A DNA stretch of 64,000 nucleotides from Ulota crispa (lineage: Eukaryota; Streptophyta; Bryopsida; Orthotrichales; Orthotrichaceae), in NCBI GenBank assembly GCA_963920765.1, contig OY987242.1, positions 11,434,789 through 11,498,788 on the forward strand. The letters run 5' to 3'. Positions 1-64,000 of this stretch are shown here, in pieces; within the stretch, counting starts at the first letter, position 1; the number at the start of each line of letters is the position of its first letter. The notes under the pieces are model-generated. The model did no database searches. It was not told where the DNA came from and saw only the letters and a list, made by a program, of their open reading frames with translations. The position numbers and the translations under genes were made by a program.

Positions 1-1443
1 TGAAGGAACTGGCCTCACGACAATTGTTAAAAAATCTCCAGAAAATCCTAATTGACCAGTAGTATGTCGGTAACTTGGCTAGAAATTTACAGCTCTAGTG
101 GGATGTGGGATTCATGTGCTACCCAAGTGCTCCATTAAGCTTGTTATTGTTGCACTTGAAAAAGATGATTGCCGGTCTGTTTTGTCTTTTATTTTCTTTC
201 TGTGGAATGAATTAAGAATCATGAGTTTGCTAGAGATCCCAATAGAATGATGGTAGGAAACGCATGGACTTCACCTTCTCTTAAACATGGACTCTATATG
301 TATAGTTTTTACTCTAATTATACGGTCCTACCATTGTATTGGTTGCTATTAATAAACAACAAATGAATTTTAAGTGATTCTGTTGGGAAAATAGGAATTC
401 CAATAGTGAATAAGTATAGGAGAAGCCTATTCATTAGACTCAAACCTGACTTGGAATTCTAGTACATACGCAAGAGTAGTCTTCATCTGTTTCAAAAATA
501 CACTTTTTCTCATTCATAATTCCTACTAGGGTTTAGGCTAGAAAACCTCATATTTTAAAAAGTTTGAACTTTTCTCCTAAAAATAAAGTAGGAGTTTAAC
601 AATTTATCTCTTAGACTTAAAGACCAAATCTAGAAGTTTTGAATAAAATTTGGATACAAATACCTAGAATCAATCTCCTATTCTCCTTTTGGTGAAGTGA
701 GATAAACTTGACCAACTGTAAAGCATGGACATGATCTTACCTTTTCACCTTGTTTGTATGAGAAATGAATGTTTTTCACCCAAGATCCACATGTTGAACT
801 TCAATGAATAATATACGAAGTTGCGAAAGAAGGGGTTTTTGAAGGCGGGCCCTATGCATGCTAAAATTTCAACTCCAAGGTAGACTCTATTAAATGCAAA
901 GAAGAAGTAGGTTATTTTGAACTGGAGTTTCTTGTATCTACGTCAATGTGATGTTACTGACTAGGATTTACAAAGCATCAAATGCATGGGAAGATGGTGT
1001 TATATTCATTGACAACGGCAGTGACAAGATCTGCTTTCATTTTTCTTTCATTTTGATGATTTGTTCTCACAAGTCCCAGTTGACCCTCCGGAGTACTAGA
1101 AGTTGACACGTGGGACAGAAGATGGCCCATGAGTTGAAAAGGCCACTCTAAAGCTTGGGTCTCATAATTCTCATGACTGTCAAAAGCTCCGAGGCTGAGC
1201 AAGGATCTCAACGGATCCGTCCATGAACCCTTCTAGACCTACATACTTTCAAACCATTTTCATTCATTAACATTTCAGTATTTCACACACAATCCAAGTT
1301 TTTTTAAAGGTTTGCTTTTGGTATAGTACAGTACATTAGTACCCGTCCGTGGCATTTTCTCACTAGTCCAACTCAGGCAATGACCAATTCACAAGCAAAG
1401 ACCTGTTCATGATTTATTTTCCAAGAGCAATTCGAATATACTT
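1..1443. other. AT-rich intergenic sequence, no gene recognised
   Basis: No open reading frame here resembles a known protein; the longest (about 77 codons on the minus strand near 1 kb) has no family features. No tRNA or rRNA was seen. It looks like old intergenic DNA. Confidence 0.5.
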
Positions 1444-1549
1444 AATGTTATCAGTTTGAGAGTGTTTTCCATACAAACAAGCAGCCACATTAATGTTATT
1501 AATGTTATTAGATTATGAGTGTTTTTCAAACCAATAAGCAGCCACATTA
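1444..1549. repeat. imperfect tandem duplication of about 50 bp
   Basis: Two units, 1444-1492 and 1501-1549, both begin AATGTTAT and end AAGCAGCCACATTA. The second unit ends exactly at the TTA that was duplicated by the adjacent CACTA-type MITE. Confidence 0.7.
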
Positions 1550-1764
1550 CACTAGAAGAAAAATAAGGATAAACGACTACCACAAATCATAACAATTAGG
1601 TCATCAGAACTCTTTTGCAATTACACAAACAATTACACAACAACTGCATGATTAAATTGTAGTTGTGCAAATGTTGTGCAGTTGTTTGTGCAACTGCAAG
1701 GCAGTTCTTGTGACCTAGTTGTTGTGATTTGTGGCAGTCGTTTATCCTTGTTTTTCTTCTAGTG
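1550..1764. mobile_element. CACTA-type MITE with TTA target-site duplication
   Basis: A 215-bp element begins CACTAGAAGAAAAA and ends with the inverted copy (TTTTTCTTCTAGTG). Pairing continues inward over about 50 bp (GGATAAACGACTACCACAAA and its complement). It is flanked by TTA at 1547-1549 and 1765-1767. CACTA ends with a 3-bp target duplication are the hallmark of the En/Spm (CACTA) superfamily. It has no coding capacity. Confidence 0.85.
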
Positions 1765-2049
1765 TTACAAGAGGCTCTATCCTTTGTTCACCTTTTTAGT
1801 AATGTAGTTGTATGTTATATACTAAATATATTTGGACCAGTGCAATGTCTAGATACACTCCATATATAACATATAACGCTACATTGATCAAATTCATGTT
1901 TATCACTCAAACTGTCTCAAGGTAGCTCTTTTCAATGTAGTTCATAACCAACAAAAGAAAAAAAAAACATTGCTAGTTTGAAGGGCAACTCTTCCATCTT
2001 AAATGCTACTAAATTTCACTACAACACTTCACAATAGAAACAATGTTAG

Positions 2050-2327
2050 AACCTCATATTTAATAAAATGGGAGATTGGGCACCTCCCAAAATAACCAAA
2101 GGAGACATAAAACTTTTCAATTTCAGGTTAGTTTTGAAAGGTTTTACTACAATTTAGGTCAAGTCGACCTAAATTGCAGTAAAACCTTCTAATTTTAGGT
2201 AAAATTTGAAAGGTTTTAGGTCAATTAAGCTCAAATTGAGTTGAATTGACATAAAACTTTTCATCGACTTTCCTTTACATTACCTCTCATTTCAATGGAA
2301 AACTCCCATTTTACTAAACATGAGGTT
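2050..2327. mobile_element. hairpin MITE, 5-bp target duplication GTTAG
   Basis: The left end (AACCTCATATTTAATAAAAT) pairs with the right end at about 23 of 25 positions, and inner segments (for example TTTAGGTC near 2150-2220) also pair. GTTAG flanks both ends (2045-2049 and 2328-2332). No coding content. The superfamily is not assigned. Confidence 0.6.
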
Positions 2328-2332
2328 GTTAG

Positions 2333-3853
2333 CAAATGTGGATAAATTTAGCAAAGCTCTTCCTACTATCAAAATTCTTTTACAACAACAAATACATGTA
2401 AATACCATAGTGTCAAACTTGAATGTTTAGCACATTTGATAATGTTTATAGTTACTTGGGTTAATTTTTTGTGATGTGTAAGAAGGTGTGGTATGTAAAA
2501 AAAAAAGTGTTTTGAGATTTTCATATCAATTGAAAAGCCCATAACAAGGTACATCTTTCTATAAAATACAAGTAATAGTTTCAAGCACTTGAACCAATGT
2601 AGATAGAGACCCAATTGCTTGTTTGACCACTCAGTTGAACCATTAATCAGCTCTCAATCCAAACTTCTTGAAAATGAGCCCTTATTTCAATCCCAAACCT
2701 TCTGAAAATTACATTTGAAATTATTGATAAGGAAGAGCCGAATTGAAAAAACACACTTGGTCAAGACGCCAAGACCCCCTTAAAACAAATGTAGCGGCCT
2801 TTCGGTGCGTTCAAGCCATCGTAGATTTTTATTTTTCATATATTTTCCTAAAGTGCAGGATGGACCCAGCTGTTGACTAGAATGCAAAAGTCAATGTAAT
2901 GCAATATTTTTGCAGGAACACTCAGAAACTAGAATATAAAACACTCAATCCACATATGCTGACAAGCACACACGTCCAGATTCGAGAATCAAGAGCAATG
3001 GAGCTGGAAAACCAGCAAAAATAATTATAAATTTTTATTTACCAATGAGTGAATGAATAGGCAAAAAAATCAAGAGGTGTCCACGTGTCTTCATCCCTGT
3101 GGCTGTGGCTTACCCACTGACCACTTTGAAAATACGAGGTTCTCTGCACCTTGTCAGGTTCTAGAAACATACAATGCAGGAGTCCATCAGGACTGGAAAA
3201 CTGGACTCTTCTGGTAGGTGCATTATTATTCCTGCGTTTAGAGAGGGGGTTAGCCACGTGTCGACACCACAATGTGTGGTGTTCAATTGCAGAGGGTGCA
3301 AAAAATGTGGCTTTCAGAAAATATGTGGAAGAGCATGATTGTGCACTGGGCATTGGCATGAGGGACCACCATCCTTTAAATTTTGTTTTTTCGTCATCCA
3401 ACAATGCAAGCAAATAAGAAAAATTTGGACAGAAACGGAATTTGGACAGAATCGGATAGAATCAACAATGTGTGCATGTTCATCCATAAAATATACTAAT
3501 TTTAGTACCTTTCATTCAATTTTTGGCAAACATAATAATTGCTTGGGGAGGGACCCAACAATTTCATTCATTTTTTCACATGATTTTTCTAGTGTAACTA
3601 TAGTCAATCCAAAATTGAGGTCAGATTTAGGCAATAATTTGTCAAGAATTTAAAGGGTGGGACCACCTTGGACGTACCAAAACAATAAAATTTCTAATAA
3701 GCACAGTCACCATGTGCCAATAACATTATAACCCAAATTTCTATTGACAAGAACACCATATTTCATAAATTACAACAATGTTCACATTTTAGAATTGTCT
3801 GCAATCAAGTTCATAATGAATGCAAGTCATTACACATACATATATGTGTTTTA
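2333..3853. other. intergenic sequence, no convincing gene
   Basis: Overlapping reading frames of 88-124 codons on both strands around 3.04-3.65 kb are mutually exclusive and match no family known to me. Apart from the two G-box motifs at 3081-3265, the stretch looks like ordinary AT-rich intergenic DNA. Confidence 0.4.
3081..3265. promoter_or_regulatory. pair of ACGT-core G-box/ABRE-like motifs
   Basis: CCACGTGTC occurs at 3081-3089 and GCCACGTGTC at 3253-3262. ACGT-core motifs of this form bind plant bZIP and bHLH factors. No adjacent gene could be identified, so their role is uncertain. Confidence 0.3.
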
Positions 3854-3856
3854 TTA

Positions 3857-5107
3857 GAGCATTTGGGCATTGCTACATGCAAAGGGTATAACCACTAAAG
3901 GCCCATTGTCCCCTCAAGGGACAAATGGGATTTTGGGCAGGTACCTATGGCCGAACTACTTTGCATGATTTTTTGAAACTTTTATGGAAGATGGGGAATT
4001 ACAAGATCTACATGGGAATCAAATTTTTCCTTCATTCTGACAATTATTGAAGAAGTTATGCATGAATAACTAAGAAATAGGGGAGAATCGGGCAGCAAAA
4101 AAAAATTGCAACTTTTTTAAATAAAAATTTGAAATTGGCTCTTTAAATTTTAATGTATTTGGGAAGCTTTGAATCATTCAATTATGATAAATGAGATGAA
4201 AGTTATGAGAAGTTTTAGTTTGAGGGTAGGTATGAGACTCCCAAACCTCCATTCCTTTTCCCCCTTGTAAAAATTGTTGCTTTACTTTTCTGAGCGTTTT
4301 GTGTATTTGTTTTTTGACTTTTTTTTGCAAGTTGTAGTAGACTAAGATTCCTTGGTTTTCACCATTTGGATCAAAGTAATTTGGGTTTTTGAATTTTACG
4401 TAAATCCTCCAATTTTGCCTCGTGTATATGCAAATTTCATGACCTTACAACATTGCAAGATTTTACAAAGTATGATCCACACTTCCGTTTCATTTGAAAA
4501 TTCTCCAACATTTACCTAACTTGGTCTTCTACATGAGAAAAATAAACCACAACTTTGCATAGAGCAATTTTTTTGATATAGGAGCCGTCAAAGGCATTTG
4601 AATTTTTTGGGCACTAGAGAAAAAAACTTTTGTTTTCACTTCAAATGTCAATATCTCACTCCTCTACTACTAGAATGAGTTGATTTTTTCCCCACAAGTA
4701 CCTCCCATAGTCTAGGGCAAGATCTGCTGGTTGGATTTCCATATATATATATATATACACATTTCTCCTCACTCCCCCAAAAGTGGCAGTTTTGAGTGAC
4801 TTTCACAAAAAAAAGGGCTTGGGCCTTTAGGGGTTAACACATGCAATATTTGGATGATAATTGCTTAGGGCTCATCAAAATTTTCTCTTGATACTCAAAT
4901 TGAGCGTGTTAAGCAAGGGCCCTTGAAATCACTATTTGTATTAAGTTTAATAAGCTTTATCCTATATTCCACTTGATGATTGGTCAATTGATTACTTATG
5001 GGCCATGTTTAAAGAGCAAGGCTGAAGGACAATTTTTTTGAGAGATCTTCAAAAGTAGATGTAAACACTTGACAAGTCAAATATTTCATGTATGGGTGCA
5101 AATGCTC
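3857..5107. mobile_element. PIF/Harbinger-like MITE, split by a later insertion
   Basis: The left end reads GAGCATTTGGGCATTGC and the right end reads GGGTGCAAATGCTC, its inverted copy over GAGCATTTG. TTA flanks both sides (3854-3856 and 5108-5110). GAGCAT-type ends with TTA/TAA duplications are typical of plant PIF/Harbinger (Tourist) MITEs. Removing the TTAA element at 3892-4833 leaves a MITE of about 305 bp. Part of the remainder (about 4900-5030) resembles 9700-9870, a related copy. Confidence 0.7.
3892..4833. mobile_element. TTAA-flanked (piggyBac-like) non-autonomous element, copy A
   Basis: The ends are CCACTAAAGGCCCA and the inverse of CCCCTAAAGGCCCAAGCCC. Flanks are ATAA (3888-3891, one change from TTAA) and TTAA (4834-4837). 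It shares its left 100 bp with the element at 41146-42431. No transposase is present. The family call rests on the TTAA target and the CCC-initiated inverted repeats. Confidence 0.7.
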
Positions 5108-5110
5108 TTA

Positions 5111-7027
5111 GATGTTATGTTCATGATATTGTTTGAACATGTGAATTTGTACATTGAAACCTTATTTTTTCAAAAAACAAAAATACCTAAACATTGCTTT
5201 AACCCTTAAAGGACCAAGCTCTAATACATACTATGTACGCTGTTGTATAACTAACATTTGTTACCAACAAAAAGTTTTAATTTGGGATCTTGACTACCTC
5301 ACTAGAACATCATTGATTTATATCTAACTTCTTTGTTGATCTCAAATGTAATAAAGGTATGAATGCACTCCAAATACAAGAAAAATACTCCATATTATAC
5401 TGGTCGCAAAGAGCTGCTCGATCGTTCAAGGTTTAATAGAACTTGACATCAAGTAATGGAGCTGAATTTCGGTATTGGGACTTGAAGTTTTTCCAATTTG
5501 TTGAATGTGGTGATTCAAGGCGAAGAAATTGCCAACTGTTCATCAATTTTGGCTTTGATGAGTTAGGTTGCAATAATAGAATGCAAAATTGGTATTAAAA
5601 AAATTGGACCATTTTGTGAAAAATAAAGTTCAACAAGAACGAAGCTCCACTTTATAGACAATCAAGAATTTGAATTTCATTTTCTATGAAGTAAACTAAT
5701 TTTACAAATTCTGTTTCTTATACATTTTTTTCGGTGATCGGTGGTTTTAAGGAACTTGTAAGCTACTTTCTACGTGGTAAAAAGGGCCACGCTAAATTTT
5801 GTGGCATACAATAGTATGGAGCCATAGTGTTCGGTGAACTAAAATTTGAAGCACTTGAGAGCAGGTTGTAAGATGTGACTTAGACTTGCTACCTTTTGAA
5901 ACTTGGCATGGGTCCCTTGCCATTATTGTTTTGGTGAAAAGAGAGTACATCCTTAGAGCCCCTATGATACCCTGGTCAAACTAAGGCCAATACTGACACG
6001 TGGCAGTAGTCTCTCCAAACACTGAACTCCAGGGTCACGGTATTTATTTTTATTTGCCACCATTGGTCAAGCGACACGTACCCTAGTATATATGCAGGCG
6101 AGGAAAAAAAATGGAGAGAACTATGAACTATCCCCTTGTGATTGACCAGCTATAAAATTAGCTATTTGTTGGTAACTTCTATCTGTATACTGGAGAACCT
6201 ACTGTTTCTTTGAGAGGGATGCAAAAATCTCATCCATTTTTCATCCCAGTGTTGAAGATATTTAATGTCAAAATGTGGTAAGATTTTGACAAAATTTCAG
6301 CAGAAGTATATTGGTTTCTAGATTGTGGACGAGACTTGCTAGAAAGTAAGAATGTCCAGTTTTGTAAAATCAGCAAAAGTTAATGACACTTGCACATTTT
6401 AAGAAGCACACCCTCAACACTTAAATCTATTGCAACCCTAATTTTTATCCATTTGCCTTGTCAAGTTTTGATGTTTTGAGTTGTGCCAATTTATTATGAG
6501 ATTGGTGTATAAGCTATGCAAATAATAGGAACCATGCTCAAATACTTTTTTGGACAAGATCAAATGGACTTTTTGTAAGTTTTCATGTTTTACCTTACAA
6601 TATCAATTGGGATATTTGCAAGGTTGGCACTTGGCAATGAATAAGATTATTGCTTTTAATAGATGACGCCATTTTGTGAGCTTAAAATGGTGAGCTTATG
6701 AGCAGTGAGCCAAGATTTGGTGAGCAAGAATCAATTTTGATCTCAAAATCTATGAAAAAACTAAAAAAAAGTAACTATTTCAAAAGATAAAAGTTTAAAA
6801 TGCACAATTATAGGGCCCTATGTACATGGTTATAGGTGAAATTGAGTATTTTGACAAAAAATCTAGGCTCATAGCTCAAAAGCTAACGGATTCCCGCTCA
6901 CAAAATAGCATTCCCTATAAATAGGCTATCTTGAATTTTTGCAACCAAGTTAAGAAAACAACAACAAAGTGGTGCACGACAATCTAAACTTTGCAAGTTT
7001 GAATTAAAATTGTGTTAGCAAAAGGAA
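5111..7027. other. intergenic sequence with one small TTAA element
   Basis: Apart from the element at 5203-5432, no gene is visible. Around 5996-6095 an ACACGTGGCAG motif, a CGACACGTACC motif and a TATATATG stretch look promoter-like, but the ATG that follows opens only a 12-codon frame. An imperfect inverted repeat (CCATTTTGTGAGC near 6668, GCTCACAAAATAGC near 6895) may be a decayed MITE. Confidence 0.35.
5203..5432. mobile_element. short TTAA-flanked element, copy B
   Basis: A 230-bp element starts CCCTTAAAGGACC and is bounded by TTAA at 5199-5202 and 5433-5436. Its whole length aligns with the element at 7153-7377, including shared blocks such as TTTGGGATCTTGA-like and CACTAGAAC. The right end (inverse of ACCTTGAACGATCG) has diverged. 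Confidence 0.7.
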
Positions 7028-7031
7028 TTAA

Positions 7032-7800
7032 CCCCTAAAGTCCTGAACATCTTTTTTGGCAACATAGCAAATTTGGAGAGCTCACTACCAATGGGTTTTT
7101 CATTCTTTTTCTTTGAAATTTCACACATGATGTGTCCAAGGAGTAGCTTTAACCCTTAAATGACCACATGACATAGTATATATGCTGCCGTACAATTGGC
7201 ATTTGCTATCAACAAGAGTTTTGATTTGGGATCTTAAATAGCTCACTAGAACCGCATTGATCCATATTTCAACTTCTTTGTTAATTTCAAATGTAATAAA
7301 GGTGTGAAACCATTCCAACTACAAGAAAAAAACCTCATATTGTACTAGTTGGAGCAGTACGATCAAACATTTAAGGGTTAAAGTCCAACAAATTTCATAA
7401 CTTTTGACTTCATGGTTCAAAAGTTATTGCAGACAAAAAACACCTTTGAAATTTTCATTAAATTTTAATTTTTAATTTGGATTTTTAGATTTACATATAC
7501 ATGAGAAGCTTTGAATCATTCCATTTTGATCAATGAGATGAAAGTTATGAGAACATTTTGTCTGCCCGGATTTTTGCAAGGACAAAAAATGGCTTTTTGT
7601 CAATTCAAACTCAAATATCTCACAATCTACATTGTGGAATTTTTTTTTTTTAAATTCACATCCTTCAATACTAGTTTAGTACAAGATCTTACAGCTACAT
7701 GTGTCAAAAAAAACATTCTTTTTCTAAAATTTGATACTTGTACTAAAAATGACAATGTTGGAGCACTTTTGGTGAAAAACTTAGCTTATGACTTTAGGGG
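7032..7800. mobile_element. TTAA-flanked element, copy C, carrying a nested insertion
   Basis: The ends are CCCCTAAAGTCCTG and the inverse of CCCCTAAAGTCATAAG. The left flank is TTAA (7028-7031) and the right flank is TTGA (7801-7804), one change from TTAA. Its left half matches the left half of the hairpin element at 47821-48553 (GGAGAGCTCACTAC-like, then TTTCACACATG and CCAAGGAGTAGCT), interrupted by the element at 7153-7377. Confidence 0.7.
7153..7377. mobile_element. short TTAA element (copy D) nested in copy C
   Basis: Inverted ends CCCTTAAATG...CATTTAAGGG, flanked by exact TTAA at 7149-7152 and 7378-7381. The uninterrupted target survives at 47928-47960 (GGAGTAGCTATAAGGTCCAA), so the insertion point and the TTAA duplication can be read directly. 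It is the best-defined member of the TTAA family here. Confidence 0.85.
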
Positions 7801-7892
7801 TTGAAGAACATAACTTGCTCGGTTAATGGTATTCACGACCTCTTGCATCACTCTTGAAATCCTCATTTTAGGTCCCTTTTTTAATGTATTAA

Positions 7893-8782
7893 CCCCTAAA
7901 CGCTCAAGCCCATTTTTCCCAAAAAAAACCGTGAAATCTACCATTCTCAGTATTTGATTTAAGATTATTATTATTATTATTATCATTATTATTATTATTT
8001 TAATGAATGTGACATTAGGATCTTGCATTGGAATTATACAAAGAAGCCAAGGTGAAATCTTTATGAAGTTTGATTGAAAAATATGAGCATTTGAAGTTAG
8101 TATGAAAAGTTTTTTTGACCAATGTCCAATAATTTTAGTTATGTTTGACCACATATTGTGGACATTTTTGCTGTATAGATGCAAAAGAAAATTTTCCAAC
8201 ATGCATTAAATCATGTTAGGCATATTTCTACAAGTTTTCTTGACCAAAAAAGACTTGAAGCAATCCTTTAACAGGCTTGCATTGCAAACATGTGCTTGGA
8301 AATCACATTATATTAAGGTTTTTTGCAAACCGAATTCCCAATAATTGTTTTCAAATAATAAAAATTCCAATAGCAAATTGGAAGATTTTGTCTTTATTGA
8401 CCAACCCCAAAAAAATTGAAGAAAAAAAAAAATCTCTAATAACTATTACAATTCAAAAGATAATGTATTTATCAAAAATAATAATGTATTTATCTAGTGC
8501 ACTATTGCTTTGGATAAATTCCTATTAAGGGTCATGCCTGCATTGGTTCCCCTCAAGAAAAACCAACAAAAAATGGCATGCCTAGCTTGCCTCTTGAACC
8601 AAAAAATTCATAAAACACTTATTAGTTTTTAATTGTATATTCAGTTTCAAGAAAAATAGTATTCCCACATAGCCCTTGCAAAACTCTTTTTCTAAAAAAA
8701 AATCTAAGAAATTAATCAAGAAACCCAATAGAACAAGCCCTCCCAAAATCTAATTTGTTTGGGGACAATGGGCTTTTAGGAA
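7893..8782. mobile_element. candidate TTAA-flanked element, copy E
   Basis: It starts CCCCTAAACGCTCAAGCCC after TTAA (7889-7892) and may end at GGGCTTTTAGGAA before TTAA (8783-8786). The right end has two changes relative to the family. It contains an ATT microsatellite. It is less certain than the other copies. Confidence 0.5.
7964..7999. repeat. (ATT)n microsatellite
   Basis: About 12 ATT units with a single interruption (ATC) near the middle. Confidence 0.9.
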
Positions 8783-8786
8783 TTAA

Positions 8787-10887
8787 AAACTCATCACTCT
8801 TTAACATTTAGCAAAATCTTCACATGTGTATATTTAACAAAGTTGTTCCTAGAACTCAACCCTAAGCATGTCCAAAGAAAATTTACAAGTATATCTAACT
8901 AAAGGGGAAACACATTTTTCCAACAAAAAAACTCTCCAAGTGATAAAAAAAGTCTTAACAAATGCCACCTAGAGTGAAAAAAAGTATGTCATATCTTAGA
9001 ATTCCGTACTAAGAGGAATGCAAAGGATATGTTTTTGGACAATATTGGGTACAAGGTCATAACAAGATGTTTCCATATTACACCATCTCAACTTATAAAA
9101 GCAACAAAACTTAAATCTCAACTTATAAAAGCAACAAAACTCAAAGCATCTTCAACCCTTCATACTTGCCCTCATAAAGTAAATTAACACGGCACTTTTT
9201 TAACAACAATATTTGCAAACAATGTCCTCCATTAATTTGATCAGAAATCATTTAAAAAACGATTCCAATGATGGATTATCTTAAATACACCAAATATTGT
9301 TAGCCATAGTAAAAATTGTAGAAATTGTATGTTACAACAATATATATTTCTCAAATGTAACGTGGCGCATGTTGCCACCTTTCCATCCAATGCAAACAAA
9401 CACCTCCAGTACATTTTATTTGTGATGCATTTGGGGGCAAAAACAAGGCCACCACTGAAAGATCACTCATCCCGTGTTGTGCAAAAGTCACAACTTTGCC
9501 CAAAAATATCACTAAAGTGCTTCGCAAGTGCTTTGTTCATCATTTTTTCATGTTCTTGCACGCAAAATGACAAAACATTGATGAGATGACAATCTTTTCA
9601 ACAAACTCTACGGGCATCTTCACTAGTGGCTCAAACACATTCAAAGTGCATGAAAAATGTTGGGGCCCCTCTCAAAACCCTCTCAAGACACTTTGTCCTA
9701 TTGTGTCTAGCAAGGGCCCTTCAAGCCACTATTCATTCACTGTTCACCTTAAGTTTAGTGAGCTTTATCCTCTACTTTCCCTGATAAGTTGTCATGGAAC
9801 TGCTTATTTATGGGGTGTGTTGGAGTATGAGGCCACCTTTTTGAAGAGCATGGGTGGAGATCAAGGGGCTTGAGGGCCAACCAAAACATATGGAATACTT
9901 TGAAAGTGCCCGGACCAATGGAGATGCTCTAAGGTCACTAATTTGAGGCAAAATTAAAAAACCTTATTGGTAGTTTACTACACATATTGTAACTAAATAG
10001 AAGACTTGTGAAATGTGGAGTATGATCATAAAAATGCATTTTGGACAATTTCCAAGTGGAGATAATTATAAAAATATTTGATGAACTTTTGAGGAAGAAT
10101 TGATAGACCAAAATGATTGGCTTTTATCTTAAAAAATGCCCACAAAGCTCAATATTTTGTTGGCTTTGACTTCAAGGGAGGACAATTTATGTGAAGAGAA
10201 GCTAACTTGAGGAAACTAGACTAAACACTTTCTCAAAAAACTGACCAATGCTACAAGGATAAAGCCCCTCCTTGTGTAGCCCATCTTAAGATTATGCTAA
10301 CAACCTTGAGTCAACCCCTCTATCCTACCCAACTTAAAGTCATCTCATTGATTGTGACCATCACAAGTATCCCTAAACAAGACACACTAATAAAAATTGG
10401 ATTTGTCAAATGCATTCATATATGCAACCCAAGTGTTGCTTCTATTTCATAAATGCCACACTTGAAATGACAATTTTAATACAATTTTCATGGAACATAA
10501 AACATTGTTGAGGCAAGGAACAAAAATAAGGGCATGCTTCTATGTGAGACCAACTTGAATCAAGATCAAAATACACAAACAATGAACCTAAGACCTTACA
10601 TGAAAACATGACTATTAGGCAAGAGAATCATACCAAACTTTTCCAACATGATTAAGAACAATGCTTATGTTTTACAAAGTCTTATACTGACTATGAATTG
10701 CTCTAGGTTAGGTACTCAAATTAGACTTATAGCAAAAGCTAACTATTACAACAGGCTATAACAAAGTACTAATAACTACAACTAACTAGTTCCAAACGGA
10801 ACATGTGATGTAAGATTGGAAAAGTTTGTCATGAGCTTTTCAGCCATGCCACCTAACTTGGATAAGAACTCCACCCATGGAACTTTG
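8787..10887. other. intergenic sequence with a decayed PIF/Harbinger-like element
   Basis: A 25-bp direct duplication (CTCAACTTATAAAAGCAACA and onward) lies at 9088-9142. From about 9145 (AAGCATCTTCAACC) to 9928 (GGAGATGCTC, then TAA) the ends resemble inverted GAGCATCTYCA repeats of Tourist-type elements. The segment 9700-9870 is related to 4900-5030. No gene was recognised. Confidence 0.4.
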
Positions 10888-11166
10888 TCAAAGACTTGAC
10901 GTCAACACATTATGAAAAATCCCCCATGGGAAAAAAACCGGTTCGTCCGGAGACGTCGTGTTGACGTCAAACACATTATGAGTTTCAAACACATTCCAGA
11001 TTTCCTTGACATCGAAGACAATCTTCCTTGTTTCCTCCGTACTCATATAGAAGTGATGTGCAAAACTTTTGTTTGCCAACAAGGAAACATACTCCTCCAA
11101 GTTTCCACCAACCACTTTGCCAACTCCAGTAAAAGTCTTAGCCGTTTCACAACTTTGCTGGCACAT
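10888..11166 (-). CDS. unidentified short reading frame
   Basis: A 92-codon frame of ordinary composition includes STEETRKIVFDVKEIWNVFE-like sequence. It overlaps an equally long frame on the other strand, so at most one is real. I recognise no family. It lies just downstream of the PTEN-like gene and could be a decayed fragment. Confidence 0.2.
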   Translation of the reverse strand: MCQQSCETAKTFTGVGKVVGGNLEEYVSLLANKSFAHHFYMSTEETRKIVFDVKEIWNVFETHNVFDVNTTSPDEPVFFPWGIFHNVLTSSL

Positions 11167-11417
11167 AGAAGTCTCCTCTAAGCCCCCCCCCCATCCTCAT
11201 TCTCCACATGACTTTTTAATCAGAATTGAGATAACTGGGACGCCACTCATGAATCCCAAGTGCAACTCAGAGCCAAGATGTAAAAAAGAGCAAATCTTGA
11301 CGATCTTTACAACAACTCCAAAAATAAACCTTTACACAAATGGTAACAAAACAAAAGAAAAAACTAAAAAAAACTAAAAACATGGAGCACGGTAATTTCT
11401 CTAGTATTGCAAAAGTC

Positions 11418-12095
11418 TCACTGGACTTCGTCACTCTCATAATCCTCCTCATCAACAAAACTGAAGAGCGAAGCATCTGCAGCACTCGCAGCAGCCAGCG
11501 CTTGGAACTCACTCGGCGGCTCACACCGGCCCTCGTCGTCACTTCGAAACGACGACACCCTCGGCTCTTCACTCCCAAACGAAACACCAGCAGCAGCAGC
11601 AGCAGCAGCATTCTCAGAACTCGCAGGCTCCTCTTCCGGAGTCAGAGCTCCAGAAACAATGACTTTTCCAGGAATATGGATGGTTTCAATATCATCATCA
11701 TCCTCATCGTCTCTTCCAAACTCAAAAAACCCGGGTTTCTCCGCTTTGAAGCTCTGGAATCTCGAAGTCCAGCCATTGTCAGCTGCTGCTTTTCGTGCAG
11801 AGCCGTGAGTGCGTCTGTCTGGAGAGGTGGTTCTGTTGTTAGGCATGCTGGTGGATTTCGTGTAGCTTCGTAAATGCGTCGTCACTCCCAAACGATCCAT
11901 GGCGGCGTTCAACAAGGTTGCCGGAAATGATGCATGGCCGGTGACCCCTTGAGAGCCCCAGTCTCGTTCTCGCATTTCTCGAGTTTCTCGCTTCTCTGTC
12001 GATGACGGCATCACTGGAGTTTCTTCCTCTTCTCCTTCACTTTCTGCACGTTCCAAATTCTCCAAATCAGACATGAAATTTTTACCACAGGTGTT
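11418..12095 (-). CDS. probable last exon of the PTEN-like gene (or a separate small gene)
   Basis: An open frame ends in TGA at 11418. Read from a possible acceptor (TTTAG at 12096) it is 225 codons, in phase 0 with the preceding donor at 12836, giving ...DDEVK then NTCGKNFMSDLENLER. The sequence is acidic at both ends (GEEEE near the start, DDEDDDD mid-way, DEEDYESDE at the end) and has an Ala run encoded by a CAG/GCA repeat. Plant PTEN2 proteins often end in an acidic tail, which supports the join, but this tail is much longer than usual. Alternatively the ATG at 12074 starts an independent acidic protein. The CDS features are kept separate because the join is unproven. Confidence 0.5.
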   Translation of the reverse strand, partial: NTCGKNFMSDLENLERAESEGEEEETPVMPSSTEKRETREMRERDWGSQGVTGHASFPATLLNAAMDRLGVTTHLRSYTKSTSMPNNRTTSPDRRTHGSARKAAADNGWTSRFQSFKAEKPGFFEFGRDDEDDDDIETIHIPGKVIVSGALTPEEEPASSENAAAAAAAGVSFGSEEPRVSSFRSDDEGRCEPPSEFQALAAASAADASLFSFVDEEDYESDEVQ

Positions 12096-12197
12096 CTAAA
12101 CTTCAAAGAGCCTACAATCAATTCATCAGTGTTGGAAGGTTGGGTGAAGGTATTTGGACTGGCAGCTCCTAGCAGGACTACTACAAAAAAAAAACAA

Positions 12198-12519
12198 GGG
12201 AAAACTTTATGGATACCCCTGAAGATAGCCATATTTGTATAAATACCCCTAGTTTTTCAGAAATTGCACAAATATCCTTGGACCATAATTTTCAAACATT
12301 TGTGTTGTTATGCACGCTACTTCCTTCATGACCAATGTTAAAGCAAGTAGTGCAAGAGAACGGAAAAGAAGTAGCGTGCGCAATAGGGAGAAAGAAGTGA
12401 CATGCACAATTGAACAAACGCTTAAAAATTATGGTCTAAGGGTATTTGTGCAATTTCTGAAAAACCAGGGGTATCTATACAAATATGGCGAACTTCAGGG
12501 GTATCCATAAAATTTTCCC
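12198..12519. mobile_element. Mutator-like MITE with 9-bp target duplication
   Basis: A 322-bp hairpin with ends GGGAAAACTTTATGGATACC and the inverse of GGGAAAATTTTATGGATACC; pairing extends about 90 bp inward. It is flanked by AAAAAACAA on both sides (12189-12197 and 12520-12528). A 9-bp duplication is typical of Mutator-like elements. It lies inside the putative last intron of the PTEN-like gene. Confidence 0.8.
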
Positions 12520-12836
12520 AAAAAACAATGTTTCTATTAAAAGTGCACGTGTAACGAGAAATCAAATTGCGATTTTTTTAATGTAAACAAGGGGTGTTGG
12601 CCAAAGTGATTGCCAGTAGTAAAACTCTCTTTGCAGGGCTTCAAGAACCTGCACTGGGTTGTTGGTTGCAAACTTTCTTTACAGGTAGATTTAGTCAAGG
12701 GGTTTTTGCAAGATTTTGTACTGCCACAAGCACTTGGGAAAACATCGTGTGCACTATTGATGAAAACGGTGTTGACAATAGAAAGACGTCGAAACCAAAG
12801 ACAGGAGGACAGACATGAGGACAGACCTGAGAATAC

Positions 12837-15800
12837 TTTAACCTCGTCGTCTGCAAAGGGATCAGTGCCTGAGGATGCTCTGCCAGCAGCTGGGTCTGAA
12901 GGCGAGCTATCCCTCAGACCTGTAGAAGCGGCATCTCCTGCAAGAATCGGTGAACTAATATCCACCAATTCCAGTTCTAACTGGAATCCCATCGCTTCCT
13001 GTAATTTATGATGTAGAACATTGTTAGAGATCGAAATGCCCATTTTTCAAGTATTTAGAAAGTTAAATTGCAAGTAGAAAAAAACAGCAGTTTAGTTGTA
13101 GCTTTTTGAGTTACCTCTCCAAAACAGTTACACCAACTATTATTCTGAACATGCACATGCTCACAAACCCTATCTATAGTGGTTTGAGTTTTATATATTA
13201 CAACACCTAACTCAGCACATGTCAGAAACCTTCCAAATTTCTTGCTTTGCGGAGGATAAGACTCAAAAGCAAAGACAAACTTGGCTACGTGGAAAACTTA
13301 ACAATGTAGAGGATTTTCTGAAGAAATGTTACCTTATCAAATCCATCCAAGTCTTCAGCTTGAAGGATAACAGTTCCCTCCATCAAATTCGTATTTAACC
13401 AACTGTTTTCAAAAAAGCCAACTTGGTTATTAATAGACGAACGATACAATGTCTGTCGTCAGGAAATACTCCAAAATTCAGGATACAAAATTTAAAAGTA
13501 CTATGTATAACTTGGTGCAACACTGTACACATATTCAACCCAAAAATGAGAAAATTATGAAGCTTCAAAAGCGAGTTACTCACCAGGCAAAGTCCACGTG
13601 ATAACACTGGAACTGGAGCTTGAAGTCTCCGTCAACTGTAGCAACACGTCCGTCAAGAGGCAATTCAAAAACAAACTCTCCTTTTCTCATGGCACTCAAC
13701 CATAAGTCTTCAGTCTGCACTACCATCGCCGACATACAGAATTCAGTACGTATTGAAACAGCATCACTGTGAGCAGAAAACTTGGAGTTGCAACCGATTG
13801 ACAAATACAAAGGCATTTGTATTGCTGAAAATGAAAATCTCTACTCCATTCCAAAAGAAAAGGAGATAACGGAGATGTGAAAAAAAGTGGGAAACAAACG
13901 CACCAGCATGGACCTCGTATCTGGATGCTTTATGCTCCTGAATAGCACACCTGATCATTGTTGAGGTGTAAATACATATCCTGGTCAGTTTAAGCAAACC
14001 TGGAACTAGATGGAATCTATATTTTGATCCCAAGAAAGAGAATATAAATTAATAGGACAAGCACTCCAATTCAATAATAATAATGTCACAAAAACTAGAA
14101 CTCTAGGAAGGGCCAACAATTGCAATACCATCATGGTCTGAGACTGTGACAGCAGGACGAATCCAAGCCGGGCAGTTGAATAGGCGTATACTCCTCAAGG
14201 CACAACTGCATTTAAAATAAACAGCTTAAGGGTCAACAAATTTTAAAAAATTCAAGCATTTGTGTGGCCTTCTTTGTAATAACCTTATTTTCAAAAACAG
14301 GTCTTCATAACTAGAAAAATCATGTGTGTACTTAACCTACTCTTGGTGCATACAAAAGACAGATACGGAATACTTTTACAGACAATAGAGGCTCAAGCCC
14401 AAGATAACTAGGAAGTATTAAACAAAAGAGCGATGCAACATCGTTATTACAAACATCCTTATGAGAAAACAATGTCCTAAATAAGAAAAAAACAAAAAAC
14501 TATTGCATAGACTCGTGAGTTTGAAGTGACTTAGGTTATACCTTCGTCCAGTTGGAGTAGAACCATGATATTTCCTCAGAACCGTCTCGTAATATTTCAC
14601 GTACCTCTGTCATATCATAAAATACCATGATAAGAATCATGTTTAGAAGAACATACGAATACAAGCAGCAATTTCATAAAGCCTGAAAAAAAAGGAACCC
14701 GCATCCATGTTAAACATTCCTACAGGAAATTGTTCCATAGAGCATTGTGTTTACGTGATTCCAAGTATTAAGCAAAGCAAAAAGACACTTACAAGCTGGC
14801 TAGGAAGGTTCAAGGCGTTGCTATCCGCAGATCGTTTATGGTTGTAGTGGTTCATTGATTCTTCCGCAGTAGGATAGAACTGTAACAACAAGCAAACCCA
14901 CCCACAGTAAATCAAACAAGCTCCCTGAATAGATACGCAATGCAGAAAAGAAACCTTCACTTCAAAGCAAAGAAAAATAAGAGAAAAAGAAGCAAAGAAT
15001 TCCAAACATCCTTGAGCTTTCTCGTCAAAAAATACAAGGAGATGCACATACTTTGAGGTGAAGGAGAAGGCAGGATATCATAAGCCCAGTGCGCGCCATC
15101 CCTCCTTTGCAGTGCACCACTACTACATTCTCAAGGCCTTCTCTGAGCCATGCGTATGCAGCCTCGCAAAAAGTTGACACGAGCTGCAGAGGAGGACAAT
15201 TGCTACCTTGAAAAGGAAAGCACGCCACCTGCAAAATGTAAAAAATGCCTTCATTACCAAAGTGTCGAGAAAATATATGCACATTCTTCACTCCAGACCT
15301 CGTAGGGCTTGATTCTGGAGAAGATAACAAAAGTTCGGCTAACTGTAGTCACATTGATACCACCACGAAAATACACAGCTCCTCTCGAATGTAATGAAAA
15401 TGACACGGACGAACCTTGTCACGAAGAAGCGAGGTATCATATAGCGTCTCCGGGCATAGATTAAAGATTTTGTATCTGCCCTGTGAGCACAATCATTGAA
15501 AAAGCTCAACATCTATACAGTAAAAAGAGCATGTAAATGGAAGGTTTCTCAAGAGAATTATGCTCAAAATCATACACACAGAAACGGTGGATAATGTACC
15601 GGATGTTCAGCCTCGCAGAATGTGATGAGCTCCTCCATGAGGTCTTGGTAATTAGCCTAGAAAAACAATTGTTGCTCAATGAGAAAGGGAAACATGGAAC
15701 TTGCACCAACCGAAGGAGTACTTGCCACTAACCACACTCACTGTAACATTTTGAGGAGTCATCACAAGAGCACCCACCTCCATAAACCCTAGAATGCTGG

Positions 15801-17048
15801 AACCAGTATCAGCGCCCGGAAATCCCACTGCAATTACACTCTCAGTGATGTACGCCATATCAAGATGTAACCCACTATCCTGCAAGCAAATGAACACTAA
15901 TATCATGAAACTCTCCTCGAGACAATAAGGTAAAGGATACTATTTGCATCACTCCAAACATTGCAATGGATGTAAGACTATGATTTTCGGGAGACGTAAA
16001 TCAGAGATGATCTTTGCGTAGAAGAGCCCGATCGTTTTTGTGAAATTGGGCTTATGGAACTGTTTAGGAAGGGCAAATGAAAAGTGCAGGTATCTCGGTA
16101 TACCTGATAACGTTGAGTGTTCTGGGCCACGAGATGCCGTGCCTTGTCTTGAACAGCCTTGACAGCATTCTTCGAGGAATCCAGAAAACCTTTAGTGAGC
16201 ACACCCAAGGAAGTCTCCAGCTCGTCAATTGGAAACACTCTTGATGAGGCCCGCTTGGAAGACGGTGACCCGGAGAAGAGGTTGTAAGGAGATGACTGAG
16301 GGATGCTGTCGGGCTCTGCTGCTGTTGCAACTTTGGACCGAAAGCTCCGAGCCCATTTGGAGATGCCAGAGAACGAGTCGGGCTTAAACCCTGGCTCTGG
16401 CTCTGGGTCATGGCTTGAGAGGCTCGACAGCGACCTCGAGAGAGACCTGGCGATGGATAACCCCTGCTCCGTGTGTGCGAAGCTGGAGGATCGGAAGAAC
16501 GACTTCGCTTGCGATGGCGCAGGATCATCAGGCAAGGGATCGGCAGCCTTCGAGTCCCGAAACGTCGATGACCTAAACAGAGATTTGACAACCATGGCTG
16601 GCCCATCTGCTTGAGCTGGCACTGTTGTATCAATCTCCGGAGATGAAGGCTCTCCAAAAGACGGAGATTTCGAGGGAGAAGGGTCGGAGGAGTGAGTGTC
16701 CGAATGTAGAGCTCTTCCGATCTTCGATCCGAGAGAAGAGAGAGTCAGAGACTTTGACAGGAACTTGGCCTTGGCAATGGGAGAAGAAGATGGCGGTGGA
16801 CGATCCGCAGATGGCGTGGTTTGAAGGGAAAATAATGACTTCGGAGTCGGGGATTGTTGGGGCGTATGGTAATCTGGATTATGTGAGCTTCGAAGAGAAG
16901 CTCGAGTGTGGAGAGATGCGGACTGTGGGCCTCGCTCTGACATCGCTCGGTTGGATCCTGACCTACTCCAGGACTCGCTTAAGGGATGCTTCGGCATTGC
17001 ACCTAGACTCCCTGGCAAAGACTCGTACTCAATACCCCTTTGGCCCAT
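12837..17048 (-). CDS. PTEN: PTEN-like phosphatidylinositol 3-phosphatase, plant PTEN2 type
   Basis: Expected to remove the 3-phosphate from phosphoinositides at membranes. Exons read by hand: 16104-17048, 15778-15879, 15600-15656, 15415-15480, 15052-15228, 14793-14879, 14542-14606, 14129-14205, 13904-13950, 13584-13714, 13333-13402, 12837-12998; every junction is GT-AG and in phase. This gives 662 residues before the possible last exon at 11418-12095. Residues 1-315 are a Ser-rich extension with two KS(L/F)FRSS(T/S)F repeats near 155-190. The phosphatase domain follows (DMAYITESVIAVGFPG), with the signature HCKGGMARTG (Cys430, Arg436). A PTEN C2 region ends the model (CPAWIRPAVTVSDHDG, GDFKLQFQ). 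HCKxGMARTG is the PTEN2-type loop, unlike HCxAGKGRTG of animal PTEN and plant PTEN1. The start is the first ATG after an in-frame stop; an upstream GTG is not a plant start. Confidence 0.9.
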
Positions 17049-17156
17049 TTCGATGAAATCCACTACAAATCGACCCAGGATCAGCTACATTGCTCCTGCT
17101 TGGTTGCCCACTACTCTAGGGCAGGTCTCCAATTGTAACATTGGCTTTTAACAGGA

Positions 17157-18030
17157 ATGCCACAGAAGCCATCCCTGGTAAGCATTCTTTCAATCCAAGA
17201 TCTTCGAAGAAGAGTGCATGCTCTACTCATACGTTTTGCGAGCAGATGGGGTCCCTCGCCACATAAAGAATCGTATTGCTGGAATCAATGCACCCCTTCA
17301 CAAGAGCCGGCCGGGTGTTGACAACCACATTCTGCCCCTGAGAGCGCTTCCACAGCTATGTAAGAATTTTTCCCATCAACCCGCTCCTGCCCAGATCCCA
17401 CCTGGCGAGGTGAGGAAGAAGAAGTCAGACCGAATCCTCGAAACGCGCATCAAGCGTGTCGAAATCCTATCAAGCCCCAGATGCCATCTCATCAGCATAT
17501 CATGAACCCAGAAGATTACTCCTTGATAGTTTCACAGGTGCACCGTGACAAATAGCATAAAACAACATAAAAGAAAAGGCTGGCCCATGTCACGGGAAAT
17601 GTAGACGAGATCAACATCTGGCGTGTGTGATGTGAAGCAGACAGAAACGAGGAGGTTGGTGGCATATTCGAGTGCCCAACCGTCCCAGTGACCCACCTCG
17701 TGAGAGGAGTAGTACAATACAGTGCCTTGCCAACACAGGACTAACTTACTTGGTAAGAGATCTGCTTGCGACGTCCTGCGAGACTGCGGAAGTTGAGGTT
17801 TCCGAGTTTGCTTGTCTTGCAGAGTCTGGGCCTCTGGGGTTGCACAGATGCAGCAATTGCGGGCATTCAGAGATCCATCCGGCTTCTCTTCTAGGGCTAG
17901 AGTTTCAAAAGGAGCGATGGCGTGGGATCGCGAGCGTCGGATTGGCGCGGCCTCTGCCTGGACAAGCACGAGGCTCGCCATCCGCTGAGAATTCATTGCG
18001 GCAGAATCTTTGAAGCTGGAAAGCATCCGA
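17157..18030 (-). other. probable 5' leader region of the PTEN-like gene
   Basis: GC-richer than its surroundings. A strong donor (GTAAGTTAG on the minus strand, 17749-17741) would end a leader exon running from about 18030 to 17750. Several AGs within 17049-17160 could serve as acceptor. An ATG at 18026 opens a frame of about 90 codons to the donor, but the joins I tried run into stops before ATG 17048, so it would be an upstream ORF. Inferred from splice signals only. Confidence 0.4.
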
Positions 18031-18422
18031 GGCGCGCTCCGCCGTCCTAGGCGTCCTCGCTGTTCGTGGTCAAAGCCTTTTTGGTTGAATGTCCTTTTCT
18101 GACCGTCGATCCAGCGCCCGTATCCAACGCGTGGATTTTACGCTGTGTGGCCAGAGTGATAATTTCCACGTCACATTTGGAGAGGCTACACTGAACCACT
18201 TGATGACATGTATCATCCAATGCCAGAAAAAACTCAGTTCCTCAATAAAATTGGCCAAGTTTGCGTATGCAATGTCTACTGAAAGGGCCACACTATAGTA
18301 GATTTGAAGAATGTATAACATTGTGAATTTCCATAATTACTGAGGTATATACTTATATATTTATAGATTAACAGTTATTTTAATGTGTTATACATACTGT
18401 AGAAATAATTTGTATTTGATTT

Positions 18423-18825
18423 GGGAGCGACTAGGCAGACACTCCCTAGTTGCTAAGGGACACCCTCATAGTTGAATTTATTAAATTTGAGATTACAATT
18501 ATGCTGAAATATGAAATAAAATCACAGCAATAGTTTAGCATACATTTGCGTTTACAAGCGCTGCGGACATGAAACAAATTTGTCTCATTTGTGACACGGT
18601 GAGGACTCAAACTAGTAAATGAAAGGAGCAACTAGTTTAATTCCTAACCGTGTCACAAATAAGGCAAATTTGTTGTGTGTTTGCAACGCTTGTAAACACA
18701 AATTTATGCTAAAATATTGTTTTGATTTTATTTCATATTTCAGCATAATTATAATCTCAAATTTGATAGGTTCGGCTATGGAGAGTGTCCGCGTAGCAAC
18801 TAGGGGTGTCCACCTAGTCGCTCCC
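18423..18825. mobile_element. hairpin MITE with 7-bp target duplication TTGATTT
   Basis: A 403-bp element with inverted ends GGGAGCGACTAGGYRGACAC and inner pairing across most of its length (CGTGTCACAAAT, GCATAATT). Exact TTGATTT lies at 18416-18422 and 18826-18832. A 7-8-bp duplication is nearest to hAT elements. It sits about 400 bp upstream of the PTEN-like leader. Confidence 0.75.
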
Positions 18826-18832
18826 TTGATTT

Positions 18833-19618
18833 ATTATATCAATTTGTACCTAACAAGGCATGAGTTATATTTAAAATACACAATGATACCAAAGTTATCG
18901 AGTAAAGCATTGCAAGGACTCATAAAAAACAACACAAAGTGAAATATTGGAGCTCGTTTTTCTCAAAGAAAAAATGGTATTCCAATTGTCAAATGCAAGA
19001 TTCCCATAGGATTGTCCACAAGAAGTTCCATACTTGAATTTCTAGATGATTTGAATGTGTAGATGTCAAGATCATCCACGTGTTAACATTTAAGAACTTT
19101 TAGAAGATGAGCTGTAAATGTGATTTTCTACATCATAACTTTTTACAATAAAAATATATATATATTGGTATTCACGTAATATTTATAAAATCTAATAAAT
19201 ATGAATATTAAGGTAAACAAGAGATTTTCAGTTGTCTTGCTTACAATTAAAAAACTACTAAATACTTTGGTGTTGTACTTACAATCATGACATACAAAAG
19301 GTATGAAACATGTTTTTGTCGTGTTGAATTCAAACATACGACTTTATTTTTTTCTTTCAAAATTGCACTATGCAAATAATCATAAGTGCATGATCACCAA
19401 AGGTGAAAATGTATATTTGGAGTTATAAAATGGGTTATTTCTACAAATTTACATTGAATAACAAATCTATCACTTTATAAATTTGATAGTTGTTAGAAAA
19501 TTTGCACAAAACACTTTTTGAATGTACAACTTAGAATATGAGACATTTTATTATTGATTCACTATCTTGTGGAGCCTAAAAATCCCATAGTAAATATACA
19601 AATTCATGTAACTGAAAA
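18833..19618. other. AT-rich intergenic sequence
   Basis: No recognisable gene or element; only short random reading frames. Confidence 0.5.
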
Positions 19619-20072
19619 GGGGATCATATGTGTACCACACCCTTTCAGCTATTCTACCACATCCTAGGATAAATTTTAGATTTCTACCATCAAATAGTTG
19701 AATTTGAGAATTTAGAATTTAGAATTGGACTTAGAGATCTTGATTTTGTCTAGAACCGTAAAAAAAGGTTGTAATTGAACAATACTTTGATGAAAAAGCT
19801 TAGCTTGGAGAAAAAGTATTACTTTTATTTTTGTTTACAAAAAAGGATAAGCTTTTTTATTGGGTGTTGTTTAATTAGAACCTTTTTATGATTCTAAACT
19901 AAAGCACGGTCTCTAAGTCCAAATTTGAATTCCAAATTCTCAAATTCAACTTTTGGATGGTAGAAATCTAAAATTTACTTTGGGGGTATGATAGAATAGC
20001 TGAAAAGGTATGGTATAATAGCTAAAAGGGTGTGGTAGAATAGCTGAAAGGGTGTGGTAGAATAGCTGAAAG
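19619..20072. mobile_element. hairpin MITE, 3' end cut by a CACTA-like insertion
   Basis: Starts GGGGATCATATGTGTACCAC and folds back on itself around 19830-19870 (AAGCTTAGCTTGG, AAAGGATAAGCTTTT). The family recurs at 21030-21441 and 43313-43713. The right arm ends in 22-bp repeats (GGTGTGGTAGAATAGCTGAAAG) and stops at the CACTA-like element. Its missing terminus is found, inverted, at 23757-23910. Confidence 0.75.
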
Positions 20073-21029
20073 CACTAGTAGAAAATTAGCACAAAATCAA
20101 CAGAATTTCAACCAAAAACTGTTGATTTTTTTTGTGAATTTGGTCAAGTTGATTTGGATACTTTTCTATTGATTTTCTGTTGATTATTTACAGTTTTCTG
20201 TTAATTTTTTGTTGATTTCTATTACGTATTTTATGTTGTTCAATTCTATTTCTTTTCAATTTTAAATTTTTATTTTCATACAATTTATTTTTATTTTATG
20301 AAAAAGTGAACTAGGAAAGGAGACGAGCAGCTGCCTAAGCCCCGGACAACTGTCCCAACCGCCGGGCAGCTGGCCCAAACCTCGGGCAGCTGCACTAACC
20401 GCCAAGCAGCTGCCCGAACCCCCGGGCAGCTGCCGGCAGTGGGGTTTGAACCCCCCACCTCTATCCTCTCACTCCACAACTCTATCACATTCTCAAAAAC
20501 CACTAAAGAATGTGCAAATGCACATACTCACATTGGTATCTTGATTCTATTTGTACATTAAATGTTCATGTCTTTAATAATCCAGTAAACTTTGGAGGCT
20601 ACTTCTGCCCATTCAAGGACTTTTTTTCAAAAAACTTAGAACTAAGAAAAGTTGGTAAATGTATTTTACTTTCACCTCCAACAATTTTTTTTGGATTTCA
20701 ATCTTTTTATCAAAAGTTATGAGCTAAAATCAGAGAAGGTGTTTAGAAACTTTAAATAAATTGTTTATTTCCATCCTTTTGATTTTGTTTATAAATTTTT
20801 TTTGGAATTCACAAATTTCATAAGGATTGTTGCAGGCAAAGGTTGGATTCATTAATAATTATTATTTAGTGCTAGTTTTTTTTGTAAAAAGAATCTTATT
20901 TTGTTAAAATAGCCTCCATAGTTTGATAGCTTCAAATAACATGAAGTTGTGAAAAGTTACGGAATTAAAACCTTGCAATTATAAAATCAAAATTCTATTG
21001 ACTTTTGAATAGTTTTGGATATTTTTTAA

Positions 21030-21441
21030 GGGCATTAATATGTGAACCACACCCTTTGAACTACTGTACCACACCCCCAAGGTAAAGTTCAGATTTCTAC
21101 CATCAAAAATTTGAGTTTGAGAATTTTGAATTCAAATTTGGACTTAGAGACCATGATATTGTCTAGGACCATAAAAAAGGTTGCAAATCAACAACACCCA
21201 ATGAAAAAGCTTATCTTTTTTTACAAACAAAAGTAAAATTAATAATTTTCTCCCTAACTAAACTTTTTCATTGGGTGTTGTTGAATTGCAACTTTTTTTA
21301 TGGTCCTAGACAATATCATGGTCTCTAAGTCCAAATCTGAATTCAAAATTTTCAAATTCAACTTTTTGATGGTAGAAATCTAAAATTTACCTCGTGGTGT
21401 GGTATAGTAATTGGAAGGATGTGGTACACATATCAATTCCC
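21030..21441. mobile_element. hairpin MITE nested in CACTA copy 1
   Basis: Ends GGGCATTAATATGTGAACCAC and inverse of GGGAATTGATATGTGTACCAC, with a palindromic centre (AAAAAGCTTATC). Same family as 19619 and 43313. TAA precedes it (21027-21029); the right flank is ATC, so its duplication is not intact. Confidence 0.65.
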
Positions 21442-22309
21442 ATCTTTTAAAGCTTATAAAAATATTTTATAAGATTGTTTTATTTTAATTCATTTGGTTA
21501 GCAATAGAAGGAAAAATACTAAAAATACCCTTTAAGTCTTTCAAAATATCAAGTTTACGCCAAAAATATGTGAAACATAAAAAGTAGTCCTTATTTTTTG
21601 TAGGAATATCAATTATACTCCTATTATTTTGGAAAATTAATAAAAAGACTCTTCTATTTTGAAGTGTTAAATACATCCTTGTGTTATTTGAAATGTAAAA
21701 ATCACCTTTGGTTTCTTGTAAGAATTTGCATTAAACTATATACTTGGTTACCATATAACACAAAGATATTTTTGGTACTTTTAATCCTTAAGGGACATAT
21801 ATGATTTCTTCAAAGAAGTGAAGAGCATCATTTATATTTGTTTGTAAAGAAATTTTGGTATTTAAAACAACAAAATGTTGTACTTTTTATATAAAATTTT
21901 GTTGAATTAGTGAAGTTGTGTCCAAAAGTTTCCAGATCAATAGAAACTATTGAGTTTTTTGTTATTGTGGTCATGTTTTTACTTGACTTTAAAGGCTGCT
22001 AATTTTAAATCTTACCAAATTGTGAAAAGTAAAGAAAATAAAATCAGTCAATGTACACTCAAACTTCTAAAAGATTTTTTTTTTTTTGAAAACTTCTTTT
22101 ATTTTTTAAAACTTCTTTTATTTTTTAAAACTTCAAAGCATTTTAATGAGGTCCAAAAAGATTCTAGAAAGATTTCAAAAACAAACCTAAACTATTGTGA
22201 TAGTTTTTTGAAAGTATTTTGATGAATTACAAAAAGATTCCTAAAGGACTCTAATTCAGTCTAAGAGATTCTATTTCTATAAATATTTTGAAGTACTTTA
22301 ACAAATTTC

Positions 22310-22880
22310 ATAAAGATTTTAAAAAGATTCTCAAAGATTTCAAAAAGGTTCTTGGAAATTCTCAGAGATTCTCAAAGATTTTTTGAATTTCCAAAAAAAT
22401 TCTCAAAAGATTTCCAAAGATTCTCAAAGATTTCAAAAAGGTTCTTGAAAATTCTCAGAGATTCTCAAAGATTTTTTGAATTTCCAAAAAAAATCTCAAA
22501 AGATTTCCAAAGATTCTCAAAGATTCTTAAAGATTCTCAAAGCTTCTCAAAGCTTCCAGGAAGATTCCAAGATTATTCATAAACATTTTCAAAAATTCTC
22601 AAAAAAAATCAGAATTCCTAGAACATTTCCAAAGATTCTCAAAGATTTTCAATTGTTCTCAAACATTCTCAAAGATTCCAAAAAAACTTGAAAAGATTCC
22701 CAAAGATTTCCAAAGATTCTCAAAGATTCCTAAAAGATTCTCAAAGATTCTAAAATCTTGAAAAGATTTTTAAATATTCTTAAAAATCCTGAAAAGATTC
22801 TCAGTGATTCCCAAAAGATTCTTGAAGATTCTTAAAGATTCACAAAAATTTCCCAAAAGATCTTCAAAAGATTCCAAATT
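22310..22880 (+). repeat. degenerate 10-14-bp subterminal tandem array
   Basis: Dozens of variants of TCTCAAAGATT(C/T) with spacer variation, confined to one end of the CACTA-like element. Subterminal short repeats are typical of CACTA elements. The inverse array lies in copy 2 at about 25434-26004. Confidence 0.8.
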
Positions 22881-23032
22881 TTTTGTTGATTTAGATAATG
22901 GTGTTCAAATCAACAGAACGTATTTAGTTTTTTACAGAATTCTGTTAAATTAGTCAATTAGCGTGGGCAAGTGCCAAAATCAACAAGAAACTATTGGTTT
23001 TCTGTTGTTTTGGAAGGAGTTTTCTACTAGTG

Positions 23033-23910
23033 TTAATCTTGCAATTGGTGGGGATGTTCATTCTGAATTTTTGGGACAATGTACTTGTGCAAGTCAACCA
23101 AAGGATCCTACGGTTGAATTTGTTAAAAAATAAGTTTCAATGAAGATTTTGACCCTGGTATAGGGACTAGTATTTCAAAACAGTTTTGGGCCTCTAAACA
23201 CAAAAGAATTTTAGGGGTTAATAGAGCAACCTTTATAGTGTAGCATCATTCACAAACTCTCTAAATGTGTTTGGAAAGTTTCCTAAATATAGGTCATTTG
23301 AGTTATGCTAATTGAGATAGAATTTAAGTACTATACCGCGATGTATACTAATTTAACCAAAGTTATTAAGAACTACATTAAGCACAATTGGTAAGTTTGT
23401 TTATTTCTTGAATTAGCGTGAGTTAGCAAAGTTAAAGACACAGTAATTGAAATAACATGTGTAACAATATATCAATAAAAAACAAAAATAAAAACAAAAA
23501 TCCCCTCTTAAAATCCCCTCTTAAATTTGAGTACAAGTTTTAAAAAATGGATTTAAAATGATTTTGGATGTTTTATTTTTTATTTGACCGATATGCAACT
23601 CGAAAAAACATTTATATTTTCTAAAAATATGCACATTCAGAACAACAAACAGAAAATAAAGCACCTAAACAGATGATGTCACAAGCTACTAACATTTTTT
23701 TAATAAAGAGTGTTAGTCACTCAGAACATACCTTTCACTTCTAGCAATTTTCAATTGGGGATTGATATGTGTACCACACCCTTTCAGCTATTCTACCACA
23801 CCCTTTCAGCTATTCTACCACACCCTTTCAGCTATTCTACCACACCCTTTCAGCTATTCTACCACACCACCTATTCTACCACACCCTTTCAGCTATTCTA
23901 CCACACCCTT
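23033..23910. other. 878-bp spacer between the inverted CACTA copies
   Basis: Starts TTAATCTTGC and ends CCACACCCTT, with no gene. Its right end (23757-23910) is the missing terminus of the MITE at 19619, carrying 22-bp repeats. A TTTTAGGGGTTAA sequence (to about 23220) resembles a lone TTAA-family end. The segment appears to be inverted relative to its ancestral orientation (see findings). Confidence 0.75.
23770..23910 (+). repeat. 22-bp minisatellite, about six units
   Basis: Unit CCACACCCTTTCAGCTATTCTA, with one shortened unit (CCACACCACCTATTCTA). Repeated as 25141-25281 in the duplicated contig end; the inverse unit lies at 20010-20072. Confidence 0.9.
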
Positions 23911-24154
23911 CACTAGTAGAAAACTCCTTCCAAAACAACAGAAAACCAATAGTTTCTTGTTGATTTTGGCACTTGCCCACGCTAATTGACTAATTTAACA
24001 GAATTCTGTAAAAAACTAAATACGTTCTGTTGATTTGAACACCATTATCTAAATCAACAAAAAATTTGGAATCTTTTGAAGATCTTTTGGGAAATTTTTG
24101 TGAATCTTTAAGAATCTTCAAGAATCTTTTGGGAATCACTGAGAATCTTTTCAG
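23911..24154 (-). mobile_element. start of CACTA copy 2, cut by the assembly gap
   Basis: Begins CACTAGTAGAAAACTCC and is the reverse complement of 22789-23032. It breaks off at the N run; the same sequence is repeated in full from 25282. Confidence 0.85.
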
Positions 24155-24354
24155 NNNNNNNNNNNNNNNNNNNNNNNNNNNNNNNNNNNNNNNNNNNNNN
24201 NNNNNNNNNNNNNNNNNNNNNNNNNNNNNNNNNNNNNNNNNNNNNNNNNNNNNNNNNNNNNNNNNNNNNNNNNNNNNNNNNNNNNNNNNNNNNNNNNNNN
24301 NNNNNNNNNNNNNNNNNNNNNNNNNNNNNNNNNNNNNNNNNNNNNNNNNNNNNN
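24155..24354. other. assembly gap of 200 Ns
   Basis: Exactly 200 Ns. The 1,172 bp to the left (22983-24154) and the 1,171 bp to the right (24355-25525) are the same sequence in the same orientation, with one single-base deletion noticed near 24924. The flanks are best explained as overlapping contig ends that were not merged. Confidence 0.95.
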
Positions 24355-25281
24355 ACAAGAAACTATTGGTTTTCTGTTGTTTTGGAAGGAGTTTTCTACT
24401 AGTGTTAATCTTGCAATTGGTGGGGATGTTCATTCTGAATTTTTGGGACAATGTACTTGTGCAAGTCAACCAAAGGATCCTACGGTTGAATTTGTTAAAA
24501 AATAAGTTTCAATGAAGATTTTGACCCTGGTATAGGGACTAGTATTTCAAAACAGTTTTGGGCCTCTAAACACAAAAGAATTTTAGGGGTTAATAGAGCA
24601 ACCTTTATAGTGTAGCATCATTCACAAACTCTCTAAATGTGTTTGGAAAGTTTCCTAAATATAGGTCATTTGAGTTATGCTAATTGAGATAGAATTTAAG
24701 TACTATACCGCGATGTATACTAATTTAACCAAAGTTATTAAGAACTACATTAAGCACAATTGGTAAGTTTGTTTATTTCTTGAATTAGCGTGAGTTAGCA
24801 AAGTTAAAGACACAGTAATTGAAATAACATGTGTAACAATATATCAATAAAAAACAAAAATAAAAACAAAAATCCCCTCTTAAAATCCCCTCTTAAATTT
24901 GAGTACAAGTTTTAAAAAATGGATTAAAATGATTTTGGATGTTTTATTTTTTATTTGACCGATATGCAACTCGAAAAAACATTTATATTTTCTAAAAATA
25001 TGCACATTCAGAACAACAAACAGAAAATAAAGCACCTAAACAGATGATGTCACAAGCTACTAACATTTTTTTAATAAAGAGTGTTAGTCACTCAGAACAT
25101 ACCTTTCACTTCTAGCAATTTTCAATTGGGGATTGATATGTGTACCACACCCTTTCAGCTATTCTACCACACCCTTTCAGCTATTCTACCACACCCTTTC
25201 AGCTATTCTACCACACCCTTTCAGCTATTCTACCACACCACCTATTCTACCACACCCTTTCAGCTATTCTACCACACCCTT
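24355..25281. repeat. redundant second copy of the CACTA copy 1 tip and spacer
   Basis: 24355-24404 repeats the last 50 bp of CACTA copy 1, and 24405-25281 repeats the spacer 23033-23910. Probably an assembly duplication rather than genomic DNA. Confidence 0.85.
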
Positions 25282-28243
25282 CACTAGTAGAAAACTCCTT
25301 CCAAAACAACAGAAAACCAATAGTTTCTTGTTGATTTTGGCACTTGCCCACGCTAATTGACTAATTTAACAGAATTCTGTAAAAAACTAAATACGTTCTG
25401 TTGATTTGAACACCATTATCTAAATCAACAAAAAATTTGGAATCTTTTGAAGATCTTTTGGGAAATTTTTGTGAATCTTTAAGAATCTTCAAGAATCTTT
25501 TGGGAATCACTGAGAATCTTTTCAGGATTTTTAAGAATATTTAAAAATCTTTTCAAGATTTTAGAATCTTTGAGAATCTTTTAGGAATCTTTGAGAATCT
25601 TTGGAAATCTTTGGGAATCTTTTCAAGTTTTTTTGGAATCTTTGAGAATGTTTGAGAACAATTGAAAATCTTTGAGAATCTTTGGAAATGTTCTAGGAAT
25701 TCTGATTTTTTTTGAGAATTTTTGAAAATGTTTATGAATAATCTTGGAATCTTCCTGGAAGCTTTGAGAAGCTTTGAGAATCTTTAAGAATCTTTGAGAA
25801 TCTTTGGAAATCTTTTGAGATTTTTTTTGGAAATTCAAAAAATCTTTGAGAATCTCTGAGAATTTTCAAGAACCTTTTTGAAATCTTTGAGAATCTTTGG
25901 AAATCTTTTGAGAATTTTTTTGGAAATTCAAAAAATCTTTGAGAATCTCTGAGAATTTCCAAGAACCTTTTTGAAATCTTTGAGAATCTTTTTAAAATCT
26001 TTATGAAATTTGTTAAAGTACTTCAAAATATTTATAGAAATAGAATCTCTTAGACTGAATTAGAGTCCTTTAGGAATCTTTTTGTAATTCATCAAAATAC
26101 TTTCAAAAAACTATCACAATAGTTTAGGTTTGTTTTTGAAATCTTTCTAGAATCTTTTTGGACCTCATTAAAATGCTTTGAAGTTTTAAAAAATAAAAGA
26201 AGTTTTAAAAAATAAAAGAAGTTTTCAAAAAAAAAAAAATCTTTTAGAAGTTTGAGTGTACATTGACTGATTTTATTTTCTTTACTTTTCACAATTTGGT
26301 AAGATTTAAAATTAGCAGCCTTTAAAGTCAAGTAAAAACATGACCACAATAACAAAAAACTCAATAGTTTCTATTGATCTGGAAACTTTTGGACACAACT
26401 TCACTAATTCAACAAAATTTTATATAAAAAGTACAACATTTTGTTGTTTTAAATACCAAAATTTCTTTACAAACAAATATAAATGATGCTCTTCACTTCT
26501 TTGAAGAAATCATATATGTCCCTTAAGGATTAAAAGTACCAAAAATATCTTTGTGTTATATGGTAACCAAGTATATAGTTTAATGCAAATTCTTACAAGA
26601 AACCAAAGGTGATTTTTACATTTCAAATAACACAAGGATGTATTTAACACTTCAAAATAGAAGAGTCTTTTTATTAATTTTCCAAAATAATAGGAGTATA
26701 ATTGATATTCCTACAAAAAATAAGGACTACTTTTTATGTTTCACATATTTTTGGCGTAAACTTGATATTTTGAAAGACTTAAAGGGTATTTTTAGTATTT
26801 TTCCTTCTATTGCTAACCAAATGAATTAAAATAAAACAATCTTATAAAATATTTTTATAAGCTTTAAAAGATGGGAATTGATATGTGTACCACATCCTTC
26901 CAATTACTATACCACACCACGAGGTAAATTTTAGATTTCTACCATCAAAAAGTTGAATTTGAAAATTTTGAATTCAGATTTGGACTTAGAGACCATGATA
27001 TTGTCTAGGACCATAAAAAAAGTTGCAATTCAACAACACCCAATGAAAAAGTTTAGTTAGGGAGAAAATTATTAATTTTACTTTTGTTTGTAAAAAAAGA
27101 TAAGCTTTTTCATTGGGTGTTGTTGATTTGCAACCTTTTTTATGGTCCTAGACAATATCATGGTCTCTAAGTCCAAATTTGAATTCAAAATTCTCAAACT
27201 CAAATTTTTGATGGTAGAAATCTGAACTTTACCTTGGGGGTGTGGTACAGTAGTTCAAAGGGTGTGGTTCACATATTAATGCCCTTAAAAAATATCCAAA
27301 ACTATTCAAAAGTCAATAGAATTTTGATTTTATAATTGCAAGGTTTTAATTCCGTAACTTTTCACAACTTCATGTTATTTGAAGCTATCAAACTATGGAG
27401 GCTATTTTAACAAAATAAGATTCTTTTTACAAAAAAAACTAGCACTAAATAATAATTATTAATGAATCCAACCTTTGCCTGCAACAATCCTTATGAAATT
27501 TGTGAATTCCAAAAAAAATTTATAAACAAAATCAAAAGGATGGAAATAAACAATTTATTTAAAGTTTCTAAACACCTTCTCTGATTTTAGCTCATAACTT
27601 TTGATAAAAAGATTGAAATCCAAAAAAAATTGTTGGAGGTGAAAGTAAAATACATTTACCAACTTTTCTTAGTTCTAAGTTTTTTGAAAAAAAGTCCTTG
27701 AATGGGCAGAAGTAGCCTCCAAAGTTTACTGGATTATTAAAGACATGAACATTTAATGTACAAATAGAATCAAGATACCAATGTGAGTATGTGCATTTGC
27801 ACATTCTTTAGTGGTTTTTGAGAATGTGATAGAGTTGTGGAGTGAGAGGATAGAGGTGGGGGGTTCAAACCCCACTGCCGGCAGCTGCCCGGGGGTTCGG
27901 GCAGCTGCTTGGCGGTTAGTGCAGCTGCCCGAGGTTTGGGCCAGCTGCCCGGCGGTTGGGACAGTTGTCCGGGGCTTAGGCAGCTGCTCGTCTCCTTTCC
28001 TAGTTCACTTTTTCATAAAATAAAAATAAATTGTATGAAAATAAAAATTTAAAATTGAAAAGAAATAGAATTGAACAACATAAAATACGTAATAGAAATC
28101 AACAAAAAATTAACAGAAAACTGTAAATAATCAACAGAAAATCAATAGAAAAGTATCCAAATCAACTTGACCAAATTCACAAAAAAAATCAACAGTTTTT
28201 GGTTGAAATTCTGTTGATTTTGTGCTAATTTTTTCTACAAGTA
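25282..28243 (-). mobile_element. CACTA-like non-autonomous element, copy 2 (inverted)
   Basis: Reverse complement of 20073-23032, apparently identical throughout: position x in copy 1 pairs with 48314-x, and every reading frame compared is the same in both. Only the outer tip differs: it ends TTTTTTCTACAAGTA instead of TTTTCTACTAGTG. It includes the inverted nested MITE (26873-27284) and the AAAGATTCTC-type array. The outer flank is TAA (28244-28246). Confidence 0.85.
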
Positions 28244-28246
28244 TAA

Positions 28247-29238
28247 TATGCCAAAACTTCAAAATGTAGGTTTTTCTAATCCCTCCAAAAGGTGAAGTTT
28301 TGATTTTCAAACTTTTTAGAAAAAAACACACATGTTTTATTTTGTATGCAATTTTTGCAATATGTGAGGAAATGGGTTGATAGCATATATAAAAATATTT
28401 AACCAAAAGAAACTTTGGATTCATTTTTACAAAAATTGTAAAGTGATAGGTATTGATGAATGAAATATATAACTAATCTGCTAATAAGTTTTGGAAGAAT
28501 TTGAAAATTGTTAATCCCAATGGTGAGAATGCTCTAACACAAAAGTAGTAACTTTGATTTTCATTTTCATTTGTAATTTTTCAAAATTGAGAGTAAAAGA
28601 TAACCTTATATGTTTTTTCTACCCTCTTCCTACCTTCATTGCCCACAAAAGAAAATTCCTTGTAACTCTTACCTCATTATTTGGAATTGAGTGATTCAAT
28701 TTTTTTTGAGTAGGTATTATTCTGTACAATTCTATAAAAAATTTGAAAAAAAATTAGAATATAATTTTTGCTACCTAGTTTGACATTGAAATTGTAAAAA
28801 CCTTCTAACTTTTACAATAGTTATCTAAATGACATGAAATAAAGCTTCACATGTAGATTATGATGAGTAGCATCCATCTTAAAAATTTCATGAAAAAATT
28901 CCAAATTATGAAGTCAATAGAGCCTGTCCAAGTTCTCATAAAACCCGAAATGGGTTCCTTGGGCCTCTAGGGGTTAATCAATCACCTATCTTTGGGATGA
29001 CAAAAGAATGTGGCCAAAGTACTATTTTAAATATAATGTCGTGAGCATGTCACATTCTTACACAAGTTACACAAGATTCACCCAAATTAATGTGAAGAAG
29101 TCTCCCACTATGAACGTCTAGCACTAGTAATAAGTTGTGAAATAGCAGTTGTAGCAAAAGTAGATTCACTTAAATTAGTATGAGCAGCAATTCTACATGT
29201 TACGGTCTAAACAAGTCACTTATTTGAGAGCCGTCATT
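28247..29238. other. intergenic sequence with a lone TTAA-family end
   Basis: GGGCCTCTAGGGG at about 28961-28973 followed by TTAA (28974-28977) matches the right end of the TTAA elements, but no left end was found upstream. No gene was seen. Confidence 0.4.
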
Positions 29239-29650
29239 TAAGGTACAAGAACCGCTAACCATGACTGTCCCCATAGGCGTTAGTGGCAGAGTCAGGTATA
29301 AAATCAAATAGTTATGTATGACAGAGTGATGGTTATGAGTGATGAAGTGATGGTTGTGGGTAACAAAGTGGTGGTTGTGGTGATTAACATGATAATTTTG
29401 AGTGCCTCATCTCACTATTTAAGAACCAACAAGCATTGTTTTTAGCATCTCTTACACACAACTATACAATATCAATGATTTAGGACTTTGAAAAATCTTT
29501 GTGAACAAATGCTTGCAATTAAAACTTTGAAATTGATGCCAATATTTTTCATTCCTTCTTTCTAGTCTAGCAATATTATTTTTAAGCTTGTTCGATCCGG
29601 GTACATACCCTATAAAGCTTAAACCCACGCTTATGGGAGTTGCTACCTTA
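29239..29650. repeat. TAAGGTAG-ended repeat, diverged copy 1
   Basis: Shares long blocks with 41685-42082 and 50101-50499: CTCACTATTTAAGAACCAAC, TTAGCATCTCTTACAC, TTTGTGAACAAATGCTTGCA. The right end is CTACCTTA; the left end TAAGGTAC is altered. Oldest of the three copies by divergence. Confidence 0.7.
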
Positions 29651-31290
29651 TAACCATACTCTTTCACAAACCATCTTTGTTTTAGAGATCACTACAAGAA
29701 AAAATGTTTGCAATGACACATCCAAATTGTCGAAAATGTTTAAATTGATAAAAATTTAACAAAAACATGTCCAAACTAACAAAATAGTGACTTAATCAAG
29801 ATGACCTAATTGACAGAAAAATGTGCAAATTGACACTACTCCCTTGTAACAATGTGGGCTATTCCTTTACTTTTTATAGATTAAATTGTACCAAAATTCA
29901 CAATTGTTCTAGGCTACAATGGAATTTTCCTCATGTTATACATCTTGGTGTAACGTTTACCAGCTTTTACATACAACACCTTTGAGTTGGTCCATATATT
30001 CATAAGTAAATAAAATGATACATCCAATTCAAGCATGGTTGGAAATGTTGTTTATAAACAAGTGTTTATAAGTACCTAACATTTGAATCTGAAATAGTAT
30101 TATGGCCTATCAGTATTGGGCCATTGTAATTTCTATTATTACATAATTTAAACTTAAGCATACTCTTCATAGATTGTTAATACATTCACCTTTGTCACAA
30201 ATCACATCTACTACAGTAGTTCTAGAACTTGCATACGTCATACGTGTCACTCGTGACAATTATGAGCCAAGTGACTTCTTCATAAAACACGATATTTGTA
30301 ACAGAACTTTTATCGCCTGGAAGTAAGTCTCTACCCATACAATATGTTTTGAGACCTACATAATCACGTCAGACTCCTTAGTTCTTACTGATCCAACAAA
30401 AAAAAAGACACTATCAAATAAAATTTAGAGCAGAATTTGAAATAGTTGGACCCAAAATAATTGCCCTGATACAAAATGTAAATAATCGTAATCAACCTCT
30501 TCGAAACATGCATGTAAAAATGTAAATCAAATGGAAAGTATACATTTCATGACCAATGGCTTGCATTGTAAAGAGTCACAGGATTTACAATACAAAAGAG
30601 AAATTTAAATTAATTCGATACTAAAACGTTTTGCAAAGTATGAATGCAGTAATAACTTTAAAGGCTTGTTTCTGAATTCTTAACTTCAGAAGACCAAGGA
30701 TGATCACAAGTAAGCTTACTAATGCCCAAAATGACATCCAAGAAGTTTTCGATGCTAGATTATGAAGAAAATAAAATGCCGAAAAGTAAAACTCTGATCT
30801 GAGTCTACCTGGTGCCGACGTTATGTATCAACTTATCATCATCGCTTTAAGGGCTCGGCCAGAAAATATTGTCACACGTATTCCAAGGTCGCTGTACTTG
30901 CTTGTGAGGATCCGGGTGAGGATCATTGTTAAAAGAGAATATAAATGAAGCTCATATTATTGATTCAATCAACAGCAACAATTATGTTGGACAGCTCTTG
31001 AATCTCCAAACCTGTCATTAATAACACAGCGCACCACGACTCCCCTGAGAATGGTGTCATTTGAGGCTGGAAAACAACCGCGGCGTACTTGGATTCCCTT
31101 TGATTTCAGTTGTGATGGTTTACGCTGCAATTATTCAGTGAAGCCTGGTACGGGATCGATAGCTTTATAATACGCTCTAAAATTTGATATGAAGTACGCT
31201 GCGGAGAAACTGCAAGGTCGAGTTTGCACAACGCAGATACTAAGTTCACTTCACCCTGGTAATCACCAGTATTGTTTCTCCCACTCCCTT
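29651..31290. other. intergenic sequence downstream of the NPF gene
   Basis: A canonical CACTACAAGAAAAAA terminus sits at 29690, but no matching opposite end was found. The last few hundred bases probably include the NPF 3' UTR (NPF stop codon at 31291). No other gene was seen. Confidence 0.4.
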
Positions 31291-34200
31291 TCAAGTTTCG
31301 CCAGCATTTGATGATGCTTTGACTTGCATAGTTTTCGTGGTGCTCTTCGGTTCTACCTTGTACTCGTACTTGTGAGCACAATAGAGATATATAAGAAAGT
31401 TGATTGCACTAAGAACTGCCAGGAGCCAAAAATAATAATCCATGTGGCCGAGGCTGATCGAGTTATTAATCCATGGTCGATTTCCGTGACGGCCAGTATA
31501 CTTGGTGGTAACCGATATTAAAAAACTGCCCAGGTAAGCGCCAATAGCTGATGTTGTCGAGAAGAACGCAGTACCAACGCTGCGCATCCCATCTGGAGCT
31601 TGGTCGTAAAAGAATTCCAGCTGACCAATTGAAGCAAAGATCTCGGCAAACCCGGTCAAGCAGAAGGGAATAGTGAGCCACCAGGCTGATAAGGGAACTA
31701 CTGCTAGTGGATTCTCTGCAGTGCCCGTCTCCCACGCTACCTTCAATAAATAATCAGCATGCGACCAATATCAGATCAGGTGCATACGAAGATCGTCATA
31801 GCAGGCGAGGACATTGCTTCAAAAATATGAAGCTAAATTGGCGTTGCGATCAACGTCAGTAGACTACTTAAAAATTGAGTATGCATGACAACAAAGTTGG
31901 CTTGGTACTCATAGAACTCAGCATATTCATCTGAGATAGCATGATGTCATCGTCAAGACTCAATCCTACTTCAAAGTAATTTGCAACAATATATCTAACA
32001 AGCAAGAGCTGGAGATTTTGAGCCATCTCGACGAACTTTGAAACGAAGTGCTATTCAATTTTTGTAGGACATACCTGTCGTCGTCTCTTCTCAAGGACTG
32101 CAGCCAATATTGCCGCCAAAATAGTGATGAAAAGGCCAACACCAATTCTCTGGAGAAAGGTGATTCCTCTTGGATTCCCGGTGAACTTTCTCATTAAAGG
32201 CACCATGATTCTGTCGTATAAAGGTAGAAATATGAGAATAATCGTGGCTGCTGCAACAGGCACAGATGCCGCTGGCGCAGTAAATATAAAGAGCTTCCTA
32301 TCCATGGACAAAGCTTGCTGGGCGCCAAAGTTGAGAATTTGCAAAAAAACCGTATTCAAGATGATAGTCGTTGACCAGATTGGTATCAGATTAACCAACA
32401 CCTTCATCTCTTCAACCTACAAAAACACAAAGAAATGGCTTATTGTACACCGCATCCGGTTGTAATCTTTAATGTTCATGTTCCCATTTTTCGAACTAAC
32501 CCATGATGTTCAAAATCATAACGAGCACCAAGTGAAAGACTTATCCTGTACCTTGAAGTGGAACAATGTGATCTCACCTGCGTAACTGTACACAGTTTCC
32601 AAGCAGAAACTGGCTTATCCGCTACTTTCTCATTCTGTATCTCAACTGCTGCTCTGTCAAAAAATCTGCACCGCCACTCACTCTACATGTTTAAAAAGTC
32701 TTATTTTCATTGGCAGGTCCAGAACGGAATTTCCCTTGTTGAATTCTTCAGAGAAAATCTAACAAGGCCAGAAAATACTGAAGAGAATAGAGTGAAATAG
32801 CGAACATTTCCGCACAAGAATACCGGCAGCATACCTGAGTGTATCTGTATGGTAGAGCTTTCTACTTCCTGGAATGGCAGATGCTTTGTCATGAACTTCG
32901 TAAAGTTCATCTTCGTTCCTAGGCATTGCCACTCGCCTTTTCTTCAGTGCAGCAACAACTACTTGTACCAACCTGGTAAGAGGACTTCCACTAGGAAGTC
33001 TATGTCTGTAAAGCGGGGTTCCCAAGAAGAAAATCAAGTTCGCAACAGCCATGGCTATTGATAATGTTCCAAATCCCCAGGCCCAACTGATGTATTCTGA
33101 GATGTAAACAACAGCAGTGAGAGAAATGAAAATGCCGAGGGTGATCATGAAATAAAACCCATTGAAAAATCGTGGGAGTTGCTCTCTCTCTTTTGAGTCC
33201 TCAACATCAAACTGATCCGCACCGAAGGACGACACGCACGGTCGTATGCCTCCAGAGCCGAGAGCAATGGTGTAAAGTGACGCGTACAAAAAGGCCATTT
33301 GATTCCTGGACGGAGGTTTGCATGAGCCAAGAAGCAAAGAAAGCTCATTACATCCCACATTCGAAGGTCTTAAGCTCCGTAAGAATGAGGCGAGAGTCAA
33401 GAGAATCAAACCCTGCAACAACAAAGATCAGCTTAGATGAAAAACCGTGATGTCAGGTTGCTGTAATATATATATAAAGCACGTTTCTGCATATTCCGAC
33501 ATCAAAGGTGTCCCGCATTGATAAACCTAAGGTTCTCACTGAAAGTCGAAGTACTCATCCATTCGTCAACCGCTACTGAGTGCCCGCCTCTCTACTTGGA
33601 ACATGCGTATATTTCTATCACGGATGCTTGGCTTGTGCGATAGTGATACCCAAAATTCTACGTGAAACTACGATCATGCAACGCGCCATGTACTGGTCCA
33701 TGGTTGAGTAAAGTAGTTGCCCTCAGTCGGTTATATGTTACAGAAACTGCCATGTTTACCACTAATGCAGTTCTTTTTTAATTTAAACACTCAATCAAAG
33801 ACGTCATCCTTGGATCATTCTTTCAGCGTATTCATGGAAAAAAAGTCGTTTGACGTCAGTTTAAAAATTTAGCCAAATGATAGGGAACAGCATGCATTAA
33901 TTCACTACCACAAGGACATGAATCGAATAGGTGCATTGTACTACCCAAAAATGTATAGAGATTCAGAAGTGTATTGAAAAGCCTACCACCAAATAAATCA
34001 TCGAGAAGATGCCAATTGTCCAATACCGTCCAAGATAAGCATCGGCGATGAAGGCCCCTAGCAATGGCGTGAGAGAAGATGTTCCCACCACGTTTGTGGC
34101 CAGTTTTGAAGCTTCTGGGAAGTTGATATGCATCTCAAGATACAGCCAAAACAACAAGTTTACAAGGATGCCGTAATATGCCATCCTTTCAGCAGTTTCA

Positions 34201-35003
34201 TTCCCTGTACAAGCCAAACACATTTATGGGACCAGTTGCACTCAACATCATGGTTGTAAAGAACCGTTTGTGAACATGAATCGTACAATGCAACGTTAAC
34301 AAGCACTAGCACATACACAGGAGAACAAGCTCTGAGAATTTCAACTCCAGTGATCGAGATGTATGTATCACAGCAATAGGTTCACAATGGCGGATTGTTG
34401 TCCCTTGCGAAAAACTCTTGTTTGCTACTTTATCTGGCTAAAATCTAAGGTTCTTCCGAGTTGTTCTGGATTTCTGGTCGTCCAAAACTCCTCAAGAATC
34501 TGATCCTTGAGAGACCAAGAGTCCACACCTTCAAGGATACTTAAGAAAAGTTTGCGAAGTTCAGCATACATGTGAAAACCTCAGAGAACATAATTTAAAG
34601 ACAACATACCAAAAATAAACAGGGCAGCTCTCCATCCTCCTGTATTCTTCTTGTCCAACAGCAGCTTTCCGTGTATATCCACGGGTGCAAAACCGATGTT
34701 GAACTTGTCAACTTCACACGTTTCTGCCGGCATTGGTGGACTCTTACGATCTTGTCCTGAAGGATGGAGCATAAATGTATCTGAAGACGCCCTTTTATCA
34801 GAACATCCAGTAGTGCTTGACAAAACTGACGAGTTCGTTGCTACCATTTTACTCGAGTCTTTGCCTGCCGTAGATAATGATTTCGTGGCTGAAGGGAGTG
34901 ACGGCGACATCACTGGGATCCAATGCTCTTTCTGCCGCAGTGGGATTGTAGAGTTTTGACTATGGTCTTCCGGTGTGTCCGCCAGTCCGGTATCTAATCC
35001 CAT
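31291..35003 (-). CDS. NPF: NPF (NRT1/PTR family) proton-coupled transporter
   Basis: A 12-transmembrane major-facilitator protein; NPF members carry nitrate, peptides, hormones or glucosinolates, and the substrate here cannot be told. Exons: 34610-35003, 33987-34204, 32835-33412, 32578-32665, 32075-32416, 31291-31740; all GT-AG and in phase, giving about 689 residues. The proton-coupling motif ExxER is present (ETAERM, residues 134-139), followed by YYGILVNLLF, GAFIADAYLGRYWTI and the family signature FFYDQAPDGMRS (near 583-594). The first about 120 residues are a Ser/Thr-rich hydrophilic extension, roughly 80-100 longer than usual for the family. The start is the first ATG of the open first exon. 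A candidate leader region extends upstream to about 37.3 kb. Confidence 0.93.
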
Positions 35004-37400
35004 GATTGTACCAAATTTCAGGTCAGGTTAATCACCTAGTTTGATTGCGCCACCTCTTTATGCCGATTCTGAGTGGGGTTTACTGGAGATCATGCTTCTT
35101 TCAAAATCTAGATTCCAACCACTACAGGATGAAACTTCTTCTGGATCCTGACCTCGTAGATGCCCGACTAGTGCACAATGCGAGCTTGACATTCACACAA
35201 ACAGATTTATGTTCTTGACCGGTAAAATGTGCTATGGATGGCTAAAGGTCTTTTGACTCCATCAGAAGCCGGTCTTCAAATCAATGATGCTCCAGGGTTT
35301 CTCGAATACATGAGAATAGCTCGGTGCAGACAATTAATATCAATAACGATCGCCCGGTTTCAGAACAAAGCACTCAAACGCCACTAAGGATCTTCATGCC
35401 CGAAGATCCTGCCACTTTAGCAGAGGTTTTTCTACTTGACCCAAACCCTGCAAATCCAATTGGCCAAAAAATTAACAGCTTGAGTTAGAAGCGCGCAGCA
35501 ACACAGAAATAAGTTGAAGTACCAGACCATAGTCGAACCACTTAGGCTGCTGAATCAAATGTTGAATCTGAGATAAACATATCCGTAATCACTTAACACT
35601 CAATTCCGACCTCTTGTGTAGCTGGCGTAAGTTCTAGAACGCAATTGTTACATGAGGGTTGAATTGCTAATGGTCACCTTAACTGGTCAAGAAGCAAAGA
35701 AAATCGAAGTGTCTCGCTCTACTTAAGAACAGAGGATCACAGTTGAACATTTCTTAACACTAAGTCGACGCGAAATAGATGAGTATGACTAAAGATTAAT
35801 TATAAGGTGAAAAAAATGGACTACATTGTGAGAAACGTGTGCAGTGATATATGTGCGGCTTGTACGAAGGATAGACTCCTCGATTTTACAATATAAGATA
35901 AAACGCTACTTAGCCTCTAGTAATGCCGTAGTTAAGAAATGATGCAACTTAAAACACTTTACAATTGAGCCGAGAGCTTATGCAGCTCTAGGATCGGTGA
36001 AGTGTCATAGATAGAGGAAACACAAAACAAAATTCTAGCACCTTCTTGCAATCATGGACCAGAATGCCGACAAATGATACTCACACGAAACCCTTCGTCA
36101 CCTTGACGGCACTCTCCAACATGTTGAGTCGAAGTTGCCCACTACAATGGAATATAAACTTTATCCGGAACTCCTGAAGCGGCACCAAGACATGTTCGGG
36201 GCAAAACCTCGACCTTCTGGAACCAAGGCACCTTTTTGCACCAAAGAATTCATATGGCTGCTTCAATAATCAGAGAAAAAAAAAAAGCCAGCACCGACAC
36301 ATGGCGCCAACCTCGCTTCAATATCACTTGTTTTCGTACAAGAGTAATGCTCCAGTAGGTCAAGCTTCCGCACAACAGAAGCAGCCAAATGCAGAACTCA
36401 ACTACGTTTTCGATAAATAAACCATACACAGAGGTAGGACGAGAACCGCAACCAAAGCGCACGAAGCAGGACCTCTTTATAAACCACCTGCATACAACCT
36501 CGTTGACAAAAGAGGTACAGCAAATATACAGCTAATGTCCAAGAGGTCGCAACTTATCATTCACCTCAATAAAGCTCTCCCTTCCACTTTCAAAAAACCT
36601 AAGCAACCACCGCGAGCTCCTTACTCCTCATGCCTTGATCTCGTAAAACAAACTTAAATATCACAGCTCCATTGATGTCAGGACTCCACTACTCTCTCTA
36701 ACATGCGCAAAGAAAGACCAGAAGTAAACTGGAGATGCACGGACATATGCAGCCACGTTCGAGCTGCTGTACTGTACTAACCTGACTCCCAGAAAGTAGC
36801 CGTTCAGAGAAAGCAAGGAGCAAGTTCCATCACGGAGAGAATGCATTCTCGAAAGCTTACCTTCACAGTAAGTTAGATGCTCGCCGTCCACAGCTCACGA
36901 TAAAAAACGGGCCAGAGCAATTCAGCTAGAGATGTCGCAGCTACAACAATGCTAACTGCATTGACATGTTCACAGAATACTCAGAGTCGAAAGGACCTGA
37001 AGCTTGCGCCGTTGCTGGTATAGCATTCATGAGTGACAATGACTGTACTCTTGCTGCATGACAGAGGTACGTACGAGTACATTAGCCGTAATTCTTCATG
37101 CACGAAAGATTAGTATTCAGTTCCTTCTCCTCAATAATGGAAAGCCAGCCACGCCATAGCCATTCCGGCTCGTCGCCGCTGCAATGCAACCTAACTTATT
37201 CCAAGGCAATTCAGAGTTATGACACAGATGACCCACCTGACAGCTCTCTTAACCTCCAGCCTTGCTTCTTGTGCTCACTGCTCACAGCCTTTGCGCTTTG
37301 AAGGTTAAGCCATGCGAGAACTTCTTCTTCTATTTCGCCATAGCTTCGATTTCGATTTTCTAAGTTGCTTCATGATGTCAAAGGTCATGTACGGAACTAA
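35004..37400 (-). promoter_or_regulatory. NPF upstream/5' leader region
   Basis: Non-repetitive, with more balanced base composition than the surrounding repeats. It contains only short frames (under 80 codons) with no family match. It probably holds the NPF promoter and leader, possibly with a leader intron; this is inferred from position and composition only. Confidence 0.35.
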
Positions 37401-40400
37401 GTTACGCTGAGAACACCATCAATATCTTCCAAACGTTCCAAATGTTCCAAATGTGTGGAGCATGGAAGCCTGACAAGAGACTTGCAGTACAGAGACCGAC
37501 TTGGAACTGCAGAGTGACGTTCTGTGGACAATCCCGGCCTTCAATGCCACACCTGATTTTACGATCTGCGCTTGTGACAGGACCGGACCTGCAACAGTGC
37601 CCACTGCCCAGAGGTCCAGAGACAGGAATCGTACCAATTACTATTTACTAGTAAGCTTAACTCTCGCCGTGCAGCTTTACTGGCAAAATCCTGATCAATA
37701 GTCCTACATGTGACATTCATTACTACTGGTACCTCAAGCTGCCATATTCAATGCAAAAAGGTTCTAAAGTAGCACAGCGTTGTTCACATTTTGTGTAGCT
37801 ACTTAGAACAGCTCCACTCCTTTCCCACAACAACAAACTTGACCGGAGAATTGAAGAGTGACTGAGGGCGGCTTCAAACTAAGGTCGATGGTCAAGAGGC
37901 CATCGATCTGCACCAATCAGATTGCACAAAATTGAGAGTCCAGTTGCTTAAGTCTTCACACTAGAGGTCAAACTCCAAAAACTATCATACACCATTTGCC
38001 TACATGATAGCACTTTATCATCCAAGGTTGACGGTCTCTTAAAGGGAAGTTTGGGTCCACCAAAAATGAAGACCCAAACTATGAGCAATAGGTCATCAAT
38101 TTCAGCATTTATTGTTGTCAATTTCAGCATCTATTGTTTATTTTCAGCAAACTTTCTTGGCTGCTCGGCAAAGTTTGGCCACTCAATTTGAGGGACTCTC
38201 AACTTGGCCTATCATAGTGTGAAGCGGCCCTAAGTTGGTCAATTGTAGTAGCGGCTTCACAATTTTCAAACCCTTCTCATCGCACTCACGCTAACTTTGT
38301 TCTTGCTAGAACCTTCTAGCTTCTTCTCTCCACCACTTTTCAATTATAATTAGAGGATTTTGTGAGCTCTATTGTGAATGCCAAGGACCACCCCTATAGA
38401 ATGGCATGAATAGAGGATTGTAGCATCTCTTTGTGTTCTCTAGAAGTTTATAGTGGTTGTGCACTGGAGGCCAAAACTCAAGGTCCTCCCGCAAAGGTTC
38501 AGATTAAGTGTGCCTTTTTGTCTATTGTGGCAATGCTCTTACATACTTCTTTTTGTACACCCATTATCAAGGGCCTCTTTACACTACACTAACAATGAAA
38601 TTTTGTGTGTGTGACATTGATTACAAACCCTAATATGAAGTGGCAAGAACTTCAATACTTTTACAATATTGAATGTCAACAAGAACACTACTTGTCAATT
38701 GTTTTAATTATTGATTGCTTTCAAATTTTTACAATGTCACAATCAATATTGAAAAGTATTTGTTCATTCATGATTGAAAATATGAGAGAAAGCAATAACA
38801 TACTACTAACTTGTTATAGGAGCACAATCCAAGTTGCAGCTTGAATTGAACAAAGAGCTTGTCCTCCTCCACTTGTTGAGAATTAGCTTGGTACTTTGCA
38901 TTTGTTTTCCGCTACTTGCATAGATTTGGTTTGCAAGTCCACGCTAATGAAGATGGTGAAGGAGCAATGGGAAGGTAGATTGGCTTGAATGAAGATGGTG
39001 AGAGACAATTTTGCAAAGGTAGCTAGGGAGTAGAGGAAAAGAGAATCAAAAGCATAGTTGGCAGCACTTTGATTTCTCTTAGATCATCATTAGTGACTCC
39101 CACTATTTGCCATAGTAACAACTATAATGCTTCAAGGCCTGAAATCTAAGACCAAATTGTGAATTATGTTTACTATAATTATATTTAGCAAATCAAAATT
39201 TTTAGCATGCTTTGTGAATGCAATCTATAGACCTCATACAATTCATTTAATAATAATTAAGAATACAATGTTTATTGCAAAAAATACAATTGAGTAGTTT
39301 TGAAACAAAAATGTAGTCAAAAACACAAAAATTTAAATATTTTCTTCTAAAATAAAAAGTATTATGTATTGTTGCAAAAGAAAACTAGTATACAAATGTA
39401 GTATGATTATTCTTTTTGAATGTGAAACAAACGTTTTTTAGAGTTGCAACCTTTTTAAATTTTAAAAAGAAAATAATCTTAAATGCAAAAGCTCTTAAAA
39501 AGGAATACTGTTTATATTTATTCTTAGTGCAATGCATATTGAGAATATGTAAAAAAGAGAAGAGATTACAAGCATACAACACGCACAAAGAAATCCAAAG
39601 CAAGGTGGAATAAGATTCTACTCTCCTTTGATGTTATGTTATCTATACCAAAGCTCAATATATAAGACAGCTACATGTCTGCTCTCTATGACTAAAGTTA
39701 GCCCTCTGCGTGTCCCTAGTTCATGACACATGTCCCTAATTTATGTCACGTGTCCCAAAGACATACCACGTGTCCTATATTGCATGACCACATGTCCTCC
39801 TTTGATATCACTCCTTTGGCAACAAGCAACTCACCTCACAAGTAGCTTTCAACGCTCTATCCACATCATACCAAGGGTTGGTTCTCCCAACCGACCCTAT
39901 TTACCACTTCACATTCAAAACTCAAAGTATTCTCTAATTTACTAAAACAATGTATATGTAACAAACAATATTTAACTGCCTATAGAAACTCCAAAATTCA
40001 AGAAATCGTAAATTCTACTATCTTTTTTAGTTTACCCCTTATTAATACCAAAAAAAGGTGTTGATTTTGACATCACTCCACACTTTTTACATTCTCTTTT
40101 TTAGCATTATGTTTGACATTAAATTGTCAAAAATGAAATATCATGAAGTTTTAACTCCAAAGTATCGAAAATATACACCAATACATACTTTAACAGTATT
40201 ATAGTGCCAAAAAGCATGTTGAAATACAATTTGACACTCAAGTATAAAAAAACATTTTCAAATAAATTTTGACATGATAGAGTCAAATTTGTGCCAAAAA
40301 GAACGTCAAATAATTTCCATGTTAAAAAAAATGTCTAATAAAATGCTAGAAAAACACTCAAGTAAAATTGATGCTTTGAGAATTCATAACTCAATAGCTC

Positions 40401-41141
40401 ACTACAAAAAAGTTCAAAAAATATAAAACAACTTGCATACATTTTGACTTCCTCTTGTCTTTTCATTTTTATTTTTACCATTTTTATTTTAACAAGTCTA
40501 GCATCTCCAAATGATAAAAATAAAAATCTATATTACGTAGATTTCACAAATCAAAACTTGTGCATGAGTGCAAAACTTGACTAGTTGCAGTAACAACCTC
40601 AACCTCCAACCTAGAGGTTGAGAATTCAAATCCCACCAGTGGCAAAAAGCCAAGTAGTGCTAAAAGAAAGGACCAACAATTTGAGCAGTTCATGTAAGGT
40701 AGGTGGCTTGATTTGTGTCCCTTTCATGAAAAGCAATGCATAGGTAGCTCTAGAATGGATATGAGGTGGTTTTTGAATGGATTTTCTTTAATTATAAAAG
40801 AGAAGGTGTATTCTATTGCAACAGCAAATCATATTCCTTGATTTCACCTTATCTCTCTATAAGTTGCAGGGGAACAATTCATGGAAAACCCAAAATCACA
40901 AATAGGTGTCTATTACAAAAAAAAATTTGAAAATTTGTCCACAATTCAATAATGCTTCAAGAACACACAAAATATGTGTTACATTTGGCATCCATTTCTC
41001 TTTGTTTAAAAATTAGACACAAACCTTTTTGTTTCATGGAAAGGTAGATTATTTATTAAAATGTTGCTTTTCAAGCTAACTACCTCAGGGGAAAAATACT
41101 AATGTAAGTCTTTGAGCACAGGAGATATAAAGGCCGGCAAT
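37401..41141. other. intergenic sequence, no gene recognised
   Basis: Short frames only. The one notable feature is a phased set of CACRTGTCC motifs at 39707-39798. Runs of AT-rich sequence make up the rest. Confidence 0.45.
39701..39800. repeat. 20-bp-phased CACRTGTCC motifs
   Basis: TGTCC recurs at 39711, 39731, 39751, 39771 and 39793, each time preceded by GCG, CACA, CACG, CACG or CACA. Four of the five are thus E-box or G-box/ABRE-like (CACATGTCC, CACGTGTCC). It could be a cryptic minisatellite or a regulatory array. Confidence 0.6.
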
Positions 41142-41145
41142 TTAA

Positions 41146-42431
41146 CTCCTAAAGGACCATTTTCCCTTCAAGGGCAAACGGGACTTTGGGCAAGTACCCA
41201 TAGTTGAACTAGTTTGTCTGATTTTTTGAAACTTTTATGGAAGATGGGGAATTTAAATATCTATGAGGACATTTATTTTTTCTTCATTTTGACATTTGAC
41301 AAAGAAGTTATGCATGAGTTTATCAAGATTTGAGGAGAATTGCCCATCCGGGCAGCCCAAAAAACTTCTTTCAGATTCACATTTTTTTGAAATTGGTTCT
41401 TTAGATTCTTTTATATGTGGGAAGCTTTGAATTATTTGGTTTCAATCAACAAGATCAAAGTTATCAGGAGTTTTTGTTTGTAGGCAATTGTGGATTTTCT
41501 ACTCTAAAATAAACTTTGAAGTCCTTTATATTACTCAATTTTCAATATTTCAGGAAAAAAAATTAAACGAAAGGAAGCAGATTGTTTATTACAACATTAT
41601 AACAACTTGGATTTGCATTTTTCATTTCAATAATTAAATTCTTAACAATTTAGTGTTTTGACTCATTCTCTACTTCTTTTTACTTAAGGTAGCAGCATCC
41701 ATAAGCGTTGCGTCCCCATGGCCGCCACCTGACAATGGCAAGGCTAATCAATAAAAAACAAACGGTTGTGGATGACTGAGTGATGGTTATGGGTGATGAA
41801 GTGATGATTGTGGGTGACTAGTATGAGGTTTTGAGTACCCATCTCACTATTTAAGAACCAACAACCCTTGTGATTAGCATCTCTTACACATGGTTCTTAC
41901 AATTTCAGTGATTTTGGACTTTGAAAATTCTTTGTGAACAAATGCTTGCAATTGAAACCTTGAAATTGATGCTAATATTTTTGGTTTCCACTTCCTAACT
42001 TACAATATTTTTTTCAAAGTTAGTCAATTGTTTTACCTACTCCAAAACCCTTATTTCCACGCTTCTGGGTGCGCCTACCTTAGTATTTTTTCCCATGTGT
42101 TGTGTAGTTCCAATTGAATTGAAAATTCTCCCACATGTACCTAACTTGATCTCCTACATGGTAATTTAAAAGCACAACTTAGAGTAGAGCAATTTTTTTC
42201 ATGTAAGAGTGGTCAAAGGCTTCTGAGATTTACAGACATCACGGAAAAAAAATTCCCTTCACTTCAGATGTACATATATCCTTCCTCTCCATCTAGAATG
42301 ACCCAATCTTTTCCCATAAGTACCTCTTCTAGTGTAAGGCAAGATCTTATGGTTGGATTTCCAAAAAAAAAAAACCTAAAAATGTCAGTTTTCAATAATT
42401 TTGGCAAAAAAAGGGCTTGGTCCTTTAGGGT
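41146..42431. mobile_element. TTAA-flanked element, copy H, with nested insertion
   Basis: Ends CTCCTAAAGGACCA and inverse of ACCCTAAAGGACCAAGCCC; exact TTAA at 41142-41145 and 42432-42435. Closely related to 3892-4833, for example TTTTGAAACTTTTATGGAAG and GATCTTATGGTTGGATTTCC-like blocks. It is interrupted by the TAAGGTAG repeat at 41685-42082; without it the length is about 890 bp, matching the 942 bp of copy A. Confidence 0.8.
41685..42082. mobile_element. TAAGGTAG-ended MITE, copy 2, inside copy H
   Basis: Inverted ends TAAGGTAGCAGCATCCATAA and TAAGGTAGGCGCACCCAGAA; 398 bp. Nearly the same as 50101-50499. Flanks are ACT and GTA, so no clean target duplication is visible here. Confidence 0.75.
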
Positions 42432-42435
42432 TTAA

Positions 42436-43309
42436 GCAAAGTTCTTGTAAAAGCCAAATAATAATCAAACAAAGAATATATATGTATACATTTTTATCTT
42501 TAATTTATTGACTTTTGACCCTATTTTCAACATTCTTTTCAATACTCTTCTGGACTTTTTTTGACACATTTTGAAACTTTTTCCTAAGATTTTTTGGACA
42601 AAATTTTGGACACTTAGACCCGGCTCATACTAGCAACCAACCAAAAAATTCTTGAACGTGATTGGTTGAAAATTGGGTTTCAACCGTTGCAGAGTTCAAA
42701 CTGGGGGTTTGTCTGGTAATTTTACATACATCTTAACACCAACCAATATAGCCACGTCAGCGGTTAAGATAGTGAAGTTTTGGGGCTTGCTCCAAGAGTG
42801 GTACCAAACTTGTCTGGCAAAGGTACACTCTTGGATGACACACGCTTATCAGAAAAGTTTTATTGGACAAAACACCGGACACAATGCCAATTTTAGTGTC
42901 TCGACCAGTTGCTAGTCTAAACCAGGCCTTATTTTGAAACCTTTTGTCACACTACTTCCTATACTTTTTTAGACACTACCGTATTTGACATATTGAGTTT
43001 GGTTGTTTTTGGAATATGTTTTTTGCCACTAAATTATCAAATAACCAGATTTTTTGCAATTCTTTGTCAACATTTTAATGTCATGAATTTTCGAAGAAAG
43101 TGTCAAAAAATGCCAAAAACAGCACCTATTTTTTTTGGTAGTGTATGGCTAATGAGGTTCTTTCTCAAGTTAAAATGGGCTTTCATGCCCTAAACTTACA
43201 TGTTTAATGTTGCTTCTATAATCTTATGGAAAGATAAATTATAGTTGTTCATGCTGCCCACCATAATTCTATGCATGAAACAAGGCTCCAAGCCCAAAAA
43301 TGGATAAAA
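42436..43309. other. intergenic sequence, no gene recognised
   Basis: Only short frames (80 and 66 codons) without family features. Confidence 0.45.
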
Positions 43310-43312
43310 TAA

Positions 43313-43713
43313 GGAAATTGATATGTGCACACCGGAGAGTTGATATTTGCACACCCCATGGGGGTAAATTATAGATTTTTACTATCAAAAAGCTGAATTT
43401 GAGAATTTGGAGTTCAAATTTGGACTTAGAGACCATGATTCTGTCTAGAACCATAAAAAGGTTATAGTTGAACAATACCCAATGAAAAAGCTTAGCTAGA
43501 GGGGAAATGTTACTTTTACTTTTTTTGTAAAAAAAGATAAGCTTTTTCATTGAGTGTTATTCAACTACAACCTTTTTTATGGTTCTAGACAGAATCATGG
43601 TCTCTAAGTTCAAATTTGTATTCAAAATTCTCAAATTCAGCTTTTTGATAGTAGAAATGTATAATTTACCCCGGGGGGCAAATATCAACCCCGGTGTGCA
43701 CATATCAATTCCC
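43313..43713. mobile_element. hairpin MITE with TAA target duplication
   Basis: Ends GGAAATTGATATGTGCACACC and the inverse GGTGTGCACATATCAATTCCC; palindromic throughout, with a centre near 43515. TAA flanks both sides (43310-43312 and 43714-43716), which fits PIF/Harbinger. It is the cleanest member of the family at 19619 and 21030; a lone end lies near 58389. Confidence 0.75.
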
Positions 43714-43716
43714 TAA

Positions 43717-45751
43717 AGTAAAGGTAGCGTATTGCACGAAAACCACATAGAAAATTAAGGTCTCTATAGCATGGCGTTGATAGAAGCACTTTAGCTTGCA
43801 TTGCCCACTATAGAATTCCAAAAGTACATGTGGATCAAACAGTAATGCCAACTTTAACTTCTCTTCATTAACAATGCACTTTAACTAATTTTCACTCATT
43901 TGATGATTAAGATTGTATGACTAAGAGGATAATTACACTAAAATTATTAATAAAGCAGCGACCAAGAGTTGGTCCATGTACTTATTTTTGTCAATGCTCT
44001 TGGTCACAACTAAGGGCAAATTTCTAAACCGTTGGTCACCTCCAACATTGTAAAATGAACTTTGAATGTTTCCTTGGGGGTTTGAAAAGTAGGTTTGATC
44101 ATTTATTCTACTCGTCTACTCATTTTCTCTTTCTCCTTCTTTCCTCTCCTTTCTCTTTTCTCCTCACCTTTTAGTGAAAATTCATAACTTAAAGAAACAT
44201 GTAATCAATTCTGCTATGAAAACTTTAACCAATACAAGCCAAAAAATATTATGAAAATGACCATGCTATTGTTCTTTTGGGTTTTACAAAGGAATAATTT
44301 GCAATGGAATGTGACACTAAAATTCTCATTTAATACAATGAATACTTCAACTTCATTGACATCTTTGGCAACAAGATTTCAATTATTGCAACAAAAATGC
44401 ATTTTTTGCAATAAAACATCAACTCAACCTTACGAACTATGTTCACTTTAGACAAACAATACTAAAACAACATTTCAAAAATACATAACATCAGAGAATG
44501 ACAAAAACAAACCAAATTTTTTTGAAATGGGCTTGCTTACCCTAAAACCTAGCAAAAGAACTTCTTGAAGTTGTCAGATGCAAAATCCAAGTGATCATGA
44601 AACATTATCCATTTTATGGCATGTAAGATTCTGTGTTAGTTTATCATCAATTTTGAGCTTTAATAAATTTTCAACTATAAGGGCTAGTTTATTATGAACA
44701 TGAATCATCCCTCTCTTCTCCTCCAATCACACACGATGCTCCAAATGCTTTATTCACAGCCCTTGGTCACAAGTGTAAATTGTCAAGAGAACCTAAATTT
44801 TGACACATTTGTATACACTAAATCAAAGTGATGTTCAATAATGTGGCTAAAGTCAACAAATTTTACACCAGCTTTTTTTATTATACATACAAAATGTGAA
44901 TATCATACTGTTAGATTTGGATTTAAGCACATTGGAATTGATTTTAGACACTTGATCTAAGTGTGAAAATCCCTTTTAGAACAGCTAGTCTTGATAATCT
45001 CACAGGCATATGTTTATTTATTTTAAATTTGAAGGCATTTTTAGTGGAACGGCCAGAAGAATTTGGTTGAGACTATTTGTTCTAGTGAACTTTGCATAAT
45101 AATTTCTGTAGCATGGTAGATAAATTACAATTTTGACCATTCTCAATTGACCTTTGTTGAAATCTACATAATTTTCGTAGCTTATTTGGATTAAATTGGA
45201 ATATAAGATGATCAACTTTAAGGAATTTTTTAATGTGAAACTGTTACTTTTGTATACATTATAGATTTTAGAAAGAGTTTTTCAATGCGTATTTCAATTC
45301 TTGTTGATAAACATTGGTACCTGTAACGGCAAATCTAGTTGTTTGAACGTGATGTATGGTTTATAAAATACGTATGTTGTTATGCATAAAGAAATGCAAA
45401 AGCAAACTCAACTAATATCTGAGACTAATATGTACTAAAATTAGTGTTTCTTTTTTCTTTTTACAACACAAGAAAGTTGAATTGTGGTGTTGAGTTGGGA
45501 CATAGTACGAACTGCTCTATGGGTTGAGAAAGTGTAGAGGCTCTCTTGCACAAGAAAGAAAAATGAAAAAAACTACTTTTGTCAGAAACAACAACTTTGG
45601 TGCCCATTCAATTGTAGACATTTGGAAAGAGATTTTCCCTCTACTTTGCAGTAGTTGCATTTGTTTTGGATGATGAAGTGAACTACGATTGTGGCATGAG
45701 GACTATGTTGGATATGATGATGCTCTTGATATATCTAGTTAATTTCGCTTA

Positions 45752-45789
<38 letters not shown>

Positions 45790-47816
45790 CAATACATGAC
45801 ATTTAGGGGTGGTTTACAATACGTCCCATTTCCCATCTTTGTAAGCCTCACCTCAATATAAAATTCTAACTTTGTTGAGTTATTAAGGACAAAAATGAGT
45901 GGTGTAGAAAGCCATGACTATTTTATGCAAAAAAATTAGTGGAATTTGAGCAAAAAGTTGGATGTATTAAATGATTGACCCAAATCTAAAGTGAATTGTC
46001 AAAATTTTGAAAAAATATATTTCCATGTAAGCAAAATGTAGTAAATCGGGGTGTGGAACTTGAGACGTAGTGCGAAACGCCAAATGCCAACTTTCTGCTC
46101 TACACAGATTTCAGTGGGACATGAGACCCAATGTCAACAACCCCTTACAAGACATGCTCTGAATTTGAAAGAAACAAAATAACTCTTGTTCAGACGTGAG
46201 ATTGAAAAGGAAGTAAGGCGGGGATATCTGGATTCTTGATCTTCTTAAAACCTAGTGTAGATCAGCAGTGGTCATAGCTAGTTTTCAATTGCAATTTTTG
46301 GATAACTTTTTTACTTGTTTAAAAAGTCCTATGTTGTAGAAATTTTAACATATTTCCAATGACTCTGAGTTTGAGGCATTTTGAACTTACATGCATTTGA
46401 AACTAAAGTAGATGATATAAAAAAAGGTAAGGATTTGTCATTTCATATGTGTCAGCACTAAAAGAGATTGCCCTACCTTCAGTGAGATTTAGTAGGGGAT
46501 TGAGTAAAGTGCTTTTGGGACAATTCCAACCTCAATTGAGGAAAAGGAACAATGTCAATCAACAAGATCATCTTATCTTGAAAGCTTAGATCTTTGCCCT
46601 CAACTTCTAACTTGTGAATTAGTTATTGATATTGTTGACATGAAAGGTTCTTGTTCAAGCAAAAGTAATATGAATTTTATTTTCTTTAAATCCCATACAA
46701 ATTCTACTTTCATAAAGTGTTTCTTTTTCTTACCTTTGTAGAGGAAAAGCTTGGAGTTACATTAGAACAAGCTCAAAACGTCTATATTATGTAATCCAAC
46801 AATCCGCACAACTTCAAACTCTATAATCTTATGATTTAAATGTCTAATTGAACCAAAGACTTCAAATTTGGTTAGGAGTTGATTCAAATACTAGAGAGTA
46901 AACTTGATTAATTGGCAATACATACTATGTTCCAAGTTCCAAACCTCACTAAGTTCTCAATAACAACTTAGTTGAGAGCAAAAGATCTTGACTTGCAAAT
47001 TTGCAATGTGTTTTGATTTCTAAGTTGCAAGTTACCTTGAAGTGTCTAGAAGGCAGTTGTTTTTGAAAGATTTAGTGCAAAAACAAAGCAAAAATCTTTT
47101 ACAAACGTTTTTTCTAGCTTCAAGAGCAACTCAGTTGAGTGCTCAAGTTCTAGCGACTTTTTTCTTCATAAAATATTCAAGCATTCTTATGATATTGTGA
47201 ATTTCCTTTTAAAAAGCCATCGAATTTGGGTAGTGGCTTTATGATAGAGATTTGGGATGTTTCGTGAAACACCTCCTAAAGACCCATATGCACTGCTAAA
47301 CACATTGTCGTTTGTGCAGCAGATTTTGGAGTATAATACAATAAATTTTCATATGCACATCATTACAATTCAATTCCGGAACACATTTAGGAATTGTGTT
47401 TCTTTGTATGATGCATTCTTTGATTTTGATTCACCAATGAAAAGGTCCACAAGACTCATAATTGGATCATTGATGTGGTCTAGGAATTTTCATGCTCTAT
47501 TAACATGTTCCCATGATTTGTATTCAGATTCTTTCCTTTGACACTTCTTGGCAATGAGAATGGAAATCTGGAGAGCGTGATTTCAATAGTGCCAAGGAAG
47601 TAGGGATCCATCAATCAATGGACTCATGCAAATGGAACACAAGATGATGAAATAAGGCATTTGAACCGTGAGTTCAGGAAGATTTTGAGCTTCACCAACA
47701 AAAATTCAACATTTCTCATCTTCAATTGATTTTGTGAGTGCGTGCACCGAATATTGCCCATATCACTGTACCATAAATGGGTATTTAAAAAGTTAACTGA
47801 TCTTTTTTTTGGTAAC
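43717..47816. other. AT-rich intergenic sequence, no gene recognised
   Basis: Contains a T32 homopolymer at 45754-45785. Reading frames stay below 95 codons and match no family. No repeat shared with other parts of the window was noticed. Confidence 0.45.
45754..45785 (+). repeat. poly(T) run of 32
   Basis: Uninterrupted T32. It could mark an old retroposed 3' end on the minus strand or simple slippage; no retroelement was recognised beside it. Confidence 0.9.
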
Positions 47817-47820
47817 TTAA

Positions 47821-48553
47821 CCCCTAAAGGCCCAAGCATTATTTTTTTGGTAAAATAGTGATTTTGGGCAGCTCACTACAAGTGGATGTTTTATCTTTTT
47901 TCTTTGAAAATTTCACACATGTTGTATCCAAGGAGTAGCTATAAGGTCCAACAATTTTCATAACTTTTGACTGCATGGTTCAAAAGTTATTGCATGATAT
48001 GTTGTTATTTGAACTCCGGGCAGCCTGGGCAGCTCAAAAAACTTCTTTAAAAATTAATTTTTATTTTTATTTTTATTTTTTTATATTGGTTCTTTAGGCT
48101 TATGTGTACTTGGGAAGCTTTGAATCATTCAATTCTAATTGATGATATGAGAGTTATGAGACATTTTAGTTTGTAGGTAGGTATGGAGCCATACCTACCT
48201 ACAAACTAAAATGTCTCATAACTCTCATATCATCAATTAGAATTGAATGATTCAAAGCTTCCCAAGTACACATAAGCCTAAAGAACCAATATAAAAAAAT
48301 AAAAATAAAAATAAAAATTAATTTTTAAAGAAGTTTTTTGAGCTGCCCAGGCTGCCCGGAGTTCAAATAACAACATATCATGCAATAACTTTTGAACCAT
48401 GCAGTCAAAAGTTATGAAAATTGTTGGACCTTATAGCTACTCCTTGGATACAACATGTGTGAAATTTTCAAAAAAAAAAGATGGAATATCCACTTGTAGT
48501 GAGTTGCCCAAAATCCATTTTGTCCCCCGAAGGGACAAGCGGGCTTTTAGGGG
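47821..48553. mobile_element. TTAA-flanked element that is a near-perfect hairpin
   Basis: Exact TTAA at 47817-47820 and 48554-48557; ends CCCCTAAAGGCCCAAGC and inverse of CCCCTAAAAGCCCGCTTG. Bases 47903-48186 and 48189-48472 pair without a mismatch by eye, around a 2-bp centre (AG at 48187-48188). The outer 80 bp of each arm are diverged. The left arm matches element C (7032-7800). Transcription would give a dsRNA hairpin of about 284 bp. Confidence 0.85.
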
Positions 48554-48557
48554 TTAA

Positions 48558-50100
48558 GCTTTCACTCCATTCTATTATGTCATTTAATTTGGCTTCCATA
48601 CCACCCAAACCCATTCCCAATCATTTAAGCTATTGCAAGACAATACATTAGAGCAACAACATGGCACAATTTTTTTTGGTGGCTTCATACAAAATATTGC
48701 AACACAGTTTTTTTTAGAATTTTTCACGCAAAATTGAATTATATACAAATTCTGAAGTGCATATAGTGTTCTGAACCCATAGACAAGCACTAGATTCTCC
48801 TAACCCCAATCATAGCCAAAACAATTCTTGCTCGCCAATTTTTTTTTGGGACACATGTCATAATCTCATTTGTCTTAATGTTCAAAAGGGAAAAATACGC
48901 ATTCCAAGGCTTGGAAATAGGCGTTGGTATTGCACACCCTATACTGGTTGGGTTTGGATCCGTGGTTGGGAATAGGTGGTTCTACCTTACAGTACAGTGG
49001 TGCTTCGTTAACGTCAACCTTTGTAATGGAAACAATTGGATATTATCACACTCCCACTCTCCTTTTTATCAAAATGTGTATTAGGAGTCCGGCTAACCCA
49101 TTAAGGTCTGTGGTCAATTTTGGGTTGGGCAAGGCCTTTTTTGGTATTTTGGAAAAACTCATACTAACAAAAAATATGAATGCATTTCAATTGTACGGGT
49201 CGCAATGTCATGCATGGTTTATGGGTATGCATCATTTTTTTACGTTTGATTTTGTTGGCAGCTAGGTTTAAATGTGCATGTATGCGTTTTTGTACAAATT
49301 TGGTGGTCTCTACGGTGGTGGATCATGTTTCTTTATGGATTGTTCTTTCTGGACCACGTGGCAATTTTTTATGGTGATGATGGGTTTAGGGGAAACCTAG
49401 ATTCTTGGGAATGCATAAAAGTACTCAATCTTTACCGATTATGACCATTTTTCTACATTCATTCCTGTATTTTGGCAACCAGTACTTCTTGAGTTTTTCC
49501 AATGCCCTAATCACGTGGTAGCTCAACTAAATTTGATTTTTGTTCCAAGCTATGGGGCTCCTAATTGCCTACACCCATCTCCTTTGCTCCATCCTCAAAT
49601 TCCCTAACATGCTCTCCCTACCAACTAAAAAGAGTCAAAATCGACCAGAAACTAGTCAACTAGACCTTAATGGGTTAAGGTCAAGTACTTGTGTACAATC
49701 AATCTTGACTTTTTGTCAACACGCATTTTGACTCATCCACTTTAATTAGTGAACCAAAAACACGTGTGAGAAAGCACCTTCAAAGTTGCAACCACCAAAA
49801 TTAGGGGAAATTGGATACAATTAACATTTTTTTAGCTCAAAATGGTGGCCTTATCCGAGCACCACTATAAAGTAGGAGCACCCATAAACGTCAAACTAAG
49901 GGTTTTGAACATGATGACTCTTAATAAACATTTAGCAAATTGTAGGATCCTTTTAGGAATAGAAAAAAGATGAGTTTGCAATCTTGAATGTAATATTTGG
50001 ATACTATGAGAATAAGTTATGAATTTTTAAAGAGCAAACTGCCATTGCACCCATAATTACATTTAAAATTTCATGTTCACATTTTGTACAACCTTGTCAT
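48558..50100. other. intergenic sequence, no gene recognised
   Basis: Frames up to 113 codons around 48.9-49.4 kb (plus) overlap one another in different phases and match no family known to me. Confidence 0.4.
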
Positions 50101-50499
50101 TAAGGTAGCAACATGCACAAGTGTTGCGTCCCCATGCCCATCACCTGACAATGGCAGGGCTAATCAAGAAAAAAACATATGGTTGTGAGTGAGTGAGTGA
50201 TGGTTATGGGTGATGAAGTGATGTTTGTGGGTGACTAGTATGAGGTTTTGAGTACCCATCTCACTATTTAAGAACCAACAACCCTTGTGATTAGCATCTC
50301 TTACACATGGTTCCTACAATTATGGTGATTTTGGACTTTGAAAATTCTTTGTGAACAAATGCTTGCAATTGAAACCTTGAAATTGATGCTAATATTTTTG
50401 GTTTCCGCTTCCTAACTTACAATATTTTTTGCAAAGTTAGTCAATTGTTTTACCTACTCCAAAACCCTTATTTCCACGCTTATAGGTGCGCCTACCTTA
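50101..50499. mobile_element. TAAGGTAG-ended MITE, copy 3, upstream of the reductase gene
   Basis: Inverted ends TAAGGTAGCAACATGCACAA and TAAGGTAGGCGCACCTATAA; CAT flanks both sides (50098-50100 and 50500-50502), a possible 3-bp target duplication. It ends about 390 bp before the start codon of the reductase gene and may contribute to its promoter. Confidence 0.75.
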
Positions 50500-50892
50500 C
50501 ATCTATGCACTTCCATAAATTTTCCAAGATTTCAGAAGTGACGGTTATGGGGACATTGACGCTTATGGGTGTTCCCACCTTGTTTAGTGTCCAGATCTGC
50601 TCCGCTGATGGAACCCGTCCCGGGGGATTAGGGGTTTAAGGAGTTCCCGTTGCTGGGAATGTACCTTGCGTGCAACGTCCGATTCCTCCCTCCCCCTCAC
50701 GCGCGCTCGCCGCACTCGCACTCGCACTCACAGCTCTCTCCTTCACTTCTTCGCCCGCTCACATTTCCGGCGCCACCGTGGTCGCCAGTGAGAGAGTTCC
50801 TGGTTCCGCGAGGGGAAGGGCCGCCTCGCACGCAGCTCATCCCCGCCCGTGGTGGTGCACAGATGTAAACCACGTCCTCGGGGCCGGGAGCA

Positions 50893-53134
50893 ATGTCGTG
50901 GGCGGCATGGGGCGTGCCATTGATGGTCATCGGCGGGCTCCTCGCGGCCCTCGTCGCGCTCGTGGCTTATCTCAGGGCTCCTTTCAAGACCGTCACGGTG
51001 CCCATCCGAGGCAGGCACGTGCTCATCACCGGTGGCTCTAGTGGAATCGGCCTCGAAATTGCGAAACTGGCAGCTGCTGAGGGAGCGCGGGTGTCGCTCG
51101 TCGCTCGGGACCCGGCGAAGCTTGCCGATGCCAAGAAAATTATCACCGAATACTGTCGCCAGCACTTTGAACACGAAATCCAGGTAACTTATGTGTGAGG
51201 TTTTATTTTTTCTTCTTCTATTTTTTTCTCGCATCACCAGCTTTGCGTTGAAAGATTTCCTATAAAAAAAAATTCATACGGTTAGATTCACCGTCGAGGC
51301 ACCTGAAATCGCCAGTTTCTGTTCAGCATACCTCTGCTGATCAGATTTCATGCAATCGTGGTGGCGAGTAAATTTTTATTGACAACATGCAAATGAATGC
51401 GTTATTTGCATACTTTTTGCGAATTTCTTGAAGAATTAAAATCCTGTTTTTAGGTGTTCCAAAATCTCTTCTCCGACAAGAAAGTACGTGTTTAGAAGTG
51501 ATTAAGGGAGGATGTTAACCAGCGGAATATCTAATAATGGCGCTTTCGAGTCCCTCGCAATTTTGGTTGTCCCCTACTTAGTTTGCAAGTGCTTGATCGC
51601 ATTCAGATGCCAATATGTTTAGGGTTTTGGAAATCGTCTTACTAAGTTCGTCGTGACTTGGTGATGCACATTGACATCTGGATCTCGCCATAGCCATATT
51701 AAATATCTGACGAAGTAATTAATGACAGGCATTCATCCTTTGGGGGGTTGTGCTTTTTTATTTAGTTCTTTGCAAGTTCTAATCAAGTAGATATCTGGAG
51801 ATCACATCAGAAGACACTTCTAAGCATCTCTGAGACCATGAAAACTCTGGCCATTTTTAGTAAGCTGTGCTCGGTTATTTGCTCGCCGAGAGCTTGATCT
51901 TTCGCAGGTTAATACGTACACTGGCGACGTCAAGAATGTTAGAAGCATAACCGCTGCGATAGAGGCTGCTGTCTCTGACTCCGGCGTCATTGAGGTGCTA
52001 ATCCTTAGTCATGGAGTCTCTTACGTCCTTACGTTTGAAGACGGAAGCGTCGAGAACTACGATCACGTCATAGATACAAATTTGAAGGGCAACATTTACA
52101 CTATCAAGGCTGCACTTCCTCACATAAAAGCCAGCGAAGGAGCTCCTGCATCTATATCCATCTTTTCTTCCCAAGCTGGTCAGGTGCGCTTTTCATCTTA
52201 ATTCATGCCCCTTCATACCTGAAGTCACATATGATAGAAGTGAAATACGGTGGCTGTATTGCGTACGTCAAAGAAATTCAAGTTTCTGATGTAAAGAAGT
52301 ATGTTCTAATCGCATGCATTTTCTGTGAGTGGTTTCTTTTCGGATAGCAACTAATTTTTTGCGGCTGCAGGTTGGTGTGTATGGCTATGCGGTCTACGCA
52401 GCCAGTAAATTTGCACTACGGGGCCTGGCGGAGTGTTTGCAACAAGAGCTTATTCATCGCAACATCCGCTTGTCTCTTGTTTACCCTCCCGATACTAAGA
52501 CTCCAGGTTACTTGGAAGGTGCTTTGATACTCTTTTCTCACACATGTTAAATTGGTTATGAATTTTATATCTCTGTGTCTTAAAGGATTTCTCACTTGTG
52601 TTGTCTTGTAAAGGAGTTCCTACTTCTGAGAGAGAATTTCTTATGCATTTCGTGATACTCTTATATTGGTATGATCGGTTTTCCCTTTCGTCAATGAATT
52701 CTTGCACTAATGGTCACATGTCACTAGAATCCCACCGTGGTTAAGAGGAACATGGTATTGGGAGGAGATGAACCATGAGAAATGCATGTTTTAGCATTGC
52801 AGCTGATTGGCTTCTGTAAACTGTGCCAGATCTGAAGACTATACCAGATATAACAAGGACTTTAGCAGGGACGTCAACAGCAATGGATGCTGCGAGCGTC
52901 GCTCGTGCTTCGTTGGCAGGTTTAAAGGCTGGCCAATTCAGCATCAGTTGCAACTTGGAAGGAGCCGCATTGAGCATTGTATGCGCAGGCATGGCCCCCC
53001 AGCCTTCGCTTTGGAAAGCTGTGGTGGAGATCTTGTTCATGGGCCTCATTCGTGTCATTGCACTCTTCGTCCAGAGGGACTGGTATAACACCATTCTTCA
53101 ATCGAAACGGAAGGAGTCGCAAGCAAAAAAGTAA
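50893..53134 (+). CDS. TSC10: 3-ketodihydrosphingosine reductase (TSC10/KDSR)
   Basis: Reduces 3-ketosphinganine to sphinganine with NADPH, the second step of sphingolipid synthesis, on the cytosolic face of the ER. Exons 50893-51183, 51908-52183, 52371-52518 and 52830-53134 join in phase to 339 residues, close to plant TSC10 (about 325-330). An N-terminal membrane segment (about 8-27) is followed by the Rossmann motif TGGSSGIG (46-53), the catalytic Ser region FSSQAGQ (183-189) and YAASK (Tyr198, Lys202), then PPDTKTPG and a C-terminal hydrophobic stretch. One oddity: where family members have Asn-His/Gln-Gly (NHG or NQG), this protein has SHG (Ser131). The start is the ATG preceding the membrane segment; the upstream 250 bp are GC-rich. 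Confidence 0.95.
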
Positions 53135-56084
53135 GTTCTCTGCATTGCTGCTGGAACTGTGTCACTGTTTTCGTATTTCCTAGCAGTAGGGTCATAGAAC
53201 TGCATTGTTTTAGTGAACCTTGTGATTGCCTTTAATCAAGTTGTCTGATCGAGAAGAAAGATTCAATTGATAATACCAATGCTTTTTTTACTTTTATGAC
53301 TTGCGGGTTGAGATTTAGTTTTTCATGCTTCTTGTCTGTGACAACAATAGCTCATATCGAAAGGTTTGTGGCCATCATTTGTTAGCGATGATAAGTCTTG
53401 GAAATTCATAACGTGACGATCGTAGTCATCCTATCATATCCCAGAATTGTTGTCATATTTTGGTATACAAGAGAACGGATATAAAAAAACTCGATGTCCT
53501 ACAGCTTCTCTTAATATGGGAGATAAGAGAGGGAAGAGCGTATCTGTGGCTGGGATCAAATCAATCAACCACATAATTTTCCGTGACACATTTTCCATGA
53601 CAGCGTGGCAAGCATAAAAATCGGTTAAGAAAAGTCTCAGTTTTTATATTACGTTACGAGTCTTGTAAACCCATTTACCAAGATAAATGAATAGTGGTGA
53701 CATTTTAAATGGGGACTCAACGCATATTTCTTTTCATGTCAGTCTATACCTCTTCTAGTTTTAAATTTCAGATTTAAGTTTAAAAAATATTCAAAGGAGT
53801 TCAATTGTCTTTTTGTCTTCTTTTTGTCTCCCTCCCCACCCCTTTGTATTCAATTTAAAATATAAAGTAAGAGTCAACTAATAAGGTTCATTAAAAATGT
53901 CCTTTCACCTTCCAAATATTAGGTAAGACACCGGTCACAATATACCAAGCGTTTTTTGTTTTGTTTTTTGGTTACGTTCCCAACGGATAGGTAAGAGGAG
54001 GCATTTTTTTATAAATGAGGAACGAACTAATCGCAAAGTCCGTTGTTATAAACTTTACAAACCATATTTCTATATACTCCCCTTTTGCTCATAGGGGGGA
54101 GGTGAGGTGTGGGGTGTTTGTGAGTACGGTCTAATCAACCTCATCATGCAATTTCAGTGACACAATATCCATGGCAGACAGAAAATTGGGTTGGGGAAAA
54201 GACCCAGTGTCTCTCATAATTAAGGTAATCCCTGTAATTAAGATAATCCATGATACGTAATGATTACTGATGTGATAGTTTATTAATCCTTACATTAGGT
54301 GACCATCACGGTTGGTTATGACCCATAAAACTCACATCTTGATCCATACTTGATTTTGGCAGATTGGATTACTCTCAACATGATTTTGTTTGTGATTTCG
54401 CTCGTGATCACAACTGATTTCCAAATTACCTGAAATCTTCGTTTACATGCGTTATTTCCTTCAGACTCTGCTGCAGTGTTAAGCAACGCTGACCTACCTT
54501 GGCTCATTTTCAGGAAACAGTAGTTACGCGAAAGACGTGAAAAAGAGGAGCTGCACGATTATCGTCGGTAAATTAGCCCCAATTTCTTAGCATTTCATGG
54601 ATTTTGAAACTTTGCTCCACCAGTGGTAGTGGCACAATAGCAATAGAGATTTTCATTGGGTGGACGGGGGGAAGGGAGATTTTATGTGGGGACTTGTCCT
54701 CACAACACTTGTACAGTTAAGTTGTACCGATGGTCACATTTTTGCAAGCTGTGCCACTCATAATGAAAGGCACAATGTTACACTTCACTTGTGTGAGTTT
54801 TACATCAATCACATGTACGTACCTCTCACGCCATTGCACCCGCAACAGTGACATGGGCAATAGTGGCATGGTTTCAAGGAAAGACGTTTCAAGTTCATCT
54901 CCTTCGACTCTCTCAACAGCAGTTTCCAACAACTGCTGTCGTGTGCAAAGCCCATTTCGAATCATTTCCGCAATCGCCACCAATAAGGCTGAGAGAATCT
55001 TTTAAATTTTTGTTAACCCTTAAACGTCGGAGGCTATCACCGTGCCTGCCCCGGTACACTGATCAAAACGTGAACAGTGGTATCTACATGGGTGTCCCAT
55101 CATCTTAAAATATTATTTTTGGTGCCCTCATGGAAATAACACTAAGGGCAGCTTAACACTAAGGGCAGCTTGAGACTAACATCGTGACTCTGAAATTTCT
55201 CGAGCATGTGTTTACAATCACTTCTGAAAAGAAAATCAGACTAAAAACTGCTGGTATCAGCGTACAGAGTGGTTTTTTTATGGCCAGGGGATGTTACAAG
55301 AAACTAAAAAGCATTAGACCTTCCAAGCTTTGTTTCAACAATCTTCGTCCATTCACAATGGAAACACATGTTAATGTACACAGCTTCGAAAACTTATTAC
55401 GGACATGTTGCAATTTATTGTCAAAATCTCGAAAATCGAGTGGCAATAGAAATAAATGAAACTCACTCCATGTTTAAGGCACGGGAGCGCCAAGGTGTCA
55501 TACCAAATATGAGAAGGCGCAGACGACGAGGTAAATAATCTCAATCGCAAACGAGTGCTCTATTCCACGTAATAGCGGAGCGACCGTCTGAAACGAGTTC
55601 GGCACTTCGGCGGGAATGAAATGAGCGGGAAGAATTTTTGAAATCGATCGAAAGAAGCGGGAAGATTCGAACCGGTGCAAGCAAGCAAAAGACATGCTTT
55701 GATTACGTCCTGCTCCAAATTGAGGATGCTTACAGCGTGAACGCACGTGTAAAGAAACAAGGACGATGCACGAGAAACGTCGGTACCCCATCTGACCAGA
55801 TGCAGAGAACATGAAGTTGGAACGTAATTCCCAAGGACAAGTCCATTGTAAAAGCAACACCAAGCAGACGGATTGTGCAATGCAATGCGTTATTGCACTG
55901 CACGTCCCCGAGCTATTTGGTTAAGTGAGACTCATTCAGACGCTCGTCAAACTGCAAACTCGGAGCTAAGTTCTCGAAACATACAAGGACGAAAAAAGAG
56001 AACTCCATACATTCGTATAACATCTCGCAAACTCAAGTCACATGCACCAAGTTTCGGTGGGTTCGCAAGAACCCCAATTTTCAT
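53135..56084. other. intergenic region between the reductase and H3.3 genes
   Basis: No convincing gene. Two related patches (about 53550-53600 and 54130-54180) share ATCAACC and GTGACACA...CCATG. A CCCTTAAACG sequence after TTAA at about 55014 resembles a TTAA-element end, but no partner was found. A 121-codon minus frame at 55498-55863 is unrecognised. Confidence 0.4.
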
Positions 56085-56090
56085 TTTATT
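56085..56090 (-). terminator. AATAAA poly(A) signal of the H3.3 gene
   Basis: TTTATT on the plus strand (AATAAA on the minus), about 42 bp after the H3.3 stop codon. Confidence 0.55.
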
Positions 56091-56131
56091 AATTTGTTTC
56101 TGGTGTTTTACATATATGAGGACGAGATGGC

Positions 56132-56957
<826 letters not shown>

Positions 56958-57445
56958 TCAGTCACCATACTCCAACGCACGTGTCCCTCAAAAACATCCC
57001 GTCGAAACTTCAACTTCAAGCAAGCACCGCGACCGAAAAAAAAACCTCGAAGAAACATGAACGAACTGCCGTCGACAATATAAAAAACCTTAACGCAACT
57101 CCCGATCACGTTAAGAACATCGCAAACACTCTAAACCTAAAATTAAAACAATCCTAGGCACCGCGCCGGGTACCGCACAACAAACTTCCCGACGACGAGG
57201 GTTTCAACGTTATTTCTTGGATGCGCAACTCAGACACACAGAACTCACGGCACGCGACCAGCGTCCTCACGGCCGATCGTAAAGTTAACCAAAACGCACT
57301 ATTACACACGAAACACGCGACGCAGCGACCTGCCGGGGTTTCAGCCGCGCTCCCCGACGAAAGAAACCCTGGCGAAGAATATAAGGACAGAAAAAGAAAG
57401 AAAGACGGCGATAATCGGAGAAATGCACGAGGACGAGTGAGTTAC

Positions 57446-57560
57446 CTTGCAGCAGAACGTGAACGGCGATGAGGATGCGGAGAGACGAGGGAGTGCGGAT
57501 GACGAGCGAGCGAGCGGAGCGCGGCACAAGCGGAAGCAAACAGAAAGCAGAAAGCAGAAG
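57446..57560 (-). other. 5'-UTR exon of the H3.3 gene
   Basis: On the minus strand a donor (GTAACTCAC, 57445-57437) pairs with the acceptor TTTTGTGCAG that ends at 56938, removing a leader intron of about 508 bp just before TTTCACAATGG. The transcription start is inferred to be near 57560 from the TATA box. Confidence 0.65.
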
Positions 57561-57585
57561 AGCAGTAAGAGTATGTGCGCGGAGG

Positions 57586-57593
57586 CTTTATAG
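57586..57593 (-). promoter_or_regulatory. TATA box of the H3.3 promoter
   Basis: CTATAAAG on the minus strand in a GC-rich promoter, about 30 bp before the inferred leader exon. Confidence 0.6.
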
Positions 57594-57773
57594 TAAATCT
57601 CCGCGGCACGGGTGGAGTCTCGGCGGGATTGGAAAGCCCCCGACCCCGGACGACGACCGAGGCGAGGACGTCGCCCGAGGACACCCCCTGTCCTCGGCCC
57701 TTGTCCCTTGGATCCGCTTCCGATCCTCAGCCGAGTTACTCGTCTTCAGTTGCCAGCAGGGCTATTTTTTTCA

Positions 57774-58204
57774 TTTTTTAAGAAGTGTGAAAGTGGCGAT
57801 TTAAAATTTTATAGTGGTGCTCCAAATTTCAACATTCATCCACATATTGGATAGAAAATATCACGTTAGCACATATTACATGATTATTATTTGGTTTTCA
57901 TCCTCAATTTGGCAATTTCATCCATGTTTTTTATAATTTGAAGCCTTTTTGACAATTTCATCCAAGTTTTTTGGCATTTTTTTGACATTTTTTAAGAAGT
58001 GTGAAAGTGGCGATTTAAAATTTTATAGTGGTGCTCCAAATTTCAACATTCATCCACATATTGGATAGAAAATATCACGTTAGTACATATTACATGTTTA
58101 TTATTTGGTTTTCATCCTCAATTTGGCAATTTCATCCATGTTTTTTATAATTTGAAGCTTTTTTGACAATTTCATCCAAGTTTTTTGGCATTTTTTTGAC
58201 ATTC
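57774..58204. repeat. recent tandem duplication, unit about 214 bp
   Basis: 57781-57994 and 57995-58204 are almost identical (AGAAGTGTGAAAGTGGCGAT at both starts); I noticed only a handful of single-base differences. Each unit also contains two TTTTTTGGCATTTT/GACAATTTCATCCA-like sub-blocks. It lies just upstream of the H3.3 promoter. Confidence 0.9.
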
Positions 58205-61200
58205 TTTAGCCATACTATTTTTTGTGGGTGCAATTTGGCACTAGAAAGCCAAAAAAAAAAGCCTTGATTGCCAGCTCGCCTTTTGACTTCCACATGACTC
58301 CTAGTTTACCACTTGGTGCTTGACCTAAACTAGAAATTGCATTTTGAAATAATTCATTATAATAACTTCTAAAACACATTTTTATTATGGGAATTGATAT
58401 ATGTATCACCCTTTCTCAACTATTCTACCACATGTACTAAATGTTTACTAAATCCATTTAAAATTCAAAGGAAATATGTGATTGAATTTTGAATAAATCA
58501 CAAGCACAAGTATTAGTGAAATGAAATAGTTTAATAAAAGAGCAAAAGGGTAAATGATATCAAACATATAGATAGAATTTAGACTCTATTAACAACAAAC
58601 ATAGTAAAAAATAACTCTTGTTATGAAATAATTTCCTAGTCAATTTTGTCATAAAACTATTTGTATAGATAAAATGCAATGGATTTTCAACAAGCAAAAA
58701 TCTACAAAATTATTGTCAATAGAAGGGTTTTTTGAATCATTGAAAAGTCTTCAAAGAAAAGGAGTGTATGCTACAAAAATTGCAAGATTTGAACATAATA
58801 AGGAGGATTAATTGAACTTAAAAAGCTTACATGAATAAGTTCAAAAAAATCAAAACTTTAACAAGAGTTACTTTCATTTACTATAGGCTATATCATATTA
58901 GTTGTGAGAATAACACAATCACACTAAACAATTCAAACTAAAAACAAGATTAAAAAATTAAGATATAAAAAAAAGATCAAACCACCACTTGTAATGCACA
59001 TTTTGAAAACTAAAAATTATAGCTTACTATTTAGAAATGAAAACACACACACTTACTTACAAGATATGGAAGTTGAATGTCCATCAAATAATTTTTTATT
59101 AAGTAAACTGTACTCCACATTGATTTTAAAAATAGAACACATTTTTCCCTTTGAGTTTTATTATAGTACCTTCTTTACTTCCAAAAATAACTAAACAAGC
59201 AAAAAGGATTTGGAAGTATACTTCTACATAGCATATCCAAAAATCCCATTGTCATTAGGATTTTACTTGTACATCCTCTTTTTAAAATTGAAAGTAAATA
59301 TAGTTGCTTCTACTACATTTTACTATTGGACATAATAACTTAATTGATTGCCACTCTAGAGTTCACTTCAAATAATATTGAACAAAAAAAGGAATTTCAA
59401 GATTGCATTTAAAAGTTGTGTGAAGGCTAGTAGTAAAGGAAAGAGTCATTGTTTTAACAAACTTGCAAATAAAAGCAGAAGTTGTAACAATTGACAAATT
59501 TACAAAAAAGTAAATTTTCATTTGTTCTTCAAACTCCAACTACACATAAGGTATTTGCACCATAAAGCTCTCAAACAAGCATTTGAACATGGTTCCTATA
59601 TTAAGGATGTTTTGATTTTATTGTATTTTGTTGTTTATTGAGAATGAAGTATTGCCTCTATTAGCATGTATATTTATAACTTGCTACATGAATAAAGTGA
59701 AACTTCTGGAGTTCTAATTGTAGGGATTTAAATAGAGATTATTGATCTTCATTATTTTTAAACACACATTTTTTGCAAGTATGTAGCAAATAGTTTGAAA
59801 TCATAAATAAAAACCTTAAATTGTTTTAGTAACACATTATTCAAAAAAATAGAATTATTTTTAATACAAAATTAGAGGCACTATATTTGTAGATTATGAA
59901 AAACACTTTAACATCATGATTTTAAGAGGCACATTAAATTCTTTATGTGTGTTCTTTCCATGCATGCAAGATCCACAAGTGATTACTTTGAAGGAATTGC
60001 TATGGTATTTTCACAAGTTACTTTGGCCATGGTAATCTTATACTATTTATAGCACAAAATTAAAGGCACTTTTTATAAATTGGTAGTCATAGTCAACTAT
60101 GTTTGCCCCCCCTCTCCCATTTGTGTCCATAGGAAGCAATTGATATCTTTAACTATATACAAAATGGGTTTTATGTTTTTGTAAAGACTATTGAAAGGTG
60201 CACCAATAAGATATCTTTGGATAATCCTATAAATTTAACTTTCAAAATTCATGTATTTAACCAAATCTTCAATTTTATTGTTTACTTATTTTCTATTTTT
60301 TTTGTAACAAGAGTGACAAGTATTCTTCAATAATAACTTTTTCTCTGCACATACAAGTGAGCTTAAATGCACCAAATTAGATATTTTGTATCATGATTTC
60401 TCAAAGACCAGATTTTAAAGGTTGAACAATTAGAGTTTGCAAATATATTCAAACAACACATAAATTTTGTTTTAAATAAATATCCCAAATGACATTAGAT
60501 TCTCATGTTGATTTTCCACCATTTGTACCATATAAAATTTTAAAACTTTTTTGTTCAAGTTTCCTGTATATACAAAAAACATGTTTGTTTTGTTATAATA
60601 GCTAGCTTTTCTAGTTTAAAATGGGATCCCTCAAAAATTGCATATAGTGACATAAACCAAATTCCTCAATCGTTTTTATAATTAGAGTCTAAAAATTTAA
60701 GTTTTTATTTATTTTTGATAAAGCAGTGACTTTTAGAAATTTACATTAACATTTTCCAAAATTTGTTGTTACACAATAGTATGTGTAATGGTAAATCCAA
60801 TTATGCAAACATGATCTACGGTTCATAGTTTACAAATTTTATTTAAAGTTTGTCATTAATTTTTCTCTAAGTTGTACTTCCAAACTCATTTCCACAATCA
60901 TTTACTGTAATTTATTCTACAAATCTTAAGGGATTCATAGTGTCACAAAAAAACACATTACATTTTGTAAAGTTACAGACTTATTAAAAGTTAATTTACA
61001 CAAAGAGTTAAACCCATCAAAAAGTGGACCGTTGGAACCAAAAAACACATAATTATACTAGCAAAATTGGTTTCAAAAACATTTGTCCCAATAAGATTAA
61101 GAATGACACTATCATTTCTTCCATGTCCTTAAGGCCAAATTGACACCACAACTCACAACCTATAATATTTCAAAAGAGCAAAAGTGAAGAAAGAAACCAA

Positions 61201-61425
61201 GCTAGTAAAACTATTGAAATTTTTGAACAATCTTGTAGAGTGAACCAATCCAAAAATTAAATTTTAATTGCATTTTCACTAAACTTGACAATTGCCCCCA
61301 AAGAAACAAATCAGCCTTCTATTCTTACGCAAACCTAACTCTAAAAGAGTGAGAGGATTGTATTAAATATGCTCTTTTTAGCATTAGAATGTTTTTCCAA
61401 ATTTCAACTATGACCCATAAGGTAA
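58205..61425. other. AT-rich intergenic sequence, no gene recognised
   Basis: A GGGAATTGATATATG terminus at about 58389 is a lone end of the hairpin family seen at 43313. Otherwise there are only short frames and A/T runs. Confidence 0.5.
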
Positions 61426-61616
61426 GAGGCTCTAATTGCATTTGCGTCTAGGAATATGTGACATTTGAGTTAAAATATCTATGGATATCTATGGATGTCA
61501 CTGATGAGTTATGCAGGCATATTGCAATATGCTAAGCCTATCTAACTCATCAATGACAATCATAGATATTTTAACTCAAATGTCACAGGTTCCCAAACGC
61601 AAATGCAATTAGAGCC
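61426..61616. mobile_element. hairpin MITE with 9-bp target duplication (one mismatch)
   Basis: Inverted ends GGCTCTAATTGCATTTGCGT, with pairing through TGACATTTGAGTTAAAATAT to a centre near 61520. Flanks ATAAGGTAA (61417-61425) and ATAAGGCAA (61617-61625). The 9-bp size suggests Mutator-like. Confidence 0.65.
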
Positions 61617-61628
61617 ATAAGGCAATTA

Positions 61629-62134
61629 GAGCATCTCCACTGGTTGGCCGGTGGAATGACACGCCATATGGCTCAGCTCAGTCCCTTCATGGAAAACCAA
61701 CTCGTTATATAATTCTCGTGTCCATCAGATTGAGTTTAAGAGGACGCGTTACAAGGTTTGGAATTAAAAGCTATGCCAAAAATAGCTGCAATTTGTGGAT
61801 GCTCCAAGCATTTTTGCCATTGCAGCATGGGATGCTCTAGGCATCTTTGCCACAACAATATGGGCAAGTTAGTAGTTTAGACTTTAGAGAATTGATGGCA
61901 AATAAATTGGGGCCTCACCAACCATCAAGGCAATAAATAAAAATGTCAGAATCATAATTCAAGCATGCTGCAAATGAAAACTACCATGGTAGCTGAGAGT
62001 GCCCGGAGCCTTCTTTGGCACGGCTGGGCAAAAATTTGCCATCAGCATGTCAACGCTAGACACTCTAAAATAAAAAACAATCCTAAGGCCACAGTAAATG
62101 ACAGGCTGGAGCCAACCGGTGGAGATAGAGCATC
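61629..62134. mobile_element. candidate PIF/Harbinger-like MITE with TTA flanks
   Basis: The left end GAGCATCTCCACTGGTTGGC pairs with the right segment GCCAACCGGTGGAG. TTA lies on both sides (61626-61628 and 62135-62137). The extreme right end (ATAGAGCATC) is rearranged relative to the expected GGAGATGCTC, so the call is moderate. It ends about 340 bp before the hydrolase start codon. Confidence 0.5.
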
Positions 62135-62473
62135 TTACCGGGCCTGGCACGTTGAATATCAGAAAAATTCAATACCGAGGCGCGGCAGGGCGCAGCGGGG
62201 AGGCCGCAGGGAGCGGAGAGAAATCGACGGCAAAGCGGGCTGCCTGGCGAAGCGCAGCGAAGAACACGTCGTCATGGCGTTTCCCGTGGCGCCCCTGTCG
62301 CCTGAGATTTCCCACCCACCGACGATCTCCAGCAGTAATCCCAATTGAACTTGCTACTGTAAACTTACCGTACTAATCTGCTTCTCCTTCCTCAGCTTCT
62401 CCTCAAGGGTCCCTGAATTTCAAGCACTTCGTAAGTTGGCGCATTGGCGCTGGATTGCTCTTCCTGCACATTC

Positions 62474-64000
62474 ATGGCATCCGCCATGGCCATGTACTCC
62501 TGCCGATGGCAGGCATCGCCCTGTCTCCCTTCCGCCTCCTTCTCTCCGTCATCCTCACCCACGTCCACGTCGGCAAGCCTCCTTGATTATTCACTCTTTC
62601 AACGAGGATTGCGAATTCATCAGGATTGCAAACTCTCAAGCAATTCACGGCCCTGTACTCGGAGACCCCAGTGGTGGAGCGTATCTGCTGAATTGAGCGC
62701 CAGCCGTGGCCAGGCGGCGGATTTGAGTGATTCAGTCTCTGCTCTCGAGTTGGAAGGGAGCAGCGAAATCCATGTACAGACTAAGTTGGGTCTCGCGGCA
62801 ATTTGGATCTTGGGTCGGGAGTTTTGCATGGACTCTTCTGTTCGGAGATTTTTTGCTTTGAATGCTTCTTCGAGATATTATTATTGCATTGGAGACACTC
62901 GAAGGCTGTTTCCATGTCCTCAGAGATACAACATTTAGGTCGCGCTTTTTTGGTTCTGGAGGTTGATAGTATGAGTGTTGAATGTGATGATGCAGGACAT
63001 GGAAGTGGCGAGACTATAATATCCGGTATCAATGCGCGGGCGATTCCGGGCCGGCACTGGTCCTTATTCATGGCTTTGGAGCTAACTGGTGCGTGCGTGC
63101 ATGCATGCATGGAGCTTGCTTGCCTTGCCTTGCTATCTCCTCCTCTTGTTCATCCATATATAGCTACCAGTTTCATGTCAAATTGCGCCTCATGTTCTTT
63201 CTCCATGCTCATATCGAAACAGCGTTTTTCACTGATTCTGGTAACAGAGAATGTAATGATATAATACATGGCCAATCCACTACAAATTCTTCGTAGAGCA
63301 TTCCCAGTAACCTTAGCAAGTGTAGTATTCCCTCTGTCTCTCTAAAAACGTCCAAATCAGACACATTTCTTGTCCCACTAAAAAGCTCCCTTTTGCTAAT
63401 TTCAAACGCTAAGAAAGCGTTTGTCATGTTCAATGATCTCATGGGGGCAAGTTAAGCTATTAGGGAGCATTCCTCTCCTAGCAAGCTTGGCCTTGCCCAT
63501 ATGAGGTAAGCTTACCATTGTTGCTACTAATCTTTAAATCATCAATAATGGGGAGCTGGCAGCATGCACAAGTAGGGTACTTTTTGCATGGAATTTGGGT
63601 ACCCAAACGGCGACATCAAAGATGGAGGCTTTGCATGCATTTGGTAGATGATATATTGATTCTAGAATATAATGCATGTGTCACTGGCACAAAGACTAAA
63701 CACACAGTTAATCCTTTGCAAGGAAGCTTTTTGGACATTTTTTAGAGGGACAGGGGGAGTATAGTACATGATTGTTGCCTTGGTGAATCTGGCAGTGACC
63801 ACTGGCGGAAAAACATTCCAGTTCTGGCCAAGACGCATCGAGTTTACGCCATAGATCTTCTGGGCTACGGCTTTTCCGACAAGCCCAGCCCTCGAGAAGC
63901 GCCACCCAACACGCTCTACACGTTTGAGACATGGGGCAGCCAAGTCCTGGACTTCTTATCCGACGTTGTCAACGACCGGGCGTTTCTCATTTGCAACTCC
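62474..64000 (+). CDS. plastid alpha/beta hydrolase, CLD1-like (chlorophyll dephytylase type), 5' part
   Basis: Exons 62474-62784, 62996-63088 and 63796-64000 join in phase to about 203 residues and run off the window. Residues 1 to about 90 are Ser/Ala/Pro-rich with few acidic residues (MASAMAMYSCRWQASP), as in a chloroplast transit peptide. The hydrolase fold begins TKTWKWRDYNIRYQCAG, then LVLIHGFGANCDHW (the oxyanion-hole HGFG) and IDLLGYGFSDKP, and stops at FLICNS, at the nucleophile elbow. These blocks resemble the plant family that includes CLD1, which removes phytol from chlorophyll; other family members have different or unknown substrates, so the function is tentative. The first donor is GTTGGG, an unusual hexamer, chosen because it alone gives the conserved QTKTWKW junction. 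Confidence 0.85.
63328..63759. mobile_element. Stowaway-like (Tc1/mariner) MITE in the hydrolase intron
   Basis: Ends TTCCCTCTGTCTCTCTAAAA and the inverse of CTCCCCCTGTCCCTCTAAAA, followed by ACGTCC/ATGTCC. TA flanks both sides (63326-63327 and 63760-63761). CTCCCTCYGTCYC ends with TA duplications are typical of Stowaway MITEs. It lies in the intron between 63088 and 63796. Confidence 0.8.

What the first reader, a model, noticed from the sequence alone, without database searches (positions are those of the whole stretch)
20070..28246. Spacer between two inverted CACTA elements has flipped: target duplications match only after inversion
Copy 1 is flanked by AAG (left) and TTA (right). Copy 2 is flanked by CTT (inner) and TAA (outer). 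Neither pair matches. If the 878-bp spacer is inverted, copy 1 becomes AAG/AAG and copy 2 becomes TAA/TAA, both perfect 3-bp CACTA target duplications. The same inversion restores the MITE at 19619: its broken right arm continues into 23910-23757 read backwards, finishing with the inverse of GGGGATTGATATGTGTACC. So two independent insertions were followed by recombination between the 2.96-kb inverted copies, or the assembly chose the wrong orientation of a flippable segment.
Basis: partly seen in the sequence, partly recalled or inferred. Interest (0 to 1): 0.85.

Follow-up and report, generated by a model that had tools for sequence, protein, structure and literature searches.

The report
DNA segment flipped between inverted transposons
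Two near-identical jumping genes lying in opposite directions in a plant-like genome have recombined and turned around the short stretch of DNA between them, a known kind of rearrangement that is unusually well documented here and appears at a second place in the same genome.

Summary
Confirmed. Two inverted non-autonomous CACTA elements (20073-23032, 25282-28243) have mismatched 3-bp flanks that match once the spacer is turned (AAG/AAG, TAA/TAA). New evidence: (1) spacer edge and right flank are two parts of one dispersed repeat, and 28 of 28 fetched paralogues read straight across the turned junction; (2) turning restores a MITE, its 22-bp array register and a 9-bp target duplication (8 of 9 bases). 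A 200-N gap with a 1.17-kb unmerged overlap prints the spacer twice; both contigs agree on orientation. Best mechanism: homologous exchange between the inverted copies with gene conversion: arms identical over 2,951 bp, next fetched relative 93%. The signature recurs: another inverted pair (10.2-kb spacer) has swapped TSDs, and seven paralogous segments carry both unturned junctions; a third inverted pair shows conversion without exchange. These three stand far outside the other 432 pairs. The mechanism is known (Galileo in Drosophila; palindrome conversion). Unsettled: whether both orientations coexist in the sample; an assembly orientation error at this one locus is unlikely but not excluded.

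The parts
19619..20072 (+). Left part of a MITE (GGGGAT... end, 22-bp repeat array) interrupted by CACTA copy 1 after AAG
   Evidence: Family copies L069-L072 continue through the array to the matching terminus
20070..20072 (+). AAG: target site duplication of copy 1, left half
20073..23032 (+). Copy 1, non-autonomous CACTA element, 2,960 bp, termini CACTAGTAG...CTACTAGTG
   Evidence: no ORF over 90 aa
23033..23910 (-). Spacer, 878 bp, turned relative to the state at insertion
   Evidence: 28 of 28 fetched paralogues of its edge join the other flank; MITE restored on turning
23033..23223 (-). Part of dispersed repeat R (about 0.92 kb, ends TTAACCCCTA..TAGGGGTTAA) cut off from its remainder at 28247
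23757..23910 (-). Right part of the MITE begun at 19619, now on the far side of the spacer
23911..24154 (-). First 244 bp of copy 2 as printed at the end of the left contig
   Evidence: (I2)
24155..24354 (.). 200-N assembly gap
24355..25525 (.). Second printing of 22983-24154 (end of copy 1, spacer 24405-25281, start of copy 2): read as unmerged contig overlap
   Evidence: 1,171 vs 1,172 bp, one 1-base indel
25282..28243 (-). Copy 2, same CACTA family, 2,962 bp, outer end altered (TACTTGTAGAAAAAA)
   Evidence: this end variant occurs once in the genome at up to one mismatch
28244..28246 (+). TAA: target site duplication of copy 2, outer half (partner TTA at 23033-23035)
28247..28978 (+). Remainder of repeat R, continuous with 23223..23033 reversed in the 28 fetched paralogues

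Best explanation
Two members of one non-autonomous CACTA family inserted independently about 0.9 kb apart in opposite orientation: copy 1 into a MITE (TSD AAG), copy 2 into a dispersed repeat R (TSD TAA). The host's homologous recombination then paired the copies within or between chromatids. A crossover inside the paired copies turned the spacer and swapped the inner target duplications, and gene conversion overwrote one copy with the other over 2,951 bp, leaving only the outermost bases of copy 2 different. Shown: the turned state in the assembly, the swapped duplications, the identity pattern, and the same pattern at a second pair. Inferred: that crossover and conversion belong to the same or repeated events, and that host recombination rather than a transposase did it.
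For: Swapped TSDs: of 28 combinations among the 8 TSD-mismatched copies, only this pair and L019/L025 match crosswise; 22 of 30 fetched copies have matching 3-bp TSDs. Empty sites: 28 of 28 fetched R paralogues read through the turned junction, 27 of 28 without a gap in the 44-bp comparison. MITE array register and 9-bp TSD restored. Conversion: arms 0 differences in 2,951 bp, against 93.05% to the nearest other fetched copy; outer end 2 substitutions and a 2-bp indel. Second pair L019/L025: TSDs TGA/TTA and TTA/TGA; 2 differences in a 2,081-bp central tract vs 54 in 703 bp outside, 0 of 20,000 shuffles reach this; seven segments elsewhere carry both turned junctions straight-through, 10.5-10.8 kb end to end and in the predicted order. 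Third pair L013/L026: 2 in 2,559 vs 23 in 395, 0 of 20,000 shuffles, TSD of L013 intact. Longest run with at most 2 differences: 2,961, 2,560 and 2,082 bp in these three pairs, at most 594 in the other 432.
Against: No reads were available; the locus holds an assembly gap, and 2.95-kb identical arms are where orientation errors happen. The conversion tract would end about 10 bp from the outer terminus and be longer than plant conversion tracts usually reported (recalled), so several events or another cause of identity may be involved. Pair 1 by itself cannot show a tract boundary statistically: it has only 2 substitutions and the shuffle test is uninformative (20,000 of 20,000 reach the observed value). 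No direct-orientation neighbours of this family were examined as a control.
Confidence: 0.85

Rival explanations
1. Assembly error: the molecule still has the original orientation, and the assembler turned the spacer inside the 2.95-kb identical arms next to the gap.
For: 200-N gap and an unmerged 1.17-kb overlap lie inside the structure; identical arms permit the error.
Against: Both contigs that meet at the gap carry the spacer in the same orientation relative to their own unique flank, though they may share reads. The other swapped pair, L019/L025, has no N in the fetched stretches (the 10.2-kb spacer itself was fetched only at its edges) and its ends differ by 7.7%, so it is much harder to mis-orient. 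Arm identity itself needs conversion or a recent common origin, and conversion is the process that also gives inversions.
Confidence: 0.1
2. Transposase-driven (alternative) transposition turned the segment.
For: Linked transposon ends can produce inversions; six maize cases by Ac ends are described in PMC8225341 (abstract start, section 15 read). The genome has many Transposase_21 matches (150 of 150 scored candidates, of 596 first-look candidates).
Against: PMC8225341 states that such inversions carry a new TSD, whereas exchange between inverted copies leaves inverted, usually non-identical TSDs: the latter is seen at both pairs. It does not explain the homogenised centres.
Confidence: 0.02
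3. Local transposition: copy 2 is a recent local hop of copy 1, so they are identical by descent, and a later crossover turned the spacer, without gene conversion. (This differs from the best explanation only in the cause of arm identity; the odds given for the rivals are not exclusive.)
For: Explains identity and needs only one exchange; the R family also has two near-identical inverted neighbour pairs, where conversion is not proven.
Against: The outer end of copy 2 differs by 2 substitutions and 2 bp within 11 bp while 2,951 bp are identical; in pairs L019/L025 and L013/L026 the ends are 7.7% and 5.8% diverged around an almost identical centre, which descent alone does not give.
Confidence: 0.1
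4. The double printing is a real duplication: copy 1 - spacer - copy 2 - copy 1 - spacer - copy 2 with most of the middle hidden in the gap. (Compatible with the turned spacer.)
For: The two printings differ by one base in a run of T.
Against: 1,171 of 1,172 bases shared at the two edges of a round 200-N gap is what unmerged contig ends look like; no other support.
Confidence: 0.07

Closest known systems
Galileo transposon inversions of Drosophila buzzatii (Delprat et al. 2009, PMC2775673; passages read)
   Same: Two oppositely oriented copies of one DNA transposon at both breakpoints with exchanged target site duplications; single target copies in unturned chromosomes; ectopic recombination inferred
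   Different: There a natural inversion in an animal, chimeric copies, non-inverted chromosomes sequenced; here 0.9- and 10.2-kb spacers in a plant-like genome, CACTA elements, unturned state seen in paralogous repeats, arms homogenised
Human Y palindrome P6 arm-to-arm conversion with rare inversions (Hallast et al. 2013, PMC3723533; passages read)
   Same: Inverted arms kept alike by conversion (mean minimum tract 2,068 bp), with occasional crossover that turns the centre
   Different: P6 is a large palindrome of the human Y; here the arms are independently inserted transposons with their own target duplications, so an odd number of exchanges can be read from the flanks
Maize Ac/Ds alternative-transposition inversions (PMC8225341; section 15 read, passages)
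   Same: Inversions in a plant next to linked DNA transposons
   Different: New TSD and transposase required there; here swapped old TSDs
Rice pan-genome inversion index (PMC10030860; passages read)
   Same: Transposons, two CACTA families among 17 listed, found at breakpoints of plant inversions
   Different: Catalogue of breakpoints; the passages read do not report swapped TSDs or conversion between inverted CACTA copies

Membership tests
CACTA (En/Spm) DNA transposon, non-autonomous | Termini CACTA...TAGTG as short inverted repeats | tested here: met
   CACTAGTAGAAAA...TTTTCTACTAGTG in copy 1; 19 of 30 fetched copies have both CACTAGTAG and CTACTAGTG exactly, 23 the first and 26 the second; copy 2 outer end altered
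CACTA (En/Spm) DNA transposon, non-autonomous | 3-bp target site duplication | tested here: met
   22 of 30 fetched copies
CACTA (En/Spm) DNA transposon, non-autonomous | Subterminal short repeats | tested here: met
   Units of about 10 bp (AGATTCTCAA-like) at 22.3-22.9 kb, towards the 3' end (D3); not compared with other CACTA families
CACTA (En/Spm) DNA transposon, non-autonomous | Transposase supplied by a related autonomous element | tested here: inconclusive
   No ORF over 90 aa in copy 1; at least 150 Transposase_21 matches in the genome, none linked here to these termini
Inversion by ectopic recombination between inverted transposons | Homologous copies in opposite orientation at both ends | tested here: met
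Inversion by ectopic recombination between inverted transposons | Target site duplications exchanged between the copies | tested here: met
   AAG/TTA and TTA/AAG in element sense
Inversion by ectopic recombination between inverted transposons | Single unturned target sites elsewhere | tested here: met
   28 of 28 fetched R paralogues; these are paralogues, not alleles
Inversion by ectopic recombination between inverted transposons | Chimeric copies | not testable with these tools
   Arms are identical, so the crossover point leaves no trace
Inversion by ectopic recombination between inverted transposons | Unturned alleles in relatives | not testable with these tools
   No relatives held for this genome (stated)
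Alternative (reversed-ends) transposition inversion | Newly made TSD at the breakpoints | tested here: not met
   Inner and outer flanks match crosswise, no new duplication
MITE at 19619, Mutator-like | 9-bp TSD | tested here: met
   8 of 9 bases in the restored copy; 8 or 9 of 9 in each of the four fetched family copies L069-L072, two of them only with a one-base shift at the G-run; read by eye; the superfamily name is recalled and was not tested further

The most novel reading that the evidence does not exclude
Closely spaced inverted copies of any moderately old transposon family in this genome act as small self-maintaining palindromes: they repeatedly exchange, are homogenised in their centres, and toggle the DNA between them, so that both orientations coexist in the plant and broke this assembly at the gap.
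Probability: 0.35. Interest if true: 0.68.

Novelty: new member of a known kind. Interest (0 to 1): 0.52.

Why it matters
Swapped target duplications plus conversion tracts let one reference genome reveal both conversion and crossover between neighbouring inverted transposons, without population data. Three CACTA pairs (two with exchange, one without) are too few for a rate, but they suggest that crossover need not be rare relative to conversion at such pairs; a genome-wide count would make this measurable. Such small turned segments are also easily mistaken for assembly errors or missed.

Tried and rejected
Segmental inverted duplication as the source of the two CACTA copies: rejected, each has its own flanking repeat and target site. 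Present-day orientation as the original one: rejected, 0 of 28 fetched R paralogues support it. L013/L026 as a third flip: rejected, L013 has TAC/TAC; L026 has ATC/ATG, one base off. L011, L018, L032 (mismatched TSDs): no crosswise partner among the 8 mismatched copies, left unexplained. A direct-orientation neighbour pair of this family as a control was not obtained; the only direct control is a different 0.45-kb repeat in the window, 41630-42082 and 50053-50499, 90.5% identical.

Literature: searches, of which only listings (titles, abstract starts) were seen except for the four papers named under Closest known systems. For CACTA in particular: 29 papers, 20 listed, nearly all on chloroplast genomes; the maize paper PMC2686159 in that list was not opened; 54 papers, 15 listed; none. 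One search found the phrase 'exchanged target site duplications' in two papers, both on Drosophila. This is weak evidence that no CACTA case is in print, in this library only. The organism was not identified.
Full report
The window lies in a 274.8-Mb genome held as 157 contigs; the ten contigs C1-C10 are 15.8-41.4 Mb.

What is there. Copy 1 is 20073-23032 and copy 2 is 25282-28243 on the other strand; 2,951 bp of arm are identical. Copy 1 reads CACTAGTAG...CTACTAGTG. Copy 2 has the same inner end, but its outer end reads TACTTGTAGAAAAAA in element sense, a variant found once in the genome with up to one mismatch. Between the copies the window prints spacer, 244 bp of copy 2, 200 N, 50 bp of copy 1, and the spacer again. 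The two sides of the gap share 1,172/1,171 bp with a single 1-base indel. I read this as two contig ends that overlap and were not merged; a real duplication hidden by the gap is not excluded. Each contig joins its own flank to the spacer in the same orientation.

The flanks. Element-sense flanks are AAG/TTA for copy 1 and TTA/AAG for copy 2. Of 30 fetched family members (30 of 40 scored places, from 4,193 first-look candidates) 22 have matching 3-bp flanks and 8 do not. Among the 28 possible pairs of those 8, only two match crosswise: this pair and L019/L025. By base composition one such double match has a chance of about 3.6e-4.

Independent test 1, repeat R. The right flank from 28247 and the spacer edge 23033-23223 are each repeated many times in the genome. 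In 28 of 28 fetched paralogues (28 of the 38 scored places outside this locus) the reverse complement of the right flank runs directly into the spacer edge, and in 27 of 28 without any gap across a 44-bp comparison, with one target triplet (mostly TTG, also TTA, TCA and others). This is the arrangement predicted for a turned spacer and contradicts today's order. R is about 0.92 kb with TTAACCCCTA/TAGGGGTTAA ends.

Independent test 2, the MITE. The element broken at 20072 continues, after turning the spacer, into 23907-23757 reversed. The 22-bp unit stays in register and the terminus ...CACATATCAATCCCC appears. Four family copies, chosen by me for carrying the array from the places, show the same build. 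Reading their flanks by eye, each of the four has target duplications matching at 8 or 9 of 9 bases, two of them (L069, L072) only with a one-base shift at the G-run, and the restored copy has AACTGAAAA/AATTGAAAA. Turning the spacer therefore brings back the match of three target duplications and the continuity of two repeats at once.

Is it recombination? Family members differ from each other by a median of 6.2% (median identity 93.8%, 435 pairs). Among the 40 scored places, three pairs lie within 20 kb of each other, all inverted: this one (0.9 kb spacer), L026/L013 on C6 (6.0 kb) and L019/L025 on C3 (10.2 kb). They rank 1, 2 and 4 of 435 by identity, and by longest run with at most two differences they measure 2,961, 2,560 and 2,082 bp against at most 594 bp in the other 432 pairs. 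In L019/L025, 2 differences fall in the 2,081-bp centre and 54 in the 703 bp outside; in L013/L026, 2 in 2,559 and 23 in 395; no shuffle of 20,000 reached either. For the window pair the shuffle test says nothing, because there are only two substitutions; its evidence is that both, and a 2-bp indel, lie in the outermost bases, while the nearest other fetched copy is 93.05% identical. A similar but unlinked pair, L030/L021 (98.7%), has its differences spread along the element. L012, 47 kb from copy 2, is only 92.5% identical. This is the pattern of gene conversion between near inverted neighbours. No direct-orientation neighbours of the family were among the fetched copies, so orientation itself was not tested.

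Second inversion. L019 has TGA/TTA and L025 has TTA/TGA. I joined the flanks as they would have been before an inversion and searched the genome with the central 209 and 205 nt. The TGA junction is matched over 200 or more of 209 positions in 13 of 21 places (73-89% identity); two of the other eight are the C3 locus itself, split at the insertions, and six are partial. The TTA junction is matched over all 205 positions at 96-98% in seven of 35 places; two are the split C3 locus and the remaining 26 are weaker (69-82%) or partial. Seven segments (C8 21.11, C1 39.44, C1 39.54, C4 25.61, C8 1.07, C9 19.09, C9 1.02 Mb) carry both junctions, 10.5-10.8 kb end to end, in the order and orientation predicted. 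The interior of the C3 spacer was not read. L013/L026 has an intact TSD on L013, so there conversion left the spacer as it was, or exchanges were even in number.

Second transposon family. Two inverted neighbour pairs of R (C3 13.48 Mb, C9 15.89 Mb) are 99.67% and 99.54% identical, the top two of 378 pairs with the next at 95.1% (27 fetched copies and the window's own, L046 dropped because of an internal insertion), and homology between the partners stops at the ends of R. Here recent local insertion would explain as much as conversion, and the palindromic TTAA ends give no crosswise test.

Mechanism. Swapped old duplications without a new one point to homologous exchange and not to transposase action; PMC8225341 states this distinction (section 15), and PMC2775673 uses exchanged TSDs together with chimeric copies as evidence for Galileo inversions (passages). 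Human Y palindrome P6 has conversion tracts with a mean minimum of 2,068 bp and rare inversions (passages of PMC3723533), so kilobase tracts between inverted arms are documented. With a recalled rate of 7e-9 per site and generation, zero differences in 2,951 bp put the last homogenisation of the window pair within roughly 73,000 generations (95%; rough).

What is not settled. No reads and no relatives are available. Whether the turned form is fixed, heterozygous or mixed cannot be told. The gap inside the structure would fit a mixture, but also plain repeat ambiguity. That 200 N is a scaffolder's default is recalled, not tested.

Novelty. The mechanism is known. New here is a doubly documented plant-like case with non-autonomous CACTA elements, where both crossover and conversion can be read from one assembly. 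I saw no such CACTA case in the listings of searches of one open-access library, which is weak evidence of absence.

Noticed in passing
24155-24354 with 22983-24154 and 24355-25525: 200-N gap with 1.17 kb of the same sequence on both sides: probably an unmerged contig overlap that prints the spacer twice
   Followed up: yes
L019 (C3:33994379-33997414) and L025 (C3:34007630-34010426): Second inverted CACTA pair with swapped TSDs and a turned 10.2-kb spacer
   Followed up: yes
L049/L056 (C3 13.48 Mb) and L041/L045 (C9 15.89 Mb): Inverted neighbours of repeat R are 99.5-99.7% identical while the other 376 of 378 pairs are at most 95.1%
   Followed up: partly
C8 21.11, C4 25.61, C9 19.09, C9 1.02, C8 1.07, C1 39.44 and 39.54, C3 33.99 Mb: Eight paralogous segments of at least 10 kb; four of them end within 65 kb of a contig end, the two on C1 are inverted to each other
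   Followed up: no
19619-20072 and 23757-23910; L069-L072: MITE family whose right arm carries a variable number of 22-bp repeats, a minisatellite inside a MITE
   Followed up: partly
C1:39511536-39519746 and C1:25103481-25105683: Head-to-head CACTA ends 2.1-2.2 kb apart, candidates for further flips
   Followed up: no
L011, L018, L032: CACTA copies with non-matching 3-bp flanks and no crosswise partner among the fetched copies
   Followed up: no
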